A stretch of 64,000 bases of DNA from positions 2,666,001-2,730,000 of the forward strand of contig NC_018691.1 of the NCBI RefSeq assembly GCF_000300005.1, read 5' to 3'. Shown one piece after another: positions 1-64,000 of the stretch. Made by a program: the position numbers and the translations under genes. The DNA comes from Alloalcanivorax dieselolei B5 (lineage in GTDB: Bacteria; Pseudomonadota; Gammaproteobacteria; Pseudomonadales; Alcanivoracaceae). The notes beneath the pieces were generated by a model, which worked only from the letters and a program-made list of their open reading frames with translations, had not been told where the DNA came from and ran no database searches. The stretch's first letter is position 1, and each line of letters starts with the position of its first letter.

Positions 1-207
1 GATCACCGCGCCTTCAGTCAGCACCCGCCCATCGTCCAGTTCCAGGGCGGCAACATAGCCCTTGGGATTGATGGTGAGGAAGTCGCGGCCATCGGCGGTT
101 TTCTTGGTGCGGTTATCCACCAGAATCCGTTCAAACGGCAGCGCCAGCTCGTGCAATACGATGTGCGGCGACAAGGAACAGGTACGCGGGGCGTCATAGA
201 GCTTCAT
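1..207 (-). CDS. Glutathione S-transferase, N-terminal part (gene runs off the window start)
   Basis: The reverse strand reads 69 codons open to the window edge, beginning [20 protein letters not shown]. This is the typical thioredoxin-fold N-terminus of beta/nu-type bacterial GSTs, in which a Cys-Ser pair near residue 10 and a Ser-Pro turn contact glutathione. Later it has [14 protein letters not shown] and TEGAVI, matching the cis-Pro and glutathione-binding loop (normally Ser-Ala/Ser after Glu). The start at 207 is preferred over the in-frame ATG at 213 because GGAG lies 6 nt upstream of it. The C-terminal helical domain is outside the window. It is divergent from the LysR gene at 451, a common regulator/target arrangement, but a repeat element sits between them. 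Substrate unknown. Confidence 0.85.
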
Positions 208-235
208 CGGCATCTCCAAGGCATTGGTAAACCAA

Positions 236-355
236 GGAACCTCTGAACAACACCCCGTCATCCCGGGCTTGACCCGGGATCTCCATCTACAGGGCGCATG
301 GCTTCGTAGAGGGGGATGCCGGATCGAGTCCGGCATGACGTTTTTCAGAGGCTCC
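236..355. repeat. MITE-like palindromic interspersed repeat
   Basis: A 120-bp element with imperfect terminal inverted repeats, GGAACCTCTGAA (236-247) and TTCAGAGGCTCC (344-355), 11 of 12 matching. Nested inside are CGTCAT/ATGACG arms and two short palindromic cores, CCCGGGCTTGACCCGGG and GCCGGATCGAGTCCGGC. It contains no gene. The end motif AGAGGCTCCCT recurs near 24381, suggesting a family of such elements in this genome. It fills the GST/LysR divergent promoter region, so it may affect expression of either gene. Confidence 0.6.
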
Positions 356-450
356 CTACTCATCGGGAAACAGTGCCGGCAGTTTGCGTCCCCGCGGAAA
401 AGCTGAGAAATTAATATTCGATTTCCCAATCATTAGCCTGACTACTGACG

Positions 451-1326
451 ATGATGAACCTCAGCCATTGGCGCCTGATGGTGGCGGTCGCCGACACCGG
501 CAACATCACCCACGCCGCCGAACAGTCGGGCATGACCCAGTCCGCCGCCAGCCAGGCCATCACCCGGCTGGAATCGACGCTCGGCCTGGCGCTGTTCGTC
601 CGTTCCCGACAGCAGGTTCGGGTTACCGCCCTGGGGGAACCGATGCTGGAGCATGCCCGCGCCATGCTGGCCCATCTGGACGCGATCCGCGCGCTGGTCG
701 ATGACAGCCACGGCCTGCGTCATGGGCGTCTCCGCCTGGGCAGTTTTCCTTCGGTCATCTCGACGCTGTTGCCACCCATGCTGCGTGATTTCCAGCTGCG
801 CCACCCCGGCATCGAGGTGGTTTCCCTGGAAGGCACCGATGAGGAAGTGGAAGCCTGGTTGGCGGACGACGCCATTGACCTGGGGGTCGTGTTAAATCCC
901 GCCCCCGGGCGTCAGGCGCTGCTGCTCGGCGGTGATGCCTGGGTCGCGCTGGTTCCCGGCACCCATGAACTTGCCCGCCGCGCCACCTCGCGGGGCATCA
1001 CGCTGGCGGAGCTGGCGGCACAGCCATTTATTCTCGCCACCGGCGGTTGCAAGGTGAACGGGCACAGCCTGGCCCGCCAGGCCGGTCTTGAGTTGGCCGA
1101 TGTGCGCGTCACCGTGCGGGACTGGGCAAGCGCCTGTGCGCTGGTTCGCGAAGGCATGGGGGTTTCCCTGGTGCCGGAATCCAGCCTGCCCGACAACCTG
1201 CGTGGACTGCGGCATTTCCCCCTGGATCCTGGAATCCGGCGGGAGTTCGGCCTGGTCTGCTCGGCACGGGGACAAACGTCGCCAGCCGCGCAGGCACTCC
1301 GGGAGCATCTGGCCGCCGCGATCTGA
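451..1326 (+). CDS. LysR-family transcriptional regulator
   Basis: A 291-residue protein, the usual LTTR length. Residues 1-60 form the winged helix-turn-helix (LSHWRLMVAVADTGNITHAA, then QSAASQAITRLESTLGLALFVRS). The rest is a periplasmic-binding-protein-like effector domain (from about residue 90, LRLGSFPSVISTLLPPML). Two adjacent ATGs (451, 454) are possible starts and no clear Shine-Dalgarno separates them. LTTRs usually activate a neighbouring divergent gene in response to a small molecule; here that would be the glutathione transferase at 207, though the repeat at 236-355 intervenes. The convergent GMC gene ends 38 bp downstream. Effector not predictable. Confidence 0.9.
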   Translation: MMNLSHWRLMVAVADTGNITHAAEQSGMTQSAASQAITRLESTLGLALFVRSRQQVRVTALGEPMLEHARAMLAHLDAIRALVDDSHGLRHGRLRLGSFPSVISTLLPPMLRDFQLRHPGIEVVSLEGTDEEVEAWLADDAIDLGVVLNPAPGRQALLLGGDAWVALVPGTHELARRATSRGITLAELAAQPFILATGGCKVNGHSLARQAGLELADVRVTVRDWASACALVREGMGVSLVPESSLPDNLRGLRHFPLDPGIRREFGLVCSARGQTSPAAQALREHLAAAI

Positions 1327-1363
1327 GCCGCGTCCGCGTCATCAGTGACGGCACGGCGAAGCG

Positions 1364-2935
1364 TTAATCCGGCATTCGCGTGGCGGCGTACTCGGCCAGG
1401 GCGGCGATGGTCTTGGACGGGTTCAATCCCAGGGCACGGGGCACCATGGCACCGTCCACCACGTATAGGCCGGGATAGTGGAATACCGCGCCGCTGTGAT
1501 CCACCACCCCCTGCTTGGGGTCGTCGGCCATACCGCAGCCACCCAGCGGATGGGGGGTCACCAGATTCTTGAACCACTTCCAGGTGGCCGGCGTCATGCC
1601 CCGCCCGCCGGTGGCTTCGGTCAACGCCAGGTGGCGGTCGGCCAGCGCCTGCACCGCTTTTTCCGCCTTGCGGTAATCCCATTTCAGCCGCAGCCGGTCC
1701 TTTTTCCAGGGCGCGTACCAGCGCCGGCCCAGGCGGAAACGGCCGCCGGGGTCGTCCACGGCCTGGCCGAACCACGGCATCATGCGCAGGAACGGGTTAC
1801 TGTCCTCGCCATATTCCAGCATCGCCGCGCCAAGGCGGGTGCGGGCCAGCCGCGGGTGCCGGGCGGTGTGCTCCAGCAGGTTACCCAGCAGGTCCGGTAA
1901 ACCGCCGTCCTCCACCAGGTAGCGGGCGCCATTGTCGCTGCCGTCCAGGTAATCGATGGCGCTGGTGATGGTGGGGCCGCGGGTCGGCGCGATCTCGCGA
2001 TCGGAATAGAGCGCCGGCGTGAAGAAGTCGCCGTTGCAACTCCAATTTCGTCCCAACGCCCGGCTCAGCTTCGGCAAGGTGCGGTACTGATCGCGGCAAC
2101 GCAGCAGCAACTCGGTGGAACCGACACTGCCGGCGGCGACGATCACCCGGTTGGCGCGGTAGCGGCGCCAGGTACCGGCCAGCAGATCACGCACGCCCAC
2201 CTCGTAACGCCCATCCTCCAGCGGGCGTATCCAGCGCACATGGTGCAACGGGCGGATATCGGCGCCGTGCTGCTCGGCCCGCGCCAGATAGTTCAAATCC
2301 AGGGTGTTCTTGGCGCTCACCGGGCATCCCAGATCGCAATTGCCGCAATGCACGCAGGTACCCTGCTCACGGCCGTGGGCGTTGGTCCAGGTTTTACTGT
2401 GGCGATAGTCGTAGGCGTCATCGAGGCCGGCATGCCAGTCCGGATCGAACTGGATCGCTTGCGGCACCACTTTGAAACGGCCACCGTGGCCGAGCTTTTC
2501 CGCCGCTTCGTGCATCAGGCGGGTACGCGGTGTCCATTGATTGTCCGGCAGCGATTGCACCCCCATCATTTGACCGACGGTGTGGTAATGGCGGCTCAAT
2601 TGCGGGTAGCGAATGGCTTCCGGCCACCCCTGTTCGAACATCTCCGGCCGGGCATCCAGGCTGACGTTGGCATAGATCAGCGAACCGCCGCCCACGCCCG
2701 CGCCCATGGCGATGCTCATGTCGCCGAAGTAGCGGAAGTCGAGCCAGCCATTCTGATGCTCGGGCTCGTCCTCATCCCATAACCAGTTGTCCTGGCTGAC
2801 GCTGGGGTAGTCCCGCGATTGCCAGCGGCGTCCCCGCTCCAGCACCACCACCTGTTCCCCGCGTTCCGCCAGCCGGCAGGCCATCACCGACCCGCCGAAC
2901 CCACTGCCGATAATCAGTGTCGCCACTGTTTCCAT
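1364..2935 (-). CDS. GMC-family FAD-dependent oxidoreductase (cholesterol-oxidase-like)
   Basis: A 523-aa flavoprotein. It starts METVATLIIGSGFGGSVMACRL with the FAD Rossmann motif GxGxxG and the acidic residue in VVVLERG. GAGVGGGSLIYANV is the GMC flavin-contacting loop. TPHPLGGCGM and GLNPSKTIAALAEYAA near the C-terminus supply the catalytic His and Asn region. Around residue 190 it carries CVHCGNCDLGCPVSAKN, a ferredoxin-like cysteine cluster found in one GMC subgroup. The start at 2935 is chosen because AAGGGGG stands 6 nt upstream; the longer frame to 3046 lacks a ribosome site. Likely oxidises a lipophilic alcohol or sterol-like substrate; substrate is inference. Confidence 0.88.
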   Translation of the reverse strand: METVATLIIGSGFGGSVMACRLAERGEQVVVLERGRRWQSRDYPSVSQDNWLWDEDEPEHQNGWLDFRYFGDMSIAMGAGVGGGSLIYANVSLDARPEMFEQGWPEAIRYPQLSRHYHTVGQMMGVQSLPDNQWTPRTRLMHEAAEKLGHGGRFKVVPQAIQFDPDWHAGLDDAYDYRHSKTWTNAHGREQGTCVHCGNCDLGCPVSAKNTLDLNYLARAEQHGADIRPLHHVRWIRPLEDGRYEVGVRDLLAGTWRRYRANRVIVAAGSVGSTELLLRCRDQYRTLPKLSRALGRNWSCNGDFFTPALYSDREIAPTRGPTITSAIDYLDGSDNGARYLVEDGGLPDLLGNLLEHTARHPRLARTRLGAAMLEYGEDSNPFLRMMPWFGQAVDDPGGRFRLGRRWYAPWKKDRLRLKWDYRKAEKAVQALADRHLALTEATGGRGMTPATWKWFKNLVTPHPLGGCGMADDPKQGVVDHSGAVFHYPGLYVVDGAMVPRALGLNPSKTIAALAEYAATRMPD

Positions 2936-3137
2936 GGCGCTTCCCCCTTGCTCCGTTCCCAATCCGGACAGCCCCCAAAAGCCCCGCGACGATGCCGCGC
3001 CCCCAGGCAATGGCAAATAGGCCGATTTATTCCCTATGCTTTTCAAACACTTGCATGATGGATTGAAAGTAAATTCCTGTCCATCCGCGGCGCTATGTAT
3101 TATCCTTCGCGCATCTCAGCCCCGCCAGCTTCTCATC

Positions 3138-3362
3138 ATGGAACAGATCGATTTCGTCGACCAGCAACAGAGCCTCCCGACCACTCCGCAACGGGCACCG
3201 CGCATGCGCCGCACCGGCTCGGTACGGGCGGGCCACCGCCGCCTCACCGCCGACATTCCTGCGGACCTGCACAAGCGCCTGAAGATGCAGGCCCTGCGCG
3301 AGGATCGCTCGGTCACCGATCTGATCGTTCACGCGGCGGAATATTACCTGCGCAAGTTATAA
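3138..3362 (+). CDS. Small ribbon-helix-helix DNA-binding protein
   Basis: 74 residues. The N-terminal 30 are polar and basic (TPQRAPRMRRTGSVRAGHRR). The remainder, RRLTADIPADLHKRLKMQA followed by DRSVTDLIVHAAEYYLRKL, fits a ribbon-helix-helix fold: a beta strand, then two helices with the conserved 'P-x-x-L-H-x-x-L' and 'S-V-T-D-L-I' pattern of CopG/ParG-type proteins. An unstructured basic tail before an RHH domain is reminiscent of ParG, but no ParA is nearby. It stands alone between the GMC gene and an Lgt-like gene. The ATG at 3138 has no strong ribosome site; longer in-frame starts back to 3036 exist but look non-coding. Confidence 0.65.
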   Translation: MEQIDFVDQQQSLPTTPQRAPRMRRTGSVRAGHRRLTADIPADLHKRLKMQALREDRSVTDLIVHAAEYYLRKL

Positions 3363-3459
3363 GCGCCGGCCTCCTTCACCAAACCGTCAATAATCCGTCA
3401 CTGATCCGTCCCCGCCTCTTCGTAGCCTGCCGTAGAATCGGACAAGCGGAGGGACAATC

Positions 3460-4572
3460 ATGGACGCGGATCTCTTTGTGCTCGCCCTGGCGGTACTGTT
3501 CGCACTGAGCTATCGGATACTGTTCCGGGCACTGCCACGGGAACGCTGGCAATTCGTTGCCTGCCTGCCATTGGCGAAAAACCGTGACGGCACCTGGCGC
3601 ACGCTGAATCTCACTTATTACGGACTGTTCACCGGTCTGGCCGGCGGCTTCGGCGTGGCCGCGTTCGTCTTGCTTACCGCCGCCTCCGGTGTCCCTCTGG
3701 GCATCGCCCTGGGACTCACCGCCGGCATTCTGGCGGTGTGTCTGCCGGCGGCCAAGCTGATCGCCACGGTGGTGGAAAAGAATCGCCACGGCTTTACCGT
3801 GGGCGGTGCCAGTTTCGTCGGTATCCTGCTGGCGCCGCTGTTACTGTGGGGCGCCGATGAATTATCCCGGCAATGGTGGCAACAGCCGTTGCCGGTGATG
3901 CCGCTGCTGGCCGCCATGACCATCGCTTATGTGCTTGGCGAGGGGGTTGGCCGGCTTGCCTGTATCAGTTTTGGCTGCTGTTACGGCAAATCACTGGAGC
4001 AGGCGCCGGCCTGGGCCCGGCGTTGCTTCGCCGGCTTGCACCATGTCTTTCACGGCTTCACCAAGAAGATTGCCTTCGCCGGGAACATGGAAGCGGTGCG
4101 GGTGGTTCCGATCCAGGCCCTCACTTGTGTGTTCTACACTCTGCTGGCGCTGGTGGGCATGGCCTTATACTTCCACGGACTGTACGCCATCGCCTTCGCT
4201 CTGACGCTGACCGGCGGACAATTGTGGCGGGTGTACTCGGAGTTTTTACGGGCGGATTTCCGCGGTGGCAAGCGCTTTACCGTTTACCAGACCATGGCCA
4301 GTCTGGCGGCGCTCTACGGTCTGCTGATCAGCCTGCTGCTACCGGGCGGCGACACCGCCATGCCGGTCTTGAGCGCCGGTCTGACCACCCTGTGGCAACC
4401 GGGCATGATTCTCTGTCTGCAGTTGGTGACGGTGGGCATGTTCCTGTTCTCCGGCACCAGCACCATCACCACCGGGGAACTGCGTTTCGGTCTGGCGCCG
4501 GACTGGCGCGGGCAGGCCGGTTGCGATAGCGAGGCCGAGCCACCGCTGGCTACACCAGCGCGGCGGCCTTGA
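3460..4572 (+). CDS. Lgt-like integral membrane protein (prolipoprotein diacylglyceryl transferase family)
   Basis: A 370-aa polytopic membrane protein with about seven to nine hydrophobic segments. The segment GEGVGRLACISFGCCYGK (about residues 157-174) and the later YSEFLRADFRGGKRF resemble the Lgt signature loops (G-R-x-G-N and the Arg-Glu/Phe-Arg membrane motif). The protein is longer than canonical Lgt (about 260-290 aa), and its N-terminal 120 residues are atypical. It is best read as an Lgt-superfamily paralogue rather than the housekeeping enzyme. GGAGGG lies 6 nt before the ATG. Its 3' end overlaps the convergent modC by 23 bp. Function in lipid transfer is inference. Confidence 0.65.
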   Translation: MDADLFVLALAVLFALSYRILFRALPRERWQFVACLPLAKNRDGTWRTLNLTYYGLFTGLAGGFGVAAFVLLTAASGVPLGIALGLTAGILAVCLPAAKLIATVVEKNRHGFTVGGASFVGILLAPLLLWGADELSRQWWQQPLPVMPLLAAMTIAYVLGEGVGRLACISFGCCYGKSLEQAPAWARRCFAGLHHVFHGFTKKIAFAGNMEAVRVVPIQALTCVFYTLLALVGMALYFHGLYAIAFALTLTGGQLWRVYSEFLRADFRGGKRFTVYQTMASLAALYGLLISLLLPGGDTAMPVLSAGLTTLWQPGMILCLQLVTVGMFLFSGTSTITTGELRFGLAPDWRGQAGCDSEAEPPLATPARRP

Positions 4573-5596
4573 TCTGGGCATGGACCCGGCTTCCCGGGGC
4601 CAGACCCAACCGGTCCCGGGAATAGCTGGACAAGCGCGCCAGCAGCCATTGCTGTTCGCACCGCAACCGCACCAAGCATTGCCCCTGGGGCAATGATCGC
4701 ACCTCGTCGACGACCGCAGGCAGGATATTCAGCACGCTGGAGTCCAAGGCCGGCGACAACGTCAGGCTCACGTCCCGCGCCGCCACCCGCAGACGCGGCG
4801 TGTCACCGCCGGGCCCGGAGGCCGGCACCCTCACCTCACAGGCGCCCAGGGCCAGCACCAGCAAATGATGATCCTGCTCATAACGCAGATGGCGGGTGCG
4901 CAGTACCACCGCCGCGTCCCGATGTTCCGCCAGCGGAGACCCGGGGCCGGCCAGCACATCGTTGACCTCGCCTTGCGCCGCCAGGGCGCCGTCACGCAAC
5001 CACCAAAGGTGCTCTCCCAGGGTCAGCACCTCATCCAGATGATGGCTGACATACAACACCGGAATGGTCTTCGCCACCCGGCCGATCACCTCCATCAGCG
5101 CCTGGCGTCGGGCCTGATCCAGGGCCGCCAGCGGCTCATCCAGCAGCAACAGTCGCGGCGCGCTCAACAAGGCCCGCCCCAGCGCCACCCGACTGGCCTC
5201 GCCACCGGAAAGTCCCTGCACCCGGCGCGACAGTAACGGCGCCAATGACAGCAACTCCAGCACTTCTTCCCAACGTTGTGCCGGCACCGGCGCCCGCCGC
5301 GCGGCATAGCGGAGATTGCCGATCACATCCAGATGGGGAAACAACGTCGGTTTCTGCAGCATCAGCCCCACCGGCCGGCGATGGGCCGGCAACGTTCCGG
5401 CAGAACCCTGCCAACGTTCGCCGTCGAATTTAATGCGTCCCTGACAAGGCTCAAGACCCGCCACCGCCCGCAGCAGACTGCTTTTGCCGGCCCCGGACTC
5501 ACCGAACAGGATGGTCACGCCCCGTTCCGGCAATGTCCCCTGCACCGAAAGCTCAAAAGCGCCGCGACGGAGGGCGATATCCAGGCACAGACTCAT
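4550..5596 (-). CDS. modC: Molybdate ABC transporter ATP-binding protein ModC
   Basis: A 348-aa ABC ATPase. Walker A is FGESGAGKSS (about residues 31-40), the signature is LSGGEASRVALGRAL, Walker B is LLLLDEPLAALD, and the switch His is in VLYVSHHLDEV. The C-terminal third (about residue 230 onward) forms the TOBE/Mop-like regulatory domain typical of ModC. It powers molybdate import through ModB. The ATG at 5596 overlaps the modB stop by four bases (ATGA), indicating translational coupling. It is the last gene of the bolA-trhO-modABC run and its end overlaps the convergent Lgt-like gene. Confidence 0.95.
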   Translation of the reverse strand: MSLCLDIALRRGAFELSVQGTLPERGVTILFGESGAGKSSLLRAVAGLEPCQGRIKFDGERWQGSAGTLPAHRRPVGLMLQKPTLFPHLDVIGNLRYAARRAPVPAQRWEEVLELLSLAPLLSRRVQGLSGGEASRVALGRALLSAPRLLLLDEPLAALDQARRQALMEVIGRVAKTIPVLYVSHHLDEVLTLGEHLWWLRDGALAAQGEVNDVLAGPGSPLAEHRDAAVVLRTRHLRYEQDHHLLVLALGACEVRVPASGPGGDTPRLRVAARDVSLTLSPALDSSVLNILPAVVDEVRSLPQGQCLVRLRCEQQWLLARLSSYSRDRLGLAPGSRVHAQIKAAALV

Positions 5597-6270
5597 AGCG
5601 GCCCCCGCGCCTTCTTCTGCCAGCGGAACACCGCCCACAGCAGCACCAGCGACATCACCACCAACACCAGCGCCAGACGCTGGGCACTGGCGTAATCACC
5701 GGCCTCCACGTGCTCATACAGCGCCACCGAGGCGACCCGGGTCTCGCCGGCGATGCTGCCGCCGATCATCAGCACCACACCGAATTCCCCAAGCGTATGG
5801 GCGAAGCCAAGCACCGCGGCGGACAGATAACCAGGGCGCGCCAGTGGCAGCACCACGGAGAAGAACCGATCAAGAGGGCCAGCGCCGGCGGCGGCGGCCA
5901 TGTCCAGGATATCCTTGTCGATGGCGGCGAAAGCGTTCTTTAACGGCTGCAGCACGAACGGCAGTGAATAAACCACCGAGCCGATCACCAGACCGGCAAA
6001 GGAGAACGCCAGTCCCGGCCGCTCCAGCAGGGGACCAAGCCAACCGCCGGGACCGTCCGGGCCAAGAAACAGCAACAGGTAAAAGCCCAGCACCGTGGGC
6101 GGCAGCACCAGCGGCAACGCCAGCAGCGCTTCCAGCAGGGCCTGGCCGGGCCGGAAGCGGCGGGCCAGCCACCAGGCCAGCGGCGTGCACAGCAGCAACA
6201 GGATCACAGTGGTGATCAGCGCCAGTTTGACACTCACCCATAACGCCAGAGTGTCGCCGGCCGCCAGCAT
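5593..6270 (-). CDS. modB: Molybdate ABC transporter permease ModB
   Basis: A 225-aa inner-membrane permease with about five transmembrane segments. LPLVLPPTVLGFYLLL sits near the N-terminus. The cytoplasmic EAA loop, AAAAGAGPLDRFFSVVLPLARPGYLSA followed by GFAHTLGEFGVVLMIGG, is characteristic of ModB (the ...LGEFG...GG signature). The ATG at 6270 has GGAG 8 nt upstream; a TTG at 6273 is also possible. The start shares one base with the modA stop (TGATG), so translation is coupled. It pairs with ModA for molybdate delivery and ModC for ATP hydrolysis. Confidence 0.95.
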   Translation of the reverse strand: MLAAGDTLALWVSVKLALITTVILLLLCTPLAWWLARRFRPGQALLEALLALPLVLPPTVLGFYLLLFLGPDGPGGWLGPLLERPGLAFSFAGLVIGSVVYSLPFVLQPLKNAFAAIDKDILDMAAAAGAGPLDRFFSVVLPLARPGYLSAAVLGFAHTLGEFGVVLMIGGSIAGETRVASVALYEHVEAGDYASAQRLALVLVVMSLVLLWAVFRWQKKARGPL

Positions 6271-6998
6271 CAAGGCGTCTCCAGCCGATATCCCGCCGCT
6301 TCGATCCGTTGCCGGGCGGCGTCACTGAACAGGAAATCATAGAAGGCGCGAGCCGCCGGCCGGTCATCCAGCAGCACCGCCTGTTGGCGAATCGGCGGAT
6401 AGGACGCCGCCGGTGGCAGCCAGAGACTGCCGCCGGCTTCCCGAACCTGGGACAGCGCAACGAACCCGGCCCGGGCGGCACCGCTTTGGATAAACTGAAA
6501 GGTCTGCCCCACGTTCTCGCCACGCACCAGGGTGACGGAGTCCGGCAACGCCAGAGTGGTCAGCACCGCCTCGGCGGCGCCGCCGTAAGGCGCGGTGCGG
6601 GCGTTGGCCAGCGCCAGCGGCGTCAGCTCACCGCCATTCAAAAGCGCCGCCCCCAGCGCCAGCCCCGGCTCCCGGCTCCACAGTGCCAGCACGCCCAGGG
6701 CATAGGTGCGGCGGCTGCCGGCGACAATCCGTTCCTGCTGCTCCAACTGACGCGGGCGGGCCTCATCGGCGGCGAGGAACAGGTCCAGCGGCGCGCCCTG
6801 CCGTATCTGCGCATAGAGTTTGCCGGTGGAACCCACACTGACGGCCACCTCGGCCCCGGCATGCCGGGACTGGTAATCCGCCACCAGCTGCCGCATGGGG
6901 CCAGCGAAATTGGCGGCCACCGCCACCCGCACCGGCGCTTCCGGCCACGCCAGTAACGGAAGCGCCATTAGCAAAGCACAGCAGGCGAAGCGGAACAT
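6270..6998 (-). CDS. modA: Molybdate-binding periplasmic protein ModA
   Basis: 242 aa with a signal peptide (MFRFACCALLMALPLLAWPEA). The mature start VRVAVAANFAGPMRQLVADY and the motif VSVGSTGKLYAQIRQGAPLDLFLAADEARP are classical ModA, where the Ser/Thr residues bind the oxyanion. The C-terminus DFLFSDAARQRIEAAGY also fits the family. The ATG at 6998 has GGAG 6 nt upstream; the longer in-frame extension to 7136 is overlap with trhO. It starts only 11 nt after the trhO stop, so it appears co-transcribed with bolA-trhO rather than from its own ModE-type promoter, for which there is no room. Confidence 0.95.
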   Translation of the reverse strand: MFRFACCALLMALPLLAWPEAPVRVAVAANFAGPMRQLVADYQSRHAGAEVAVSVGSTGKLYAQIRQGAPLDLFLAADEARPRQLEQQERIVAGSRRTYALGVLALWSREPGLALGAALLNGGELTPLALANARTAPYGGAAEAVLTTLALPDSVTLVRGENVGQTFQFIQSGAARAGFVALSQVREAGGSLWLPPAASYPPIRQQAVLLDDRPAARAFYDFLFSDAARQRIEAAGYRLETP

Positions 6999-7009
6999 GC
7001 CGGTCTCCG

Positions 7010-7945
7010 TTAACGTGATCCGGACTCCCGGGGGTTTTGTCCGAGGTGGGCCTCGCCGCGCTGACGGGACAGTTCGATCTGGCGCTGCCGCTCGGCGAAG
7101 CGGGCCTTCTGATCCGCCGTGGACTCGTGGTAGCAACGCGGGCAGGACACGCCCGGCTCGTACTGCGGGGACAGCTTATCCTGATCGGAAATCGGCCGGC
7201 GGCAGGCGTGGCACTGCTGATACTGGCCGGGTTGGAGGTCGTGATCGACGGTAACCCGCTCATCGAACACGAAGCACTCGCCCTGCCACAATGACTCGTC
7301 CTTGGGCACGTCTTCCAGGTATTTGAGGATCCCGCCTTTGAGGTGATAAACCTCCTCGAACCCCTGCTGGCGCAAATAGGCGGTGGATTTTTCACAGCGG
7401 ATGCCGCCGGTGCAGAACATCGCCACCCGTTTGTGGCGGGACGGATCCAGATTCTCGCGCACATAATCCGGAAACTCACGGAACGCCTTGGTGTGCGGAT
7501 TGATCGCGCCGGCGAAGGTGCCCACTTCGTACTCGTAGTCGTTGCGGGTGTCGATAACCAGGGTTTCCGGGTCGGCGATCACCCGGTTCCAGTCCTCCGC
7601 CTCCAGGTAAGTGCCGCGTTCGGCGTCGGGGTCCAGGTCCTCCACGCCCATGGTGACGATCTCTTTCTTGAGTTTCACCTTGGTGCGCAGGAACGGCGGT
7701 TCGTGGGTGTAGGATTCCTTGTACTCCAACCCCTGAAAGCGACCGTCCGCCGCCAGCCAGGCCAGCACCGCGTCAATGCCTTCCCGGCTGCCGGCGATGG
7801 TGCCGTTGATGCCTTCACGGGCCAGCAACAGGGTGCCGCGCACGCCGGCCTCAGTCATGCACGCCAGCAACGGCTCACGCAGGTTCTGGTAATCGTCGAG
7901 ACGGGTAAAGCGGTACAACGCCGCCACCACGATGACATCGTTCAT
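7010..7945 (-). CDS. trhO: tRNA uridine(34) 5-hydroxylase TrhO (rhodanese-like, YceA/UPF0176)
   Basis: 311 aa. The N-terminal acylphosphatase-like region includes [17 protein letters not shown] central rhodanese domain (about residues 120-225) carries the catalytic cysteine in [17 protein letters not shown]-terminal cysteine-rich part has [12 protein letters not shown] and SCPRCYHE, a zinc-binding pattern common in this family. TrhO hydroxylates U34 of certain tRNAs as the first step to 5-methoxyuridine or cmo5U, using O2. The ATG at 7945 overlaps the bolA stop (ATGA). Lies between bolA and modA on the same strand. Confidence 0.95.
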
Positions 7946-8274
7946 CGAGTGAACTCCGGATCATGTTTGCTGCCGCCACGGCAATCCGGCGAGGCCGCCA
8001 CCTCGCCATTGCGGGCGTTCCATTCCTCAGGGGTGAACAAATGCAGGGCCAGTGCATGCACCGGACCGGCCAATTCCTCGGACAGCACCGCGTAGATCGC
8101 CTGATGACGACGCACCGGCATCTTGCCGGAGAACGACTCGGACACCACCGTCAGTTTGAAGTGGGTTTCCGAGTTGGCCGGCACGTTGTGGCGGTGGCTT
8201 TCGTTCTCCACCGTGACCTGGACGACCGGCATGGCGTCGCGGATTTTGCGCTCAATGGCTTGAGCCACGCTCAT
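7942..8274 (-). CDS. bolA: BolA-family protein
   Basis: 110 aa. Residues 1-90 are BolA-like: [42 protein letters not shown], where the His in ESHRH is the usual Fe-S ligand position shared with a monothiol glutaredoxin. [21 protein letters not shown] then [13 protein letters not shown] is the conserved BolA C-terminal helix. The last 20 residues ([16 protein letters not shown]) are a tail including a Cys. GGAGAG lies 4 nt before the ATG. It is first in the leftward run bolA-trhO-modABC. Role: iron-sulfur trafficking or stress/morphology regulation. Confidence 0.93.
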
Positions 8275-8325
8275 ACTGCTCTCCGTGGAATCGGGTCTGG
8301 GGACGCTATTCTACGGTTTTGCTGA

Positions 8326-9864
8326 TCATTTTGCAGTCTCCGGGCGTGGAATAACCGCCTCCCACAGGGCTTCGCCCTCCTGGTCCAGCAGCGCGGTTTC
8401 GCTGTCGCCGGGCCCGAACTGGTGCACCTGGCGGTTTTCGCTCCAGGCAGCCCAGTCAGCGCCACGGCCATGGGAGAAGTCGCTCCACACCTGTTGCACC
8501 CGGCTGGCCAGTTGTTTCGGCTGCTCGCCACCACCGGTGAAATACTGCCCCACCGGGGTATCGGTAATGCCGAATACGAACGGCACGTCGACCACATGAC
8601 AGGCCCCCATGGGGATGCCGAACTGGGTGCTCGGCCAGGTGAACTGGAACCCCCAGGTGCGCGGCTGCCGGGAAGACTGGGCGTCCAGCAAACGCAAAGT
8701 CGGCACCCGGAACAGACGGTCGCTCTCCATGGCGGAAAACCAGTCCATATTGCTGCGCTGCGGGTGCGGGGTAACGTGGGCGCGATAATAGTCGAACAGG
8801 CGCTGGCCGTTGCCCGGTGCGGCACGTTCGAAGCGGCGCTGAATCTCGGCCTCATCCATGGCGCGCATTTGCTCCACCGTGGGGAAGCCAGCCAACGGCC
8901 CGGAATATTGAAAGAAATTCCATTCGTCCCGGCACACCCCGGCGAGCAGTTCGATATCCGCGCAGACGCCGTCGGCCATGGCCTGGATCGGAACCTGCGG
9001 CAGCAGGTCGCCGTCCACCATCGGCAGGAAATTCATCCCGAACTGGGGTGTGGAATCCCGCAATCCCCGCGCCACCGACGTACGCAGCGCCTCCCCCTGT
9101 GCCGCCAGCCAGGCGTCACCGTCGGCCTGCCGCAGACGATCGGCGACATCGCCCTCGCCGGGTAACGCCGCCAGAAACGCCTCTGTGACGCGCCGCGACT
9201 CCTCCGGCGACAGCACGAAATCGGCGCCGCCGGACTGGATGATGGCGCGCTGGAACAGTGGTCGCGCCCGTGGCGCCGCCATCAGCGAGGCGACGCTGAA
9301 ACCGCCGGCGGATTCGCCGAAAATGGTCACCTGGTCGGCCCGGCCGCCGAACGCTTCGATGTGACGATTCACCCATTCCAGCGCGGCGATCTGATCACGC
9401 AAGCCCAGGTTGCTGTCCGCGCCCGGCAATACTGAAGCGAAATCGGCGAAGCCATGGGCGCCCAGCCGATAGGCGGCGTTGACCACCACCACCTTGCCAT
9501 TCCGGGCCAGCGCGGCGCCGTTATACAGCATCTGCGATACCGATCCGGCGGTGTAACCGCCACCGTGATACCACAGCATCACCGGAAAGGGCCCTTCGCC
9601 TTCGGGGGCCCAGATGTTCAGATACAGGCAGTCCTCACCGGATTCCTCCACGCCCATCAGCGGGTTGCGGCGCTGCAGGGAAGGCAACGGATAGCGATCG
9701 GCCCGCTGTGCCTGATCACTGTCGGGCAGCGGCTGGGGCGCCTTGAAGCGGCGTTCGCCCAGCGGTGGCAATGCATAAGGCACGCCCCGGAATTCGTGGA
9801 CACCCTCCCCCGCTACGCCCTGATAGCGGCCCTGCGACAGGGTCACGGTCTGTTCATTCGCCAC
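8326..9864 (-). CDS. Type-B carboxylesterase (alpha/beta hydrolase)
   Basis: 512 aa, the normal size for para-nitrobenzyl-esterase-type carboxylesterases. The GTG at 9864 is chosen because AAGGAG stands 6 nt before it; the upstream ATG at 9930 has none. Visible motifs: EFRGVPYALPPLGERRFKAP, EDCLYLNIWAPEG, the oxyanion loop YHGGGYTAG, the nucleophile elbow VTIFGESAGGFSV (Ser about residue 190), and a late His region (GACHVVDVPFVFG). No signal peptide, so probably cytoplasmic. It likely hydrolyses short-chain esters; the exact substrate cannot be inferred. Confidence 0.92.
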   Translation of the reverse strand: MANEQTVTLSQGRYQGVAGEGVHEFRGVPYALPPLGERRFKAPQPLPDSDQAQRADRYPLPSLQRRNPLMGVEESGEDCLYLNIWAPEGEGPFPVMLWYHGGGYTAGSVSQMLYNGAALARNGKVVVVNAAYRLGAHGFADFASVLPGADSNLGLRDQIAALEWVNRHIEAFGGRADQVTIFGESAGGFSVASLMAAPRARPLFQRAIIQSGGADFVLSPEESRRVTEAFLAALPGEGDVADRLRQADGDAWLAAQGEALRTSVARGLRDSTPQFGMNFLPMVDGDLLPQVPIQAMADGVCADIELLAGVCRDEWNFFQYSGPLAGFPTVEQMRAMDEAEIQRRFERAAPGNGQRLFDYYRAHVTPHPQRSNMDWFSAMESDRLFRVPTLRLLDAQSSRQPRTWGFQFTWPSTQFGIPMGACHVVDVPFVFGITDTPVGQYFTGGGEQPKQLASRVQQVWSDFSHGRGADWAAWSENRQVHQFGPGDSETALLDQEGEALWEAVIPRPETAK

Positions 9865-9988
9865 CTTGTTCTCCTTAGCACTTGGCTGGTTGTCGAATTG
9901 TTCGACAGAAAAAAAGAGCCCTGAATGCACTCAACGTACACTTGTAGCCGTTATCACGACGCTTACGACTTGGCACAGGAGCCATTCA

Positions 9989-10330
9989 ATGAGTGAACAT
10001 GACGTAGCAGAAGCCCAAACCGAAGCCACCGGCCTGCGCACGCGCCTGTCCGCCACAACGGACAAGCTTAACAAAGCCGCCCGGGGAATCGTGAATCGGA
10101 TTACCGAAAACGGTGAGCGCCTGCTGAATGAGTTGGTGGAAACCGGTGAAGCGCTGCGCGACAAGGCCGGTGACAAGGCCAAGGCCGTGGCCCCGCAGGA
10201 CTGGCGTGCCAATCTGGCCCATGTGCTTGGCCTGCCCACTCGCGACGAGATGGACGCGCTGGGCAAAAAGCTGGACCGCATCAGCCGCAAGGTCAACAAA
10301 ATCGCCCGCGAGCAGAAAGCCGCCGGCTGA
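9989..10330 (+). CDS. Small phasin-like (PhaF/PhaI N-terminal type) protein
   Basis: 113 aa, highly charged and predicted mostly helical. The C-terminal stretch ANLAHVLGLPTRDEMDALGKKLDRISRKVNKIA matches the 'G-L-P-T-R-D-E-V-x-x-L' plus coiled-coil pattern of poly(hydroxyalkanoate) granule-associated proteins. The N-terminal part (RTRLSATTDKLNKAARGIVNRI) is amphipathic. AGGAG precedes the ATG by 8 nt. No PHA synthase is in the window, so a granule role is inference; it could be another helical surface-binding protein. It lies just upstream of mdh. Confidence 0.6.
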   Translation: MSEHDVAEAQTEATGLRTRLSATTDKLNKAARGIVNRITENGERLLNELVETGEALRDKAGDKAKAVAPQDWRANLAHVLGLPTRDEMDALGKKLDRISRKVNKIAREQKAAG

Positions 10331-10395
10331 GACGTTGGACGTCCGACCTACCCCTCTCTTTTCCTTCCGTCCGTGCGCTTGGCGGCGCGGTCCTC

Positions 10396-10401
10396 TATAA
10401 T
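10396..10401 (+). promoter_or_regulatory. Probable -10 box (TATAAT) of mdh
   Basis: A perfect TATAAT is followed by GCGCGCC, a GC-rich discriminator of the sort seen at growth-rate-regulated promoters, about 40 nt before the mdh start. No good -35 hexamer is visible at 16-18 nt, so the call rests on the -10 alone. Confidence 0.5.
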
Positions 10402-10440
10402 GCGCGCCGACTTCATCTCCCCACGATCTAGGAGACCTTC

Positions 10441-11421
10441 ATGAAAGCACCTGTACGCGTGGCGGTGACTGGCGCCGCTGGTCAAATCAGCTACTCCCTG
10501 CTGTTCCGCATCGCTTCCGGCGACATGCTCGGCAAGGATCAGCCGGTAATCCTGCAATTGCTGGAAATCACCCCCGCTCTGGAAGCCCTGAAAGGGGTGG
10601 TGATGGAACTGGAAGACTGCGCCTTCCCGCTGGTGGCCGGTATTGTGCAAACCGACGACGCCAATGTGGCCTTCAAGGACGCCGACTACGCCCTGCTGGT
10701 AGGTGCCCGTCCCCGTGGCCCGGGCATGGAGCGCAAGGATCTGCTGGAAGCCAACGCGGCGATCTTCTCCGCCCAGGGCAAGGCCATCAACGACAACGCC
10801 AGCAAAGCTATCAAAGTGCTGGTGGTGGGTAACCCGGCCAACACCAACGCCCTGATCGCCCAGCGCAACGCGCCGGACATCGACCCGCGTCAGTTCACCG
10901 CCATGACCCGTCTGGACCACAACCGCGCCATGGCGCAGCTGGCCAACAAGCTGGGCAAGACCGTCAACGACGTGAAGAAGATGACCATCTGGGGCAACCA
11001 CTCCTCCACCCAGTACCCGGATCTGCATCACTGCGAAGTGGACGGTAAAGTGGCCGTCGATCAGATCGAGCAGGACTGGTACGAAGCGGACTACATCCCC
11101 ACCGTGCAACAGCGTGGCGCCGCCATCATCAAGGCCCGTGGCGCTTCCTCCGCCGCTTCCGCCGCCAACGCCGCCATCGACCACATGCGCTCCTGGGCGC
11201 TGGGCACCGATGAAGGTGACTGGGTTTCCATGGGGATCTACAGCGACGGTTCCTACGGTATCCAGGAAGGTCTGATCTACTCCTTCCCCTGCACCTGCAA
11301 GGACGGCGACTGGAGCATCGTCCAGGGCCTGGAAAACAACGAGTTCTCCAAAGCCAAGATGCAGGCCACCGAGCAGGAACTGGCCGAAGAGCGCGACGCG
11401 GTAAGCCACCTGCTGCCGTAA
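10441..11421 (+). CDS. mdh: Malate dehydrogenase (NAD-dependent)
   Basis: 326 aa; oxidises malate to oxaloacetate in the TCA cycle. The N-terminus has the nucleotide-binding motif [25 protein letters not shown]. The specificity loop [17 protein letters not shown] carries the substrate Arg residues. [14 protein letters not shown] and [12 protein letters not shown] hold the catalytic Asp and His. This is the longer 'MDH type 2' form common in Alcanivorax, Pseudomonas-related and betaproteobacterial genomes, rather than the enterobacterial 312-aa form. TAGGAG is 6 nt before the ATG. Confidence 0.97.
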
Positions 11422-11437
11422 TCGCCTCTCCGTGTTT

Positions 11438-11463
11438 ACCGGACCCGCGCTCGCGGGCCCGGT
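11438..11463 (+). terminator. Stem-loop after mdh (possible terminator)
   Basis: ACCGGACCCGCG pairs with CGCGGGCCCGGT with one mismatch and a very short loop, 17 bp after the mdh stop. There is no run of T after it, so it could be a rho-assisted end or simply a 3' stabilising hairpin between the convergent mdh and rraA genes. Confidence 0.4.
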
Positions 11464-11520
11464 GAACCGGTCTCACCCGGAAATACGATTTTCCAGCGGC
11501 AGCCCCTGGGCGGTCTCAAT

Positions 11521-12003
11521 TCACAGCAATGCTTCGGTGGAACTGATCACGCCATTGGCGTCGGCGTAGACGAAATCACCGGGGCGGAAAGTAACGCCGC
11601 CGAAAGTGACGTCGATGTTCAGTTGACCTTCACCTCGGCGCACCGATTTGATCGGCACGCACCCCAGGGTGACCACGCCAAGGTCCAGTTTGGCCAGTTC
11701 CCGCACGTCACGGCAGGCGCCGTAAATGATCACGCCTTCCCAGCCATTGCTCACCGCGTTTTCAGCGATCATGTCGCCGATCAGGGCATTGCGCAGGCTG
11801 CCGCCACCGTCCACCACCAGCACCTTGCCTTTGCCGTCGGTGGCCAGCTGCTCCTTCACACGGGAGTTATCCTCGAAACACTTTACCGTTACGATCTCGC
11901 CGCCAAACGCCTGGCGGCCACCGTAGCTGAACCAGTTAAGCCCGGTGACCACGGACACTTTGTCGGCATGCTCGTCACACAGATCGCAGGTTACAAACGT
12001 CAT
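11521..12003 (-). CDS. rraA: RraA: ribonuclease E activity regulator / HMG aldolase-fold protein
   Basis: 160 aa, matching RraA. Typical segments are [75 protein letters not shown] and [19 protein letters not shown]. RraA trims RNase E activity by binding its C-terminal region; the fold is shared with class II 4-hydroxy-4-methyl-2-oxoglutarate aldolases (catalytic G...R-D motif YGACRD). The ATG at 12003 has AAGGAG 5 nt upstream, better than the GTG at 12009. Confidence 0.93.
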
Positions 12004-12015
12004 ATTCACTCCTTG

Positions 12016-12708
12016 TCAGGCCAGAGCCGGGAACTGGCCCTGGAATTTGCCGGCGAACACCTGAAAATCCCGGTACCGCACCCGGTAGACGCCGGTGTCC
12101 GGCCCCATCAGGGCCATGCCCACCATGGCCTGCGCCACCCGTTCCGCCGGCACCGGCAACCAATGCGCGTCGGTCCAGCGGGTCACCGGTTCCAGCAGCC
12201 GGGAGAGCAGATTGCCCACGTCTTCCGCCAACCGCTTCTCTGGCCGATCGCCGCGCAGCAAGGACGGCTGAATCAAGACCAGCAGCGGCAGGCCAAGCGC
12301 CTCCAGATCCTGTTCCATGCGCCCTTTTACCCGCGCATAGAAAAACGAGGAACGGGCATTGGCGTTGACCGCGGACACCACCATGAAACGTCGCACACCG
12401 GCCTGCTTGGCCATGTGCCCGCAGCGCACCACCAATTCGTGGTCCACATGTTCAAAGGCTTCCCGGGAACCCGCCTGCTTCATGGTGGTGCCCAAACAGC
12501 AGAACACGTCGTCCACCTTGAAGAAGTCACCTTCCTGCTCCAACTGCTCCGGATCGATGACTTTTTCCCGCAGGCGGGAATGTTTCACCTCCACCTCACG
12601 CCGGGTCAGCACCCGCACTTCATCGTAGGCCTTACAACCCAGCAGCAATCTCACACAGTGCCGGCCCACCAGCCCGGTGGCGCCCAGCACCAGAGCACGT
12701 CGGGTCAT
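12016..12708 (-). CDS. NAD(P)-binding Rossmann protein (HTATIP2/atypical SDR type)
   Basis: 230 aa beginning MTRRALVLGATGLVGRHCVRLLL, a GxxGxxG atypical short-chain dehydrogenase motif. VDDVFCCLGTTMKQAGS and VVSAVNANARSSFFYARVKGRMEQDL are diagnostic of the HTATIP2/YwnB-like group of oxidoreductase-homology proteins (Y-x-x-x-K equivalent in YARVK). Length is normal. AAGGAG precedes the ATG by 8 nt. It follows the hybrid kinase gene by 2 nt and leads rraA by 12 nt, so the three may be co-transcribed. Substrate unknown. Confidence 0.85.
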   Translation of the reverse strand: MTRRALVLGATGLVGRHCVRLLLGCKAYDEVRVLTRREVEVKHSRLREKVIDPEQLEQEGDFFKVDDVFCCLGTTMKQAGSREAFEHVDHELVVRCGHMAKQAGVRRFMVVSAVNANARSSFFYARVKGRMEQDLEALGLPLLVLIQPSLLRGDRPEKRLAEDVGNLLSRLLEPVTRWTDAHWLPVPAERVAQAMVGMALMGPDTGVYRVRYRDFQVFAGKFQGQFPALA

Positions 12709-12710
12709 TA

Positions 12711-14939
12711 TTATTCTCCTTCGCCTTCTTCGTGATTGTCGCTCGCCGATCCCAACGGCAGCCAGCGGCGCAATACCGTTTCCATCTCTTCAAGATGCAC
12801 CGGCTTGGCGAGAAAGTCATCCATGCCGGCGGCAAGACAGCGGGCCTGAACGCCCTCGGCGGTGTTGGCGGTAATCGCGATGATCGGCGTGCGCGCACGG
12901 CCTTCCTGGCGTTCGCTTTCGCGCATCACCCTGGTTGCCTCGAATCCGTCCATTCCCGGCAACATGCAATCCATCAACACCAGGTCATAGGTCTCGCGCT
13001 GCAGCAAGGACAACGCCGCCGGTGCATTGCTGAAGGTCTTTACCTGATACCCCAGCTTCGCCAGCATGCCCTTGGTGACCAGTTGGTTGACCTCGTTGTC
13101 TTCCACCAACAGCAAGCGGAAATGTCTGCGGCGCTCCAGAGCCTCCGCGTTTTCCAGCGGCAGATCCCGTACCGGCATGGCCCTCGGCACCCCCAGCAGA
13201 CGCTCCAGAGCCCCGCGCAGGACGCTGCGATGCACCGGCTTCACCAGCACCACCAGGCCATGGCGTTCCACCAGGCGCTGGATCGCTGGCTGGGCCCGTT
13301 CCTCGATGGTGCACATCAGAATCAGCTTGACCGGTCTCAGGGCCGGATCCACCAGCACGTTGTGACACAGATTCAGGGCCAGTTCCTGCCGTTCCCTGGT
13401 ATCCACCAGCAACAGATGAAACTCGGATTGTTCGCGCTGTCCGGCCCGTAACGCCTGCAGCGCGTGGTCGTAATCATGGGCCCCCTGGCACTGACAGCCG
13501 AGCGCCTCGAATTCTTCCTGCAAGCCGGCCAGGGCACCGCCCGCGCTGCCCACCACCAGCGCCTGCAAACCGTCCATGGCGCTCAGCAGTTTCTGCGGTT
13601 CATTCATGTCGCTCTGCATGCCCAAACGAACCGTGAACCAGAAGGTGGCTCCCTCGCCTTCCACGCTTTCCGCTCCAATGGAACCGCCCATGGCCTCGGT
13701 GAGCCCCTTGCACACCAACAAACCGAAGCCGATGTGCTTGGCGGCGAAGGCGTCCTGGGCGCCGTCCAGGAAATGATCCTGGAACAGGGTGCGCAGCGTA
13801 TCGGTATCCATGCCCCTGCCCTGGTCGCTGACTCTGACCCGCAGCACGCCTTCACTGTCGCTTTCTTCGGTGAAATCCACGTCCAGGCGTATCTCGCCTT
13901 TGTCACTGAATTTCACCGCGTTGCTGAGCAGATTGGTCAGCACCTGCATGAAACGGTCACGGTCGCCGCGTACCCGCCGGGGCAGCATGCGATCAATCAT
14001 CGCGGACAATTCCAACCCCTTGCTCTGGGCCATGGGGCCGAACGCTTCCAATGCCTGTTCCAGCGTGCCGCGCAGATCGAAATAGTCGGGGCTGAGCACG
14101 ATACGGCCGGTGAGGATACGGGAGTAGTCCAGCACGTCGTCGATCAGCGCCAGCATCAGTTTTCCGCTCTGCCCCGCCGCTTGCATATATTCACGCTGCT
14201 CATCGGAAAGTTTGGTTTCTTCCAGCAGCGACATCATGCCCATCACCGAGTTCATCGGTGTGCGCAGCTCATGGGCCAGGCGGTAGACCAGGCTCAACTG
14301 GATGTCGGTACCGGCATGCTGATCCCGCCGCCGCTCGTGCTGTTCGCCGCGCCGTTCACGGGTCACCGCGTGCCAGAACAGCTCATACTGGCCCCGGTAC
14401 AGACGGAATAAATAGAAGGTGTAGGCGCCGACCAGGACCACCAGCAGCCACTCTTTCACGCCGCCATAGAAGAACAGCCCGAGCAGGATCGGCACGAACA
14501 TCAGCACGATATAGAGCTGGCGCACACGCAATCCCGCCATCCAGGAGCTGCCCAGAGCGGTGGTGACACCAACGTTGTAGAGAATAACCACGAAGAAGTT
14601 GAAGCCGGCGCCAGTGCGCCACAGCAGCCACACCGGCATCACGCCCCAGACCAGGGCGTGCAGGATCAGTCCGGCGCCGAACAGCTTGCGCCAGCGCGCC
14701 GGACCAGCGCCGTACAGAGCGTCGAATCGGGCGATCAGCCACAACCGGAAGGCCGTGACCAGCACCACCGCGCCGCCGGCAATCAATGTTTCCAGTTCGT
14801 GGGCCCGGTATACCCCGCCCCAGGCCGTCACCAGGGCATAAACCAGAAGGGCCGCCAACACCCCCATCAGGGAGTTCTTGGCGGCCCCGTAATCCACTCG
14901 CTTGAGGACCTTGCGATCTTTTCTGTATATCACCGTCAT
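12711..14939 (-). CDS. Membrane hybrid sensor histidine kinase with two receiver domains
   Basis: 742 aa. About six transmembrane helices lie between residues 25 and 182 with almost no periplasmic domain, so it probably senses within the membrane. HisKA: RLAHELRTPMNSVMGMM with His 223. HATPase: N-box LTNLLSNAVKFSDKGEI, G1 SDQGRGMD, G2 GFGLLVCKGLTEAMGG. The first receiver (about 455-590) keeps an Asp (LLLVDTRER) and a Lys (LVKPVH) but lacks the N-terminal acidic pair, so it looks degenerate. The second (about 612-730) is canonical: LLVEDNEVN, LVLMDCMLPGMDG (Asp about 657), LAKPVH. No Hpt domain or dedicated response regulator is adjacent. Ligand unknown; resembles BarA/GacS-like hybrid kinases without HAMP. 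Confidence 0.92.
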   Translation of the reverse strand: MTVIYRKDRKVLKRVDYGAAKNSLMGVLAALLVYALVTAWGGVYRAHELETLIAGGAVVLVTAFRLWLIARFDALYGAGPARWRKLFGAGLILHALVWGVMPVWLLWRTGAGFNFFVVILYNVGVTTALGSSWMAGLRVRQLYIVLMFVPILLGLFFYGGVKEWLLVVLVGAYTFYLFRLYRGQYELFWHAVTRERRGEQHERRRDQHAGTDIQLSLVYRLAHELRTPMNSVMGMMSLLEETKLSDEQREYMQAAGQSGKLMLALIDDVLDYSRILTGRIVLSPDYFDLRGTLEQALEAFGPMAQSKGLELSAMIDRMLPRRVRGDRDRFMQVLTNLLSNAVKFSDKGEIRLDVDFTEESDSEGVLRVRVSDQGRGMDTDTLRTLFQDHFLDGAQDAFAAKHIGFGLLVCKGLTEAMGGSIGAESVEGEGATFWFTVRLGMQSDMNEPQKLLSAMDGLQALVVGSAGGALAGLQEEFEALGCQCQGAHDYDHALQALRAGQREQSEFHLLLVDTRERQELALNLCHNVLVDPALRPVKLILMCTIEERAQPAIQRLVERHGLVVLVKPVHRSVLRGALERLLGVPRAMPVRDLPLENAEALERRRHFRLLLVEDNEVNQLVTKGMLAKLGYQVKTFSNAPAALSLLQRETYDLVLMDCMLPGMDGFEATRVMRESERQEGRARTPIIAITANTAEGVQARCLAAGMDDFLAKPVHLEEMETVLRRWLPLGSASDNHEEGEGE

Positions 14940-15048
14940 TCTGCCGACATACGGATCAGGCGTAAGTTAGGCCTTGCCGTCATTAAATTCAACCGTAATG
15001 ACGCGCGGGTCAAAGAAGGTCCGCCGTCAGGCACTCACCCACAACATC

Positions 15049-15077
15049 TTTACGTTTACGTAAACTTCCCCTATGCT
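15049..15077 (+). promoter_or_regulatory. liu operon promoter with LiuR-type operator
   Basis: TTTACG (15049-15054) and TATGCT (15072-15077) form a -35/-10 pair 17 nt apart. The perfect palindrome GTTTACGTAAAC (15054-15065) sits between them, where MerR-family regulators bind. It resembles the LiuR motif (TTKACGTWWACGTMAA-like) known for leucine/isovalerate operons in proteobacteria. LiuR, encoded just downstream, is the likely ligand-responsive regulator. Confidence 0.7.
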
Positions 15078-15083
15078 GCCACC

Positions 15084-15479
15084 ATGACAACACAAAAGAC
15101 CTACAGCATCGGCGAGTTGGCCCGCGAATTCCAGATCACCACGCGCACCATTCGCTTTTATGAAGATCAGGGCCTGCTGCACCCACAACGGCGCGGCCAG
15201 ACCCGGATCTATCTACCTTCCGACCGCGTCGCGCTCAAACTGATTCTGCGCGGGAAGCGGCTGGGACTGTCCCTGGCCGAGTCCCGCGAGCTGATCCAGC
15301 TGTACATCCCCGCCGGGGACAACCGCCATCAATTACAAGCCCTGCTCGGCAAAATCGCCGAAAAGCGGGCCATGCTCGAGCAGCAACTCAAAGACATCCA
15401 GGCCATGCAGCAGGAAATGGATGAGGCTGAACAACGGGCCCGTGAGGCCATGATGCAATTGGAGAACAATAATGTATGA
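15084..15479 (+). CDS. liuR: LiuR, MerR-family regulator of the leucine/isovalerate operon
   Basis: 131 aa. The N-terminal MerR helix-turn-helix is [26 protein letters not shown], followed by the wing ([19 protein letters not shown]). A dimerising coiled coil runs to the C-terminus ([23 protein letters not shown]). There is no cysteine metal site, as expected for LiuR. The ATG at 15084 lies 7 nt after the -10 box, so the transcript would be nearly leaderless; the longer frame from 14658 is not credible because it runs through the promoter. It heads the liu operon and overlaps liuA by 8 nt. Confidence 0.9.
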
Positions 15480-16635
15480 CGGTGGATTGGACTTTCACTT
15501 CGACGAAACCCTGAATGCCCTGCGCGACAGCGTTCGCGCCTTTGCCCGGCGCGAAATCGCGCCCATTGCCGCCCAGGTGGACAGCGACAATCTGTTCCCC
15601 AACGAACTGTGGAAAAAACTCGGTGATCTCGGCGTGCTTGGCATCACCGTTTCCGAGGAGTATGGCGGCGCCGGCCTGGGCTATCTGGCCCATACCCTGG
15701 TGATGGAAGAAATTTCCCGCGCCTCCGCATCCATCGGCCTGTCCTACGGTGCCCATTCCAATCTCTGCGTGAATCAGATTTTTCTCAATGGCAACGAAGC
15801 GCAGAAAGCCAAATACCTGCCCAAGCTGGTGAGCGGTGAGCATATTGGCGCCCTCGCCATGAGCGAGCCCGGCGCCGGCTCCGACGTGGTGAGCATGAGC
15901 CTGCGCGCGGAGAAGAAAGGCGATCGTTACATACTCAACGGCAACAAGATGTGGATCACCAACGGACCGGACGCCAACACCTATGTGATCTACGCCAAAA
16001 CCGATATCAACGCCGGACCGCGTGGCATCACCGCTTTCCTGGTGGAACGGGATTTCCCTGGTTTCTCGCGGGCGCAGAAGCTCGACAAGCTGGGCATGCG
16101 CGGCTCCAATACCTGCGAGCTGGTGTTCGAGGACTGCGAAGTGCCGGAGGAAAACATCCTCGGCAAACTGAACGAAGGCGTTCGCGTTTTGATGAGCGGT
16201 CTGGATTACGAACGCACCGTGCTCTCCGGCGGCTCCACCGGCATCATGCAGGCCTGTCTGGATGTGGTCGTGCCCTACGTGCATGAACGCAAACAGTTCG
16301 GCAAGGCCATTGGCGAATTCCAGTTGATGCAGGGCAAACTCGCCGACATGTACGTGACCCTGAATGCCAGCCGCGCCTATCTGTATCAGGTGGCCCGCTG
16401 CTGCGATGCCGGCCAGACCACCCGCAAGGACGCCGCCGGTGTCATTTTGTATTGCGCGGAAAACGCCACCAAGATGGCTCTCGACGCCATCCAGTGTCTC
16501 GGCGGCAACGGCTATGTCAATGAATACCCCACCGGCCGTCTGCTGCGCGATGCCAAGCTCTATGAAATCGGCGCCGGCACCAGTGAAATCCGCCGCATGT
16601 TGATTGGCCGGGAATTGTTCAACGAGAGCGCCTAA
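15472..16635 (+). CDS. liuA: Isovaleryl-CoA dehydrogenase
   Basis: 387 aa acyl-CoA dehydrogenase that converts isovaleryl-CoA to 3-methylcrotonyl-CoA, passing electrons to ETF. Diagnostic features are [15 protein letters not shown] (flavin contact), [19 protein letters not shown], and the catalytic Glu in [13 protein letters not shown], positioned as in isovaleryl-CoA dehydrogenases rather than near the C-terminus. [43 protein letters not shown] completes the family signature. GGAG lies 7 nt before the ATG, and the gene overlaps the end of liuR. Confidence 0.95.
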
Positions 16636-16637
16636 TA

Positions 16638-18248
16638 ATGCCTAGAATTATCAGTCATCTTAATAAGAGCGCGCCGGAGTTTGACCAATACCGCGAGCAC
16701 AACCTGACGCTGCGCGGGGAATTGCAGGAAAAGCTCGCGCACATCGCCCACGGCGGCGGTGAAGCGGCGGAAGCGCGGTTGCGGGAAAGAGGCAAGTTGC
16801 CGGTGCGGGAACGCATCCAGTACTTGCTGGATCCCGGTTCTCCCTTCCTGGAGCTGTCGGCGCTGGCCGCCGACGGGGTTTACCCCGGCGAGGACGTTCC
16901 CGCCGCCGGCTGCGTCGGCGGCATCGGCCGTATCAGCGGCGTGGAGTGCATGATCGTCGCCAACGATCCCACCGTGAAAGGTGGCAGCTACTATCCGTTG
17001 ACGGTGAAGAAGCATCTGCGCTGTCAGGCCATTGCCGCGGAAAACCGCTTGCCCTGCGTCTATCTGGTGGATTCCGGCGGTGCCAATCTGCCACGCCAGG
17101 ATGAGGTGTTCCCGGACCGGGAGCACTTCGGCCGCATCTTCTTCAACATGGCCAACATGTCCGCCAGCGGCATCCCGCAAATCAGCGTGGTGCTGGGTTC
17201 CTGCACCGCCGGCGGCGCCTATGTGCCGGCCATGGCCGACGAAGTGATCATGGTGCGTAATCATTCCACTGTGTTTCTGGCCGGCCCGCCGCTGGTCAAG
17301 GCCGCCACCGGCGAGGTGGTGAGCGCCGAGGAACTGGGCGGTGCCGCGCTGCACGCCGAGCAATCCGGCGTCGCCGATCATCTGGCCGAGGACGAACCCC
17401 ACGCGCTGGATCTGGCGCGACGCTGCATCGCCCGGCTCAACCGGCGCAAACCGGAACAGCTCGACCTCCGCGAAAGCCGCGCGCCGGCCTATGATCCCCA
17501 GGAACTCTACGGACTGATCCCGCCCACCACCCGCTCACCGATGCCGGCACGGGAGCTGATCGCGCGCATCGTCGACGCCTCCGAGCTGGATGAGTTCAAG
17601 GCCAGCTACGGCACCACCCTGGTCACCGGCTTCGCCCGTATTCACGGCATACCGGTGGGCATTCTCGCCAACGATGGCGTGCTCTATTCCGAGTCGGCGC
17701 TGAAAGGCGCTCACTTCGTCGAGCTGTGCAACCAACGCAAGATTCCGTTGCTGTTCCTGCAGAACATCACCGGGTTCATGGTCGGCAAGAAATACGAAGC
17801 GGAGGGGATCGCCAAGCACGGCGCCAAGATGGTCAACGCGGTAGCCTGCGCCCGGGTACCGAAATTCACCGTGATCACCGGCGGCAGTTTCGGCGCCGGC
17901 AACTACGGCATGTGTGGCCGCGCCTACGACCCGCGCTTCATGTTCATGTGGCCCAATGCCCGCATCTCGGTGATGGGCGGAGAACAGGCCGCCAGCGTGC
18001 TCACCCAGGTCAAGGTGGCTTCGCTGAAAAAGAAAGGCGAGAGCTGGAGTGAGGAACAGGCGCAGGCCTTCCAGGACGAGATGACCGCTCAATACGAGTC
18101 CATGGCCACGCCCTGGTACGCCAGCGCCCGGCTCTGGGACGACGGCGTCATCGACCCGGTGGACACCCGCGACGTGTTGGGGCTGGCGTTGTCCGCCAGC
18201 CTCAACGCGCCTATTGAAGATACCCGCTACGGCGTATTCCGGATGTAA
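16638..18248 (+). CDS. liuB: Methylcrotonyl-CoA carboxylase, carboxyltransferase (beta) subunit
   Basis: 536 aa, biotin-dependent carboxyltransferase. It transfers CO2 from carboxybiotin on LiuD to 3-methylcrotonyl-CoA. The N-half has [38 protein letters not shown] and [19 protein letters not shown]. The C-half has [41 protein letters not shown] and [40 protein letters not shown]. Both halves are the oxyanion-hole motifs of acyl-CoA carboxylase beta chains. It begins 2 nt after liuA and is followed by liuC 2 nt later. Confidence 0.96.
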
Positions 18249-18250
18249 TC

Positions 18251-19030
18251 ATGAGTGTAGAACTGACCCTGCAAGCGCCGGTGGCCCACATCACCCTGAA
18301 CCGGCCGGAAAAAAGCAACGCTTTCGACAACACCGTCATCGAGTCCCTGATCGACGCTTTCGACCGGGCCGGTGCCGACGACCAGACTCGTGTCATTGTG
18401 CTCGATGCCGCCGGCAAACACTTCTCCGCCGGTGCCGATCTCAATTGGATGCGAGCCATGGGCCAACTGGACCATGAAGAGAATCAGCGCGATGCGTTAA
18501 GGCTGGCGGCGCTGATGGCGCGCATCGATCAGGCCGGCAAGCCGGTCATCGCCCGGGTCCAGGGCGCGGCCTTCGGGGGTGCGCTGGGATTGATTTGCGC
18601 CGCCGATATGGCGGTGGCGGCGGACAACGCGCGCTTCTGTCTGAGCGAGGTCAAGCTCGGCATTCTACCCGCGGTGATCGCCCCCTATGTGGTCCGTGCG
18701 CTGGGCCCCCGCCAGGCACGCCGCTATTTCATGACCGCCGAAGTGATCGCCGCGCCGCGCGCCAGGGAACTGGGCATCGTCCATGAAGTGGTGGCCGAGG
18801 ATCAGCTCGACGCCACCGTGGAGGCATTGGTTGACGCTCTGTTGAAAGGCGCTCCGGAAGCTCAGTTGGAGGCCCGTGATCTGGTACGGCGCAGCGACGA
18901 GCAGCCACTGGACGAGAACTTGATCGGTTATACCGCCGAACTGATCGCCCGCCTGCGCACCGGAGACGAAGGCCAGGAGGGGCTCGCCGCCTTCCTTGAA
19001 AAACGCGCGCCGGCCTGGAGCGCCTCCTGA
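18251..19030 (+). CDS. liuC: Methylglutaconyl-CoA hydratase
   Basis: 259 aa crotonase-fold enzyme hydrating 3-methylglutaconyl-CoA to HMG-CoA. HFSAGADLNWMRAMG is the first oxyanion-hole segment, ARVQGAAFGGALGLICAADMAVA the second, and FCLSEVKLGILPAVIAPYVVRALG carries the catalytic Glu region. The context between liuB and liuD fixes the role within this broad family. An 81-bp gap without clear signals separates it from liuD. Confidence 0.93.
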   Translation: MSVELTLQAPVAHITLNRPEKSNAFDNTVIESLIDAFDRAGADDQTRVIVLDAAGKHFSAGADLNWMRAMGQLDHEENQRDALRLAALMARIDQAGKPVIARVQGAAFGGALGLICAADMAVAADNARFCLSEVKLGILPAVIAPYVVRALGPRQARRYFMTAEVIAAPRARELGIVHEVVAEDQLDATVEALVDALLKGAPEAQLEARDLVRRSDEQPLDENLIGYTAELIARLRTGDEGQEGLAAFLEKRAPAWSAS

Positions 19031-19111
19031 TTGGTTGGTGACCACGGAACCCCGGAGACGGTCGAATCCCGGGAGTGTCATAAAGAGATCGATAAAAGGG
19101 CTGATATAAGA

Positions 19112-21069
19112 ATGACCAACATCACCACACTGCTGATCGCCAACCGCGGAGAGATCGCCCGCCGCATCATCCGAACCTGTCGCGAACAAGGTATTCGTAC
19201 CGTGGCGGTCTATTCCGAAGCCGACGCCGAGCTGCCCCATGTCCGTGAGGCGGATCAGTCCGTTTGTCTCGGGCCGGCGCCGGCCCGGGACAGCTATCTG
19301 GATATCGGCAAGGTGATCGACGCCGCCCGCGCCACCGGCGCCCAGGCGGTGCACCCCGGCTACGGCTTTTTGTCGGAGAACACCGGGTTCGCCGCCGCCT
19401 GCGACGAGGCCGGCCTGATCTTCATCGGCCCCGGCGCCAACGCCATCCGGGTGATGGGTGACAAGGCCGCCGCCCGGCAGTTAATGAATGAAAACAAGGT
19501 GCCGGTGCTGCCCGGATTCGATCAGGAAGGCGCCGACGATGCCACCCTGGCGAGCGCAGCGGAACGGGTTGGTTTTCCGCTGCTGATCAAAGCGGTGGCC
19601 GGCGGCGGCGGCAAAGGCATGCGCGTGGTGGAAAGCGCGGACCGCTTCGACGAAGCGCTGGCCTCCGCTCGCCGCGAGGCCAAGGGTGCCTTCGGTGACG
19701 ACCGGGTGCTGCTGGAACGCTACCTGCCCACCGCCCGCCACGTGGAAGTGCAGGTGTTCGCCGACCAGCACGGCAACGCCGTGCATCTGTTCGAGCGGGA
19801 CTGCTCCGTGCAGCGCCGTCATCAGAAAATCATCGAGGAAGCCCCCGCCCCGGGGCTGGACGAGGCGCTGCGTGAACGGCTCGGCGAAGCGGCGGTGCAG
19901 GCCGCTCGCGCCATCGACTATGTCGGCGCCGGTACCGTGGAATTTCTGCTGGCGCCGGACGGTGAATTCTTCTTCATGGAGATGAATACCCGCCTGCAAG
20001 TGGAGCACCCGGTCACGGAGATGATCACCGGCGAGGATCTGGTGGCCTGGCAGATCGCCGTGGCCGAAGGGCGCGCACTGCCGAAACGCCAGGACCAGAT
20101 CCAGCGGCACGGTGCCGCCATGGAAGTGCGTCTCTACGCGGAAAACCCCTATCAGCATTTCCTGCCATCTTCCGGCACTCTGCAACCTCTGGTGTGGCCG
20201 GAAGGCGTGCGAGTGGACGCCGGCTTCGAGGCCGGCGACACGGTCAGCGATCACTATGATCCGATGATCGCCAAGTTGATCTGCCACGGCGCCGACCGGG
20301 AACAGGCGCGCCGCCGCCTGGTGCTCGGCCTGGAAAACCTGATGCTCGGTGGCATTCACCATAACAGTGCCTTTTTGCACCGGGTACTGAGCAGCGAGCC
20401 GTTCAGCCAGGCGGAGCTGGACACCCGCCTGCTGGAGAAACATCCGGATTTACTGGAACCGGTGAGCGTGCCGGTACCGGCTCTGGCGGTGGCCGCCGCG
20501 GCGCTGGTGGTACAACGGCCGGCAACCGGCAGCGATCCCTGGCAGGCCTTGAACGGCTGGCGGCCGTTAGGCCGGCGCCAGACGCTGGTGCCGCTCAAAG
20601 TGCTGGACGAGAACCTGATCGTGATCCTGGAGGACAATCAGGCCAGCGTGAATGGCGTCCCTCTGCCCTTCCAGTTCCATAGCGATGGCGGGCGCTTCCA
20701 TCTCGGCATTGATGGCGGCACACTCGTTGACAACATGACCCTTTCCGGACGCTTTGTCGATCAGGGGGAGCGGTTGTGGTTGTTCGTGGCCGGTCAGGAC
20801 TATGCGGTCGACCTGCATCCGGCGCGGGAGAGCGAGCATGATGCCGGACACGGCGATTTCACCGCCCCCATGAGCGGCACCATCGTCGCCCTGCATGTGA
20901 ACCCCGGTGACCGCGTTGCCGCCGGCGACGCCGTGATTACACTGGAAGCCATGAAGATGGAACACACCCTGCGCGCCGGCGACAACGGCACCGTTCATGG
21001 TTTCAACGTGGGCGCCGGTGACAGCGTCAGCGAGGGCACCCTGCTGGTGGAGTTTGAAGTGGAGCAAGA

Positions 21070-21073
<4 letters not shown>
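19112..21073 (+). CDS. liuD: Methylcrotonyl-CoA carboxylase, biotin carboxylase/biotin carrier (alpha) subunit
   Basis: 653 aa. The biotin carboxylase domain (about 1-450) starts MTNITTLLIANRGEIARRIIRT, with AVAGGGGKGMRVV for ATP binding, RDCSVQRRHQKIIEEAPAP and MEMNTRLQVEHPVTEMITGEDLV. A middle beta-barrel linker leads to the biotinyl domain, whose lysine lies in LEAMKMEHTL (about residue 615). It carboxylates biotin and hands it to LiuB. The ATG at 19112 is used because family homology begins there; the ribosome site is weak. Its stop overlaps the next start by four bases. Confidence 0.95.
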
Positions 21074-23037
<1,964 letters not shown>

Positions 23038-23041
23038 GCCG

Positions 23042-24268
23042 TTGCCGACCGCCACGCCGCCCGCATTGCTGTTTTTATATAGGCAATGCGGGCGGCGCGG
23101 ACTGGCCTGCCTGTTGTTATTTGTTTTCTCCCTTCCCGCCCACGCCGCCCTGCTTACTCTCCCCATCGATGAACACAGCCCGCTGATTGGAGCGGCCCGG
23201 GATCAGTTGATGCTGGTCCACTACCGGGACGGCGCTTTTCATGAAGTGCGGCACCAGTGGCTGCCCTGGACCCTCGGCCATCAGCCCTATTTCCAGGAAG
23301 ATCGCGACGCCCGTCGGGATGCTCCGGTAGACAGGGTCGCCGCCGGAGACCGTTTGCTGCTGCGCTCCGGGGACGCCGGAGAAGTTCATCCCATGCCCTT
23401 GCCGGCGGAGGTTCTTGCCACGCTGCCCATTGCCGACGGCGACGGCGACGGCGACGGCGTTTTCTATGTTCTGCGAGCCCGGCCCCGCGCCACTTTCGCT
23501 CCGGCAGCCACGCTCGAGCGCGACCCCTTGGCGATCAGCGGCGATCGCTTCCGGCTCGCCTTTGTTGACGATAATCTGTTCCGTTGGGGGGATTTCACTT
23601 ACCAGGGCTGGGACGGTGAAGGCACCTTGCTGGATGGCCTGAAGTTAAGACTCAGCGCCGGCCTGTTGTTACGTAACGCGCGGGTCACTCTGGACAACGA
23701 CAACCTCGACCCGGTGATCCGGCAGGTCATCGCCGGCCCGCTGGCGACGTTGGTGTACGCCACTACCCGGGTACGGGTGGCGGGACTGCGCGTGCTCACC
23801 GTGCATAACTATTTCATCGTCGGCGCCGACAGCGTGGTGGTGCACAGCCGCTTTACCCTGCCGGCGGTGGCCGCCGCCGTGTTGCGCGAACCCAGCGCCC
23901 GCATCACCGTGGACGGCTATCGGTTGCAAGGGGCGCGCCTGCGCACCAGTTGGACCGGCGCACGGGAAGCGGTGGTGGACGGCGTGCTCAGTGACACGGA
24001 GAAGGCCATGCGTGGCAGCACGGTGCCACGGGACAACACTGTCTGGTTCGATACCGGCAAAGGGTTTGCGCTACGTGCCCGCCTGCGTTTCATGGAAGGT
24101 TTCGACACACCGGTGCGGTTTATTTACCAAGACGATCCGCAACGGCCCGATCCACCGGAACGGTTTCCCGGCCAGGAGCCGGAAGTGGGCTTTTTACTGA
24201 AGGATCTGCCATTCGGGCAGGAGTATTACGTCATCGCCGAACTGTGGTTCTCTTCCGCCTTGCCGTGA
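23042..24268 (+). CDS. Secreted protein of unknown function
   Basis: Up to 408 aa after the liu operon. No family recognised. A signal peptide is clear (RQCGRRGLACLLLFVFSLPAHA, cleavage after AHA). The mature part is soluble and rich in aromatic and Arg residues, with PWTLGHQPYFQED, ADGDGDGDGVFYVLRARPR and a C-terminal QEYYVIAELWFSSALP. The start is uncertain: no in-frame ATG lies between the aacS stop and the signal peptide, so TTG at 23042 (weak GGA upstream) or TTG at 23066 must be used. The second lies inside a perfect hairpin (23056-23096). Could be a periplasmic or surface protein; function not inferred. Confidence 0.7.
   Translation: MPTATPPALLFLYRQCGRRGLACLLLFVFSLPAHAALLTLPIDEHSPLIGAARDQLMLVHYRDGAFHEVRHQWLPWTLGHQPYFQEDRDARRDAPVDRVAAGDRLLLRSGDAGEVHPMPLPAEVLATLPIADGDGDGDGVFYVLRARPRATFAPAATLERDPLAISGDRFRLAFVDDNLFRWGDFTYQGWDGEGTLLDGLKLRLSAGLLLRNARVTLDNDNLDPVIRQVIAGPLATLVYATTRVRVAGLRVLTVHNYFIVGADSVVVHSRFTLPAVAAAVLREPSARITVDGYRLQGARLRTSWTGAREAVVDGVLSDTEKAMRGSTVPRDNTVWFDTGKGFALRARLRFMEGFDTPVRFIYQDDPQRPDPPERFPGQEPEVGFLLKDLPFGQEYYVIAELWFSSALP
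23056..23096 (+). other. Perfect 14-bp hairpin spanning the start region of the secreted protein
   Basis: GCCGCCCGCATTGC (23056-23069) pairs exactly with GCAATGCGGGCGGC (23083-23096) around a 13-nt T/A-rich loop. It lies 19 bp after the aacS stop and contains a candidate TTG start (23066) in its left arm. It may end the liu operon transcript or gate translation of the downstream gene. No T-run follows the stem, so a simple intrinsic terminator is less likely. Confidence 0.6.
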
Positions 24269-24280
24269 TCTGACCAGCCC

Positions 24281-24307
24281 ATTCGCTGCTAAAGCAGCTT
24301 CCCACAG
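24281..24307 (+). repeat. Solitary REP-like unit
   Basis: The sequence starting ATTCGCTGCTAAAGCAGC and ending TTCCCACAG aligns over 27 nt with the left arm of the REP pair at 55772, with 5 or so differences centred in the middle. It sits in the spacer after the secreted-protein gene. Contains a small GCTGC/GCAGC stem. Confidence 0.5.
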
Positions 24308-24353
24308 CGGCTTCGTAGCCAAGTGATTCGAAGCGAACGATTTCAGAGCTCGT

Positions 24354-24369
24354 GGAGAGCCGGCTCTCC
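24354..24369. repeat. Perfect 16-bp palindrome in the intergenic spacer
   Basis: GGAGAGCCGGCTCTCC is fully self-complementary and followed by TCCCC. It lies between two convergent genes together with AGAGGCTCCCT, the end motif of the repeat at 236-355, and may be the eroded remainder of a related element or a weak terminator for the thioesterase on the other strand. Confidence 0.4.
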
Positions 24370-24411
24370 TCCCCTGACAAGAGGCTCCCTGATTCCCCTC
24401 AGCCCAGCCTC

Positions 24412-24843
<432 letters not shown>

Positions 24844-24957
24844 GGTTTCTCCTGTGTGGATTTGCGGCGCGACAGCCGCGAATGGCAATGATAGCCTAAC
24901 AGCCCGTTCAAGATCTTTACGTCACCGCGTTGTCGCGATCATCGCACAGGGAAAGCC

Positions 24958-25479
24958 ATGGAAAGCGCCGCTTCCTCCACCGTTCGTTCCGGCCTCCGCC
25001 TCATCGTGCCGCTGATGCTGAGCGCTCTGCTCGGCGCCTGTGTCACCGTTGCCCCCCATACTCCGAAATTGAACCCCGCACCCGCCAAGACCTGGTTTTA
25101 TTTATTGGATATCGAACCGGCGCTGCCGGCCAGCGAGGTGCGGGTGGAAGCCTTGTACGTGCCCAGCAAACCAGAGTGTCCCCTGCGCCAGGTAGGCACC
25201 GACGTGCCGTTGGAACCGCAGGGGTTGAATTACCGCATGACGGTTTACCTGGACCGGTTCGACGACCCGCTCTGCGGCTGGCGCTTCAACCAGTTATGGC
25301 TGGGCCTGAACAAGGAAAGCGGTTACGCCACCCGCTTCAGCGTGGTACCCGGCGGCGGCGACCAGACCCGCTGGTGCCGCCTCAACCCTGAACATGGCGT
25401 GTGCATGCTCAGGGAGCAGGACATTCTCGACTACAAGGTGCCCGGCACCGTGCACCGTGTCAGGCTGATGCAGCAATAG
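24958..25479 (+). CDS. Hypothetical lipoprotein
   Basis: 173 aa. The N-terminus has a positively charged and hydrophobic stretch ending in a lipobox, MLSALLGACVTV (Cys about residue 28), so it should be lipid-anchored. The mature domain has four further cysteines (KPECPLRQ, DDPLCGWRF, RWCRLN, GVCML) that could form two disulfides, and a central beta-rich segment (LNYRMTVYLDRFDD). No family recognised. AGGG precedes the ATG. Its last 20 bp overlap the convergent GMC gene. Confidence 0.72.
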   Translation: MESAASSTVRSGLRLIVPLMLSALLGACVTVAPHTPKLNPAPAKTWFYLLDIEPALPASEVRVEALYVPSKPECPLRQVGTDVPLEPQGLNYRMTVYLDRFDDPLCGWRFNQLWLGLNKESGYATRFSVVPGGGDQTRWCRLNPEHGVCMLREQDILDYKVPGTVHRVRLMQQ

Positions 25480-27007
25480 CCTCGGCGATGCGGGTCGCCA
25501 GAGCGTAAACCGTGATCTGCGGATTGACGATGATCGAGGTCGGCAACAGGCTGGCATCGGCGATGTAGAGTCCGGGCACTTCATGGGTTTCTCCACTTTC
25601 CGCCACCACGCTGGTGGCCGGATCCGCGCCCATGCGGCAACTGCCCTGGGGATGATAGCTGACCATGCGCAGGTGGTGCGGCTGGTTCTCCAGGCCCTCC
25701 ACCATCGGATCGATGTCCGCTTCCCGGCGTATTACCAGCGGTTCGCTGGTGGGTACATGGACCTGCTCCGCCCCGGCGGCCAGATGCAGGCGCGCCGCTG
25801 CTTTCAGCGCGTTTTTCATGGACGGGAAATCAATATCGTCCAGTTGATAATCGATCACCTTGTTGTCCCCGTCCCAGCGCACCCGGCCCACATTATGATC
25901 GTGAATCAGGGTCACCAGCCCGGCCAGATAACGGGTCTCCTCCATGAAATCCATGAACGGCGCGCCGGTGCCCGGCTCCGCCGTCATCGACAGTTCCACG
26001 ATCCCGGCGCCGCCGTCCTCCAGCACGAAACCGCCGTCCTCCGGGGCCATGAATTCATCCACGTAGACCCCCAGCATGGCACCGCGCCAGGCGTGCACCG
26101 GTTGCGGGTAACGGGCGCTGACGTACAGCGACGGGTGGCAGGCGAAGTGGCGCCCGACCTGATCGGAGCCATTGGCCAATCCGCTGCGCAGCAACAATAG
26201 CGGCGTCTGTACCGCACCGGCGGCCAGCACCACCCTTGGCGCCGTCACCGTCACCGAAGCCACCGGTTCACCATCGCTGCCGGTGACCTGGGCACGGACG
26301 CCGGTGGCGCGACCATTATCGGTGAGGATGCCGGTGACCCGGGTGTCGGCGAAAATGCGCGTGCCGTGGGCCACCGCCCAGGGCAGATAGCTGACCAGCA
26401 TGGATTGCTTGCGCTCGGTCTTGCAGCCGGACAGGCAGTGCCCGGTGAGCGCGCAATCGCGGATATTGCGCTGGAACGGCTTCACCGACCAGCCCAGCTT
26501 ATTGGCACCCGCCCGGATCAGGCGAGCATGGGCGGCAATCTCATGTTCACCGTTTTCATGCACGCCCAGGTGTTTTTCCACCCGCTCGAAATAGGGCCTC
26601 ATGCTGTCGCGGGTGAGACCGGTGAGCCCAAAATCCCGCTGCCAGTCCCGCAGGATGAAGTCCGGGGTACGAAAACAGACGCCCGCATTGACCACGGTGG
26701 AGCCACCGACACAAGCCCCCTGCAGGATCAGCAGATCGCCACTGCGATTGGTCTGGCTTCCGTGGTCCTGATAAAGCTGCTCCATGGCCTCCGGGAAGCG
26801 TTCGCTGAAATCCCGCGACGGCACATAGGGCCCCGCTTCCAGCACCAGCACCCGTTTGCCGCGCCGTGCCAGTTCATAGGCCACCACGGCACCGCCGGCG
26901 CCGGAGCCGACCACCACCACATCCGCCTGCAAATCCATTCGCGGCTCACGGATGTCCTTCGCCTGGGTTACCGCCAGACCGGAGTCCCGCCAAAGTGCCG
27001 TTGTCAT
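25460..27007 (-). CDS. GMC-family oxidoreductase (membrane/periplasm-linked dehydrogenase type)
   Basis: 515 aa. FAD motif VVVVGSGAGGAVVAYELARRGKRVLVLEAG begins at about residue 30. ILQGACVGGSTVVNAGVCFRTP is the flavin loop; HPQGSCRMG and IVNPQITVYALATRIAEAI form the catalytic His/Asn end. Its ATG overlaps the stop of the preceding small Tat-type protein (ATGA), and such gluconate-2-dehydrogenase-subunit-3-like partners accompany membrane dehydrogenases. Together they look like a two-subunit dehydrogenase lacking only a cytochrome in this locus. Substrate unknown (sugar, alcohol or sterol). Confidence 0.88.
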   Translation of the reverse strand: MTTALWRDSGLAVTQAKDIREPRMDLQADVVVVGSGAGGAVVAYELARRGKRVLVLEAGPYVPSRDFSERFPEAMEQLYQDHGSQTNRSGDLLILQGACVGGSTVVNAGVCFRTPDFILRDWQRDFGLTGLTRDSMRPYFERVEKHLGVHENGEHEIAAHARLIRAGANKLGWSVKPFQRNIRDCALTGHCLSGCKTERKQSMLVSYLPWAVAHGTRIFADTRVTGILTDNGRATGVRAQVTGSDGEPVASVTVTAPRVVLAAGAVQTPLLLLRSGLANGSDQVGRHFACHPSLYVSARYPQPVHAWRGAMLGVYVDEFMAPEDGGFVLEDGGAGIVELSMTAEPGTGAPFMDFMEETRYLAGLVTLIHDHNVGRVRWDGDNKVIDYQLDDIDFPSMKNALKAAARLHLAAGAEQVHVPTSEPLVIRREADIDPMVEGLENQPHHLRMVSYHPQGSCRMGADPATSVVAESGETHEVPGLYIADASLLPTSIIVNPQITVYALATRIAEAIAASA

Positions 27008-27639
27008 TCCGGCCCTCCCGTCGGTACATTCCCCTGCTCCTCCGGCATCGGCGCGTTGCCCAGATACGCCAATCCCCAGCGATCCGAAACCGGACCGTCG
27101 AATTGCAGAGCCGGCCAGGTACGTTCGTCGCGCCAATAAGCGCTGTACAGCAGTTGCTTGATCACCGTGGCCAGAGTTCGTTGCAACACCAGCCCCCGCC
27201 CCCAGCGATCGAAATAGTCCCACGCCGTTTCGTCGTCGAGATCGACGAAGCGGCAGCCATGACGGAACACCGCGGCGTTATCGAACAATCCCAACCCCTG
27301 CGACAGTTGCTGGCGCAGGGCCGGCGCCATCAGCGACAGCGTGCGCTGCACGTTGGCCACCACCGGCACGGTTTCGGTATCCGGCAGGTCCCGCCCTTCG
27401 GTGGGCAATAGCACCCGTCGGCAACGGTCCAGCAGCAGAAACTCCTGGGCACTCAGTTCGCCTGCCCAATCCGGGATCCGCTGCTGGTCCAGGGGGGAGC
27501 GGCGCAGCCAGAGAAAACCGCCCGCGGCGGCGGCGGTCATCCCGGCACTGGCGACCAGCGTCCATTTGAGAAAACGGCGGCGCGCCAAGCCCTGTTGCAG
27601 CCACTCCGGCCCCGACGGCGCGCTGTATTGTTGTGTCAT
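27004..27639 (-). CDS. Tat-exported small subunit (gluconate 2-dehydrogenase subunit 3-like)
   Basis: 211 aa. The N-terminus LARRRFLKWTLVASAGMTAAAAGGFLWL is a twin-arginine type signal (RRRFLKW) with a hydrophobic anchor. The body (LSAQEFLLLDRCRRVLLPTEG then SLMAPALRQQLSQGLGLFDNAAVF and WDYFDRWGRGLVLQRTLATVIKQLLYSAYW) fits the Gluconate_2-dh3 pattern. The start at 27639 has only a weak GAGAG site; the upstream extension to 27921 is unsupported. Translationally coupled to the GMC gene, and probably carries it across the membrane as a folded complex. Confidence 0.75.
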   Translation of the reverse strand: MTQQYSAPSGPEWLQQGLARRRFLKWTLVASAGMTAAAAGGFLWLRRSPLDQQRIPDWAGELSAQEFLLLDRCRRVLLPTEGRDLPDTETVPVVANVQRTLSLMAPALRQQLSQGLGLFDNAAVFRHGCRFVDLDDETAWDYFDRWGRGLVLQRTLATVIKQLLYSAYWRDERTWPALQFDGPVSDRWGLAYLGNAPMPEEQGNVPTGGPE

Positions 27640-27744
27640 CGTCGCTCTCACGGAAGGAATCAAGCCCTCAACATAGTCAGCCCCGCAGCCGGAGACAACA
27701 TGTATACCATCCAGCAGAAAGATTGACCCGATCGGCACACCAAG

Positions 27745-27766
27745 ATACTGTACATAAGAACAGTAT
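27745..27766 (+). promoter_or_regulatory. LexA (SOS) box upstream of imuA
   Basis: ATACTGT-N8-ACAGTAT, with core CTGTACATAAGAACAG matching the gammaproteobacterial LexA consensus CTGT-N8-ACAG. It ends 15 nt before the imuA ATG, where bound LexA would block the promoter or early transcript. Supports DNA-damage induction of the mutasome. Confidence 0.85.
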
Positions 27767-27781
27767 TCCGGATAGCCCCTC

Positions 27782-28528
27782 ATGAATGCGGACGCCCTGC
27801 AACAACTACTTCGTCGCCAGGACACCTGGCAAGGCCCCGGCCGGAAAGCCGCCCGCGAAGAACGTCGGCATACCGGTTTCCCGGCCCTGGACCGCCTGCT
27901 CTGGCAAGGTGGCTGGCCCAATCAGGGGCTGGTGGAACTGCTCTGTCCGCTGCCTTGTCCGTCATTGCTGCACTTGCTGTTGCCCCTGTTACGTCGCCGT
28001 GAGGACGGCGCCCGCATCATCGCCAATCCCCCGGCCCGGCCTTCCGCCGCCGCTCTGAAGCGGGCCGGGCTGCCACTGGAGCAAATCCTGGTGCTGCAGG
28101 CCCGGGAACGCGCCACGCTGTTGCGTGCCTGCCTGGAAGCCGCCGCCAGCGACACTCTGGACAGCCTGGTGTTGTGGGCACCGGGCGGCGCTCTGCCCAC
28201 CGGGACCCTGCGCCGTCTGCACATGGCCGCGCAGCAGGGCCGTTGTCTGTTTCTGCTGGTGCGCCCACTGCGGGCCTCGAAACAACCCAGCCCGGCGCCT
28301 CTGCGTCTGCTGCTGGACGCCGGTCAACCCGGCGAGCTGACCGTCACCATTGGCAAGCAGCCCGGTGGCCGCCACGGTCAGCAGTGCCAGTTGGTGGTGC
28401 TGCCCGAGCATCTGCGCCACCCCCCGCCGCCCTGCGCCACCATGGCGGCCCGGACCCGCCGCCCGGAGACCGCCACGGCGCCCTCTCTGCTGGCACTGCC
28501 GGCGCCAACATCGGAGGTCCGTCCATGA
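27782..28528 (+). CDS. imuA: ImuA, RecA-like component of the SOS mutasome
   Basis: 248 aa. The N-terminal half keeps the RecA/SulA-like layout HTGFPALDRLLWQGGWPNQGLVELLCPLPCPSLLHLLLPLL, but without a full Walker A. LERAG-type segment KRAGLPLEQILVLQARERATLLRACLEAAASDTLDSLVLWAPGG is typical of ImuA. The C-terminus is a Pro/Thr-rich tail. ImuA works with ImuB and DnaE2 in error-prone translesion synthesis. Preceded by a LexA box; its stop overlaps the imuB start by four bases. Confidence 0.88.
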   Translation: MNADALQQLLRRQDTWQGPGRKAAREERRHTGFPALDRLLWQGGWPNQGLVELLCPLPCPSLLHLLLPLLRRREDGARIIANPPARPSAAALKRAGLPLEQILVLQARERATLLRACLEAAASDTLDSLVLWAPGGALPTGTLRRLHMAAQQGRCLFLLVRPLRASKQPSPAPLRLLLDAGQPGELTVTIGKQPGGRHGQQCQLVVLPEHLRHPPPPCATMAARTRRPETATAPSLLALPAPTSEVRP

Positions 28529-29949
28529 ATCCCCCTTTGTGGCTGGCCCTGCATTTTCCTTTGCTGGCTCTGGAAGCCGTGAATGGCCCGAGCCCCGAGC
28601 CCCGTGTGCTGGTGCAACAGCAACGGATCATCCTGGCCAATGCCGCCGCCCGCGGCACCGGAGTGAGCGCCGGATTACGCCTGGGCACGGCCCGTGCTTT
28701 ATGCGACGACCTCCAGGTGCAACAAGCCGACCCCCAGCAGGAGGAACGGGCTTTGCTACGGGAGGCTCGTCACTTACTGGCCATGACACCACAAGTCTGC
28801 CTGGCGCCACCTCATACCCTGCTGCTGGAAGTCGGCGGCTGCCTGAGCCTGTTCGGCGGCTTCAGCGAGTTGCTGTCACGAGTGGATCAATACCGCCTGC
28901 ACTGCCCGCTAACCAGCCATCTGGGCCTTGGCCCCACACCACTGGCGGCCTGGCATCTCACCGAGCTGCCTAGCCTTGAACACCTGCCCGAGCGCAGCCG
29001 TTTTCAGGCCTGGCTGGCGACTCTGCCAATCGACACCCTGGCCCTGGAAGACGCCGTGAAAGAGCGTCTGCGGGCCCCGGGCTTTCACACCCTCGGCGAT
29101 CTGTTCGCACTGCCGCGGGCCGCGCTCGGCAAACGATTCGGCGTTTCCTTTCTGGACTGGCTGCAACGCCTGCTCGGAGAGAAAGCGGACGTGCGCCGGG
29201 CGATTCCCGCTCCCGCACCGTTCCGGGAACAACAGCAATTCGATGATCCGATAAATGATCAGGCCCTGCTCAAAATCCCCATGGCGGCGCTGCTTGAGCA
29301 GATGGAGCAACACCTGAGGCGCTATCAGGAGCAGGTGCTGGCGATACGCTGGCATTTGCGTCTGGACAATCGCGAACGGCACACCCTGCTGGTGCGCCGG
29401 GCCCAGCCGGCCCATGACGCCGCCGGCTGGCTCGATCTGAGCCTGCGTCGCCTGGAGAACCAGCCTTTGGACGGCGCGGTACTGGGACTGGGTTTGGATA
29501 CCAGCCGGCCACGACCATTGAACCCCGGCCTTGCCGCCCTGTTCCCGGAACCCGGCGCCCGCGCTCCGCTGACTGGCCTGCTGGAAAAGCTGGTGGACAC
29601 TCCCGGGCTGGCGCTTTATCGCCCGGCCCTGGCCGACGATCACTTGCCGGAATACAGCGAATGCCGTCAGCCCCCGTTTGGCGTGAAACCACGGGAGCCT
29701 GAACAGGATCAGGCGGATCAGGACCGCCCCCTGTGGTTATTGGAATCCCCGCTGAGACTGCACCAGGATAACGGTGTACCGATATGGCGGGGGCGGCCCC
29801 TGCGACTGTTTCCGCAACAGGAGCGTTTCAGCCAGCCCTGGCGGGGAACGATGCCCCGCCACTATCGGCTGGCGCATCATCCCCAGGGGGAATGCTGCTG
29901 GCTGTTCCAGGACGCCCGACAGCAGTGGTGGTTACATGGGTTTTTCTAG
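28525..29949 (+). CDS. imuB: ImuB, catalytically inactive Y-family polymerase
   Basis: 474 aa. The Y-family fold is visible (LWLALHFPLLALEAV, GVSAGLRLGTARALCDDLQV, HTLLLEVGGCLSLFGGFSELL, LGLGPTPLAAWHLTE), but the acidic residues that bind metal are replaced. LLLEVGGCL stands where active polymerases have V-D-x-T, and there is no S-I-D-E. This is the hallmark of ImuB, which bridges DnaE2 to the clamp. The C-terminal region (LWLLESPLRLHQDNGVPIWRGRPLRLF) is the family tail. GGAGG is 8 nt before the ATG; ATGA overlap with imuA. Confidence 0.92.
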   Translation: MNPPLWLALHFPLLALEAVNGPSPEPRVLVQQQRIILANAAARGTGVSAGLRLGTARALCDDLQVQQADPQQEERALLREARHLLAMTPQVCLAPPHTLLLEVGGCLSLFGGFSELLSRVDQYRLHCPLTSHLGLGPTPLAAWHLTELPSLEHLPERSRFQAWLATLPIDTLALEDAVKERLRAPGFHTLGDLFALPRAALGKRFGVSFLDWLQRLLGEKADVRRAIPAPAPFREQQQFDDPINDQALLKIPMAALLEQMEQHLRRYQEQVLAIRWHLRLDNRERHTLLVRRAQPAHDAAGWLDLSLRRLENQPLDGAVLGLGLDTSRPRPLNPGLAALFPEPGARAPLTGLLEKLVDTPGLALYRPALADDHLPEYSECRQPPFGVKPREPEQDQADQDRPLWLLESPLRLHQDNGVPIWRGRPLRLFPQQERFSQPWRGTMPRHYRLAHHPQGECCWLFQDARQQWWLHGFF

Positions 29950-30001
29950 GGCCTGGGGCCATACGGTTATCCCGGAGGTTATCACCCGGCCACCGCTCGA
30001 C

Positions 30002-30130
30002 CACGCTGGCACGCAACACGCTTACACGCCATGCTTACTAACTCTGTGGACAGCCGGGAAAGCCTTTTGCCAACGGAAAGAGGATGACCCTTTCGACCAC
30101 AGAGGCTTCCACGTGTTGCGTGCCAGCGTG
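30002..30130. repeat. Nested inverted repeat with perfect 19-bp ends
   Basis: CACGCTGGCACGCAACACG (30002-30020) is exactly complementary to 30112-30130. Between them CTCTGTGG (30042-30049) pairs with CCACAGAG (30097-30104), giving a two-tier structure about 129 bp long. A further partial copy of the end motif (CGTGCCAGCGT) follows at 30134. It lies between imuB and the inverted AhpD-like gene. It could be a non-autonomous mobile element, a bidirectional terminator or a structured RNA. Confidence 0.6.
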
Positions 30131-30151
30131 TTCGCGTGCCAGCGTTTCCCG

Positions 30152-30733
30152 TCAACGTGGCACCCGTCCCATCAGGTAGAACTCCTCGTTGGGCGGTGTT
30201 CCGGTGAGATTGACCAAGCGATTGGACATACCGAAGAAGGCGGCGATGGCGCCAATATCCCACATGTCCTCGGTGGTGAAGCCCACCTCCGCCAAGCGGG
30301 CCTCCCAGTCGTCGTTCATCTCCCCCTGTTCCAGGGCCAGATGGAACGCGAAGTCCAGCATCACCCGATGACGCTCACTGATCGGCGCGGTGCGGTGGTT
30401 GATCGCCACCTGATCCGCCACCAGCGGATTCTTGCTGTAGATCCGCAGCAGAGCGCCATGGGCCACCACACAGTACAGACAGTGATTCCGGGCGCTGGTG
30501 GCGACCACGATCATTTCCTTTTCCGCTTTGCTCAGGGTGTCGGACTCGCGTTCCATGAGAGCATCGTGATAAGCGAAAAAAGCGCGAAATTCCGCCGGGC
30601 GGCGGGCCAGCATGAGAAACACATTGGGCACGAAGCCGGCTTTTTCCTGCACGCCAAGAATCACCTCGCGGATGTCTTCAGGCAGGTTGTCCAGACTTTC
30701 CGGTATGGGAAAGCGTTTGTTATTCAGAGTCAT
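30152..30733 (-). CDS. AhpD-like peroxidase-related protein (carboxymuconolactone decarboxylase family)
   Basis: 193 aa, all-helical CMD fold. The redox motif is SARNHCLYCVVAHGALLR, a C-x-x-C with the following His as in AhpD and 'peroxidase-related' proteins. The N-terminal PEDIREVILGVQEKAGFVPNVFLMLARRPAEFRAFFAYHDAL and C-terminal MWDIGAIAAFFGMSNRLVNLT are strong family signals. Likely a thiol-dependent antioxidant. Start at 30733 (family homology begins there; ribosome site weak). It lies antisense between imuB and dnaE2. Confidence 0.88.
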   Translation of the reverse strand: MTLNNKRFPIPESLDNLPEDIREVILGVQEKAGFVPNVFLMLARRPAEFRAFFAYHDALMERESDTLSKAEKEMIVVATSARNHCLYCVVAHGALLRIYSKNPLVADQVAINHRTAPISERHRVMLDFAFHLALEQGEMNDDWEARLAEVGFTTEDMWDIGAIAAFFGMSNRLVNLTGTPPNEEFYLMGRVPR

Positions 30734-30772
30734 GGTGGTATCCCAAGGCAAACGAGTGAAACAGGATTTCCA

Positions 30773-30829
30773 GTTAACGTTAACGTCAGGTTGATGTCCA
30801 TCCCTCGACGGCAAGATCGAGGGACATCA
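30773..30829. promoter_or_regulatory. Palindrome plus hairpin between the AhpD-like gene and dnaE2
   Basis: GTTAACGTTAAC (30773-30784) is a perfect 12-bp palindrome and with its flank (read leftward TGACGTTAACGTTAAC) resembles the LiuR-type site at 15054. It is followed by a bulged stem, TGATGTCC...CTCGA (30792-30808) against TCGAGGGACATCA (30817-30829), ending 11 nt before the dnaE2 ATG. No CTGT-N8-ACAG LexA box is visible here. The regulator that binds is unknown. Confidence 0.45.
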
Positions 30830-30840
30830 GGGAGTCACGC

Positions 30841-33800
30841 ATGACCCCGGATTCCCTGCCCTTCGCCGAGCTGCATTGCACCAGTGCCTTCAGCTTTCTC
30901 ATCGGCGCCAGCCAGCCGGAGGAGTTGGTACAACGTGCCCACGAACTGGGCTACCGGGCTCTGGCGCTCACCGATGACGCCTCCCTGGCCGGGGTGGTGC
31001 GGGCCTGGCGGGCGCACAAGGAATTGCGGGACGGCAGCGGCACCGCCCTGAAACTGATCATTGGCAGCGCCTTTCACCTGGATACCGATCAGGGCGCGCT
31101 GCATCTGGTATTACTGGCCAGGAACCGGCGCGCCTACGGCGAAATCGCCACCTTGATCACCCAGGGACGACGGCGGGCGGAAAAAGGAAAATACCAACTG
31201 CACTGGCGGGATCTGACACGGCTGGAGCGCCATGCCCTGTGCCTGTGGTTCCCCGCCGGCGATGGCCGCGATCCCCATCATGCCGCCTTGCTCCAGGCTC
31301 ATTTCGGCGATCGCTTCTGGCTTGCCTGCGAATTGCTGCAGGACCGTAACGACGCCCTGCACTATCGCTATTGCCTGGATCTGGCGCACCGCTTCGAGCT
31401 CGCCATGAGCGCCGCCAACGATGTGCATTATCATCGCGCCGAGCGGCAAAGACTGCAGGATGTGCTCACCGCGCTGCGACTGAACACCTCGGTGTACGAG
31501 TTGGGCCGCCGCCGGTTCCAGAATGATCAGCGGCATCTGCGTCCGTTGGAAACCCTGGCCGATATTTACCCGGAAACCCTGCTTCGCGAGGCCGCCTGGA
31601 TCGCCGACCAGTGCGAGTTCGAGCTGGACGAAATCCGCTACCAGTATCCGCAAGAAGTCGTGCCGCCGGGTCAGAACGCCGACGATTATCTGGCCGCCCT
31701 AACCCATCAAGGCGCCGCGCAACGTTATCCCGGGGGCGTACCCGCCTCCGTACAGACGCTGCTGGAACGGGAACTGGCGCTGATCCGCGAACTGGAATAC
31801 GCCCATTACTTTCTCACCGTCCACGACATCGTCGCCTTCGCCCGCGGCCAGGGCATTCTTTGCCAGGGCCGCGGGTCCGCCGCCAATTCCGCGGTGTGTT
31901 ACTGCCTGGGCGTTACCGAAGTGGACCCCGAGCGCAGCCAGCTTCTGTTCGAGCGCTTCATTTCCAAGGAACGGCGGGAGCCGCCGGACATCGACGTGGA
32001 CTTCGAGCACGAGCGCCGCGAGGAGGTGATGCAGTACCTGTACCGCAAATACGGCCGGGACCGCGCCGCCCTTGCCGCCACCGTGATCCATTACCGCACC
32101 CGTTCGGCGGTGCGCGACGTGGGCCGGGCCCTGGGCGTGGATCTGTCGATCATCGAGCGGCTCAGCACCAATCTGGCCTGGTGGGACAAACCCGCCGATC
32201 TGCAGGAGCGGTTCCGTGAAGTGGGTCTGGGCGATACCGCCCTGGGCCGGCAGTACCGGGCGCTGGTGTTTGAACTGGTCGGCTTTCCCCGGCATCTGTC
32301 CCAGCACGTGGGCGGTTTCGTCATTACCCGCGATCCGGTGCCTACGCTGGTGCCGGTGGAAAACGCCGCCATGGCCGATCGCACCGTGATCCAATGGGAC
32401 AAGGACGACCTGGAAGCCCTCGGGCTGATGAAGGTGGACGTGCTGGCCCTGGGCATGCTCACCGCGATCCGCAAAACCCTGGATCTGGTCGGTCACTACC
32501 GCGGCCGGCCGCTGATCATGCAGGACATCCCCACCGAGGATCCCGCCACCTACGACATGCTCTGCAAGGGCAACAGCCTGGGGGTCTTCCAGGTGGAGTC
32601 CCGGGCGCAGATGAACATGCTGCCGCGGCTGCGGCCACGCAAGTTCTACGATCTGGTGATCGAGGTGGCCATCGTTCGCCCCGGCCCGATTCAGGGTGAC
32701 ATGGTGCATCCCTATTTGCGCCGTCGAGATGGTCTGGAAGAACCCGATTACCCGGACCCGAAAGTGGAAGCGGTACTGAAACGCACCCTGGGCATCCCCA
32801 TCTTCCAGGAGCAGGTGATCCAACTGGTCATGGTGGCGGCGAAATTTTCCGGCGGCGAGGCGGATCAGTTACGCCGGGCCATGGCCCGCTGGGGCAAGAG
32901 CGGCGAACTGATGCAGTTCCAGGACAAGGTGATCCAGGGCATGCGCGCCAACGGCTACAGCGAGGACTATGCCCAGCGCCTGTTCGAGCAAATGAAGGGC
33001 TTCGGCGGCTACGGTTTCCCGGAATCCCATTCCGCCAGTTTCGCCCTGCTGGTGTACGTGTCCGCCTGGCTCAAACGCCATCACACCAGCGCCTTTTACT
33101 GCGGCTTGCTCAACAGCTTGCCGATGGGCTTTTACAGCCCCTCGCAAATCCTTCAGGACGCGCGCCGCCACGCCATTGAACTGCGCCCCCTGGACGTACG
33201 GCACAGCCACTGGGACCACACTCTGGAAGAGACACAAAGACAGAAGCTCGGGGTACAGCCGGCCTTGCGGCTGGGGTTTCGTCAGTTGAAAGGATTCAAT
33301 CCGGAAGCCGCCGAGCGCCTGGTGCGGGCCCGTGCCGAGCACCCTTTCAGCAGTGTGCGTGACCTGTGCCAGCGGGCCCGTCTCAATCAACGGGAACGGG
33401 AAGCGCTGGTGGCCGGCAACGCACTGCGCGCTCTCAGCGGCCACCGCCACCAGGGCCACTGGGAAATCCAGGGACTGGAAGCGCCGCGCCCGCTGCTTGA
33501 AACGGAGCGCGGGGCCGGCAAGGACCATGACGGGGTCTACCTCGACGCCCCTTCGGAGCACGCCAATCTGCTGCAGGATTACCGTCACCTGGGTCTGACC
33601 CTGGGCCGTCATCCCATGGCCCTGGTCCGCCATCTGCCCCGCTTTCGCGGCTGCCGCCGGGCACGGGAATTGAAGCGGGGCCGCCAGGGGCAACTGATCC
33701 GGGTCGCCGGACTGGTGACCAACCGGCAAAGACCCGGCTCCGCCAAAGGCGCGCTGTTCATGACACTGGAGGATGAGACCGGCAACACCAACGTGGTGAT

Positions 33801-33975
33801 CTGGAACGCCATTCAGGAGCGGTTCCGCAAAACCCTGCTGCGCAGTCCTCTGGTGATCGTCAAAGGCACTCTGGAAATCAGTCCGGAGGGTATCGTGCAT
33901 CTGATGGCCGGAGCCTTGATCGATGCCGGTGATGCACTCAGGGAATTGAATATCAAGTCGCGGGATTTTCGCTAA
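30841..33975 (+). CDS. dnaE2: Error-prone DNA polymerase III alpha subunit DnaE2
   Basis: 1044 aa, shorter than replicative DnaE (about 1160) as expected for DnaE2/ImuC. The PHP domain starts AELHCTSAFSFLIGASQPEELVQRA. The palm has GRGSAANSAVCYCLGVTEVDP and the catalytic Asp pair in PPDIDVDFEHERREEVMQYLY. Fingers and helix-hairpin-helix follow, then an OB domain near the end (LIRVAGLVTNRQRPGSAKGALFMTLEDETG). It extends past lesions with ImuA/ImuB. GGGAG is 6 nt before the ATG. It is separated from imuB by about 890 bp holding an antisense gene, unusual for this cassette. Confidence 0.96.
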   Translation: MTPDSLPFAELHCTSAFSFLIGASQPEELVQRAHELGYRALALTDDASLAGVVRAWRAHKELRDGSGTALKLIIGSAFHLDTDQGALHLVLLARNRRAYGEIATLITQGRRRAEKGKYQLHWRDLTRLERHALCLWFPAGDGRDPHHAALLQAHFGDRFWLACELLQDRNDALHYRYCLDLAHRFELAMSAANDVHYHRAERQRLQDVLTALRLNTSVYELGRRRFQNDQRHLRPLETLADIYPETLLREAAWIADQCEFELDEIRYQYPQEVVPPGQNADDYLAALTHQGAAQRYPGGVPASVQTLLERELALIRELEYAHYFLTVHDIVAFARGQGILCQGRGSAANSAVCYCLGVTEVDPERSQLLFERFISKERREPPDIDVDFEHERREEVMQYLYRKYGRDRAALAATVIHYRTRSAVRDVGRALGVDLSIIERLSTNLAWWDKPADLQERFREVGLGDTALGRQYRALVFELVGFPRHLSQHVGGFVITRDPVPTLVPVENAAMADRTVIQWDKDDLEALGLMKVDVLALGMLTAIRKTLDLVGHYRGRPLIMQDIPTEDPATYDMLCKGNSLGVFQVESRAQMNMLPRLRPRKFYDLVIEVAIVRPGPIQGDMVHPYLRRRDGLEEPDYPDPKVEAVLKRTLGIPIFQEQVIQLVMVAAKFSGGEADQLRRAMARWGKSGELMQFQDKVIQGMRANGYSEDYAQRLFEQMKGFGGYGFPESHSASFALLVYVSAWLKRHHTSAFYCGLLNSLPMGFYSPSQILQDARRHAIELRPLDVRHSHWDHTLEETQRQKLGVQPALRLGFRQLKGFNPEAAERLVRARAEHPFSSVRDLCQRARLNQREREALVAGNALRALSGHRHQGHWEIQGLEAPRPLLETERGAGKDHDGVYLDAPSEHANLLQDYRHLGLTLGRHPMALVRHLPRFRGCRRARELKRGRQGQLIRVAGLVTNRQRPGSAKGALFMTLEDETGNTNVVIWNAIQERFRKTLLRSPLVIVKGTLEISPEGIVHLMAGALIDAGDALRELNIKSRDFR

Positions 33976-34004
33976 GAGGGCAGCAAGAGTATCCGCTCCA
34001 AAGC

Positions 34005-34035
34005 AAAAACCCCCGCTCAATGAGCGAGGGTTTTT
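34005..34035. terminator. Bidirectional intrinsic terminator
   Basis: AAAAACCCCCGCTCA pairs with TGAGCGAGGGTTTTT with a single mismatch. It gives a GC-rich stem flanked by A5 and T5, so it can stop dnaE2 transcription rightward and tRNA transcription leftward. Confidence 0.88.
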
Positions 34036-34039
34036 ATAG

Positions 34040-34115
34040 TGGCGTCCCCTAGGGGAGTCGAACCCCTGTTACCGCCGTGAAAGGGCGGTGTCCTAGGCCA
34101 CTAGACGAAGGGGAC
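34040..34115 (-). tRNA. tRNA-Glu (anticodon TTC)
   Basis: Reverse strand folds as a 76-nt cloverleaf starting GTCCCCTTCGTCTAG, with anticodon loop CTTTCAC in stem CCGCC/GGCGG, T-arm GGGGTTCGACTCCCC, acceptor AGGGGAC and encoded GCCA. Nearly identical to the enterobacterial tRNA-Glu. Downstream of tRNA-Ala and of gltX on the same strand. Confidence 0.96.
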
Positions 34116-34120
34116 GTATT

Positions 34121-34196
<76 letters not shown>

Positions 34197-34238
34197 AGAT
34201 TCTGACCACCGGTATGTGCGTCCCGTGTGGTGCGGCGT

Positions 34239-34266
34239 ATTCTACCCAGGGGCCCTATCCTGTCAA
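34239..34266 (-). promoter_or_regulatory. Sigma70 promoter of the tRNA-Ala/tRNA-Glu unit
   Basis: On the reverse strand TTGACA (34266-34261) is 16 nt from TAGAAT (34244-34239), followed by a GC-rich discriminator (ACGCCGCACC) typical of stringently controlled stable-RNA promoters. Shows the tRNAs have their own promoter after gltX. Confidence 0.8.
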
Positions 34267-34333
34267 GCACTTAGCGGCGGTTTTTCACGGTTTTTGCCCC
34301 GTCTGTTCATCCCTTGGTCAAATTGCCGGAATC

Positions 34334-35824
34334 TTAATCAGCCTGGGATAACAGCCCCGCGTAGGCCTTCTCCAGCTTCTTGGTTTGCTTCTTGGAGACC
34401 CCACCCAGCACCTCCACCGCGTGACGCAATCGCGCCCGGCTGATATCCGCGCCCAGCAATGCCATGCTGTCCACCACCGAGAAACTGGCGCTGGTGCCGG
34501 CGATCGCCACGAACACCGGAAACAGGAAGTCGCGGATTTTCACATCCAGAGCATCCGCCAGGGCTTTGGCGTCGGCGAACAGATTATCCCGGTTCCAGCT
34601 GCGCTGGGCCTCGCAGGACCAGAGGAAGAACTGCAGCCATTCCTTCATATCCTCGGTGCTGTACTGCTTATGCTCAAAATCCTGTTCGCTGATGGACAGC
34701 ATCCCGGAGAAACAGAAGCCGGCCTTGTCCACCACGTCACTCAGTGTTTCCACCCGCTGCTTGATGTGCGGCAGCACCTGCATTACGTAGTCCCGATTGA
34801 AGGCCCAGCCCATCAGTTGTTGCAGGAACTGTTCGTCGGACAAATCACGCAGCCACTGGCCGTTGAGCCAGCTCAGTTTCTCCACGTCGAACACCGGCCC
34901 GCCCAGGGACACGCGGTTGATGTCGAAAGCCGCTTCCATCTCACTCAGAGAGAAGCGCTCACGTTCATCGGGCATGGACCAGCCCATGCGGCCGAGGTAG
35001 TTCACCAGCGCTTCCGGCAGGAAGCCCATGCGACGATAGAAATGGATACTGGTGGGGTTCTTGCGCTTGCTGAGCTTGGATTTGTCCGGATTACGCAGCA
35101 GCGGCATGTGGCACAGCGCCGGCATGTCCCAGCCGAAATACTCGTACAGCAGCTTGTGTTTCGGCGCGGAGTTCAGCCATTCCTCACCGCGCAGCACATG
35201 AGTGATGCCCATCAGATGATCATCCACCACATTGGCCAGATGATAGGTGGGCAGGCCATCGGATTTCAGCAGGACCTGCGCGTCGGCCAGGGCCCAATCC
35301 AGCTCCACGGTACCGCGCAGCATGTCCTCGATGGCACAGCGGCCATCCTCCGGTACCCGCATACGGATCACGTAAGGCGCCCCTTCCGCTTCACGGCGGG
35401 CCTGCTCGGTCTCATCCAGCTCCAGATCACGGGGTTTCAATGCCCGGTTTTCACCGCTCTCCTTGATCCGGGCACGTAACGTGTCCAGTTCCTCGGCGCT
35501 GCGGTAGCACTTGAAGGCGTGGCCGGCCTGAACCAATTGCTCGGCGTACTGACTATAGATATCGCCGCGCTCACTTTGGCGGTAAGGCGCGTGAGGGCCA
35601 CCGACGTCCGGCCCCTCGTCCCAATCCAGCCCCAGCCAGCGCAGGGAATCCAGGATCGCCTGCTCCGACTCCGCGGTGGAGCGCACCTGGTCGGTGTCCT
35701 CGATCCTGAGAATGAACTGACCACCGTGCTGACGGGCAAAACAACGATTGAACAAAGCAATGTAGGCGGTGCCCACATGGGGATCGCCAGTGGGGGACGG
35801 GGCTACCCGGGTACGAACGGTCAT
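34334..35824 (-). CDS. gltX: Glutamyl-tRNA synthetase
   Basis: 496 aa class I synthetase. [21 protein letters not shown] carries the HIGH-type motif; [14 protein letters not shown] is the KMSKS-type loop; [18 protein letters not shown] and [22 protein letters not shown] are GluRS signatures. The zinc-knuckle region reads [12 protein letters not shown], with no cysteine pair, so this is the zinc-free type. The ATG at 35824 has GGAG 5 nt upstream. It charges the tRNA-Glu encoded just downstream. Confidence 0.97.
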
Positions 35825-35852
35825 GACAACTCCACGGCCGGAAAAAGGCGGC

Positions 35853-35858
35853 ATTATA
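35853..35858 (-). promoter_or_regulatory. Probable -10 box of gltX
   Basis: A perfect TATAAT on the reverse strand, 28 nt before the gltX start. The hexamer 17 nt upstream (TGTCGG) is a poor -35, so the call rests on the -10. Confidence 0.45.
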
Positions 35859-36036
35859 CGGCATTTGCCGGCACGCCGACATGCAACATGCTATTCGCCC
35901 GCCGCCCGGCACCTTCCCTATTTGACAAAAAACGGCAACAGGAGGACCTTTTTGTATCCGGTCTGTCTGGCATTGGATCCATGCCGACCGACTTTGACGC
36001 TGTTACTTTCTTCGCCGTAATCAAGGAGGGCCTGAA

Positions 36037-36453
36037 ATGAAAGTACTACTGACCGCCGCGCTGCTGGTGCTGGCACCGTTCGCCGCCGCCATCGAGCGCA
36101 CTCCCGCGCCGCCCGAAGCCGAGGTGTATTTCATCACACCACAGGACGGTGACACCGTCTCCGGGCCGGTCACCGTGAAATTCGGTCTCAAAGGCATGGG
36201 CGTGGCCCCCGCCGGCGTCACCCAGGACAACACCGGGCACCACCACCTCCTGGTGGATCTGAAGGAGGCGGTGAACGAGGATCAGCCTCTGCCCAGTAAT
36301 GACAACGTGCGCCATTTCGGCGGCGGCCAGACCGAAACCACGCTGGATCTGCCACCGGGCGAACATACCCTGCAACTGATCATGGGCGATGCCCGCCACG
36401 TGCCGTTCGAGCCTTCCATCACCAGCGAGGAAATCACCATCACGGTGAAGTAA
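36037..36453 (+). CDS. DUF4399 periplasmic protein
   Basis: 138 aa with a signal peptide (MKVLLTAALLVLAPFAAA). The mature domain EVYFITPQDGDTVSGPVTVKFGLKGMGVAPAG, then NTGHHHLLVDL and PPGEHTLQLIMGDARHVPFEP, matches DUF4399, a small beta-sandwich with conserved HHH. The histidines suggest metal binding, but the function is unknown. AAGGAGG lies 7 nt upstream. A TTGACA at 35922 may be part of its promoter. Confidence 0.88.
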   Translation: MKVLLTAALLVLAPFAAAIERTPAPPEAEVYFITPQDGDTVSGPVTVKFGLKGMGVAPAGVTQDNTGHHHLLVDLKEAVNEDQPLPSNDNVRHFGGGQTETTLDLPPGEHTLQLIMGDARHVPFEPSITSEEITITVK

Positions 36454-36464
36454 ACCGGTTCCGC

Positions 36465-36485
36465 GGCGGGGCTCTCCGCCCCGCC
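36465..36485. terminator. GC-rich hairpin between convergent genes
   Basis: GGCGGGGC-TCTCC-GCCCCGCC, a perfect 8-bp stem 11 bp after the DUF4399 stop and ahead of the usp stop on the other strand. Short T-rich stretch follows only on the + side (GTTGTGTTG). Probable terminator. Confidence 0.6.
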
Positions 36486-36511
36486 CCGCCGTTGTGTTGC
36501 CTTCTCCGCTA

Positions 36512-37366
36512 TCAACGCAACAGCAAGTGCGGCACCTTCGCCTCTCGCAGCATTTCATTGGTGGTACTGCCCAGCAGGAATTCCCGGATACGGGAATGGC
36601 CGTAAGCGCCCATCACCAGCAGCTCGATACCATGCTCCTGCTGATAACGATGTAACGCCGGTTCCACTTCGCCTTCCAGGATGGCGGTGAAGACCTGATG
36701 ACCACCTTCGGACAAGCGCTCCCCGGCCCAGGCCAGCTCTTCATGACGGGCATGCTGTCCGTCATCAACGGTCACCAGATGACACTCCAGACCACGGAAC
36801 AGCGGACTGGCGGCCAGCATTTCCACACCCTTGCGGCAAGTATCACTGCCGTCGAAAGCCAGCATGATCACGCCGGGTTCGGAGAACGTCTCGGGCACCA
36901 CCAGTATCGGCCGGTAAACCGCCCGGACCACCCGCTCCACGTTATCCCCCACTTTGGCGGACGCCCCCTGATGCTCGGTGCCCTGCCGGCCGATCACCAG
37001 CAGCCGGGTCTCGTCCTGAAGTGCCAGCAGGCTTTCCAACAGATCGCCATGGCGTTGCTGCAACTCCGGCTCCTCAATGCCTTTGTCCATCGCGCGGGCC
37101 TTGGCCGCGTCCAGCATCAACTTTCCCTGTTCCATGGCCACCCGGTTACGGCGGGCATCCAGGTCGGCCAGCTCTTCCATCAGATGTTCACGGGCGCCCA
37201 GGCTCAAGGACCCGCTCAAATCCGTGGGGGTGCTCGGATAACGTTGCTGATCCAGCACATGCAGCAGCTTCAGCGGCGCGTCCAGGCGCCGGCTGGCCCA
37301 AACCCCGGCATCACATACCGCGCTGGCGGCCACTGACCCATCAATACAGGCAACGACTTTGCTCAT
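36512..37366 (-). CDS. Tandem universal stress protein
   Basis: 284 aa, two Usp domains. The first begins SKVVACIDGSVAASAVCDAGV and has LLVIGRQGTEHQGASAKVGDNVERVVRAVYRPILVV. The second begins VIMLAFDGSDTCRKGVEMLA and ends LLVMGAYGHSRIREFLLGSTTNEMLREAKVPHLLL with the ATP-binding G-2x-G-9x-G-S/T pattern. Located 10 bp after the SulP gene, so co-expressed; this SulP-Usp pairing is recurrent and Usp may modulate the transporter. Confidence 0.92.
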   Translation of the reverse strand: MSKVVACIDGSVAASAVCDAGVWASRRLDAPLKLLHVLDQQRYPSTPTDLSGSLSLGAREHLMEELADLDARRNRVAMEQGKLMLDAAKARAMDKGIEEPELQQRHGDLLESLLALQDETRLLVIGRQGTEHQGASAKVGDNVERVVRAVYRPILVVPETFSEPGVIMLAFDGSDTCRKGVEMLAASPLFRGLECHLVTVDDGQHARHEELAWAGERLSEGGHQVFTAILEGEVEPALHRYQQEHGIELLVMGAYGHSRIREFLLGSTTNEMLREAKVPHLLLR

Positions 37367-37376
37367 GTTGTTTTCC

Positions 37377-38855
37377 TCAATGTCCGCCCATCAGTTTTTC
37401 CACGGCATCCGGCTTATCGTGCACCGCGTATTTGTCCACCAGAGTGGCACTGGCCTCATTAAGGCCGATCAGTTCCACATCGGTGCCTTCCCGGCGGAAC
37501 TTGATGATCGCCTTATCCAGAGCACCAATGGCGGTGATATCCCAAAAGTGGGCCCGATGTACATCGATAACCACTTTTTCCAGGGCCTCACGGAAATCGA
37601 AGGCGTCCAGGAACTGTTCCGATGAGGTGAAAAACACCTGGCCCACCACATGATAGGTACGTTCGCCGGGGGCGTCCTGTTCCGAACGCACATAAAACAC
37701 CCGCCCGACTTTATTGGCGTAGAACAGCGCGCTCAGCACCACGCCAACGGCAACCCCCAGGGCCAGGTTATGAGTGGCCACGGTGACCACCACCGTGGCC
37801 AGCATGACGATGGTGCTGCTGGGCGGATGGCGGCGCAGGTTCACCAGCGATTCCCAACTGAACGTCCCGATGGACACCATGACCATCACCGCCACCAGGG
37901 CGGCCATCGGAATCCGCGACACGTGATCGCCGAGAAACACCACCAGGATCAGCAACACCACACCGGCCACCAGCGTGGACAAGCGGGTACGGCCACCGGA
38001 TTTCACGTTGATCATGGACTGGCCGATCATCGCGCAACCGGCCATGCCGCCAAAGAAACCGGCGACAATATTGGCGATGCCCTGCCCCTTGCACTCGCGG
38101 TTCTTATTGCTCTCGGTGTCGGTCAGTTCATCGATGATGGCGGCGGTCATCATCGACTCCAGCAGCCCCACTATCGCCAGCGTCAGGGATACCGGGAAAA
38201 TGATCTTCAGGGTTTCCAGGGTCAACGGGATATCCGGCAGCAGGAATACCGGCAGGCTGTCCGGCAGGTCGCCCTTATCCCCCACCGTGGGAACGTCCCA
38301 GCCCATCGCCACGCACAACACGGTAAGACCGATGATGCAGATCAAGGGCGAAGGCACCGCTTTGGTTAGCAACGGAAACAGATAAATAATCCCCAGGCCG
38401 CCGACCACCAACGGATAGACCAGCCACGGCACGTCCACCAGTTCCTTGAACTGAGCCACGAAGATCAGGATCGCCAGGGCATTGACGAAACCGGTGACCA
38501 CCGACCGGGATACGAATCGCATCAGTTGCCCCAGCCTCAGAAAGCCGGCGATGATCTGCAGCACACCAGCCAGAATCGTCGCCGCCAGCAGATATTCCAG
38601 GCCATGCTCCTTGACCAGGGTCACCATCACCAGCGCCATGGCGCCGGTGGCGGCGGAAATCATGCCGGGCCGGCCACCGGCGAAGGCGGTGACCACGGCA
38701 ATACAGAACGATGCGTAAAGACCCACTTTGGGGTCTACCTCGGCGATGATGGAAAAAGCGATGGCCTCGGGGATCAATGCCAGCGCCACGACAATGCCGG
38801 CGAGCACGTCCGCGCGAACATTGCTGAACCAATGCTCTTTAAGGGAAGCAATCAT
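37377..38855 (-). CDS. SulP-family anion transporter with STAS domain
   Basis: 492 aa. Membrane part (about 1-390) starts [42 protein letters not shown] with the SulP signature, then [22 protein letters not shown] and [37 protein letters not shown]. The STAS domain follows (about 400-492; [27 protein letters not shown]). Sequence style is near BicA-like bicarbonate or sulfate transporters; substrate uncertain. Start at 38855 by homology; the in-frame ATG at 38936 would add 27 hydrophobic residues. Confidence 0.9.
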
Positions 38856-38964
38856 TAACGGAAAACCCCATGTACGTATGCAAAAAACAACACCACAAAA
38901 GGCGGCAACAAAAATTGCCTGAAGCAATTTGGGCATAAAAACAGGCGATAAATCGCGAATACGG

Positions 38965-39090
38965 GACCAGAGTCCCGCGGGAACCAGGAAGTTCCGGGGA
39001 TGAACACCGTCGGGCCGGCGCGAGAAGCACCTGCCGGGTGTCGGAAGATCCGCGCGCTAGGGCGGAGTCAGGCCATCAAGGATGGCGGAG
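38965..39090 (+). other. Structured leader-like region with tandem hairpins
   Basis: Two consecutive stems, GGGAC-CAGA-GTCCC and GGAAC-CAGGAA-GTTCC, are followed by ACACC.../GGTGT and GGCGCG/CGCGC pairings that cross and could form a pseudoknot, then a strong GGAGG site before a small ORF. This looks like a 5' regulatory leader. I compared it from memory with guanidine, cobalamin, glycine, yybP-ykoY and TPP riboswitches and it does not match. Confidence 0.35.
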
Positions 39091-39098
39091 GAATGCGA

Positions 39099-39326
39099 AT
39101 GAAACATGAAAATCAGACATTACCCGTCATGGAAAGCGGCGCAGTCTACCAGCCCGCGCCGGCTATTCCCACCTCGGATCCGGCTTTGCCCCGGCCCGAC
39201 CAATGCCTGTCCGTGCCGCCGCCGCTGGACTGTGGCCACAATGACCATCGCACGCAGCCGTGCTATGACTTTCCAGCCCATACCTCAGGTTTGCGTGCAG
39301 CCCAAGGCAAAGCGCGCTCTAGCTGA
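39099..39326 (+). CDS. Small ORF, probably the truncated start of an older gene
   Basis: 75 codons starting MKHENQTLPVMESGAVYQPAPA, with GGAGG 7 nt before the ATG and a structured leader upstream. That is a good expression signal for such a short frame. Its last 21 codons overlap the end of the convergent amidase gene (39263) and look random, so the original C-terminus may have been replaced when the amidase/TetR segment arrived. It is Pro-rich with four Cys and has no recognised family. Confidence 0.35.
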   Translation: MKHENQTLPVMESGAVYQPAPAIPTSDPALPRPDQCLSVPPPLDCGHNDHRTQPCYDFPAHTSGLRAAQGKARSS

Positions 39327-40699
39327 CCCGCCAGACGCAGCAGCATGTCCTCTCGACCAAAGCCCGCTGAGAACTGTATGCCTATAGGAAGACCCGTTTC
39401 CGGATCAAACGCCAATGGCATGGACATAGAAGGGGATCCAGTCACATTCGCCAATGCGGCGAACGGCGAGTGGCTGAATACGCGATCTATCCAGCTCCTA
39501 CCATCCAGATGCTCCTGACCTACGTTATAACTGCCTATTGCTGGGGGCAGCTCTGGCAGAGTCGGACTCAGCAGGATGTCGTATTTGCAGAAGAAATGCC
39601 CCATGCTGCGAGTAACAAGATTTCTTGAATGCATGGCCTCCAGCAAATCGGTGGCGGTGAGTTGATGCCCCATCCGATGCAACGAAAGAGTGGCGGGCTC
39701 AAGCGTGCCGGCATCAATGGGTCGGCCTGTTTCCGCAGCGATGGCGTCGATCCAGGCAGCCGTATTTGCTGACCAGAACCGGGCATTCATTTCAACAAAG
39801 CTTTCCCAGCTTACCCCCATGTCCAAACAGACCTCGTCCACACTATGCCCCATGCCTTGGAGCTGGATCGCAACATTGCGAGTCGCGTTTACGACCGGTT
39901 CGACGGAGCGACTGTTGCTCAGCGGATGCAGGAGAAGGCCAATCCGCAGCGACCCAGGTTCACGAGTGGTTTCCGATAAATAGGAATGGCGCGGCTTGGC
40001 GATCTCAAAGGGATCACCCACGGCTCCGCCCTCGATGGCATCCAGTAAAGCGGCACTATCGCGCACTGTTCGACTGACCACACCGTGTACGGCAAGCCCG
40101 GCCCACACCTCGTCCACCGCCGGCCCCATGGAAATTCTGCCGCGGCTGGACTTAAGCCCGAATAGTCCGGTAGAGGCTGCAGGTACACGGATGGAACCAC
40201 CGCCATCGGTGGCATGCGCCGCCGGTACCAGACCAGCTGCTACGGCAGCCGCCGAGCCGCCACTTGACCCGCCAGCGCTGCGGCTCAGATCCCATGGATT
40301 GCGGGTCGGCCCCGAAAATACCGACTCGGTGGTTGTACTGGCAGCCAATTCCGGAGTAGTGGTTCTGCCGATGGTAACCAGACCTGCCTGCCGCAAGCGG
40401 ACCATCAGGTTAGAGTCCTCGTCGGCGATGCACCCGGCCGCCAAGCGACTGCCCAGCTCATTCAGGTGCCCCTTGGCAGTAAGCCCCAAGTCCTTGACCA
40501 GAAAGGGCACGCCCTTGAACGGCCCGGTAGCGGCCCGGGGTTCACTCCTCCAAACCTCAACCAACGCATTGATCTTCGGATTGAGTTGCTCAATGGCGGA
40601 CAGCGCCGCGATACTGACTTCGGCTTGGGTGACTTGACCGCTGGCGATCAGCTCAGCAAGACCCAGTGCATCGTATTCGGCATATTCAGCGGTTCTCAT
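39263..40699 (-). CDS. Amidase (amidase-signature family)
   Basis: 478 aa. Ser-cisSer-Lys triad regions are visible: FKGVPFLVKDLGLTAKG (Lys), RNPWDLSRSAGGSSGGSAAAVAAGLVPAAHATDGGGSIRVPA (both Ser), giving hydrolysis of an amide to acid and ammonia. The ATG at 40699 has GGAG 6 nt upstream. Base composition is visibly less GC-rich than neighbouring genes, with more A/T-ending codons. It is divergent from a TetR gene whose operators lie in the shared promoter, so that regulator probably controls it. Substrate unknown. Confidence 0.92.
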   Translation of the reverse strand: MRTAEYAEYDALGLAELIASGQVTQAEVSIAALSAIEQLNPKINALVEVWRSEPRAATGPFKGVPFLVKDLGLTAKGHLNELGSRLAAGCIADEDSNLMVRLRQAGLVTIGRTTTPELAASTTTESVFSGPTRNPWDLSRSAGGSSGGSAAAVAAGLVPAAHATDGGGSIRVPAASTGLFGLKSSRGRISMGPAVDEVWAGLAVHGVVSRTVRDSAALLDAIEGGAVGDPFEIAKPRHSYLSETTREPGSLRIGLLLHPLSNSRSVEPVVNATRNVAIQLQGMGHSVDEVCLDMGVSWESFVEMNARFWSANTAAWIDAIAAETGRPIDAGTLEPATLSLHRMGHQLTATDLLEAMHSRNLVTRSMGHFFCKYDILLSPTLPELPPAIGSYNVGQEHLDGRSWIDRVFSHSPFAALANVTGSPSMSMPLAFDPETGLPIGIQFSAGFGREDMLLRLAGQLERALPWAARKPEVWAGKS

Positions 40700-40749
40700 C
40701 AAATTCTCCGAGCCATTTACTTGGCAAAAGCGGTATGATTGTACTTGTC

Positions 40750-40785
40750 AGTATCGAACGATACTTACTAGTATAGCAAGATACT
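40750..40785. promoter_or_regulatory. Tandem operator in the amidase/TetR divergent promoter
   Basis: AGTATCGAACGATACT (40750-40765) and AGTATAGCAAGATACT (40770-40785) are inverted repeats with the same AGTAT/ATACT ends, centred 20 bp apart. A third ATACT/AGTAT pair follows at 40781-40794. Typical spacing for two TetR-family dimers repressing both directions. Confidence 0.75.
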
Positions 40786-40815
40786 GAAAAGTATCGCTGT
40801 CAAGCGGAGAACACC

Positions 40816-41406
40816 ATGCGGCCCGAACGAATTCCACAGTTGCCCCCCAAAGAAAGGATCCTCGATGCAGCCGAGGAGCTGTTTCTTACTGAAGGCATCA
40901 GTCGGGTTACGGTGGATGCCATCGCGGCAAAGGCCAAATCCACCAAGATGACCCTCTACCGGCATTTCGATTCGAAAGACGCGCTCGTTCTTGAGTGGTT
41001 ACGATTGCTCGTCGATAAATATTCCGAGGTCTTCGAAGAGCTTTCGGCACAGTACACCGGTGACCCCAAGGCGCAGATTCTCGGCTTGGCCAAGTTCATC
41101 GCGCATGACCTTTCGACTGCTTCTTACAGGGGCTGTCCTTTCACCAATTCATTGGCGGAAATACCTGAGCCAGACAATCCCGCCCGCCGACTCATCGAAG
41201 AACATAAAAAGCGCCAATTCCTCCGGTTAGCGACTCTCTGTACCGAGGCGGGTCTGCCCGAGCCGAAAGAAGCGGCGATGGAGCTCACTTACCTGATGGA
41301 GGGGGCTCAGGTCGTTTCGCAGAACAAAAGCATCGCCGGCGTCGGTGAAAACCTCATCAGGATGATTCGGGAAAAACTCACCGCAATAACGGCGAACACC
41401 GTATGA
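40816..41406 (+). CDS. TetR-family repressor
   Basis: 196 aa. HTH at the N-terminus: PPKERILDAAEELFLTEGISRVTVDAIAAKAKSTKMTLYRHFDSKDALV. The C-terminal ligand domain has CPFTNSLAEIPEPDNPARRLIEEHKKRQFLRL, as in the TetR_C group with a conserved Cys-Pro-Phe. It probably represses itself and the divergent amidase through the operators at 40750-40785. Its stop overlaps the dusA start by four bases; composition is lower in GC than dusA. Confidence 0.92.
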   Translation: MRPERIPQLPPKERILDAAEELFLTEGISRVTVDAIAAKAKSTKMTLYRHFDSKDALVLEWLRLLVDKYSEVFEELSAQYTGDPKAQILGLAKFIAHDLSTASYRGCPFTNSLAEIPEPDNPARRLIEEHKKRQFLRLATLCTEAGLPEPKEAAMELTYLMEGAQVVSQNKSIAGVGENLIRMIREKLTAITANTV

Positions 41407-42389
41407 ATTCTGGATTTACCGGCAGCGAGCCGGATAGACGGCTATCCGTGGCGCCGATGATGGACTACACCACCCGCGATTACCGTTATCTGGCGCGGCT
41501 GATCAGCCGTCACACGCTGCTGTACACGGAAATGGTGGTGGCCCAGGCGGTGATCCATGGCGATCGCGAGCGGCTGCTGGGCTTTGATGACGCCGAGCAC
41601 CCGGTGGCGGTGCAGCTCGGCGGCAGCGACCCGGCGCAACTGGCGGAGGCCGCGCGCATCTGCGCCGACTACGGCTATGATGAGATCAACCTGAACGTGG
41701 GTTGCCCCTCGGACCGGGTGCAGCAGGGCAAGATCGGCGCGGTGCTGATGGCGGAGCCGGATCTGGTGGCCCGTTGCGTGGAGGCCATGGCCCGGGTCAG
41801 CGCGGTGCCGGTCACGGTGAAGACCCGCATCGGTATCGATGACCAGGACGACTATCCGTTCCTGCAGCGCTTCGTCGCCCGCATGGATTCCGCCGGCTGC
41901 CGCAGTCTGACCATTCACGCCCGCAAGGCCATCCTCAATGGCCTGTCGCCGAAGGAGAACCGGGAAATTCCCCCGCTGATCTATGAGCGGGCCTACGCCA
42001 TCAAGCAGGCATTCCCGCATCTTGAGGTCATTCTCAACGGCGGCCTGCGCGATTTGCCTTCCGTGCTGCACCATCTGGATCAGGTGGATGGTCTGATGAT
42101 AGGCCGGGAAGCCTACGGCAACCCCTGGTGCCTGGCCGGTCTGGACGCCACCGTGTTCGGTGATCCCGCGCCACAACCGGATCGCCACCAGGTGGCACGA
42201 GCCTTCCTCCCCTATCTGGAGCAGCGCTACGCGGGCGGCTGTCACCCCAAGCATGTGCTGCGCCACGCCCTGAACCTGTTTCAGGGCATACCCGGCGCCC
42301 GCGCCTACCGCCGTCATCTGAGCGAGAACATGCACAAAGCGGACACCACCCCGAAGGTGTTCGAGGATGCGCTGGCGCTGGTGAGCTAA
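41403..42389 (+). CDS. dusA: tRNA-dihydrouridine synthase A
   Basis: 328 aa FMN enzyme reducing U20/U20a in tRNA. RRLSVAPMMDYTTRDYRYLARLISRHTLLYTEMVVAQAV is the DusA N-terminus; INLNVGCPSDRVQQGKIGAVLM holds the catalytic Cys; TVKTRIGIDDQDDYPFLQRF and LTIHARKAILNGLSPKENREIPPL are family markers. The first 13 residues before RRLSVAP are not conserved, and there is no ribosome site, so its translation may now depend on the upstream TetR gene. dusA 5' ends are known integration sites for islands. Confidence 0.95.
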   Translation: MNSGFTGSEPDRRLSVAPMMDYTTRDYRYLARLISRHTLLYTEMVVAQAVIHGDRERLLGFDDAEHPVAVQLGGSDPAQLAEAARICADYGYDEINLNVGCPSDRVQQGKIGAVLMAEPDLVARCVEAMARVSAVPVTVKTRIGIDDQDDYPFLQRFVARMDSAGCRSLTIHARKAILNGLSPKENREIPPLIYERAYAIKQAFPHLEVILNGGLRDLPSVLHHLDQVDGLMIGREAYGNPWCLAGLDATVFGDPAPQPDRHQVARAFLPYLEQRYAGGCHPKHVLRHALNLFQGIPGARAYRRHLSENMHKADTTPKVFEDALALVS

Positions 42390-42402
42390 GGAATGCACTG
42401 GC

Positions 42403-42422
42403 AAGAACCTTCCCGGGTTCTT
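42403..42422 (+). terminator. Hairpin after dusA
   Basis: AAGAACC...GGTTCTT, a 7-bp stem with loop TTCCCG, 14 bp after the dusA stop. Only a short AT stretch follows; moderate evidence. Confidence 0.5.
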
Positions 42423-42467
42423 ATGCTCTAATGCTCACTCACGTTTTTTTGGTTAATGGGACGGATC

Positions 42468-43424
42468 ATGGCGAATCAGCGGCAGCAACTGGAGCAATGG
42501 ACCACCGTGGTGGCGGACACCGGCGATATGGAGATGATCGCCGCTCTCGCCCCCTGTGACGCCACCACCAATCCCTCTTTGCTGTTGGCGGCGGCGCGGG
42601 ACAGCCGCTACCAGTCCCTGCTGACCCAGGCCCGGAGCCTGGCCGCGGAAATGGGCCGCGGTCACGACCTGACCTGGTGCAGTGACGCCTACGCCTGTCT
42701 CGCCGGGCAAGCGGTGCTGGAGCACGTTCCAGGGCTGGTTTCCACCGAGGTCGACGCCCGCCTGTCCTTTGACACCCGCGCCACGGTGGAGCGGGCGCGG
42801 CGGCTGATGGCGCTGTACCGGGAACTGGATGTGGATCCGGATCGCATCCTGATCAAAATCGCCGCCACCTGGGAGGGCATCGAGGCCGCCCGTCTCCTCG
42901 AAGAGGAAGGTACCCGCTGCAACCTGACCCTGGTGTTTTCCCTGGCCCAGGCCCTGGCCGCCGCCGAGGCCGGCACCACGCTGATCTCCCCGTTCGTTGG
43001 CCGGATCCAGGACTGGCACGTCAAACGCGGCCTCGACATCCAGCACATCGACGACGATCCCGGCGTACAGTCGGTATGCGGTATTTTCCGTACCCTCAAG
43101 GCACGCGGGCTGGAAACCATCGTCATGGGCGCCAGCTTCCGCAACGCCGATCAAATCCGCGCCCTGGCCGGCTGTGACCGTCTCACCATCAGCCCGGCCC
43201 TGCTGGAAACCCTGGCCGCCGACGAAAATCCGCTGACCCAGGCCCTGGACGCCGCCGACGTGGAACCGGACGAAGACTGGACACCGATCAGCGAGGCCGG
43301 TTTCCGCTGGGCAATGAATCAAGACCCCATGGCCAACGACCTGCTCAGCGATGGCATCCGCCGCTTCGCCGCGGATCAGGTCGCGCTGGAAACTTTGTTA
43401 AGCGAGGAGGAACGTGCCGCGTGA
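42468..43424 (+). CDS. tal: Transaldolase
   Basis: 318 aa from ATG 42468; an ATG at 42456 is also in frame. The Schiff-base lysine lies in PDRILIKIAATWEGIEAARLLEEEGTRCNLTLVFSLAQALAAAEAG, and CDATTNPSLLL is the N-terminal signature with the catalytic Asp. VSTEVDARLSFDT is the second acidic segment. Interconverts sedoheptulose-7-P/GAP and erythrose-4-P/fructose-6-P in the pentose phosphate pathway. Its stop overlaps the next GTG start (GTGA). Confidence 0.95.
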   Translation: MANQRQQLEQWTTVVADTGDMEMIAALAPCDATTNPSLLLAAARDSRYQSLLTQARSLAAEMGRGHDLTWCSDAYACLAGQAVLEHVPGLVSTEVDARLSFDTRATVERARRLMALYRELDVDPDRILIKIAATWEGIEAARLLEEEGTRCNLTLVFSLAQALAAAEAGTTLISPFVGRIQDWHVKRGLDIQHIDDDPGVQSVCGIFRTLKARGLETIVMGASFRNADQIRALAGCDRLTISPALLETLAADENPLTQALDAADVEPDEDWTPISEAGFRWAMNQDPMANDLLSDGIRRFAADQVALETLLSEEERAA

Positions 43425-43858
43425 ATTGGATTGCCCGCCTGTTCGAACCCCAGACCACCCGGGAACCGGTAACGGAGCTGGATTTGCACCGGGCCGCCGC
43501 CGCCCTGCTGCTGGAAGTGGCGCGCACCGACGGCCGCATTGATGATCGCGAAAAACAAAGCCTGTTCAAGGCGGTGCGCCAGCGCTGGCAACTGGACAGC
43601 GACGAACTGGAGGAGATCGTCGCTGAGTTGCATGAACAGGTGGAAGGCGCCACCGATCTATATGAATTCACCAGTCCGTTGCGTGAACATTGGGGCCCGG
43701 AACCCCGGGCCCGTTTGATCGAGGACATGTGGGCCGTGGCCGCCGCCGACGGCAAGGTGGACGTGTACGAAGAGCATCTGATCCGCCGGGTGGCGGACCT
43801 GCTCTACGTGTCTCACGGCGATTATATTCGCGCCAAACTCGCCGCCACCGGCGAATAG
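43421..43858 (+). CDS. TerB-like small acidic protein
   Basis: 145 aa starting with GTG and preceded by AGGAGG. LDLHRAAAALLLEVARTDGRIDDREKQSLFKAVRQRW and LIEDMWAVAAADGKVDVYEEHLIRRVADLLYVSHGDYIRAK form the two D-G-x-I/V-D motifs of the TerB (tellurite-resistance B/DjlA N-domain) helical fold, which can bind metal. No other ter genes are nearby. Translationally coupled to transaldolase. Confidence 0.85.
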   Translation: MNWIARLFEPQTTREPVTELDLHRAAAALLLEVARTDGRIDDREKQSLFKAVRQRWQLDSDELEEIVAELHEQVEGATDLYEFTSPLREHWGPEPRARLIEDMWAVAAADGKVDVYEEHLIRRVADLLYVSHGDYIRAKLAATGE

Positions 43859-43871
43859 TAATCCGCGCGGA

Positions 43872-44891
43872 TCACCATTGCGGTTCCGATTCCGCCCCCT
43901 GCTCTTCTGACGGCGCCGCTTGCCCTTCGGCTTTCGGCGCCGGTCCCGGCACCCGGCTCAGTCCTTCCCCCTTCATGCGCTGGTTAATGTAGAAATTACG
44001 GATGAAGGTGTAACGGTCGCCGATGATGTTGCGTTCCAGATCGAGCAGATCGGCGCGCAGATCCACCGCGTAAACCGCGCTGAAGATGAGACGATCCGTG
44101 GTGTCTTCCAGCAAATAGTGAGACAACCGCATATAGTCTTCCGGCCAGATAGTGGCGGCATCCCGGACCGTGGACGGGCCGAACAACGGCAGCACAAGAT
44201 AGGGGCCGGAGTCCACGCCCCAGCGTCCCAGAGTCAGGCCCAGATCAGTCTTGTGTTTCGGAATGTCCAGCTCGGACGCCACGTCAAACAGGCCAGCCAG
44301 CCCCAGAGTGGTGTTCACCGAGAAGCGGCCGAAATTGTCCCGCGCCTGCCCCCAGCGCCACTGGAGCACATTGTTCAGCCCGCTGCGGAAGTCCTGCAGG
44401 TTGGCGAAAAAACGGGTAAAGGTATCGTCCAGCCATTGCGGAGTAACGAATCGATACCCCTTGGCCGCCGGCTTCAGCGCGTAGCGATCCACGAACTCAT
44501 TGAAACCGAACATTTTGCGGTTGAAGCCTTCCCAGGGATCAATCTCTTCCCAGTCCATGGCGGGGCCGGCGAAGGGGTCGTCCAGGTCACCGGAACCGGA
44601 GCCGGAGCCGGAGCCGGCCCAGTCGTCGCCGCCTTCACCCCAGCCGTCATCCGCGGCCGGAGCGCTTTCCCCCCAATCGTCCCCACCATCAGCGGCGGAC
44701 CCGGTGGGCAAGGCGTCCGGAGCGTCATCAACGGTGCTTTCCACCGTGCTTTCCACCTTGCCGCGTTCGGCGTCGGCGGCGCGCACCGCTTCCGGCGGCG
44801 CCAACGGCGCCCGGGCTTCGCTGTTATCCCGGGGCGTCTGCGCACACCCAACCACCAGGCCAGCGAAAGCCAGCAGAATCCATTTACGCAC
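43872..44891 (-). CDS. mlaA: MlaA (VacJ) outer-membrane lipoprotein
   Basis: 339 aa. Lipobox LLAFAGLVVGC puts the lipidated Cys at about residue 16. A long acidic low-complexity linker (about 20-110, including G-S repeats and DDWGE blocks) precedes the MlaA domain, WEGFNRKMFGFNEFVDRYALKPAAKGYRFVTPQWL through GPSTVRDA. MlaA removes mislocalised phospholipids from the outer leaflet with OmpC and MlaFEDB. The linker is longer than in E. coli MlaA. The GTG at 44891 is used (GAGG 7 nt upstream); the upstream ATG at 44921 lies inside the -10 box. Confidence 0.93.
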   Translation of the reverse strand: MRKWILLAFAGLVVGCAQTPRDNSEARAPLAPPEAVRAADAERGKVESTVESTVDDAPDALPTGSAADGGDDWGESAPAADDGWGEGGDDWAGSGSGSGSGDLDDPFAGPAMDWEEIDPWEGFNRKMFGFNEFVDRYALKPAAKGYRFVTPQWLDDTFTRFFANLQDFRSGLNNVLQWRWGQARDNFGRFSVNTTLGLAGLFDVASELDIPKHKTDLGLTLGRWGVDSGPYLVLPLFGPSTVRDAATIWPEDYMRLSHYLLEDTTDRLIFSAVYAVDLRADLLDLERNIIGDRYTFIRNFYINQRMKGEGLSRVPGPAPKAEGQAAPSEEQGAESEPQW

Positions 44892-44919
44892 AAGCAATCC
44901 TCTGTTCGTTGGTGAGCGC

Positions 44920-44925
44920 ATTATA
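44920..44925 (-). promoter_or_regulatory. -10 box (TATAAT) of mlaA
   Basis: Perfect TATAAT on the reverse strand 28 nt before the GTG start, next to the inverted repeat GGCACCGACGTGCC just upstream. It supplies mlaA with its own promoter downstream of hvfC. Confidence 0.6.
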
Positions 44926-44970
44926 GGCACGTCGGTGCCATCACTCCCAGGATCGGACACAGCCCCTGTC

Positions 44971-45002
44971 AAACCGGACAAGAGCCAAACCGGACAAGAG
45001 CG
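44971..45002. repeat. 16-bp direct tandem repeat
   Basis: AAACCGGACAAGAGCC is followed directly by AAACCGGACAAGAGCG, ending four bases before the hvfC stop codon. A recent duplication in the hvfC/mlaA spacer; no function visible. Confidence 0.6.
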
Positions 45003-45006
45003 CGAT

Positions 45007-45765
45007 TCAGCGTGCTCCCAGGATCACGTCCTTGCCGCGCAGTTGCTCCAGCAACTCAACGGCGAAACCATGCAGCGCACTCTGGTCGGCAAAGTTCAAC
45101 TCTTCCGCCAGTCTTGTCAACACAGCCTCGCCCTGCTCTTCAGGACAGGCGGCCATCAATTGCAGCATGCGGGCGGTGGCCGGGTTCAATTCGGTGAAGC
45201 GGACTCTATCGCCCCGATCCCGGTGAATCAGCAGCCACACCAGCTCCGCCAGGGGCTGATCAGGACGATAGTCCGGACCGATCCGGTGAACCGGGAAGCG
45301 GTAACCCTGCAACACATGCAGGGGATTGAGCACCGGCACCCCGGCGAGCAGATCGCCGTCGGGGTCATAGCCCTGTTGGGGAATCTCCTCGGTGGCGGTG
45401 TCCAGGACCACCTCCATCCACTCGTAATGGGCCAGTTCCGCCAGATAGGGAGGGTCCTGGGGATCGGGCTGATACTCTCCGGCCAGAAAAGCAACGAACT
45501 CGCCGGGAATTTCCAGAAAGTAGGGTGAGTGGCTGTGGTGAGAATGAAAAAAAGCGCGCACCAGGGCCCGCCAGCGGGCTTCCGGCAAGACACCATGCAG
45601 GACCGGAAAGCCCTGGCTCAGGATGCCCTGCACATTATTGAAAAAGAGGTCGCGGTATACCGCAAGCCGGCGATCCTCCAACCCTTCCGGCGCCGCGTGC
45701 CGGTCCGGGTCGCGCAGATGGGCGGCGAAACGCCGCTGTACGGCAATAAAGTGCGGCTCGCTCAT
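45007..45765 (-). CDS. hvfC: HvfC/BufC-type RiPP maturation partner (DUF2063)
   Basis: 252 aa. The N-terminal DUF2063 domain has RLAVYRDLFFNNVQGILSQGFPVLHGVL and SPYFLEIPGEFVAFL; a C-terminal half follows (YRFPVHRIGPDYRPDQP, LVWLLIHRDRGDRVRFTELN). In known systems it binds the precursor and the DUF692 enzyme and is required for cysteine modification. The ATG has AGGAG 6 nt upstream and overlaps the hvfB stop (ATGA), so the two are made together. Confidence 0.88.
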   Translation of the reverse strand: MSEPHFIAVQRRFAAHLRDPDRHAAPEGLEDRRLAVYRDLFFNNVQGILSQGFPVLHGVLPEARWRALVRAFFHSHHSHSPYFLEIPGEFVAFLAGEYQPDPQDPPYLAELAHYEWMEVVLDTATEEIPQQGYDPDGDLLAGVPVLNPLHVLQGYRFPVHRIGPDYRPDQPLAELVWLLIHRDRGDRVRFTELNPATARMLQLMAACPEEQGEAVLTRLAEELNFADQSALHGFAVELLEQLRGKDVILGAR

Positions 45766-46628
45766 GCGGAGCTCCTGCCCGACTTCCGGGCCTGACCTTC
45801 CGTCTGCCGTTGGGTAGCGCCGATGCGGCTCAACTCCGCGAACAGGGTGTCGTTGTCGGGGAAGTTGAAATCTCGCTCCAACAACGTTGGCAGCACCCCG
45901 AAGCGCTGATAAGTGTGTTCCAGCAATGACCACACCGGCTCGATCACGGCGCTGCCGTGGGTATCCACCTTGAGATCCTCGGCCTCGTCGTAGTGGCCGG
46001 CGATATGCACATAGCAGATCCGCTCGCCGGGCAGGCCGTCAATGAAGCGGTACGGGTCGTAACCGTGGTTGATGCCGTTCACATAGGCGTTGTTGACGTC
46101 CAGCAGCAGACCGCAATCGGCCTCCTCAAGCACCGCGCGAATGAACTCCAGCTCGGTCATTTCGGCCGGACCGCCGGGCGGCGTGTAATAACTGACGTGT
46201 TCAATGCCGATCGGACGTTCAAGAAACGCCTGCACCTGCCGGATACGATCGGCGACGTAACGCACCGCCTCGCCGGTAAACGGTATCGGCATCAGATCAT
46301 AAAGATGGCCACCGTCGCTGCAGTAGCTCAAATGTTCGGTATAACAGCGGATTTGATGCTCATCGAGAAACCGTTTGACCGCGGCCAGCAGTTCGAAATC
46401 CAGCGGATGGGGCCCACCCAGGGACAGGCTCAGGCCGTGGCAGACGAACGGGAAGCGTTCGGTGAAACGACGGAATTCCCGGCCCAGGCGACCGCCCATG
46501 GGAATCCAGTTTTCCGGCGCCACCTCCATGAACTGGAACGGCACGGTCTCGCATTGGGAAAGCGGGCCCATCAGGGCCCGCCGTAATCCCAGGCCGATCC
46601 CGTGGACCGGGGCAAGGGCTGTCATCAT
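45762..46628 (-). CDS. hvfB: HvfB/BufB-type multinuclear iron-dependent RiPP maturase (DUF692, MNIO)
   Basis: 288 aa TIM-barrel DUF692 protein. Metal-ligand regions of the family are present: PFVCHGLSLSLGG, YTEHLSYCSDGG, LLLDVNNAYVNGINHGYDP, ERICYVHIAGHYDEAEDLKVDTHGSAV and LLERDFNFPD. Relatives (MbnB, HvfB, BufB) use di- or tri-iron and O2 to convert cysteine into oxazolone/thioamide or thiooxazole. It is 27 bp after hvfA and overlaps hvfC. Two adjacent ATGs (46628, 46625) are possible. Confidence 0.92.
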   Translation of the reverse strand: MMTALAPVHGIGLGLRRALMGPLSQCETVPFQFMEVAPENWIPMGGRLGREFRRFTERFPFVCHGLSLSLGGPHPLDFELLAAVKRFLDEHQIRCYTEHLSYCSDGGHLYDLMPIPFTGEAVRYVADRIRQVQAFLERPIGIEHVSYYTPPGGPAEMTELEFIRAVLEEADCGLLLDVNNAYVNGINHGYDPYRFIDGLPGERICYVHIAGHYDEAEDLKVDTHGSAVIEPVWSLLEHTYQRFGVLPTLLERDFNFPDNDTLFAELSRIGATQRQTEGQARKSGRSSA

Positions 46629-46655
46629 GGCACTCTTATATGAGGGGATTGGGGA

Positions 46656-46943
46656 TCAGGCGGCTCCGCCGCACTTCCCTTCGCCGCATTTGCCTTCGGC
46701 GCCTTTCTCGCCTTTGTCTCCCTTGTCAGCACCACAGCTGCCCTCACCTTTCTTGTCGCCGCCACAACGGCCTTCGGCGCCTTTTTCGCCGTGCTTGTCG
46801 GCCAGCTGATAGCCCGCTCCGAGATCGGAGGCGGCGAACGGATTTTCAACCGCCTGGGCGGTCACCGGCAGGGACATCGCCGATGCGACAAAAGCGGCGC
46901 CAACGGTGGCCGCCAGAGGACTGAGTTTATTGGCTTTAGCCAT
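46656..46943 (-). CDS. hvfA: HvfA/bufferin-type cysteine-rich RiPP precursor
   Basis: 95 aa. Signal peptide with cleavage after PVTAQA (about residue 31), short linker, then a Gly/Lys/Glu-rich region with all four cysteines in E-G-x-C-G pentapeptides: EGRCG (57-61), EGSCG (67-71), EGKCG (83-87), EGKCG (88-92). This is the HvfA hallmark; these motifs are modified by HvfB/HvfC to copper-binding heterocycles. AGGAG precedes the ATG. First gene of the leftward hvfABC operon; no DoxX-type hvfD is present. Confidence 0.93.
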   Translation of the reverse strand: MAKANKLSPLAATVGAAFVASAMSLPVTAQAVENPFAASDLGAGYQLADKHGEKGAEGRCGGDKKGEGSCGADKGDKGEKGAEGKCGEGKCGGAA

Positions 46944-47016
46944 GTCATCTTCTCCTGATTCGCTGATGGGGTCGAAACACCACCGAGACCCGGAATGGCC
47001 CGGTTCATGATTTCGA

Positions 47017-47026
47017 CACTATAGTG
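47017..47026 (-). promoter_or_regulatory. Palindromic element in the hvfA promoter
   Basis: CACTATAGTG is a perfect 10-bp palindrome containing a -10-like TATAGT, 75 nt before hvfA. Upstream on the same strand TTTACT lies 15 nt away and TGTAAC slightly further, the latter resembling an ECF-sigma -35, but no matching ECF -10 is at normal spacing. Regulation by copper or an ECF factor is inference. Confidence 0.4.
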
Positions 47027-47160
47027 ATGCACGACGGGAGTAAACGTTACATGAAGATATGATATCCAGGAGCAAACCAGGGCCGGCCACCTTGGGGAAA
47101 GCGCGCCTGCATCGGGTACTGGCACCGAGAAGCCGGCCGGCGACGAAACCCGGTGCTCCG

Positions 47161-47772
47161 TCAAAGTTCGGATTTCAGTCTGTCGAAAGCGTCCCGCAGA
47201 AAGCTGGCCGCCGACTTTCTCTGCCCGTTCTGCTCCCTCCACGCCTGCAGCGCGAGTCTCATTGCTCCGATGGAAACCATTGCCACCATGCGCAGTGCCG
47301 CCCGGCGCTCGGGTTGCCGCCAGACTTCGCACAGCGTATCGAAAAGCACTTGTTCCTGATCCGCGTAATAGGCTTGTTTACGCGTGAGAAGCGCCTCGCT
47401 TGAGCGCATCAGATTGTCGACGGCCGTCATCTGCTCAGTGGTATAACGCTCAATGTGCTTCACCATCACATCGCGGACAGCATCAAGCGGCGGCACATCG
47501 GGGGATGTTCTTAGCAGATCGGCATACAGGCTGGCGGAATCGGCGTCACGCCAGAACAAGATGATGTCATCCTTCGCTTTGAAGTACGAAAAAAAGGTAC
47601 GGCGTGAGATGCCGGCTTCCGCCGCGATAGCGTCCAGCGTCGTGCCCTCGTAACCATTGGCGAGGAACAGGCGTTGCGCAGCTTCGGCGATGCGCTGACG
47701 GGTTTCGCGGCGTTTGCGTTCCCGCGGGCTCTCCGTGGGCGCGGGTTTCACGGCAGGAGTATTTGCTGACAT
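47161..47772 (-). CDS. TetR-family regulator
   Basis: 203 aa. HTH: RKRRETRQRIAEAAQRLFLANGYEGTTLDAIAAEAGISRRTFFSYFKAKDDIIL. The C-terminal domain is variable, ending SAASFLRDAFDRLKSEL. The ATG at 47772 is chosen as family homology begins shortly after; the codon at 47790 is less likely. Divergent from an SDR gene with tandem palindromes between them, so probably represses that gene and itself. Confidence 0.9.
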   Translation of the reverse strand: MSANTPAVKPAPTESPRERKRRETRQRIAEAAQRLFLANGYEGTTLDAIAAEAGISRRTFFSYFKAKDDIILFWRDADSASLYADLLRTSPDVPPLDAVRDVMVKHIERYTTEQMTAVDNLMRSSEALLTRKQAYYADQEQVLFDTLCEVWRQPERRAALRMVAMVSIGAMRLALQAWREQNGQRKSAASFLRDAFDRLKSEL

Positions 47773-47792
47773 TTCGATGACCTGTTGCAAAA

Positions 47793-47827
47793 ATGCACCA
47801 AGTGCATTATAAATTGCACCGAGTGCA
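47793..47827. promoter_or_regulatory. Tandem TetR-type operator
   Basis: ATGCAC-CAA-GTGCAT (47793-47807) and TGCAC-CGA-GTGCA (47815-47827) are near-identical palindromes centred 21 bp apart, two helical turns, with another half-site ATGCAC at 47835. They fill the TetR/SDR intergenic region. Confidence 0.8.
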
Positions 47828-47877
47828 CAAATTCATGCACTCAGTTTATCTTTCCCACTCTCAGCCAGGCAAGCGCC

Positions 47878-48825
47878 ATGACCCATTGGACAGTCTCCGA
47901 CATTCCCTCTCAACGCGGCCGCACGGCGGTCGTCACTGGAACAGGCGGCCTGGGATTCCAGGATGCGCTGGCACTGGCCCGTGCCGGCGCCAACGTCATC
48001 ATAGCAGGCCGAAACCCCTCGAAAGGGTGCGCGGCCGTGGATCAGATTCGGCAAAGCGTTCCCGGCGCGAGCGTGCTTTTCCAGGCACTGGATCTCGCCA
48101 GTCTCGACTCCATCGAGGCCTTCACCGACGAACTGCGAAGCTCACGCGACAGTCTGGAGCTGCTGATCAATAACGCGGGGGTAATGATGCCACCGAAACG
48201 ACAGCAAACCGAGGATGGGTTCGAATTGCAATTCGGCACTAACTATCTCGGGCACTTTGCCTTGACCGCCCGACTTCTGCCGTTGCTGTGCAAAGGCAAC
48301 AAGCCGCGTGTCGTCAGCCTCTCAAGCGTCGCTGCCCGCAGCGGCACGATCAGCTTCGAGGATCTGCAAGCGCAGCGGAACTACAAGCCAATGCCCGTTT
48401 ACAGCCAATCGAAACTGGCTTGCCTGATGTTCGCTCTTGAATTGCAACGCCGTAGCGATGCCGCCGGCTGGGGTATCCAGAGCGTCGCCGCCCATCCCGG
48501 TATTTCGCGCACCGAACTGCTGCCCAATGGCACCGGCGCATGGAGCGCTCCGGCTCTGGCTCGTCGTTTCCTGTGGTTCCTGTTCCAGCCGTCGGCACAG
48601 GGGGCATTGCCGACGCTCTTTGCCGCGACATCGCCACAGGCTCAGGGCGGCGTCTATTACGGCCCGGACAAGCTTGGTGAAATCCGCGGCTATCCCACTG
48701 TCGCCACAGTCCCTCCGCAAGCACTGGATATCAGCGCCGCGGAAAGGCTATGGAACGAGTCGGAACGGCAGACCGGAGTCACTTTTCCCATTATTGAAGA
48801 AGCGCGGGGAGCCGATAACCTCTGA
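47878..48825 (+). CDS. Short-chain dehydrogenase/reductase (retinol-dehydrogenase-like)
   Basis: 315 aa. Cofactor motif VVTGTGGLGFQDALALARAGANVIIAGRN, NNAGVM structural motif, catalytic Ser in VSLSSVAARSG and YSQSK active site. Length and the PGISRTEL segment fit the WWOX/retinol dehydrogenase-like SDRs. The ATG at 47878 is used; in-frame codons upstream run through the operator. Likely controlled by the divergent TetR. Substrate unknown. Confidence 0.9.
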   Translation: MTHWTVSDIPSQRGRTAVVTGTGGLGFQDALALARAGANVIIAGRNPSKGCAAVDQIRQSVPGASVLFQALDLASLDSIEAFTDELRSSRDSLELLINNAGVMMPPKRQQTEDGFELQFGTNYLGHFALTARLLPLLCKGNKPRVVSLSSVAARSGTISFEDLQAQRNYKPMPVYSQSKLACLMFALELQRRSDAAGWGIQSVAAHPGISRTELLPNGTGAWSAPALARRFLWFLFQPSAQGALPTLFAATSPQAQGGVYYGPDKLGEIRGYPTVATVPPQALDISAAERLWNESERQTGVTFPIIEEARGADNL

Positions 48826-48847
48826 GCAGCGTGTTCCCGGATTCAGC

Positions 48848-49618
48848 CTAAACCGGGTCGTTATAACGGCGGTTCAGCTTGCGCATGCCACCGATCCAGC
48901 GATCGTAGTCCGCGGTTTTGTTGCGCATGTATTCCAGCACTTCCGGGTGCGGCAGAACCAGGAAGGTCTCCTCCTGGATCGCTTTCAGGCAAGCCTGGGC
49001 CACCGGTTCCGGCTCCATCATGCCATTGATACTGGCGACGCCATCTTCCTTGCCCTTGGTCATGGCGGTGCGCACCGCCTGCGGGCACAGCACCGATACC
49101 TTGATGCCGTCATCGCCATAGGTCAGCGCCAGCCATTCGGCCAGCCCCACCGCCGCGTGTTTGGTCACCGCATAGGGCGCGGATCCCACTTGCGACAGCA
49201 GCCCGGCGGCGGAAGCCGTATTAAGCAAATAACCGCCGCCACGGGCGGTCATCTTCGGCACCAGGTGCCGTGCGGCGTAGACGTGGGCCATGACATTGAT
49301 GTCCCAGATTCTCTGCCATACGTCGTTGCTCACTTCCGGCCCGCCACGGGTGGAAATGCCGGCGTTGGAGCAGAACAGATCAATCGGCCCTTCGCTGGTT
49401 TCCACCTCATCGATCAACGCCTGGATCTCACTTTCCTCGGCGACATTGACCCGTCGGCCGATGCCACCGATGGCGTCGGCGGTGGCCTGGGCGCCTTCGC
49501 CGTCCAGGTCGGCGCAGATCACACGCTTGGCGCCGGCCTTGGCGAAACACTCCGCCAGCGCGCGACCGATACCACCGGCGGCGCCGGTGACCACGACTAT
49601 CCGGTCTTTAATTTCCAT
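48848..49618 (-). CDS. SDR-family oxidoreductase
   Basis: 256 aa classical SDR: VVVTGAAGGIGRALAECFAKAGAKRVICADLDG, CSNAGIS, catalytic SAAGLLSQVGSAPYAVTKHA (Ser-Tyr-Lys). The C-terminus (MRNKTADYDRWIGGMRKLNRRYNDPV) is longer than usual, as in SDRs linked to acyl-CoA catabolism. Last gene of the leftward ligase-hydratase-dehydrogenase-SDR-SDR operon, 59 bp after the second SDR. Confidence 0.9.
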   Translation of the reverse strand: MEIKDRIVVVTGAAGGIGRALAECFAKAGAKRVICADLDGEGAQATADAIGGIGRRVNVAEESEIQALIDEVETSEGPIDLFCSNAGISTRGGPEVSNDVWQRIWDINVMAHVYAARHLVPKMTARGGGYLLNTASAAGLLSQVGSAPYAVTKHAAVGLAEWLALTYGDDGIKVSVLCPQAVRTAMTKGKEDGVASINGMMEPEPVAQACLKAIQEETFLVLPHPEVLEYMRNKTADYDRWIGGMRKLNRRYNDPV

Positions 49619-49677
49619 GCCTTCGCTCGCTGTTTGTTATTTGGAAAGGACCCGACCGGAATCGGGCCCACTCAACC

Positions 49678-50457
49678 TCAGGCCCACATATGCGTACCGC
49701 CGCAGACAGTCAGCGCCTGCCCGGTCATGTAACGGCTGGCGTCGGAGGCGAGGAATACCGACAGACCGCTGAAATCCTCCGGTTCACCCAAACGGCGCAG
49801 AGGAATCTGCGAATTGGCACGGGCTTCCGCTTCCGGATTGTCCCACAGCGCCTTGGCGAAATCGGTGCGCACCAGGCCCGGACAAATGGCGTTGGCGCGA
49901 ATCCCTTGAGGGCCGTATTCCAACGCCAGATTACGCACCAGACCGATCAGCGCCAGTTTGGAGGTACCGTACAAACCCAGCGTATCGGAAGGTTTGTAGG
50001 CGCCGACGCTGGCGGTGAACATCATCGAACCGTTGCCCTTGGCGACCATGTCCGGTGCCACCAGACGCGCCAGCCAGAGGTTGGCCTGCACGTTGGTTTT
50101 CATGGTCTTTTCGTAGGCGTCGTCGGGAATCTCGGAAATCTTGCCGTAGAAAATATTGACCCCGGCATTGCCGACCAGAATGTCCACCGGCCCGGCGAGC
50201 TGGTGGGTTTTCTCCACCAGCGCTTCCAGTTCTTCCTTGCGACCGGCATTGGCCGCCACCGCGTGCACCCGTTCCACGCCCACCGCCTGATTGATATCAG
50301 CGGCGGCCTGGTCGAGGGTCTCCTGCTTGCGCGCGGAGATCACCACGGTGGCGCCGTGGGCGGCGAGGGCTTGCGCCATCGCCTTGCCCATGCCCTTGGA
50401 GGCGCCGGTCATCAGCGCCACCTTGCCGCTCAGGTCGAAGAGTGAGGTATCGACCAT
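49678..50457 (-). CDS. SDR-family oxidoreductase (FabG-like)
   Basis: 259 aa. ALMTGASKGMGKAMAQALAAHGATVVISARK, VGNAGVN, catalytic TASVGAYKPSDTLGLYGTSKLAL, and C-terminal FLASDASRYMTGQALTVCGGTHMWA. The ATG at 50457 is 4 bp after the dehydrogenase stop. Could oxidise a 3- or 4-hydroxyacyl intermediate (LvaD-like role) but this is inferred from context only. Confidence 0.9.
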   Translation of the reverse strand: MVDTSLFDLSGKVALMTGASKGMGKAMAQALAAHGATVVISARKQETLDQAAADINQAVGVERVHAVAANAGRKEELEALVEKTHQLAGPVDILVGNAGVNIFYGKISEIPDDAYEKTMKTNVQANLWLARLVAPDMVAKGNGSMMFTASVGAYKPSDTLGLYGTSKLALIGLVRNLALEYGPQGIRANAICPGLVRTDFAKALWDNPEAEARANSQIPLRRLGEPEDFSGLSVFLASDASRYMTGQALTVCGGTHMWA

Positions 50458-50461
50458 GACA

Positions 50462-51712
50462 TCAGCCCCCGGACTGGTTGTAGCGGGTGACCTCGTTACG
50501 GGCGATGACATTGTGATGTACTTCATCCGGGCCATCGGCGAAACGCAGGGTGCGCTGCTGCATGTACATTTCGGACAACGGAGACCATTGGCTGATACCG
50601 GTGGCACCGTGGATCTGCATGGCCTGATCGATGATCTGGCAGCATTTCTCCGGCACCATCGCCTTGGCCATGGATACCCAGATACGCGCTTCCTTGTTGC
50701 CCATCACGTCCATTGCCTTGGCCGCCTTGAGCACCATCATTCGCATTGCCTCGATTTCGATGCGGGCACGGGAAACGGTTTCCATGTTCTTGCCCAGATC
50801 GAGGATCTTCTTGCCAAACGCTTCGCGGTTGAGGCCACGTTCCATCATCAAATCCAGGGCTTTTTCCGCCGAACCGATGGAGCGCATGCAATGGTGGATC
50901 CGGCCCGGGCCGAGACGAACCTGGGAGATCTCAAAGCCGCGGCCTTCGCCCCACAGGATGTTCTCCTTGGGTACCCGCACATTTTCCAGTTTGATGTGCA
51001 TATGACCGTGCGGAGCGTGGTCATGACCGAACACGCACATCGGCCCGACAATGTTCACGCCGGGAGTGTCCATGGGCACCAGGATCTGCGACTGCTGACG
51101 GAACGTCGGCGCGTCGGGGCTGGTTTTGACCATACAGATCATGATCTTGCAACGCGGATCGCCGGCGCCGGAAATGTAGTATTTCTCGCCGTTGATGACC
51201 CACTCATCACCGTCCAGCACCGCGCTGGTTTCAATGTTGCGGGCATCGGAGGAGGCCACTTTCGGTTCGGTCATACCGAAACAGGAGCGGATCTCGCCAT
51301 TGAGCAGCGGCTTGAGCCATTTTTCTTTCTGTTCCGGAGTACCCACGCGCTCGAGCACTTCCATGTTGCCAGTATCTGGCGCGGAGCAGTTCAGGGTCTG
51401 GGACGCCAGCGGGTTCTTGCCCAGTTCGAAAGCGATGTAGGCGTAATCCAGGTTGGACAGGCCTTCCCCGGTTTCCGCGTTGGGCAGGAAGAAGTTCCAC
51501 AGCCCATTGGCCTTGGCCTTGCTTTTCGCTTCTTCCAGCAGTTCCAACTGGCCCGGCGCATGACTGAAGCGCTCGGCGCGACCTTCACCGAGACGGTGGT
51601 ATTCCTCGGTGATCGGATCAACATTCTCACGAATATGTTTTTTTACCGCGTCCAGCAGCGGCTGCGCCTCTTCGGACATGGCGAGATTATTCAGATTGGT
51701 ATCGTTACCCAT
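50462..51712 (-). CDS. Acyl-CoA dehydrogenase (ACAD10/11-like)
   Basis: 416 aa. SCFGMTEPKVASSDARNIETSAVLDGDEWVINGEKYYISGAGDPRCKIMICM is the ACAD11-type flavin region; HDHAPHGHMHIKLENVRVPKENILWGEGRGFEISQVRLGPGRIHHCMRSIGSAEKALDLM is characteristic of this long subgroup. QIHGATGISQWSPLSEMYMQQRTLRFADGPDEVH is the C-terminal signature. In mammals and in the Lva pathway, such enzymes process 4-phosphohydroxyacyl-CoA together with an APH-type kinase, which is encoded divergently here. GAGGAG precedes the ATG. Confidence 0.9.
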   Translation of the reverse strand: MGNDTNLNNLAMSEEAQPLLDAVKKHIRENVDPITEEYHRLGEGRAERFSHAPGQLELLEEAKSKAKANGLWNFFLPNAETGEGLSNLDYAYIAFELGKNPLASQTLNCSAPDTGNMEVLERVGTPEQKEKWLKPLLNGEIRSCFGMTEPKVASSDARNIETSAVLDGDEWVINGEKYYISGAGDPRCKIMICMVKTSPDAPTFRQQSQILVPMDTPGVNIVGPMCVFGHDHAPHGHMHIKLENVRVPKENILWGEGRGFEISQVRLGPGRIHHCMRSIGSAEKALDLMMERGLNREAFGKKILDLGKNMETVSRARIEIEAMRMMVLKAAKAMDVMGNKEARIWVSMAKAMVPEKCCQIIDQAMQIHGATGISQWSPLSEMYMQQRTLRFADGPDEVHHNVIARNEVTRYNQSGG

Positions 51713-51746
51713 GGTTTTACTCCTCAATATAATGGGGTCGGCGCGA

Positions 51747-52523
51747 TCAGCGGTTCTTCCACTGCGGCGGGCGCTTTTCCACGAAGGCGTTGACGCCTTC
51801 CTTGAAGTCCTCGGTATGGCGCAAATCCTCGATCACCTCGCGACTGTACGCCAGACTTTGCTGCAAACGTTCCAGCTCATCCAGATGATTGAGAACCCGT
51901 TTGGTCGCCTTCACCGATGACGGCGATACGGCACAGATTTCCTCGGCCTTGGCCAGGGCCGCGTCCATCAGTTCATTTTGCGGATAGACCGCATTGACGA
52001 AGCCCAGCTCCCTGCCCTCGGCGGCGCTCGCCTGACGGCCGGACAGCATCATTTCCACCGCCTGTTTGCGGCCGATCTGCCGGCTCAGGCGCTGCACGCC
52101 GCCGGCGGCGGCGAACAAGCCGACCTTGACCTCCGGCAAAGCGAAGCGAGCGGTGTCGGCGGCGAGCAGAATGTCACAGCACAAAGCGGTTTCGAATCCT
52201 CCGCCCATGGCGAAGCCATTCACCGCGGCGATCAGCGGCTTTTCCAGATCGAAGCGCGTCGACAGGCCGGCGAAGCCGGTGGGCGGCGGCGTGCCCTTGC
52301 CGCCCTGGGCGGTGTACTTGAGATCGTTACCGGCGGAAAACGCCTTCTCGCCGGCACCGGTGAGCACCGCCACCCACAGATCATCGTCGGCGGCGAAGTC
52401 GTCCCACACGCGGGACATCTCATTGTGCATGGGCGCGTGCACGGCGTTGTACACTTCCGGCCGGTTCATGGTGACGATCAGAATCGGACCCCGGCGTTCG
52501 GTTTTGACGAATTCATAAGCCAT
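51747..52523 (-). CDS. Enoyl-CoA hydratase/isomerase
   Basis: 258 aa crotonase. KAFSAGNDLKYTAQGG and NGFAMGGGFETALCCDILLAADTARFALPEVKVGLFAAAGGVQRLSRQIG carry the oxyanion hole and the catalytic-Glu position (PEVKVG). The C-terminus ends ...DFKEGVNAFVEKRPPQWKNR. Starts 1 bp after the ligase stop with AAGGAA upstream. Middle of the catabolic operon; substrate inferred to be an unsaturated acyl-CoA. Confidence 0.92.
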   Translation of the reverse strand: MAYEFVKTERRGPILIVTMNRPEVYNAVHAPMHNEMSRVWDDFAADDDLWVAVLTGAGEKAFSAGNDLKYTAQGGKGTPPPTGFAGLSTRFDLEKPLIAAVNGFAMGGGFETALCCDILLAADTARFALPEVKVGLFAAAGGVQRLSRQIGRKQAVEMMLSGRQASAAEGRELGFVNAVYPQNELMDAALAKAEEICAVSPSSVKATKRVLNHLDELERLQQSLAYSREVIEDLRHTEDFKEGVNAFVEKRPPQWKNR

Positions 52524-52524
52524 G

Positions 52525-54312
52525 TCAGTTTCCTTGAGCGGCAGCTCCAGCTGCATTGTTATCTGTATCCGGCATGGACAGGCATGCGGCACGAATCGCG
52601 CGCCGGTCGATCTTGTCGGTGGCGCCACGGGCCAACGGACCGCTCTGCCACCAGAACCGTTCCGGCACTTTGAAATGGGCAAGGTGTTCGGCGACGCAGG
52701 CCTTCAATTCCGCCTCGCCCACCGCGCCCTCCTGTTTCAACACCATCCCCTGTTTCAACACCACAATAGCACCGACGATCTCGCCCAGGCGCTCGTCCGG
52801 TACCGAGAACACACAGGCCTCGGCGACCTCGGGGTGCTGATACAAAGCGTCTTCCACTTCCAGGCAAGCGATGTTCTCGCCGCCGCGAATGATGATGTCC
52901 TTTTTGCGGTCGACGATATACACCAGGCCGTCTTCATTGGCGCGGGCCATGTCACCAGTGTATAGCCAACCGTCACGCATCGCCGCGGCGGTGGCTTCCG
53001 GCTGGTTCAGATAGCAACGCATGTTGGCGGCGCTGCGCACCAGCAATTCACCCACTTCGCCCGGCGGCAGCGGCCGGTCCTGCTCATCGACGATGCGCAT
53101 TTCCTGCAGCGGCGGCGTCAGGCGACCGGCCGCTTCCGGATTCTCCACATAGGGATCACCGGAAATAATGATGCCGAGCGCGTTGGTTTCGGTCATGCCC
53201 CAGCCGGAGGCAATGCTGGCGGCGGGAAAAGCATTGGCCAAACGTCCCACCTGGGCAGCCGGACGTTTGGCGCCGCCACCGCCGATGAATTCCAGCGAGG
53301 GCAACGGCTGGTCCAGACCCCGGGCAACCTCCATCAATTCCGCTGACTGGGTCGGTACGCCGACGAAGCGGGTCACCTGCTCGGCGTTGATGATACGAAT
53401 CGCCTCCTCGGGATCCCATTTGTACATCAGGTTCAGGGTGGCGCCGGCGGCCAGTCCCTGAATCAGATTTGAATTCAGGGCGGTGACATGAAACAGCGGC
53501 GTCACCACCAATGAACAGGGCGGCCGCGTCGGCGCCGGCTGCTCCGGATCCATCAGCGCCGGCAGTAACCGCAGCATGATCAGCGAATAGACCGCCGACA
53601 CCAGCCCCCGGTGAGTCAGCACCACGCCTTTGGGACGGCCGGTGGAGCCCGACGAGTACAACACCGCGAAATCATCGTCAGCATCGACCGGCACCGTCGG
53701 CCAGGACGCCTCCGGCACCCGCGCCAACAGATCCGAATAGTTGTGTTCTCCCTCCACATCGCGGACCGCGAACAGCACCAGCCCCAGACGTTGCGCGAAC
53801 GGTTCGATACGCCGGTAACGGTCGTTGTCGGCGAACACCACCCGGGCGCCGCAATCCTCCAGCGCGAACGCCAGTTCCTCACCGGACCACCAGGCGTTCA
53901 TCGGTACCACCACCGCGCCGATGGCGGTAGCCGCCAGTAGTAACAGCGGAAATTCCGGATAGTTGCGCATGGCCAGAGCCACCCGATCACCGGGCTGGAC
54001 ACCAAGCTCACTCAGGGCCCTGGCGAGCCGGTTGGCCTCGTCGACCAGACGCGGGTAATCCCAGCGTTCGTCTCGATACACCAGCACATCACGATCGCCA
54101 TAAATCGCCTCCACCGACTGCAGTACCTCGCGCAAGTGCGCCGGGGTGTTGGCGAAAACCGGATACCGCTGTCCGCGAATGTCCGCTTCGGTAACGGCGA
54201 AACGTGGATCCGTGCTGGTGATATGGTCCACCGCCTGCTCCAGAGTCAGCGCCGGCGTATCGGTAACCGGGGCCTCCTGGGCGGCGGTCGGGTTATTGTC
54301 CCATCCTGACAT
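52525..54312 (-). CDS. AMP-dependent acyl-CoA synthetase/ligase
   Basis: 595 aa. AVLYSSGSTGRPKGVVLTHRG is the AMP-binding motif, GWGMTETNALGI the second, WLYTGDMARANEDGLVYIVDRKKDIIIRGGENIACLEVEDAL the hinge; the C-terminal Lys region is GATDKIDRR. First gene of the leftward operon, preceded by a promoter and a CTGAC-N4-GTCAG operator. Near the C-terminus an in-frame short duplication gives VLKQGMVLKQEG. Activates an organic acid for the downstream steps; acid unknown. Confidence 0.92.
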   Translation of the reverse strand: MSGWDNNPTAAQEAPVTDTPALTLEQAVDHITSTDPRFAVTEADIRGQRYPVFANTPAHLREVLQSVEAIYGDRDVLVYRDERWDYPRLVDEANRLARALSELGVQPGDRVALAMRNYPEFPLLLLAATAIGAVVVPMNAWWSGEELAFALEDCGARVVFADNDRYRRIEPFAQRLGLVLFAVRDVEGEHNYSDLLARVPEASWPTVPVDADDDFAVLYSSGSTGRPKGVVLTHRGLVSAVYSLIMLRLLPALMDPEQPAPTRPPCSLVVTPLFHVTALNSNLIQGLAAGATLNLMYKWDPEEAIRIINAEQVTRFVGVPTQSAELMEVARGLDQPLPSLEFIGGGGAKRPAAQVGRLANAFPAASIASGWGMTETNALGIIISGDPYVENPEAAGRLTPPLQEMRIVDEQDRPLPPGEVGELLVRSAANMRCYLNQPEATAAAMRDGWLYTGDMARANEDGLVYIVDRKKDIIIRGGENIACLEVEDALYQHPEVAEACVFSVPDERLGEIVGAIVVLKQGMVLKQEGAVGEAELKACVAEHLAHFKVPERFWWQSGPLARGATDKIDRRAIRAACLSMPDTDNNAAGAAAQGN

Positions 54313-54377
54313 TTTGTTGTTCTCTCTCTGCTCTCCCGGAGGGGCCCGTCCGCATCTCGCGGCCCGAAGGTCGCGGG

Positions 54378-54391
54378 CTGACGTTTGTCAG
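54378..54391. promoter_or_regulatory. Operator of the ligase operon
   Basis: CTGACGTTTGTCAG, a perfect palindrome with 5-nt arms and a 4-nt spacer, lying 4 bp after the leftward -10 box (54396-54401). Read leftward it is CTGACAAACGTCAG, identical to the site at 54501 read rightward. Typical of a repressor blocking transcription start. Confidence 0.75.
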
Positions 54392-54395
54392 GGAA

Positions 54396-54425
54396 ACGCT
54401 ACGGCGGATCCGAAGGTGATGTCAA
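54396..54425 (-). promoter_or_regulatory. Promoter of the ligase operon
   Basis: On the reverse strand TTGACA (54425-54420) is 18 nt from TAGCGT (54401-54396); the operator follows directly. The transcript would have a leader of about 75 nt before the ligase ATG. Confidence 0.6.
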
Positions 54426-54465
54426 GCGCGACCCATGCACCCCGGCGAAGAATCATTCGAATGCA

Positions 54466-54494
54466 TTGACCCGGGCTCCGTCCGTTCCTAGTAT
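54466..54494 (+). promoter_or_regulatory. Promoter of the APH-type kinase gene
   Basis: TTGACC (54466-54471) and TAGTAT (54489-54494) separated by 17 nt, followed 6 bp later by operator CTGACAAACGTCAG. The 317-bp spacer between the ligase and kinase genes holds just these two promoter/operator modules, arranged back to back. Confidence 0.7.
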
Positions 54495-54500
54495 CTCATC

Positions 54501-54514
54501 CTGACAAACGTCAG
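54501..54514. promoter_or_regulatory. Operator of the APH-type kinase gene
   Basis: CTGACAAACGTCAG, a perfect inverted repeat identical to the site serving the divergent operon, placed at about +1 to +14 of the kinase transcript. Implies one repressor controls both sides. Confidence 0.75.
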
Positions 54515-54629
54515 CCGTGCACGTCCGACCGGTGACACGGCGCCGTTCGGTATCAAGGAACAGGCGCTCAATCCCGATCGTCGTTCGATGCCTTATTGAT
54601 TCAAAGGCTCCCACTGGAAGGAAAGGGAT

Positions 54630-55709
54630 ATGAATAACAACGCCACCACCGCGGGCCCGCAGCTGGTCGCGCCCTTGCCCGCCCACCGCATCGACGCCGA
54701 GGCGCTGGCGCACTGGCTGCGCGATGCCCTGCCGGAGGCCGCCCAGGGCCTGACTGTCGAGCAATTCCAGGGCGGCATGTCCAACCCCACTTACCTGATC
54801 ACCAGTGCCAGCGGCAAACGCTACGTATTGCGCAAGAAGCCCCCCGGCAAACTGCTGCCCAAGGCCCACGCGGTGGACCGCGAGCACGCGGTGATGCATG
54901 CGCTGGCCGATACCGGGGTGCCGGTGCCGCGCATGCTGGCCTACTGCGAGGATCCCGAAGTGATCGGCGCCGAGTTCTTCGTCATGGAGTTCGTGGAAGG
55001 GCGCATCATTCCGCCGCCCTCCATGGACCCGGTGGCCCGGGAAGAGCGCCCGGCCATTGCTCATGCCCTGATCGATACACTGGCACAACTGCACAGCGTG
55101 GACTGGAAAGCCGCCGGCCTTGAGCGCTTCGGGCGGCCGGAAGGGTATCTCAAACGCCAGACCGCGCGCTGGGCGGGACAGTACGAAGGCGCCAAGGAGG
55201 CACTGCCTGCGGACTTCGACTATTCACAGATGGACTGGCTGCGGGACTGGCTGCTGGAACATACCGATGTGAGCAACGAGACCGCCATCGTGCACGGCGA
55301 TTTCCGCCTCGGAAACATGATCCTGCACCCTGAAGAGTCTCGCGTGATCGCGGTACTGGACTGGGAATTGTCCACACTGGGCCACCCGTTGGCGGACCTC
55401 GCCTATCTGTGCATGCCCTACCACACCTCAGGCAGCGAACCGGATGCCCGGGACCTGCTTGAGGCCGGTCTGCCGCCGGAACAACAATTGCTGGACCGCT
55501 ATTGCCAACGTACCGGCCGGGACGGTATTCCGGAATGGCCGATTTTCATGGCGTTTTCCTGCTTCCGCAGCGCCGCCATTATTCAAGGGGTGGCGGCGCG
55601 CGCGGCCCAGGGTAACGTCAGCAGCGCCAGCGCCGATCCGATCCGGGATGGCGCCCGCGCCCGCCGGGTGGCGGAAGTCGGCGCCCGGATCGCCCGCTCG
55701 CTCGGATGA
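54630..55709 (+). CDS. APH-family phosphotransferase (ACAD10/11- and LvaA-like kinase)
   Basis: 359 aa. Kinase-like fold: VEQFQGGMSNPTYLITSASGKRYVLRKKPPGKLLP (N-lobe), catalytic loop AIVHGDFRLGNMILHP (HGD...N) and metal-binding VLDWELSTLGHPLADLAYLCMPY (DWE). The GG-x-SN-x-T-Y opening is typical of the ACAD10/11 kinase domain and of LvaA, which phosphorylate 4-hydroxyacyl groups. It faces the acyl-CoA dehydrogenase/ligase operon across a shared operator region, supporting that pathway. AAAGGG before the ATG. Confidence 0.88.
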   Translation: MNNNATTAGPQLVAPLPAHRIDAEALAHWLRDALPEAAQGLTVEQFQGGMSNPTYLITSASGKRYVLRKKPPGKLLPKAHAVDREHAVMHALADTGVPVPRMLAYCEDPEVIGAEFFVMEFVEGRIIPPPSMDPVAREERPAIAHALIDTLAQLHSVDWKAAGLERFGRPEGYLKRQTARWAGQYEGAKEALPADFDYSQMDWLRDWLLEHTDVSNETAIVHGDFRLGNMILHPEESRVIAVLDWELSTLGHPLADLAYLCMPYHTSGSEPDARDLLEAGLPPEQQLLDRYCQRTGRDGIPEWPIFMAFSCFRSAAIIQGVAARAAQGNVSSASADPIRDGARARRVAEVGARIARSLG

Positions 55710-55771
55710 TGCGGTAACCAATCATCGCTGTCCCACAGTTGTGAAACAGTCCGCTTACATGCAACACGCTG

Positions 55772-55842
55772 ATTCGCTGGCAAGCCAGCTTCCCACAGCC
55801 GCTCCGTAGTTCCTGCTGTGGGAAACTGACTTGCCAGCGAAT
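55772..55842. repeat. Inverted pair of REP elements
   Basis: A 27-nt arm starting ATTCGCTGGCAAGCCAGC (55772-55798) and its inverted partner (55816-55842) match at 25 of 27 positions around a 17-nt loop. The unit is like the REP sequences common in Pseudomonas intergenic regions (GCTGGCAAGCCAGC core, TTCCCACAG end). Follows the kinase gene and may act as a transcription barrier or mRNA stabiliser. The 522-bp spacer 55710-56231 otherwise holds a hairpin, a duplicated block and an operator. Confidence 0.75.
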
Positions 55843-55900
55843 ACCCGATTTTGGTTATTTCCCGCCTTCCTTGATTCATTCCCCCGAGCCTTTCGACGTC

Positions 55901-55923
55901 AAAAATCGCTCCCGACGATTTTT
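55901..55923 (+). terminator. Hairpin with T-rich tail downstream of the kinase gene
   Basis: AAAAATCG-CTCCCGA-CGATTTTT, a perfect 8-bp stem with A5 and T5 sides. The stem is AT-rich, so termination strength is uncertain. Confidence 0.45.
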
Positions 55924-55930
55924 AAAACAG

Positions 55931-55965
55931 GTAAACAAAGTCGACCTTCTTTTTAGTAGGTTTTT
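55931..55965 (+). repeat. Duplicated leader block, copy 1 (before first TAXI gene)
   Basis: Starts GTAAACAAAGTCGACCTTCT and ends TAGTAGGTTTTT; aligns with 57602-57636 at 31 of 35 bases, 1671 bp away. It marks the left edge of a tandem duplication comprising promoter region plus TAXI gene. An ACCT/AGGT pair gives a weak T-tailed stem. Confidence 0.7.
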
Positions 55966-56015
55966 AATAAAACGTCGTTTTTATCGCTTGAAATTCCGAT
56001 TATCGGCGGTTTAAC

Positions 56016-56029
56016 CTGACATACGTCAG
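56016..56029. promoter_or_regulatory. Operator upstream of the first TAXI gene
   Basis: CTGACATACGTCAG, same arms as the sites at 54378 and 54501. A TTGAAA (55988-55993) 17 nt before TTAACC gives a possible promoter that the operator would overlap, so repressor binding would block it. The transcript leader to the ATG is about 200 nt. Confidence 0.7.
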
Positions 56030-56231
56030 GCGGATAAGCCGAACTCGGGCCCGCGCAAACAATATCCTTTTAAAACAAGGGATTCATAGGAGCGCATAGC
56101 CCTGGCAAACAACCGGCGACGGTTAACTCGGGAGAGTTTTCACAAGCAGCCGAATTCCATATACAAATAGCTCAATAACATGTACTGAATCATCAAAAAG
56201 TGAACCATTAGAGAACAATAAGGAGTCACCG

Positions 56232-57428
56232 ATGAAACATCGTACCCTGCGCAGAGTGCTCGCCCCTGCCCTGTCCAGCGCCCTGTTGGTATCCGGCGCT
56301 GCTTTCGCCGCCGAGGGCGGCGATTTCGAATGGCCCCGGCTGCTGGTGATCGGCACGGCGGGCACGTCTTCCGCCAGCTTCGCCTCCACCAATGGCTGGA
56401 CACCAGTGCTGCAGAAACAAACCGGTTCCGTTGTCCGCGCCGTGCCGGAAGACAACGAGGCCATGCGTTATCGCCGTCTTACCGATCGCCGCGATCTCAA
56501 CATCAGTTCAGTATCCGCCGCCGAAATGCGCTTCCAGATCGAAGGCATCGGCGGTTACGCCGCCACCAAACCGGCGTCCATGCGCGTGCTCTGGCATCAT
56601 AACGACACCCCCTGGGGATTCGTGGTTTCCGGCGATTCCAAGCTCAAGTCCCTGGAGGATCTGAAAGACGGCGGATACCGGGTGGCCAAGGGCATGTTCT
56701 CTCCCCCCATGATCGCCGCCGCCACCCAGGCCCTTCCGGCGTTCATCGGCCTGTCCGAAGAAGAGGCCGAGAGCAAGATCAACTATATTCCCGCCAGCAG
56801 CTACGCGGAAAACTGCCGCTCAGTCGTGGAAGGTAAAGCCGATGTGGCCTACTGCGCGCCGGTGAGCTCAGTGCTGTCTGAGATGGAAGGTGCTCCCGGC
56901 GGTATCCGCTGGTTACCACTGAGCCACGAAAACAAGGAAGGCTGGGAGGGCTATCTGAGCTACCGGCCCATGCTGGTCCCCACCAAGATCGAGCTGGGTG
57001 TCTCCACCGCCCGGGGCGTGGATGGTGCCACCTCCAACTTCGTTTACACCGTAACCACCGATGCTGATGAGGATTTCGTTTACCACATGGCCAAATGGAT
57101 CCATGAGTCCTATGACGACTACAAAAGCAACCACCCCATGGCCGCGCGTATGTCCCTTGAGCAATTCCGCGCCTACCTGGATCGCACGCCTCTGCCGATA
57201 CACGAAGGCACCGTGAAATATTTGCGAGAAATCGGCGCCTGGAGTGAGGAAGACGACGTTTGGAACGAACAGGCCAAGGCCAAGATGGACCACTGGGTGC
57301 AAGCCCGCCAGGCGGCTTTGCAGGAAGCCAATAAAAATGGCGTCAAGGTGGACTTCGAGAATCAGGCTTTCCTCGATATTCAAGACAAACATACGCAGGA
57401 TCTTGAAGGTTTCCGATCCCGCCTGTGA
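56232..57428 (+). CDS. TAXI-family TRAP substrate-binding protein, copy 1
   Basis: 398 aa. Signal peptide MKHRTLRRVLAPALSSALLVSGAAFA, then LLVIGTAGTSSASFASTNGWTPVLQKQTG, where TAXI proteins bind the ligand carboxylate. GYRVAKGMFSPPMIAAATQ, SSYAENCRSVVEGKADVAYCAPVSSVLSEME and VDGATSNFVYTV are other family features. It delivers an organic acid to the fused TRAP permease at 59184. Close paralogue of the next gene. AAGGAG is about 6 nt upstream. Confidence 0.92.
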   Translation: MKHRTLRRVLAPALSSALLVSGAAFAAEGGDFEWPRLLVIGTAGTSSASFASTNGWTPVLQKQTGSVVRAVPEDNEAMRYRRLTDRRDLNISSVSAAEMRFQIEGIGGYAATKPASMRVLWHHNDTPWGFVVSGDSKLKSLEDLKDGGYRVAKGMFSPPMIAAATQALPAFIGLSEEEAESKINYIPASSYAENCRSVVEGKADVAYCAPVSSVLSEMEGAPGGIRWLPLSHENKEGWEGYLSYRPMLVPTKIELGVSTARGVDGATSNFVYTVTTDADEDFVYHMAKWIHESYDDYKSNHPMAARMSLEQFRAYLDRTPLPIHEGTVKYLREIGAWSEEDDVWNEQAKAKMDHWVQARQAALQEANKNGVKVDFENQAFLDIQDKHTQDLEGFRSRL

Positions 57429-57445
57429 GACTGCCTGACCCAGCG

Positions 57446-57490
57446 AACCGCTTCAGTCCGAAAGAGGCTCACCTTCGGCCTGGGGCGGTT
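57446..57490 (+). terminator. Cruciform hairpin after the first TAXI gene
   Basis: AACCGC (57446-57451) pairs with GCGGTT (57485-57490), with an inner CCGAA/TTCGG arm, followed by TGCTTGT. Possible partial terminator limiting read-through to copy 2. The rest of the 466-bp spacer to 57894 holds the second leader block, a degraded operator and no gene. Confidence 0.45.
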
Positions 57491-57601
57491 TGCTTGTGAT
57501 GTTCTTGGCCTAATGCAGCCGAGCTGCACAAGGGGCATCTTCCTTCTCCATGGGCGCCATAAAAAGATCAGGAAAGCTGACCTTATTTTTCTGAAAAATC
57601 A

Positions 57602-57636
57602 GTAAACAAAATCGACCTTCTTTCAGGTAGGTTTTT
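57602..57636 (+). repeat. Duplicated leader block, copy 2 (before second TAXI gene)
   Basis: Starts GTAAACAAAATCGACCTTCT; 31 of 35 bases match 55931-55965. Downstream, TTGAAT-N17-TTAATC (57661-57689) corresponds to the first copy's TTGAAA-N17-TTAACC, but the operator position reads CTGGGACACTCGAT, so the palindrome is lost. Confidence 0.7.
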
Positions 57637-57894
57637 TGGGGTCGATACGCATGGTATGGCTTGAATTCTGGACACCCGACAGTTTAATCTGGGACACTCG
57701 ATATTTTTGAAATAGTGTTTCAAAAAACCAATCACCACTCAATTACCGAATTCGCGGGAGCCTCATACCAACACTCCGAAGCACACCGAGTACTCACCAG
57801 CTAGCCAAACATACCAAGCCACTGTCTACCCCGCGCTCAGGGCAAGGGGACACTGATAAAAATTGTATCTTTTAGAAGAACAAGGAATCATTCG

Positions 57895-59094
57895 ATGAAA
57901 CATTCCGCTCTGTTCAAAACCTTGGTCCCGGCATTGTCCGCCGCGGCCCTTCTCACCTCCCCTATCGCCAGCGCCGATGACACCGATAACTTCGAATGGC
58001 CAAGGCTACTGGTCGTGGGCACGCCGGGTACCGGCTCGGCCAGTTTCGCGTCCACCAATGGCTGGGCACCGATTCTCCAGAAAGAGGTGGGAGCCGTCGT
58101 CAGGGTGGTGCCGGAGGATAACGAATCCATGCGCTATCGCCGGCTCACCGACCGCCGCGACATCGCCCTTTCCTCCGTGGCCGGCTCGGAAATGCTGTAT
58201 CAGATCGAAGGTATTGGAGGTTATGCGCCAACCAAGCCCGTTGCGCAGCGGATCATTTGGCACCACAACGACACCCCCTGGGGGCTGGTGGTTTCCGGTG
58301 ACTCCAAGTTGCAAACCGTGGAAGATCTGAAGGACGGCGGCTATCAAGTGGCCAAGGGAATGTTTTCTCCCGCCATGATTTCCGCGGTCACTGACGGGTT
58401 GGGAGCCTATCTTGGCCTTTCCGAGGAACAGAGAGAGCAGACTCTGCGTTTCGTGCCCGCGGGGAGCTACGCTGAAAACTGCCGTTCCGTGGTGGAAGGC
58501 AAGGCCGACGTCGCCTGGTGCTCACCAATCAGTTCAGTGATGTCCGAACTGGAAGGCGCACCGGGCAGCATTCGCTGGCTGCCACTGGACAGTGACAATA
58601 CAGAAGGCTGGAACGCCTTTCTTGAGCACCGTCCGATGCTGATTCCAACGGAGATCAGTCTTGGCGTCACTACCGCCCGTGGCATTGATGGCGCCACTTC
58701 CAACTTCCTCTACGCTGTCCCGGCCGATACTGAAGAAGACTTCGTATACAACCTGGTCAAGTGGTTTCATCAGTCCTACGACGCCTATAAGGGCTCCCAT
58801 CCAATGGCGGCCCGGATGTCACTGGAGCAGTTCCGCGCTTACCTGGACCGCTCTCCTCTCCCGATTCATGAGGGCACCGTAAAGTATTTGCGTGAAGTCG
58901 GCGCCTGGACCGAGGAAGACGATGCCTGGAACGAGGCGGCCGCGAAGAAAATGGAACAGTGGATGCAGGCACGCCAAGCCGCTCAAGCAGAAGCAAGCAA
59001 GGCTCGCGTCAAGATCGACTTCGAAAACCCGGATTTCGTCGAGATTCTCAACAAACACACCCAGGGTCTTGAGCGCTTCCGGTCTCGCCTTTGA
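57895..59094 (+). CDS. TAXI-family TRAP substrate-binding protein, copy 2
   Basis: 399 aa, collinear with copy 1. Signal peptide ends PIASA; LLVVGTPGTGSASFASTNGWAPILQKEVG, GYQVAKGMFSPAMISAVTD, GSYAENCRSVVEGKADVAWCSPISSVMSELEGAPG and DGATSNFLYAVPADTEEDF repeat the TAXI pattern. Differences cluster on the surface and in the hinge, so substrate range or affinity may differ. Aligns with copy 1 without large gaps. Probably shares the permease that follows 89 bp later. Ribosome site AAGGA. Confidence 0.92.
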   Translation: MKHSALFKTLVPALSAAALLTSPIASADDTDNFEWPRLLVVGTPGTGSASFASTNGWAPILQKEVGAVVRVVPEDNESMRYRRLTDRRDIALSSVAGSEMLYQIEGIGGYAPTKPVAQRIIWHHNDTPWGLVVSGDSKLQTVEDLKDGGYQVAKGMFSPAMISAVTDGLGAYLGLSEEQREQTLRFVPAGSYAENCRSVVEGKADVAWCSPISSVMSELEGAPGSIRWLPLDSDNTEGWNAFLEHRPMLIPTEISLGVTTARGIDGATSNFLYAVPADTEEDFVYNLVKWFHQSYDAYKGSHPMAARMSLEQFRAYLDRSPLPIHEGTVKYLREVGAWTEEDDAWNEAAAKKMEQWMQARQAAQAEASKARVKIDFENPDFVEILNKHTQGLERFRSRL

Positions 59095-59183
59095 CCGCAC
59101 TGGATGCCGTGGAGGACCGGCCCCGGTCGCCACGGCAGCCCAAAGCCGAATGATCCGTCATTTCCATTGCTGAGCGGAATACC

Positions 59184-61109
59184 ATGAACAACACCTCCAC
59201 AGAATCGGAGAGCAGCGCCGCGCAAGCGGAACCCACCCGCCTGGGTGAACAGTACTCCTGGCAAAGCCTGCTGTTCGTGCTTCTCACTATCGCTGGTCTG
59301 GGCATCGGCATAGTTTATATTTTCGGTATTACCTGGAACGGCGAACGCCTTCTGGAAGGCCAGTACTACTGGTTATTCATCGGCCTGTTCGTGGCTGCCG
59401 CCTTTATCGCCTTACCCGCGCGGCGCGGACAAACCCGGATTCCCTTCTATGATTTGATCGCCGCCGCCGCCGCCCTGGGCATCAGCGTTTACTTCTCCAA
59501 CTATGCCTGGGATATGGTCCAGTCCAGTTGGAGCCATGTTCCGCTCGGCACGGTGATGTGGCTACTGATGCTCGAGGTAGCACGGCGTAGCGGTGGCCTG
59601 CCGTTCCTGCTGGTGGTAGTTGGACTGGGGCTGTACCCGCTGATATCCGACCGGCTGCCCGGTTTGTTGATGGGCATTCCCTACAGTTTTGATCGCATGA
59701 TCGAGGCGCATGTTTTCCGCGCCGAGGGCATGATGGGGATTACCACCAAAATTGTGGCGGAAATCATCCTTGGCTTCCTGGTTTTTGCCGGCGTCCTGAT
59801 CGCCACTGGTGGGGGGGCCTTCTTCATTGATCTGGCCAATGCCAGCTTTGGCCGCTACCGGGGTGGGCCGGCCAAGGTGTCCGTGGTCGCCAGTGCCTTT
59901 TTCGGCAGCCTCTCCGGCTCGGTATTTTCCAATATTGCCGGTACCGGTTCGATCACCATTCCGACCATGAAAAAAGTCGGCTACCCCGCTCATTACGCCG
60001 GAGCCATCGAAGCCTGCGCTTCCACCGGCGGGGTACTGATGCCTCCGGTTATGGGGGCCATCGCTTTCGTCATGGCCATCACAATCGGGGTGGATTATGC
60101 CACTGTCATGGTCGCGGCCATTCTGCCCTCATTGCTGTTCTACTTCGGGCTGCTCTTACAAGTGGATGCCTACGCCGCCCGTACCGGGCTGAAAGGCATG
60201 CCTCGGGATCAGCTCCCTGCGGTAAAAGAGGTTCTCAAGCGAGGCTGGCCGTTCATTTCCGTGCTGGTATTCTTGATCTGGGGTCTGATGTACATGCGTT
60301 GGGAGTACTACGCACCCTGGTACGCCTGTGTGCTGATGGTCGCGCTGTCGTTCCTGCAAAAAGACACCCGCATGACCCCGAGAAGGCTGTACCAGACCAT
60401 CCGCCAGATCGGCGTTTTGGTCACCCAGACCGCGGCCATCATCCTGCCCATCGCCTTCGTGGTCAGCGCACTCACCATCACCGGGGTAACCGGAGCGCTG
60501 ACATCCGGCCTGGTCAGTATGGGCGGAGGGAATGTATTTCTGATCCTGCTCTTCGGCATCCTCGCCTGTTTCATCATGGGCATGGCCGGACTTGCCATCG
60601 TCGCCTATATCTTCCTGGCAGTGACCCTGGCACCAGCGATCATTAATGTGGGCGGACTCAATACCATCGCCGTGCACTTCTTTATCGTCTATTACGCCAT
60701 GTTGTCGGCCATCACGCCCCCTGTCGGCGCTGCTGCGTTTCTGGCCGCCACCATCGCCGGCGGACGGCCGATGCAGACCTCCTTCACCGCCATGCGCCTG
60801 GGCGTGGTGATCTACTTCGTGCCTCTGTTTTTCCTGTTTCAACCGGCACTGGTCTTGCAGGGCGATCTGACGCCGCTGATCTACGTGCTGCCTTCGATCA
60901 TCATCGGCATCATGCTGATCTCCGGCGGTCTGGAGGGGTATCTGCTGGGCGCCGGCCGGGTGCGCCCCTGGCTGCGTTTTCCGTTGATCGCGGCGGGCTT
61001 CGCCTTCAGCTTTCCGGGGCTGATGACCACCATTATCGGTGGTCTCGCCTCGGCGGCGCTGGTAGCGCTGGTCTGGAACGATAATCGTCGACTGACACAG
61101 AGCGCGTAA
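59184..61109 (+). CDS. TRAP transporter fused permease (4TM/12TM)
   Basis: 641 aa, about 16-18 hydrophobic segments. The N-terminal third resembles the small DctQ-like part; the rest is the DctM-like TRAP_4TM12TM family, with GVLIATGGGAFFIDLANASFGRYRGGPAKVSVVASAFFGSLSGSVFSNIAGTGSITIPTM and the repeat-symmetric AITPPVGAAAFLAATIAGGRPMQTSF. It couples TAXI-bound substrate uptake to an ion gradient. Starts 89 bp after the second binding protein. Confidence 0.93.
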   Translation: MNNTSTESESSAAQAEPTRLGEQYSWQSLLFVLLTIAGLGIGIVYIFGITWNGERLLEGQYYWLFIGLFVAAAFIALPARRGQTRIPFYDLIAAAAALGISVYFSNYAWDMVQSSWSHVPLGTVMWLLMLEVARRSGGLPFLLVVVGLGLYPLISDRLPGLLMGIPYSFDRMIEAHVFRAEGMMGITTKIVAEIILGFLVFAGVLIATGGGAFFIDLANASFGRYRGGPAKVSVVASAFFGSLSGSVFSNIAGTGSITIPTMKKVGYPAHYAGAIEACASTGGVLMPPVMGAIAFVMAITIGVDYATVMVAAILPSLLFYFGLLLQVDAYAARTGLKGMPRDQLPAVKEVLKRGWPFISVLVFLIWGLMYMRWEYYAPWYACVLMVALSFLQKDTRMTPRRLYQTIRQIGVLVTQTAAIILPIAFVVSALTITGVTGALTSGLVSMGGGNVFLILLFGILACFIMGMAGLAIVAYIFLAVTLAPAIINVGGLNTIAVHFFIVYYAMLSAITPPVGAAAFLAATIAGGRPMQTSFTAMRLGVVIYFVPLFFLFQPALVLQGDLTPLIYVLPSIIIGIMLISGGLEGYLLGAGRVRPWLRFPLIAAGFAFSFPGLMTTIIGGLASAALVALVWNDNRRLTQSA

Positions 61110-61130
61110 TCCACCATAGCCAGAACCAAA

Positions 61131-61158
61131 GTGCCCGCGGCGATAACGCCGCGGGCAC
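61131..61158. terminator. Strong hairpin between TRAP and TetR genes
   Basis: GTGCCCGCGGCG-ATAA-CGCCGCGGGCAC, a perfect 12-bp stem, 21 bp after the TRAP stop and 26 bp after the convergent TetR stop. T-run missing on the + side, TTTGG on the - side. Confidence 0.65.
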
Positions 61159-61184
61159 CGGTATATGACACCCCTTCGTTGACG

Positions 61185-61889
61185 TCAGGCGCTGTCTTTG
61201 CCGGACAAGTTGCCGGCGGAGCGCTCCTGCGCCAGCTGATCCAGCATGGCCGCCACCCCCGCGGACACCGTTCGCAGGATGACCTCGTCATCCACGTCCT
61301 TGTTAAGCCAGTCCCGCATGGGTGCGAAGGCACCGAGAAAAATAATCAGATTGGCCAGCACTTCCGCGCGAGGGTCTTCCTCGGACAAATGCGCCCGTTG
61401 ACGCAGATGCGCCGCCAGCCCTTCAATTACCGCCCGGTCACGGGCGCGCATGGCGCGCCGGTCATCCTCCTGTAGATACGGCACCGAACGGTAGATCAGC
61501 AAAGTGCCTCGGCGCTTCTTGGTCCAGGTGTCGTGCAGATAATCCGCCACCGTGTCCGCGAACGGCGTGTCACCGCTATGATCCAGACGTTCAGCCAGCG
61601 TCGGCACATCCGGACGAAACCAAAGCTTGTTCAACAAACGCCGGAGGATGTCGTTTTTATTGGCGATGTAATCGTAAATACTGGCCTGGTTGACACCGGA
61701 GCGGGCACAGATATCGCGAATCGTGGTGGAAGCGAAGCCCTTCTCCAGAAACAGTTCCAGAGCGGCATCGCAAATTTGATTGCGGCGCGTCTCAATCAGT
61801 GTCGTATCCTGAACGCCATCAACCACGGCTTCCGCCAACTGCTCGCCGTTCGAGGTCTGCTTCGCGCCCCGTTTTTTATCCGTTGACAA
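61185..61889 (-). CDS. TetR-family regulator, candidate repressor of the TAXI/ligase regulon
   Basis: 234 aa from TTG at 61889 (GGAG 7 nt upstream); the longer frame to 61970 has no ribosome site. HTH: TLIETRRNQICDAALELFLEKGFASTTIRDICARSGVNQASIYDYIANKNDILRRLL. The C-terminal part (DTWTKKRRGTLLIYRSVPYLQEDDRRAM...) fits the TetR group with an acyl-CoA-type ligand pocket. It lies convergent to the TRAP permease, a position that makes it the best candidate for the CTGAC-N4-GTCAG sites, although no such site precedes its own gene. Confidence 0.85.
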   Translation of the reverse strand: MSTDKKRGAKQTSNGEQLAEAVVDGVQDTTLIETRRNQICDAALELFLEKGFASTTIRDICARSGVNQASIYDYIANKNDILRRLLNKLWFRPDVPTLAERLDHSGDTPFADTVADYLHDTWTKKRRGTLLIYRSVPYLQEDDRRAMRARDRAVIEGLAAHLRQRAHLSEEDPRAEVLANLIIFLGAFAPMRDWLNKDVDDEVILRTVSAGVAAMLDQLAQERSAGNLSGKDSA

Positions 61890-61956
61890 GCGTTTTCTCC
61901 AAAAGAAATGAGGGTTTTTCGAGGTTAGCACAGCCCCTGAGGAGGCGGAAGAAACA

Positions 61957-61987
61957 GTGGCGGCAGGCAAGGCATGCCAGCCGCCAC
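61957..61987 (-). terminator. Hairpin after the aldehyde dehydrogenase gene
   Basis: GTGGCGGC (61957-61964) and GCCGCCAC (61980-61987) form an 8-bp GC stem 5 bp after the gabD-type stop, followed leftward by TGTTTCTTC. Possible terminator separating it from the TetR gene. Confidence 0.5.
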
Positions 61988-61991
61988 GCCC

Positions 61992-63455
61992 CTACAATCC
62001 GGCCAGACACAAATAACGGGTTTCCAGGAATTCGTCGATGCCGTACACCGAGCCTTCACGGCCAATACCCGATTCCTTGACGCCGCCGAAGGGAACCGTC
62101 TCTGAAACGAAGCGCGATGTGTTCACGCCGACCATGCCATATTCAAGCTGCTCGTTGAGGCGGAAAATCCGCCCCAGATCCCGGGTGTAGGCATACGCCG
62201 CCAGGCCATAAGGGGTATCGTTGGCGAGCCGGATCGCCTCATCCTCATCGCTGAAACGATAAACCGGCGCCACCGGACCAAAGATCTCGGTATTGAACAC
62301 TTTCATCGCCGGGGTGACGTCACCCAGCACGGTCAACGGGTAGAAAGTGCCTCCCAGACCGGCATCACCGCCACCACCGGTCACCACCGTGGCACCCGAC
62401 GACACCGCGTCCTCCACCAGCGACGAAACCTTTGCAAACGCCGCCGGATTGATCAACGGCCCCTGGGTCACGCCATCCCCGGTCCCTTCGCCCAACGTCA
62501 GTGCTCCCACCGCCCGGGCAAGCCGTTCCAGGAAGGCATCGTAGACGCGCTCGTGCACCATGATGCGATTGGCGCAGATGCAGGTCTGACCGGTGTTATA
62601 GAATTTGATGGCAATGGCGCCGCGCACCGCCTCGTCCAGATCCGCGTCTTCAAATACCAGGAACGGCGCGTTGCCGCCCAGTTCCAGACTCACCTTCTTC
62701 ACCGTGGCCGCGCACTGAGCCATCAGCAATTTGCCCACCGCGGTGGAACCGGTAAACGACAGCTTGCGCACTTGCGGATTGGAAGTCAGTTCTCCGCCCA
62801 CTTCCGCGCCATGGGATGCGGTGACCACATTGAAAACGCCCGCCGGCACCCCGGCCCGTTCCGCCAGCACGGCCAATGCCAGTGCCGACAGCGGCGTGTC
62901 CTCGGCGGGTTTGAGTACCACGGTGCAGCCGGCCGCGAGAGCCGGTGCTACTTTTCGGGTGACCATGGAGGACGGGAAATTCCATGGGGTAATCGCCGCC
63001 ACCACACCGATGGGGTGGCGCGTTGACCACTCACGGCGGCTGTTGTCCGCCGGCGGCAGAATGTCCCCCATCACCCGCATCGCCTCCGCGGCGAACCAAT
63101 CGACGAAATTGGCGCCGGACAGCACCTCCGCCCGGGCTTCCGCCAATGGCTTGCCCTGCTCCAGAGTAAGCAGCAGCGCCAGGTCATCGGCGTTGTCAAT
63201 GATCTGCTGATGCCAGCGGCGCAGAATCGCCATGCGCTCGCGGGCCGACCGGCGGCGCCAGTCCTTGAAGGCGGCCGCCGCCGCTTCCACCGCGGTACGG
63301 GCATCAACGGCCCCCATATCCGGCACCTGAGCCAGCACCTCGCTGCTGGCCGGATTCTTGACGTCGAAAGCAAGACCGGAGCGCGCGTCACACCAGACAC
63401 CGTCGATCAGTGACTGGTCACACAGCAAAGTCGAATCCTGAAGTTCCGCGGACAT
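61992..63455 (-). CDS. gabD: NAD(P)-dependent aldehyde dehydrogenase (succinate-semialdehyde dehydrogenase type)
   Basis: 487 aa. AAITPWNFPSSMVTRKVAPALAAGCTVVLKPAEDTPLSALALA for cofactor binding, VSLELGGNAPFLVFEDADLDEAV with the catalytic Glu, FYNTGQTCICANRIMVHERVYDAF with the catalytic Cys in a GQTCICANR motif that marks GabD-type enzymes. Ends FGGVKESGIGREGSVYGIDEFLETRYLCLAGL. ATG at 63455 with GGAG upstream; the longer frame reads through the 12-bp repeats. Likely converts succinate semialdehyde to succinate. Confidence 0.9.
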   Translation of the reverse strand: MSAELQDSTLLCDQSLIDGVWCDARSGLAFDVKNPASSEVLAQVPDMGAVDARTAVEAAAAAFKDWRRRSARERMAILRRWHQQIIDNADDLALLLTLEQGKPLAEARAEVLSGANFVDWFAAEAMRVMGDILPPADNSRREWSTRHPIGVVAAITPWNFPSSMVTRKVAPALAAGCTVVLKPAEDTPLSALALAVLAERAGVPAGVFNVVTASHGAEVGGELTSNPQVRKLSFTGSTAVGKLLMAQCAATVKKVSLELGGNAPFLVFEDADLDEAVRGAIAIKFYNTGQTCICANRIMVHERVYDAFLERLARAVGALTLGEGTGDGVTQGPLINPAAFAKVSSLVEDAVSSGATVVTGGGGDAGLGGTFYPLTVLGDVTPAMKVFNTEIFGPVAPVYRFSDEDEAIRLANDTPYGLAAYAYTRDLGRIFRLNEQLEYGMVGVNTSRFVSETVPFGGVKESGIGREGSVYGIDEFLETRYLCLAGL

Positions 63456-63520
63456 AGCCGTCTCCGTGGGTAGGGGCAGCCCCGTATGGAGCCTGGATAA
63501 CAGTGGTGGCATGAAAAGTA

Positions 63521-63580
63521 CCATGGAAAGCGCCATGGAAAGCGCCATGGAAAGCGCCATGGAAGGCGCCATGGAAGGCG
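63521..63580. repeat. Five 12-bp tandem repeats upstream of gabD
   Basis: CCATGGAAAGCG x3 then CCATGGAAGGCG x2, exact within each block, in the 263-bp divergent gabD/adh promoter region. Unit length changes would move flanking promoter elements by about one helical turn. A small stem ATCGTC-TTCACG-GACGAT follows at 63592-63609. Confidence 0.9.
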
Positions 63581-63718
63581 GGACAGTGTAAATCGTCTTC
63601 ACGGACGATGTCCCTTCCCACCAACTTGCTTTATACGATATACAACATACAAAGACCCGTCGGTGCGGCCAACCCGCATGACCGGCCCCCAATGACGTTA
63701 CCTACAAGGACGCCAGCC

Positions 63719-64000
63719 ATGACTGCAGAACAACAAAACGGTGTATCGGACAGTCGCCGCTTCGAATTCCAGGAGTTCGGCGGTCCGATCGCACCGCAAA
63801 GCTACGAGCTCCCCGCCCCCGCCGGCAACGAAGTGTTGCTCAAGGTCAACTACTGTGGCGTCTGCCACAGCGACGTTCATCTTCACGATGGCTATTTCGA
63901 GTTGGGCGGCGACAAACGCCTCAACTTCGCCATGCCACTGCCGCTTACTCTGGGCCACGAGGTGATCGGCACCGTGGTGGCGGTGGGCGACCAGGTCACC
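63719..64000 (+). CDS. Zinc-dependent alcohol dehydrogenase, N-terminal part (runs off the window end)
   Basis: 94 codons open to the edge. VLLKVNYCGVCHSDVHLHDGYFELGG carries the catalytic zinc ligands Cys (GVCHSD) and then LTLGHEVIGTVVAVGDQVT the His-Glu ligand region of medium-chain ADHs. The structural-zinc and cofactor domains are outside the window. AAGGA is 9 nt upstream of the ATG. Divergent from the aldehyde dehydrogenase, suggesting a joint alcohol-to-acid oxidation. Confidence 0.88.
   Translation, partial: MTAEQQNGVSDSRRFEFQEFGGPIAPQSYELPAPAGNEVLLKVNYCGVCHSDVHLHDGYFELGGDKRLNFAMPLPLTLGHEVIGTVVAVGDQVT

Follow-up and report, generated by a model that had tools for sequence, protein, structure and literature searches.

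Precursors of the Buf_EGKCG/oxazolin type are numerous, and some 2,000 of them have been described (PMC12452194). The paper in which the captophorins were defined and the three-gene fon cluster was characterised assigns a 5-thiooxazole to oxazolin (a revision), gonophorin and fontiphorin by alkylation-assisted NMR (PMC12668002). The mixed-valent di-iron cofactor of HvfB and the role of HvfC have also been described (PMC13419390). In Haemophilus influenzae hypochlorite induces the genes coding for the DoxX, precursor, MNIO and DUF2063 proteins in the wild type but not in an rpoE2 mutant (PMC7907618). For the EGKCG locus of Microbulbifer the authors conclude that it is neither expressed nor copper-responsive; in E. 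coli they saw only a slight and non-robust growth benefit (PMC12538549).

The locus analyzed here lies in a 64-kb stretch of DNA (the window, to which the positions below refer unless C1 is given) and consists of three genes on the minus strand. The first, hvfA (46656-46943), codes for a 95-aa precursor with an N-terminal export signal (recognised by eye), the leader motif NPFAASDLGAGY and a core (46668-46775, minus strand) carrying the motifs EGRCG (Cys60), EGSCG (Cys70), EGKCG (Cys86) and EGKCG (Cys91). After a gap of 27 bp follows hvfB (45762-46628), coding for a DUF692/MNIO iron enzyme, and hvfC (45007-45765), coding for a DUF2063 protein with an RRE-type domain, overlaps hvfB by 4 bp. For hvfC an internal ATG (MSEPHF...) was used as the start, and the longer GTG open reading frame was set aside in our reading. 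A sequence-only reading made earlier had described the four E-G-x-C-G motifs of the precursor, the DUF692 enzyme 27 bp after it and the four-base overlap with the DUF2063 gene, and the open reading frames, a motif scan and the family models (PF05114 and NF003818 for the enzyme, PF09836 and NF050145 for its partner) bear out all three.

HvfB matches PF05114 (MbnB_TglH_ChrH) with an E-value of 5.6e-98, and HvfC matches PF09836 (DUF2063; 7.1e-28) and PF22106 (NGO1945_C; 8.6e-26), while the precursor has no Pfam match at E 0.001. All three proteins score above their NCBIfam cut-offs, HvfB with 416.8 bits (NF003818, cut-off 360), HvfC with 301.7 bits (NF050145, cut-off 142) and HvfA barely, with 19.8 bits against 19.5 (NF050137). 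Among known structures PDB 3bww matches residues 9-274 of HvfB in two stretches (E 1.6e-77) and PDB 3dee matches residues 9-205 of HvfC (E 8.5e-8). When mapped by eye, R16-R17 and D253-F254 of HvfB are the counterparts of selectivity and catalysis residues of FonB (PMC12668002), and D222 and H224 resemble the HvfB ligands D242 and H244. The PF05114 match is the only one in the genome (4.93 Mb, one contig). No EGxCG motif beyond the four of hvfA occurs in the six-frame translation of the window, and a search of the genome for a second precursor yielded no credible candidate, the best match apart from hvfA having an E-value of 0.17. The nearest locus in a scan of genome contigs is that of Alloalcanivorax balearicus, whose hvfB is 96% identical, and this makes an Alloalcanivorax host very likely.

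An EGKCG-type repeat precursor, an HvfB-type MNIO and a DUF2063 partner with RRE are thus found together, as in the captophorins; DoxX, which is frequent but optional in such clusters, is not at hvfABC, and its ortholog is elsewhere in the genome. A bufferin (Buf1/Buf2) identity was rejected, as the BufB model gives 239 bits against a cut-off of 310 and the precursor matches no Pfam family at the threshold above. On sequence grounds the locus is a minimal and ordinary hvfABC (captophorin/Buf_EGKCG/oxazolin) cluster of an Alloalcanivorax-like genome, and HvfA is almost certainly a Cys-modified RiPP of the HvfA/captophorin class. Judged from its sequence features it is probably an exported metal-binding peptide, which agrees with what had been proposed earlier and is supported by the NCBIfam models, the related loci and the PDB matches. 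As a biosynthetic locus hvfABC is a further example of a cluster type that is already known.

The sequence-only reading had considered the two variant motifs and the uneven spacing of the cysteines unusual. To compare, an open reading frame with [DE]xxCG motifs was found within 1.5 kb upstream of hvfB in 94 of 110 related loci (our own included); of the other 16 some are interrupted by a contig end. The 82 distinct precursors among the 94 contain 3-13 motifs each and 540 in total, distributed on EGKCG (405), EGSCG (69) and EGRCG (5), among others. EGSCG is therefore the second commonest motif; it occurs in 28 of the 82 precursors and is the sole motif in one of them (L020). EGRCG was rightly called unusual, being found in five of the 82, four of which are the precursor in the window and its closest relatives. 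The spacing is not unusual, since neighbouring cysteines in this set mostly stand 5 or 9-16 residues apart. A new subtype based on motifs and spacing was rejected: EGSCG and the spacings are common, and the rare EGRCG is within the substrate range of FonBC.

The absence of a DoxX-type hvfD had also been noted as unusual. No such gene lies beside hvfABC, and in this the earlier reading was correct, but an ortholog is found elsewhere in the genome at C1:862533-863228 (L119:4034-4729), 1.85 Mb away; the local window alone cannot show that hvfD is absent. Nor is a missing adjacent DoxX remarkable. A DoxX gene lies within 5 kb of hvfB in only 15 of 44 genomes (hvfB at least 51% identical, own genome included), a count in which contig ends could conceal a few, and the fonABC cluster lacks DoxX too. 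The count is based on 44 of 56 MNIO matches, the 12 with 31-39% identity being dropped as paralogs, and on 48 of the DoxX matches; the only dropped DoxX matches near an MNIO gene are, by eye, those beside the 12 paralogs. The genome has four DoxX matches, the hvfD ortholog among them. When compared with 29 DoxX proteins from hvfB-holding loci (with up to 5 kb of flank), the ortholog shows 52-71% identity to 27 and 43% to the remaining two; hvfD-like matches below 130 bits and the duplicate L002 were dropped from this comparison. The three other DoxX proteins reach only 27-31% identity, in alignments of 94-113 aa, and in the tree they stand apart from this group on long branches. Loss of hvfD from this genome was considered and rejected, based on the direct search which found the ortholog and on its identity to the DoxX proteins of the other loci.

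As had been suggested earlier, hvfD was also looked for in relatives. When the 33 family genomes that have hvfB are searched directly, 20 of them prove to carry hvfD with a score of at least 251 bits; it adjoins hvfABC in eight and is detached in 12. The detached hvfD lies 0.6-3.1 kb from an ECF sigma gene (measured between match starts) in 11 of the 12; in the twelfth the two are on separate contigs. An intact ECF gene was found by search in all 20 genomes with hvfD. Thirteen of the 33 do without hvfD: five of them have the ECF gene, one (G004) has a broken ECF gene, and in seven no ECF gene is found at E 1e-30. G026, which is among the seven, is only 64% complete; a direct search for hvfD in it gave no match at E 1e-5.

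At the detached site of our genome the gene order is ECF sigma gene, anti-sigma gene, hvfD. The sigma gene (C1:863529-864143) has PF04542 (Sigma70_r2) and PF08281 (Sigma70_r4_2) above cut-off. The gene between it and hvfD codes for a 78-aa zf-HC2 protein (31.8 bits, cut-off 22.2) of the ZAS type with the Cys/His pattern C4-x26-H-x3-C-x2-C, which is like MseR. A sigma factor with regions 2 and 4 and, encoded next to it, a small protein of the Cys-His-x3-Cys-x2-Cys kind are what an ECF/ZAS pair should look like, and MseR and HrsE have been reported in the same arrangement (PMC2893595, PMC7907618).

The two places on the chromosome share a site. A predicted ECF-sigma promoter, TGTAACGTTTACTCCCGTCGTGCATC, is located upstream of hvfA (47026-47051, minus strand), and the same boxes are found upstream of the detached hvfD. 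The pattern TGTAAC-N15-GCATC or a one-base variant of it precedes hvfA in most family genomes; it should be noted that the pattern was derived from these upstream regions, so that finding it there is in part a consequence of how it was defined. In our own genome of 4.93 Mb the exact pattern has three matches (none in a reversed control), two of which precede hvfA and hvfD. The third, antisense inside a coding open reading frame of 517 aa which by eye resembles an AMP ligase, was discarded as a target. By our own arithmetic a pattern of 11 fixed bases should have about 2.4 exact chance matches in a genome this large, and the weight therefore rests on the positions of the sites: the chance that one of three would fall within 100 bp of hvfD on the right strand is about 3e-5. 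The boxes are similar to ECF boxes of the oxidative-stress type, EcfF with GTAAC(g,a)-N14-15-(c,t)CG(t,a) and group 16 with tGTAACc-N16-CGAA (PMC3420878). Directly downstream of the site is a TATAGT hexamer, which could be a sigma-70 -10 box.

Twelve detached-hvfD loci were examined for the site, one of them (G010) without a close hvfB. The site is present with no mismatch in nine, including our own, and with one mismatch in another; in L125 and L129 none is found within 300 nt upstream of hvfD. In L129 a site precedes the open reading frame immediately before hvfD. Where hvfD adjoins hvfABC no exact site was found before hvfD in the seven loci examined. The sigma genes themselves have no site in four loci examined (at least four mismatches), and autoregulation of the ECF gene is therefore not supported. 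In 36 family genomes the site has 103 matches against 10 for the control, a difference which is inflated because many matches lie inside the coding sequence of the sigma gene, in the codons for CNxLxxSAS. In controls with a slid spacer at most one mismatch was reached in three of 240 trials. Among 44 more distant loci (L047-L118) a site with at most one mismatch is found in one, L068, which is labelled Alcanivorax; judging by the labels, the 44 include at least one member of the family, L068, and perhaps a second, L065.

The sigma gene and the site have been lost together. With up to one mismatch allowed, the hvfA site is found in 23 of the 24 genomes that have the ECF gene and in none of the six that lack it at E 1e-30 (Fisher p 1.2e-5, counting genomes as independent); for sites with no mismatch the numbers are 11 of 24 and none of six (p 0.06). 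Of the 33 family genomes in which an hvfB-type match was found the set comprises 30, G016, G022 and G026 being left out. The exception is G004, in which the sigma gene is truncated at its end and continues into the anti-sigma gene, and in which the site has decayed to three mismatches. Seven genomes are without an intact sigma gene, which on the HvfB tree requires two changes; what counts as independent evidence is therefore two loss events and not 30 genomes.

Gene content, family membership, the orthology of hvfD, the site common to hvfA and hvfD and its loss together with the sigma gene were established computationally. The explanation we favour is that a minimal hvfABC and a detached hvfD, which codes for a DoxX membrane protein, form a split unit under an ECF/ZAS switch which makes a 5-thiooxazole peptide, and as a whole we consider this explanation probable. 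In it a thiol-oxidative or metal stress would cause the ZAS-type zinc anti-sigma to free the ECF sigma, which it otherwise would hold inactive. The freed sigma would read TGTAAC-N15-GCATC and transcribe hvfABC and hvfD from their separate places; we infer both that this sigma factor recognises the site and what the inducing stress is. The RRE-type domain of HvfC would present the precursor, not yet exported, to HvfB, and HvfB with its mixed-valent iron cluster and O2 would convert the cysteines of the EGxCG motifs into 5-thiooxazoles in the cytoplasm, with a loss of 4 H per cysteine and of at most 16 H altogether. The full loss would lower the calculated monoisotopic mass of the whole precursor from 9137.39 to 9121.26 Da, and that of a mature form starting at V32 from 6168.80 to 6152.68 Da. 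The modified HvfA would be exported by Sec with removal of the signal, and in the periplasm its thiol-like groups would bind soft metals, for example Cu(I). Modification, export and metal binding are likewise inferred.

With regard to the chemistry, the sequence-only reading had left the choice between oxazolone/thioamide and thiooxazole groups. Oxazolone/thioamide groups as in methanobactin were the first published assignment for HvfA, but the HvfA-type product oxazolin has been reassigned to 5-thiooxazole, with gonophorin and fontiphorin likewise (PMC12668002). The thiooxazole half of the proposal can be kept, now as a 5-thiooxazole (PMC12668002, PMC13419390), and the other half not. The MbnB model TIGR04159 gives HvfB 29.6 bits, far below its own cut-off of 325 and the 416.8 bits of the HvfB model, and the partner is a DUF2063/HvfC protein. 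A methanobactin identity was for this reason rejected, and that HvfB makes oxazolone/thioamide groups is highly improbable. A different question is whether all four cysteines are modified. HvfA might be processed in part only, with modification confined to the two EGKCG motifs at the C-terminus and the variants serving as spacers or plain thiols. EGRCG is rare, FonBC disfavours some residues at position 3 of the motif, and when given two shortened substrates it acted only on the one that has two repeats (PMC12668002). These observations would fit, but FonBC accepts Arg, Ala and Thr at position 3 (PMC12668002), from which EGRCG, and probably EGSCG too, should be modified; Ser is not among the FonBC variants named in that paper, and the abundance of EGSCG, up to a precursor which has no other motif, is against a role as spacer. 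Partial processing is in our judgement unlikely, and a 5-thiooxazole on at least three of the HvfA cysteines is very likely.

With regard to the regulation, a TetR-type regulator gene (47161-47790, minus strand) is co-directional with hvfA and lies 217 bp upstream of it, and its product could control hvfABC. The gene is, however, divergent to an SDR gene (47785-48825, plus strand), which is its likelier target, and in the close relatives L011 and L012 the similarity upstream of hvfA ends, by eye, approximately at the promoter site, so the TetR neighbour seems not to be conserved there. Such control is very unlikely. The hvfA 5' leader contains a predicted stem-loop (GTCGAAA...TTTCGAC; 46971-47017, minus strand; MFE -22 kcal/mol, z -1.9; 12 of 23 leaders were folded), and no Rfam match for a known RNA was found in 46500-47400. 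More weight must be given to the possibility that hvfABC is a copper-buffering operon, read by a housekeeping sigma and a copper-sensing regulator, which holds excess periplasmic Cu(I), and that the shared site is coincidental. Bufferins and EGKCG peptides bind copper, some of them aid growth under copper stress (PMC12452194, PMC12668002), and the TATAGT hexamer directly follows the site. A marine EGKCG locus was, however, unresponsive to copper (PMC12538549); in the 30 genomes compared the site goes together with the ECF gene, and it is also found in front of the detached hvfD. We regard a copper operon of this kind as rather doubtful. The earlier proposal of a copper-buffering peptide stands with respect to published copper binding by such peptides; copper-induced buffering is unestablished for the EGKCG type (PMC12538549).

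ECF control of the hvf genes, as predicted from site and gene context, is in our opinion the probable arrangement, and regulation by stress looks more plausible than a switch that answers to copper alone. A thiol/oxidative trigger is rated at least as likely as copper because of the hypochlorite induction in H. influenzae and the lack of a copper response in Microbulbifer; that thiol/oxidative stress, and not copper, is the main inducer has about an even chance. A wider proposal, as likely to be right as wrong, is that the captophorin pathway of the Alcanivoracaceae is a split regulon, tied together by an ECF promoter specific to the lineage and by an anti-sigma that senses redox state or zinc, in which hvfD moves between the hvfABC and sigma clusters, and that the peptide would serve thiol-oxidative envelope stress first, copper being only a part of its task. 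No published description of the split arrangement or of the family-specific promoter was found among the open-licence PMC papers listed in ranked searches, and one may exist elsewhere. With a candidate sigma, anti-sigma and promoter, and with natural relatives without the sigma gene, the question of what induces EGKCG captophorins, and why marine bacteria keep them, becomes directly testable in an oil-degrading marine bacterium.

Compared with known systems, the Buf1 and Buf2 bufferins likewise comprise a signal-peptide RiPP, an MNIO, a DUF2063 protein and often DoxX, and Buf1 clusters can hold sigma/anti-sigma genes, but their precursors are of the DUF2282 or 6/12-Cys type, unlike the EGxCG precursor here (PMC12452194). 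The mmrABC locus for bulbicupramide is likewise from a marine gammaproteobacterium, Microbulbifer, and has an EGKCG precursor with five to eight Cys; its product chelates copper, and bulbicupramide was undetected and not copper-responsive under the conditions tried, in a paper whose text does not contain the words sigma or DoxX (PMC12538549). The gonophorin operon of Neisseria, with SigE/MseR, likewise combines a DoxX-like gene, the MNIO/DUF2063 pathway, an ECF sigma and a Cys4-His-x3-Cys-x2-Cys anti-sigma, but there six genes form one operon, and the -35 and -10 boxes, GTMAGBWTT and CGTCTAAH, differ from the site here (PMC12668002, PMC2893595). The oxazolin system of H. influenzae uses the same protein families and an EGKCG precursor with an export signal (PMC13419390). 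Its ECF sigma RpoE2, which has the ZAS-type anti-sigma HrsE, is encoded away from the operon and needed for induction (PMC7907618); here too an ECF/ZAS pair lies away from hvfABC, a likeness that concerns the gene arrangement. In H. influenzae the DoxX gene is inside the operon and six Cys are modified, whereas here hvfD is detached and the precursor has four Cys (PMC13419390, PMC7907618). Fontiphorin from Fontimonas thermophila is made by the same minimal set, an EGKCG precursor, an MNIO and a DUF2063-RRE protein, from a cluster without DoxX (fonABC; PMC12668002). It has seven modified sites against four EGxCG motifs here, and no regulator is described for fonABC in that paper, whereas here hvfD and an ECF sigma gene are present elsewhere in the genome (PMC12668002).

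The HvfA precursor carries NPFAASDLGAGY at residues 34-45, directly after the export signal, which was judged by eye. The pattern NPF-x4-L-x2-GY at this position is conserved in 67 of the 82 distinct precursors, and it is possible that HvfC recognizes the precursor by this element through its RRE.

The 5' leader of hvfA is predicted to fold into a strong stem-loop (46971-47017, - strand). A stem-loop is also predicted at the same leader position in the relatives, with sequences that differ between clades. Twelve of the 23 collected family leaders were folded, and each of the 12 exceeded the average stability of its own shuffled sequences (z -0.4 to -4.4). An Rfam search of the leader region (46500-47400) gave zero matches.

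Counts of the predicted ECF promoter pattern, TGTAAC-N15-GCATC, are inflated because the string recurs inside the sigma factor gene itself in relatives (e.g., L124:3592 and L128:1385). There it arises from the codons for CNxLxxSAS and is probably a coding coincidence. In the loci L129 (G010:C1:982000-997000) and L128 (G009) the pattern is found upstream of further genes close to the ECF gene, among them in both a methyltransferase-like ORF. G010 has no close hvfB, and the same region encodes a DUF2282-like precursor and a distant MNIO (all these names were given by eye).

About 100 bp downstream of hvfC and on the same strand lies an MlaA lipoprotein gene (43872-44903, - strand, PF04333), whose product has a long acidic low-complexity stretch N-terminal to the MlaA domain. 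The TetR-type regulator gene (47161-47790, - strand) is divergent to an SDR gene; at 88.7 bits, far short of the cut-off of 224.9, its top NCBIfam model is the mycofactocin regulator MftR.
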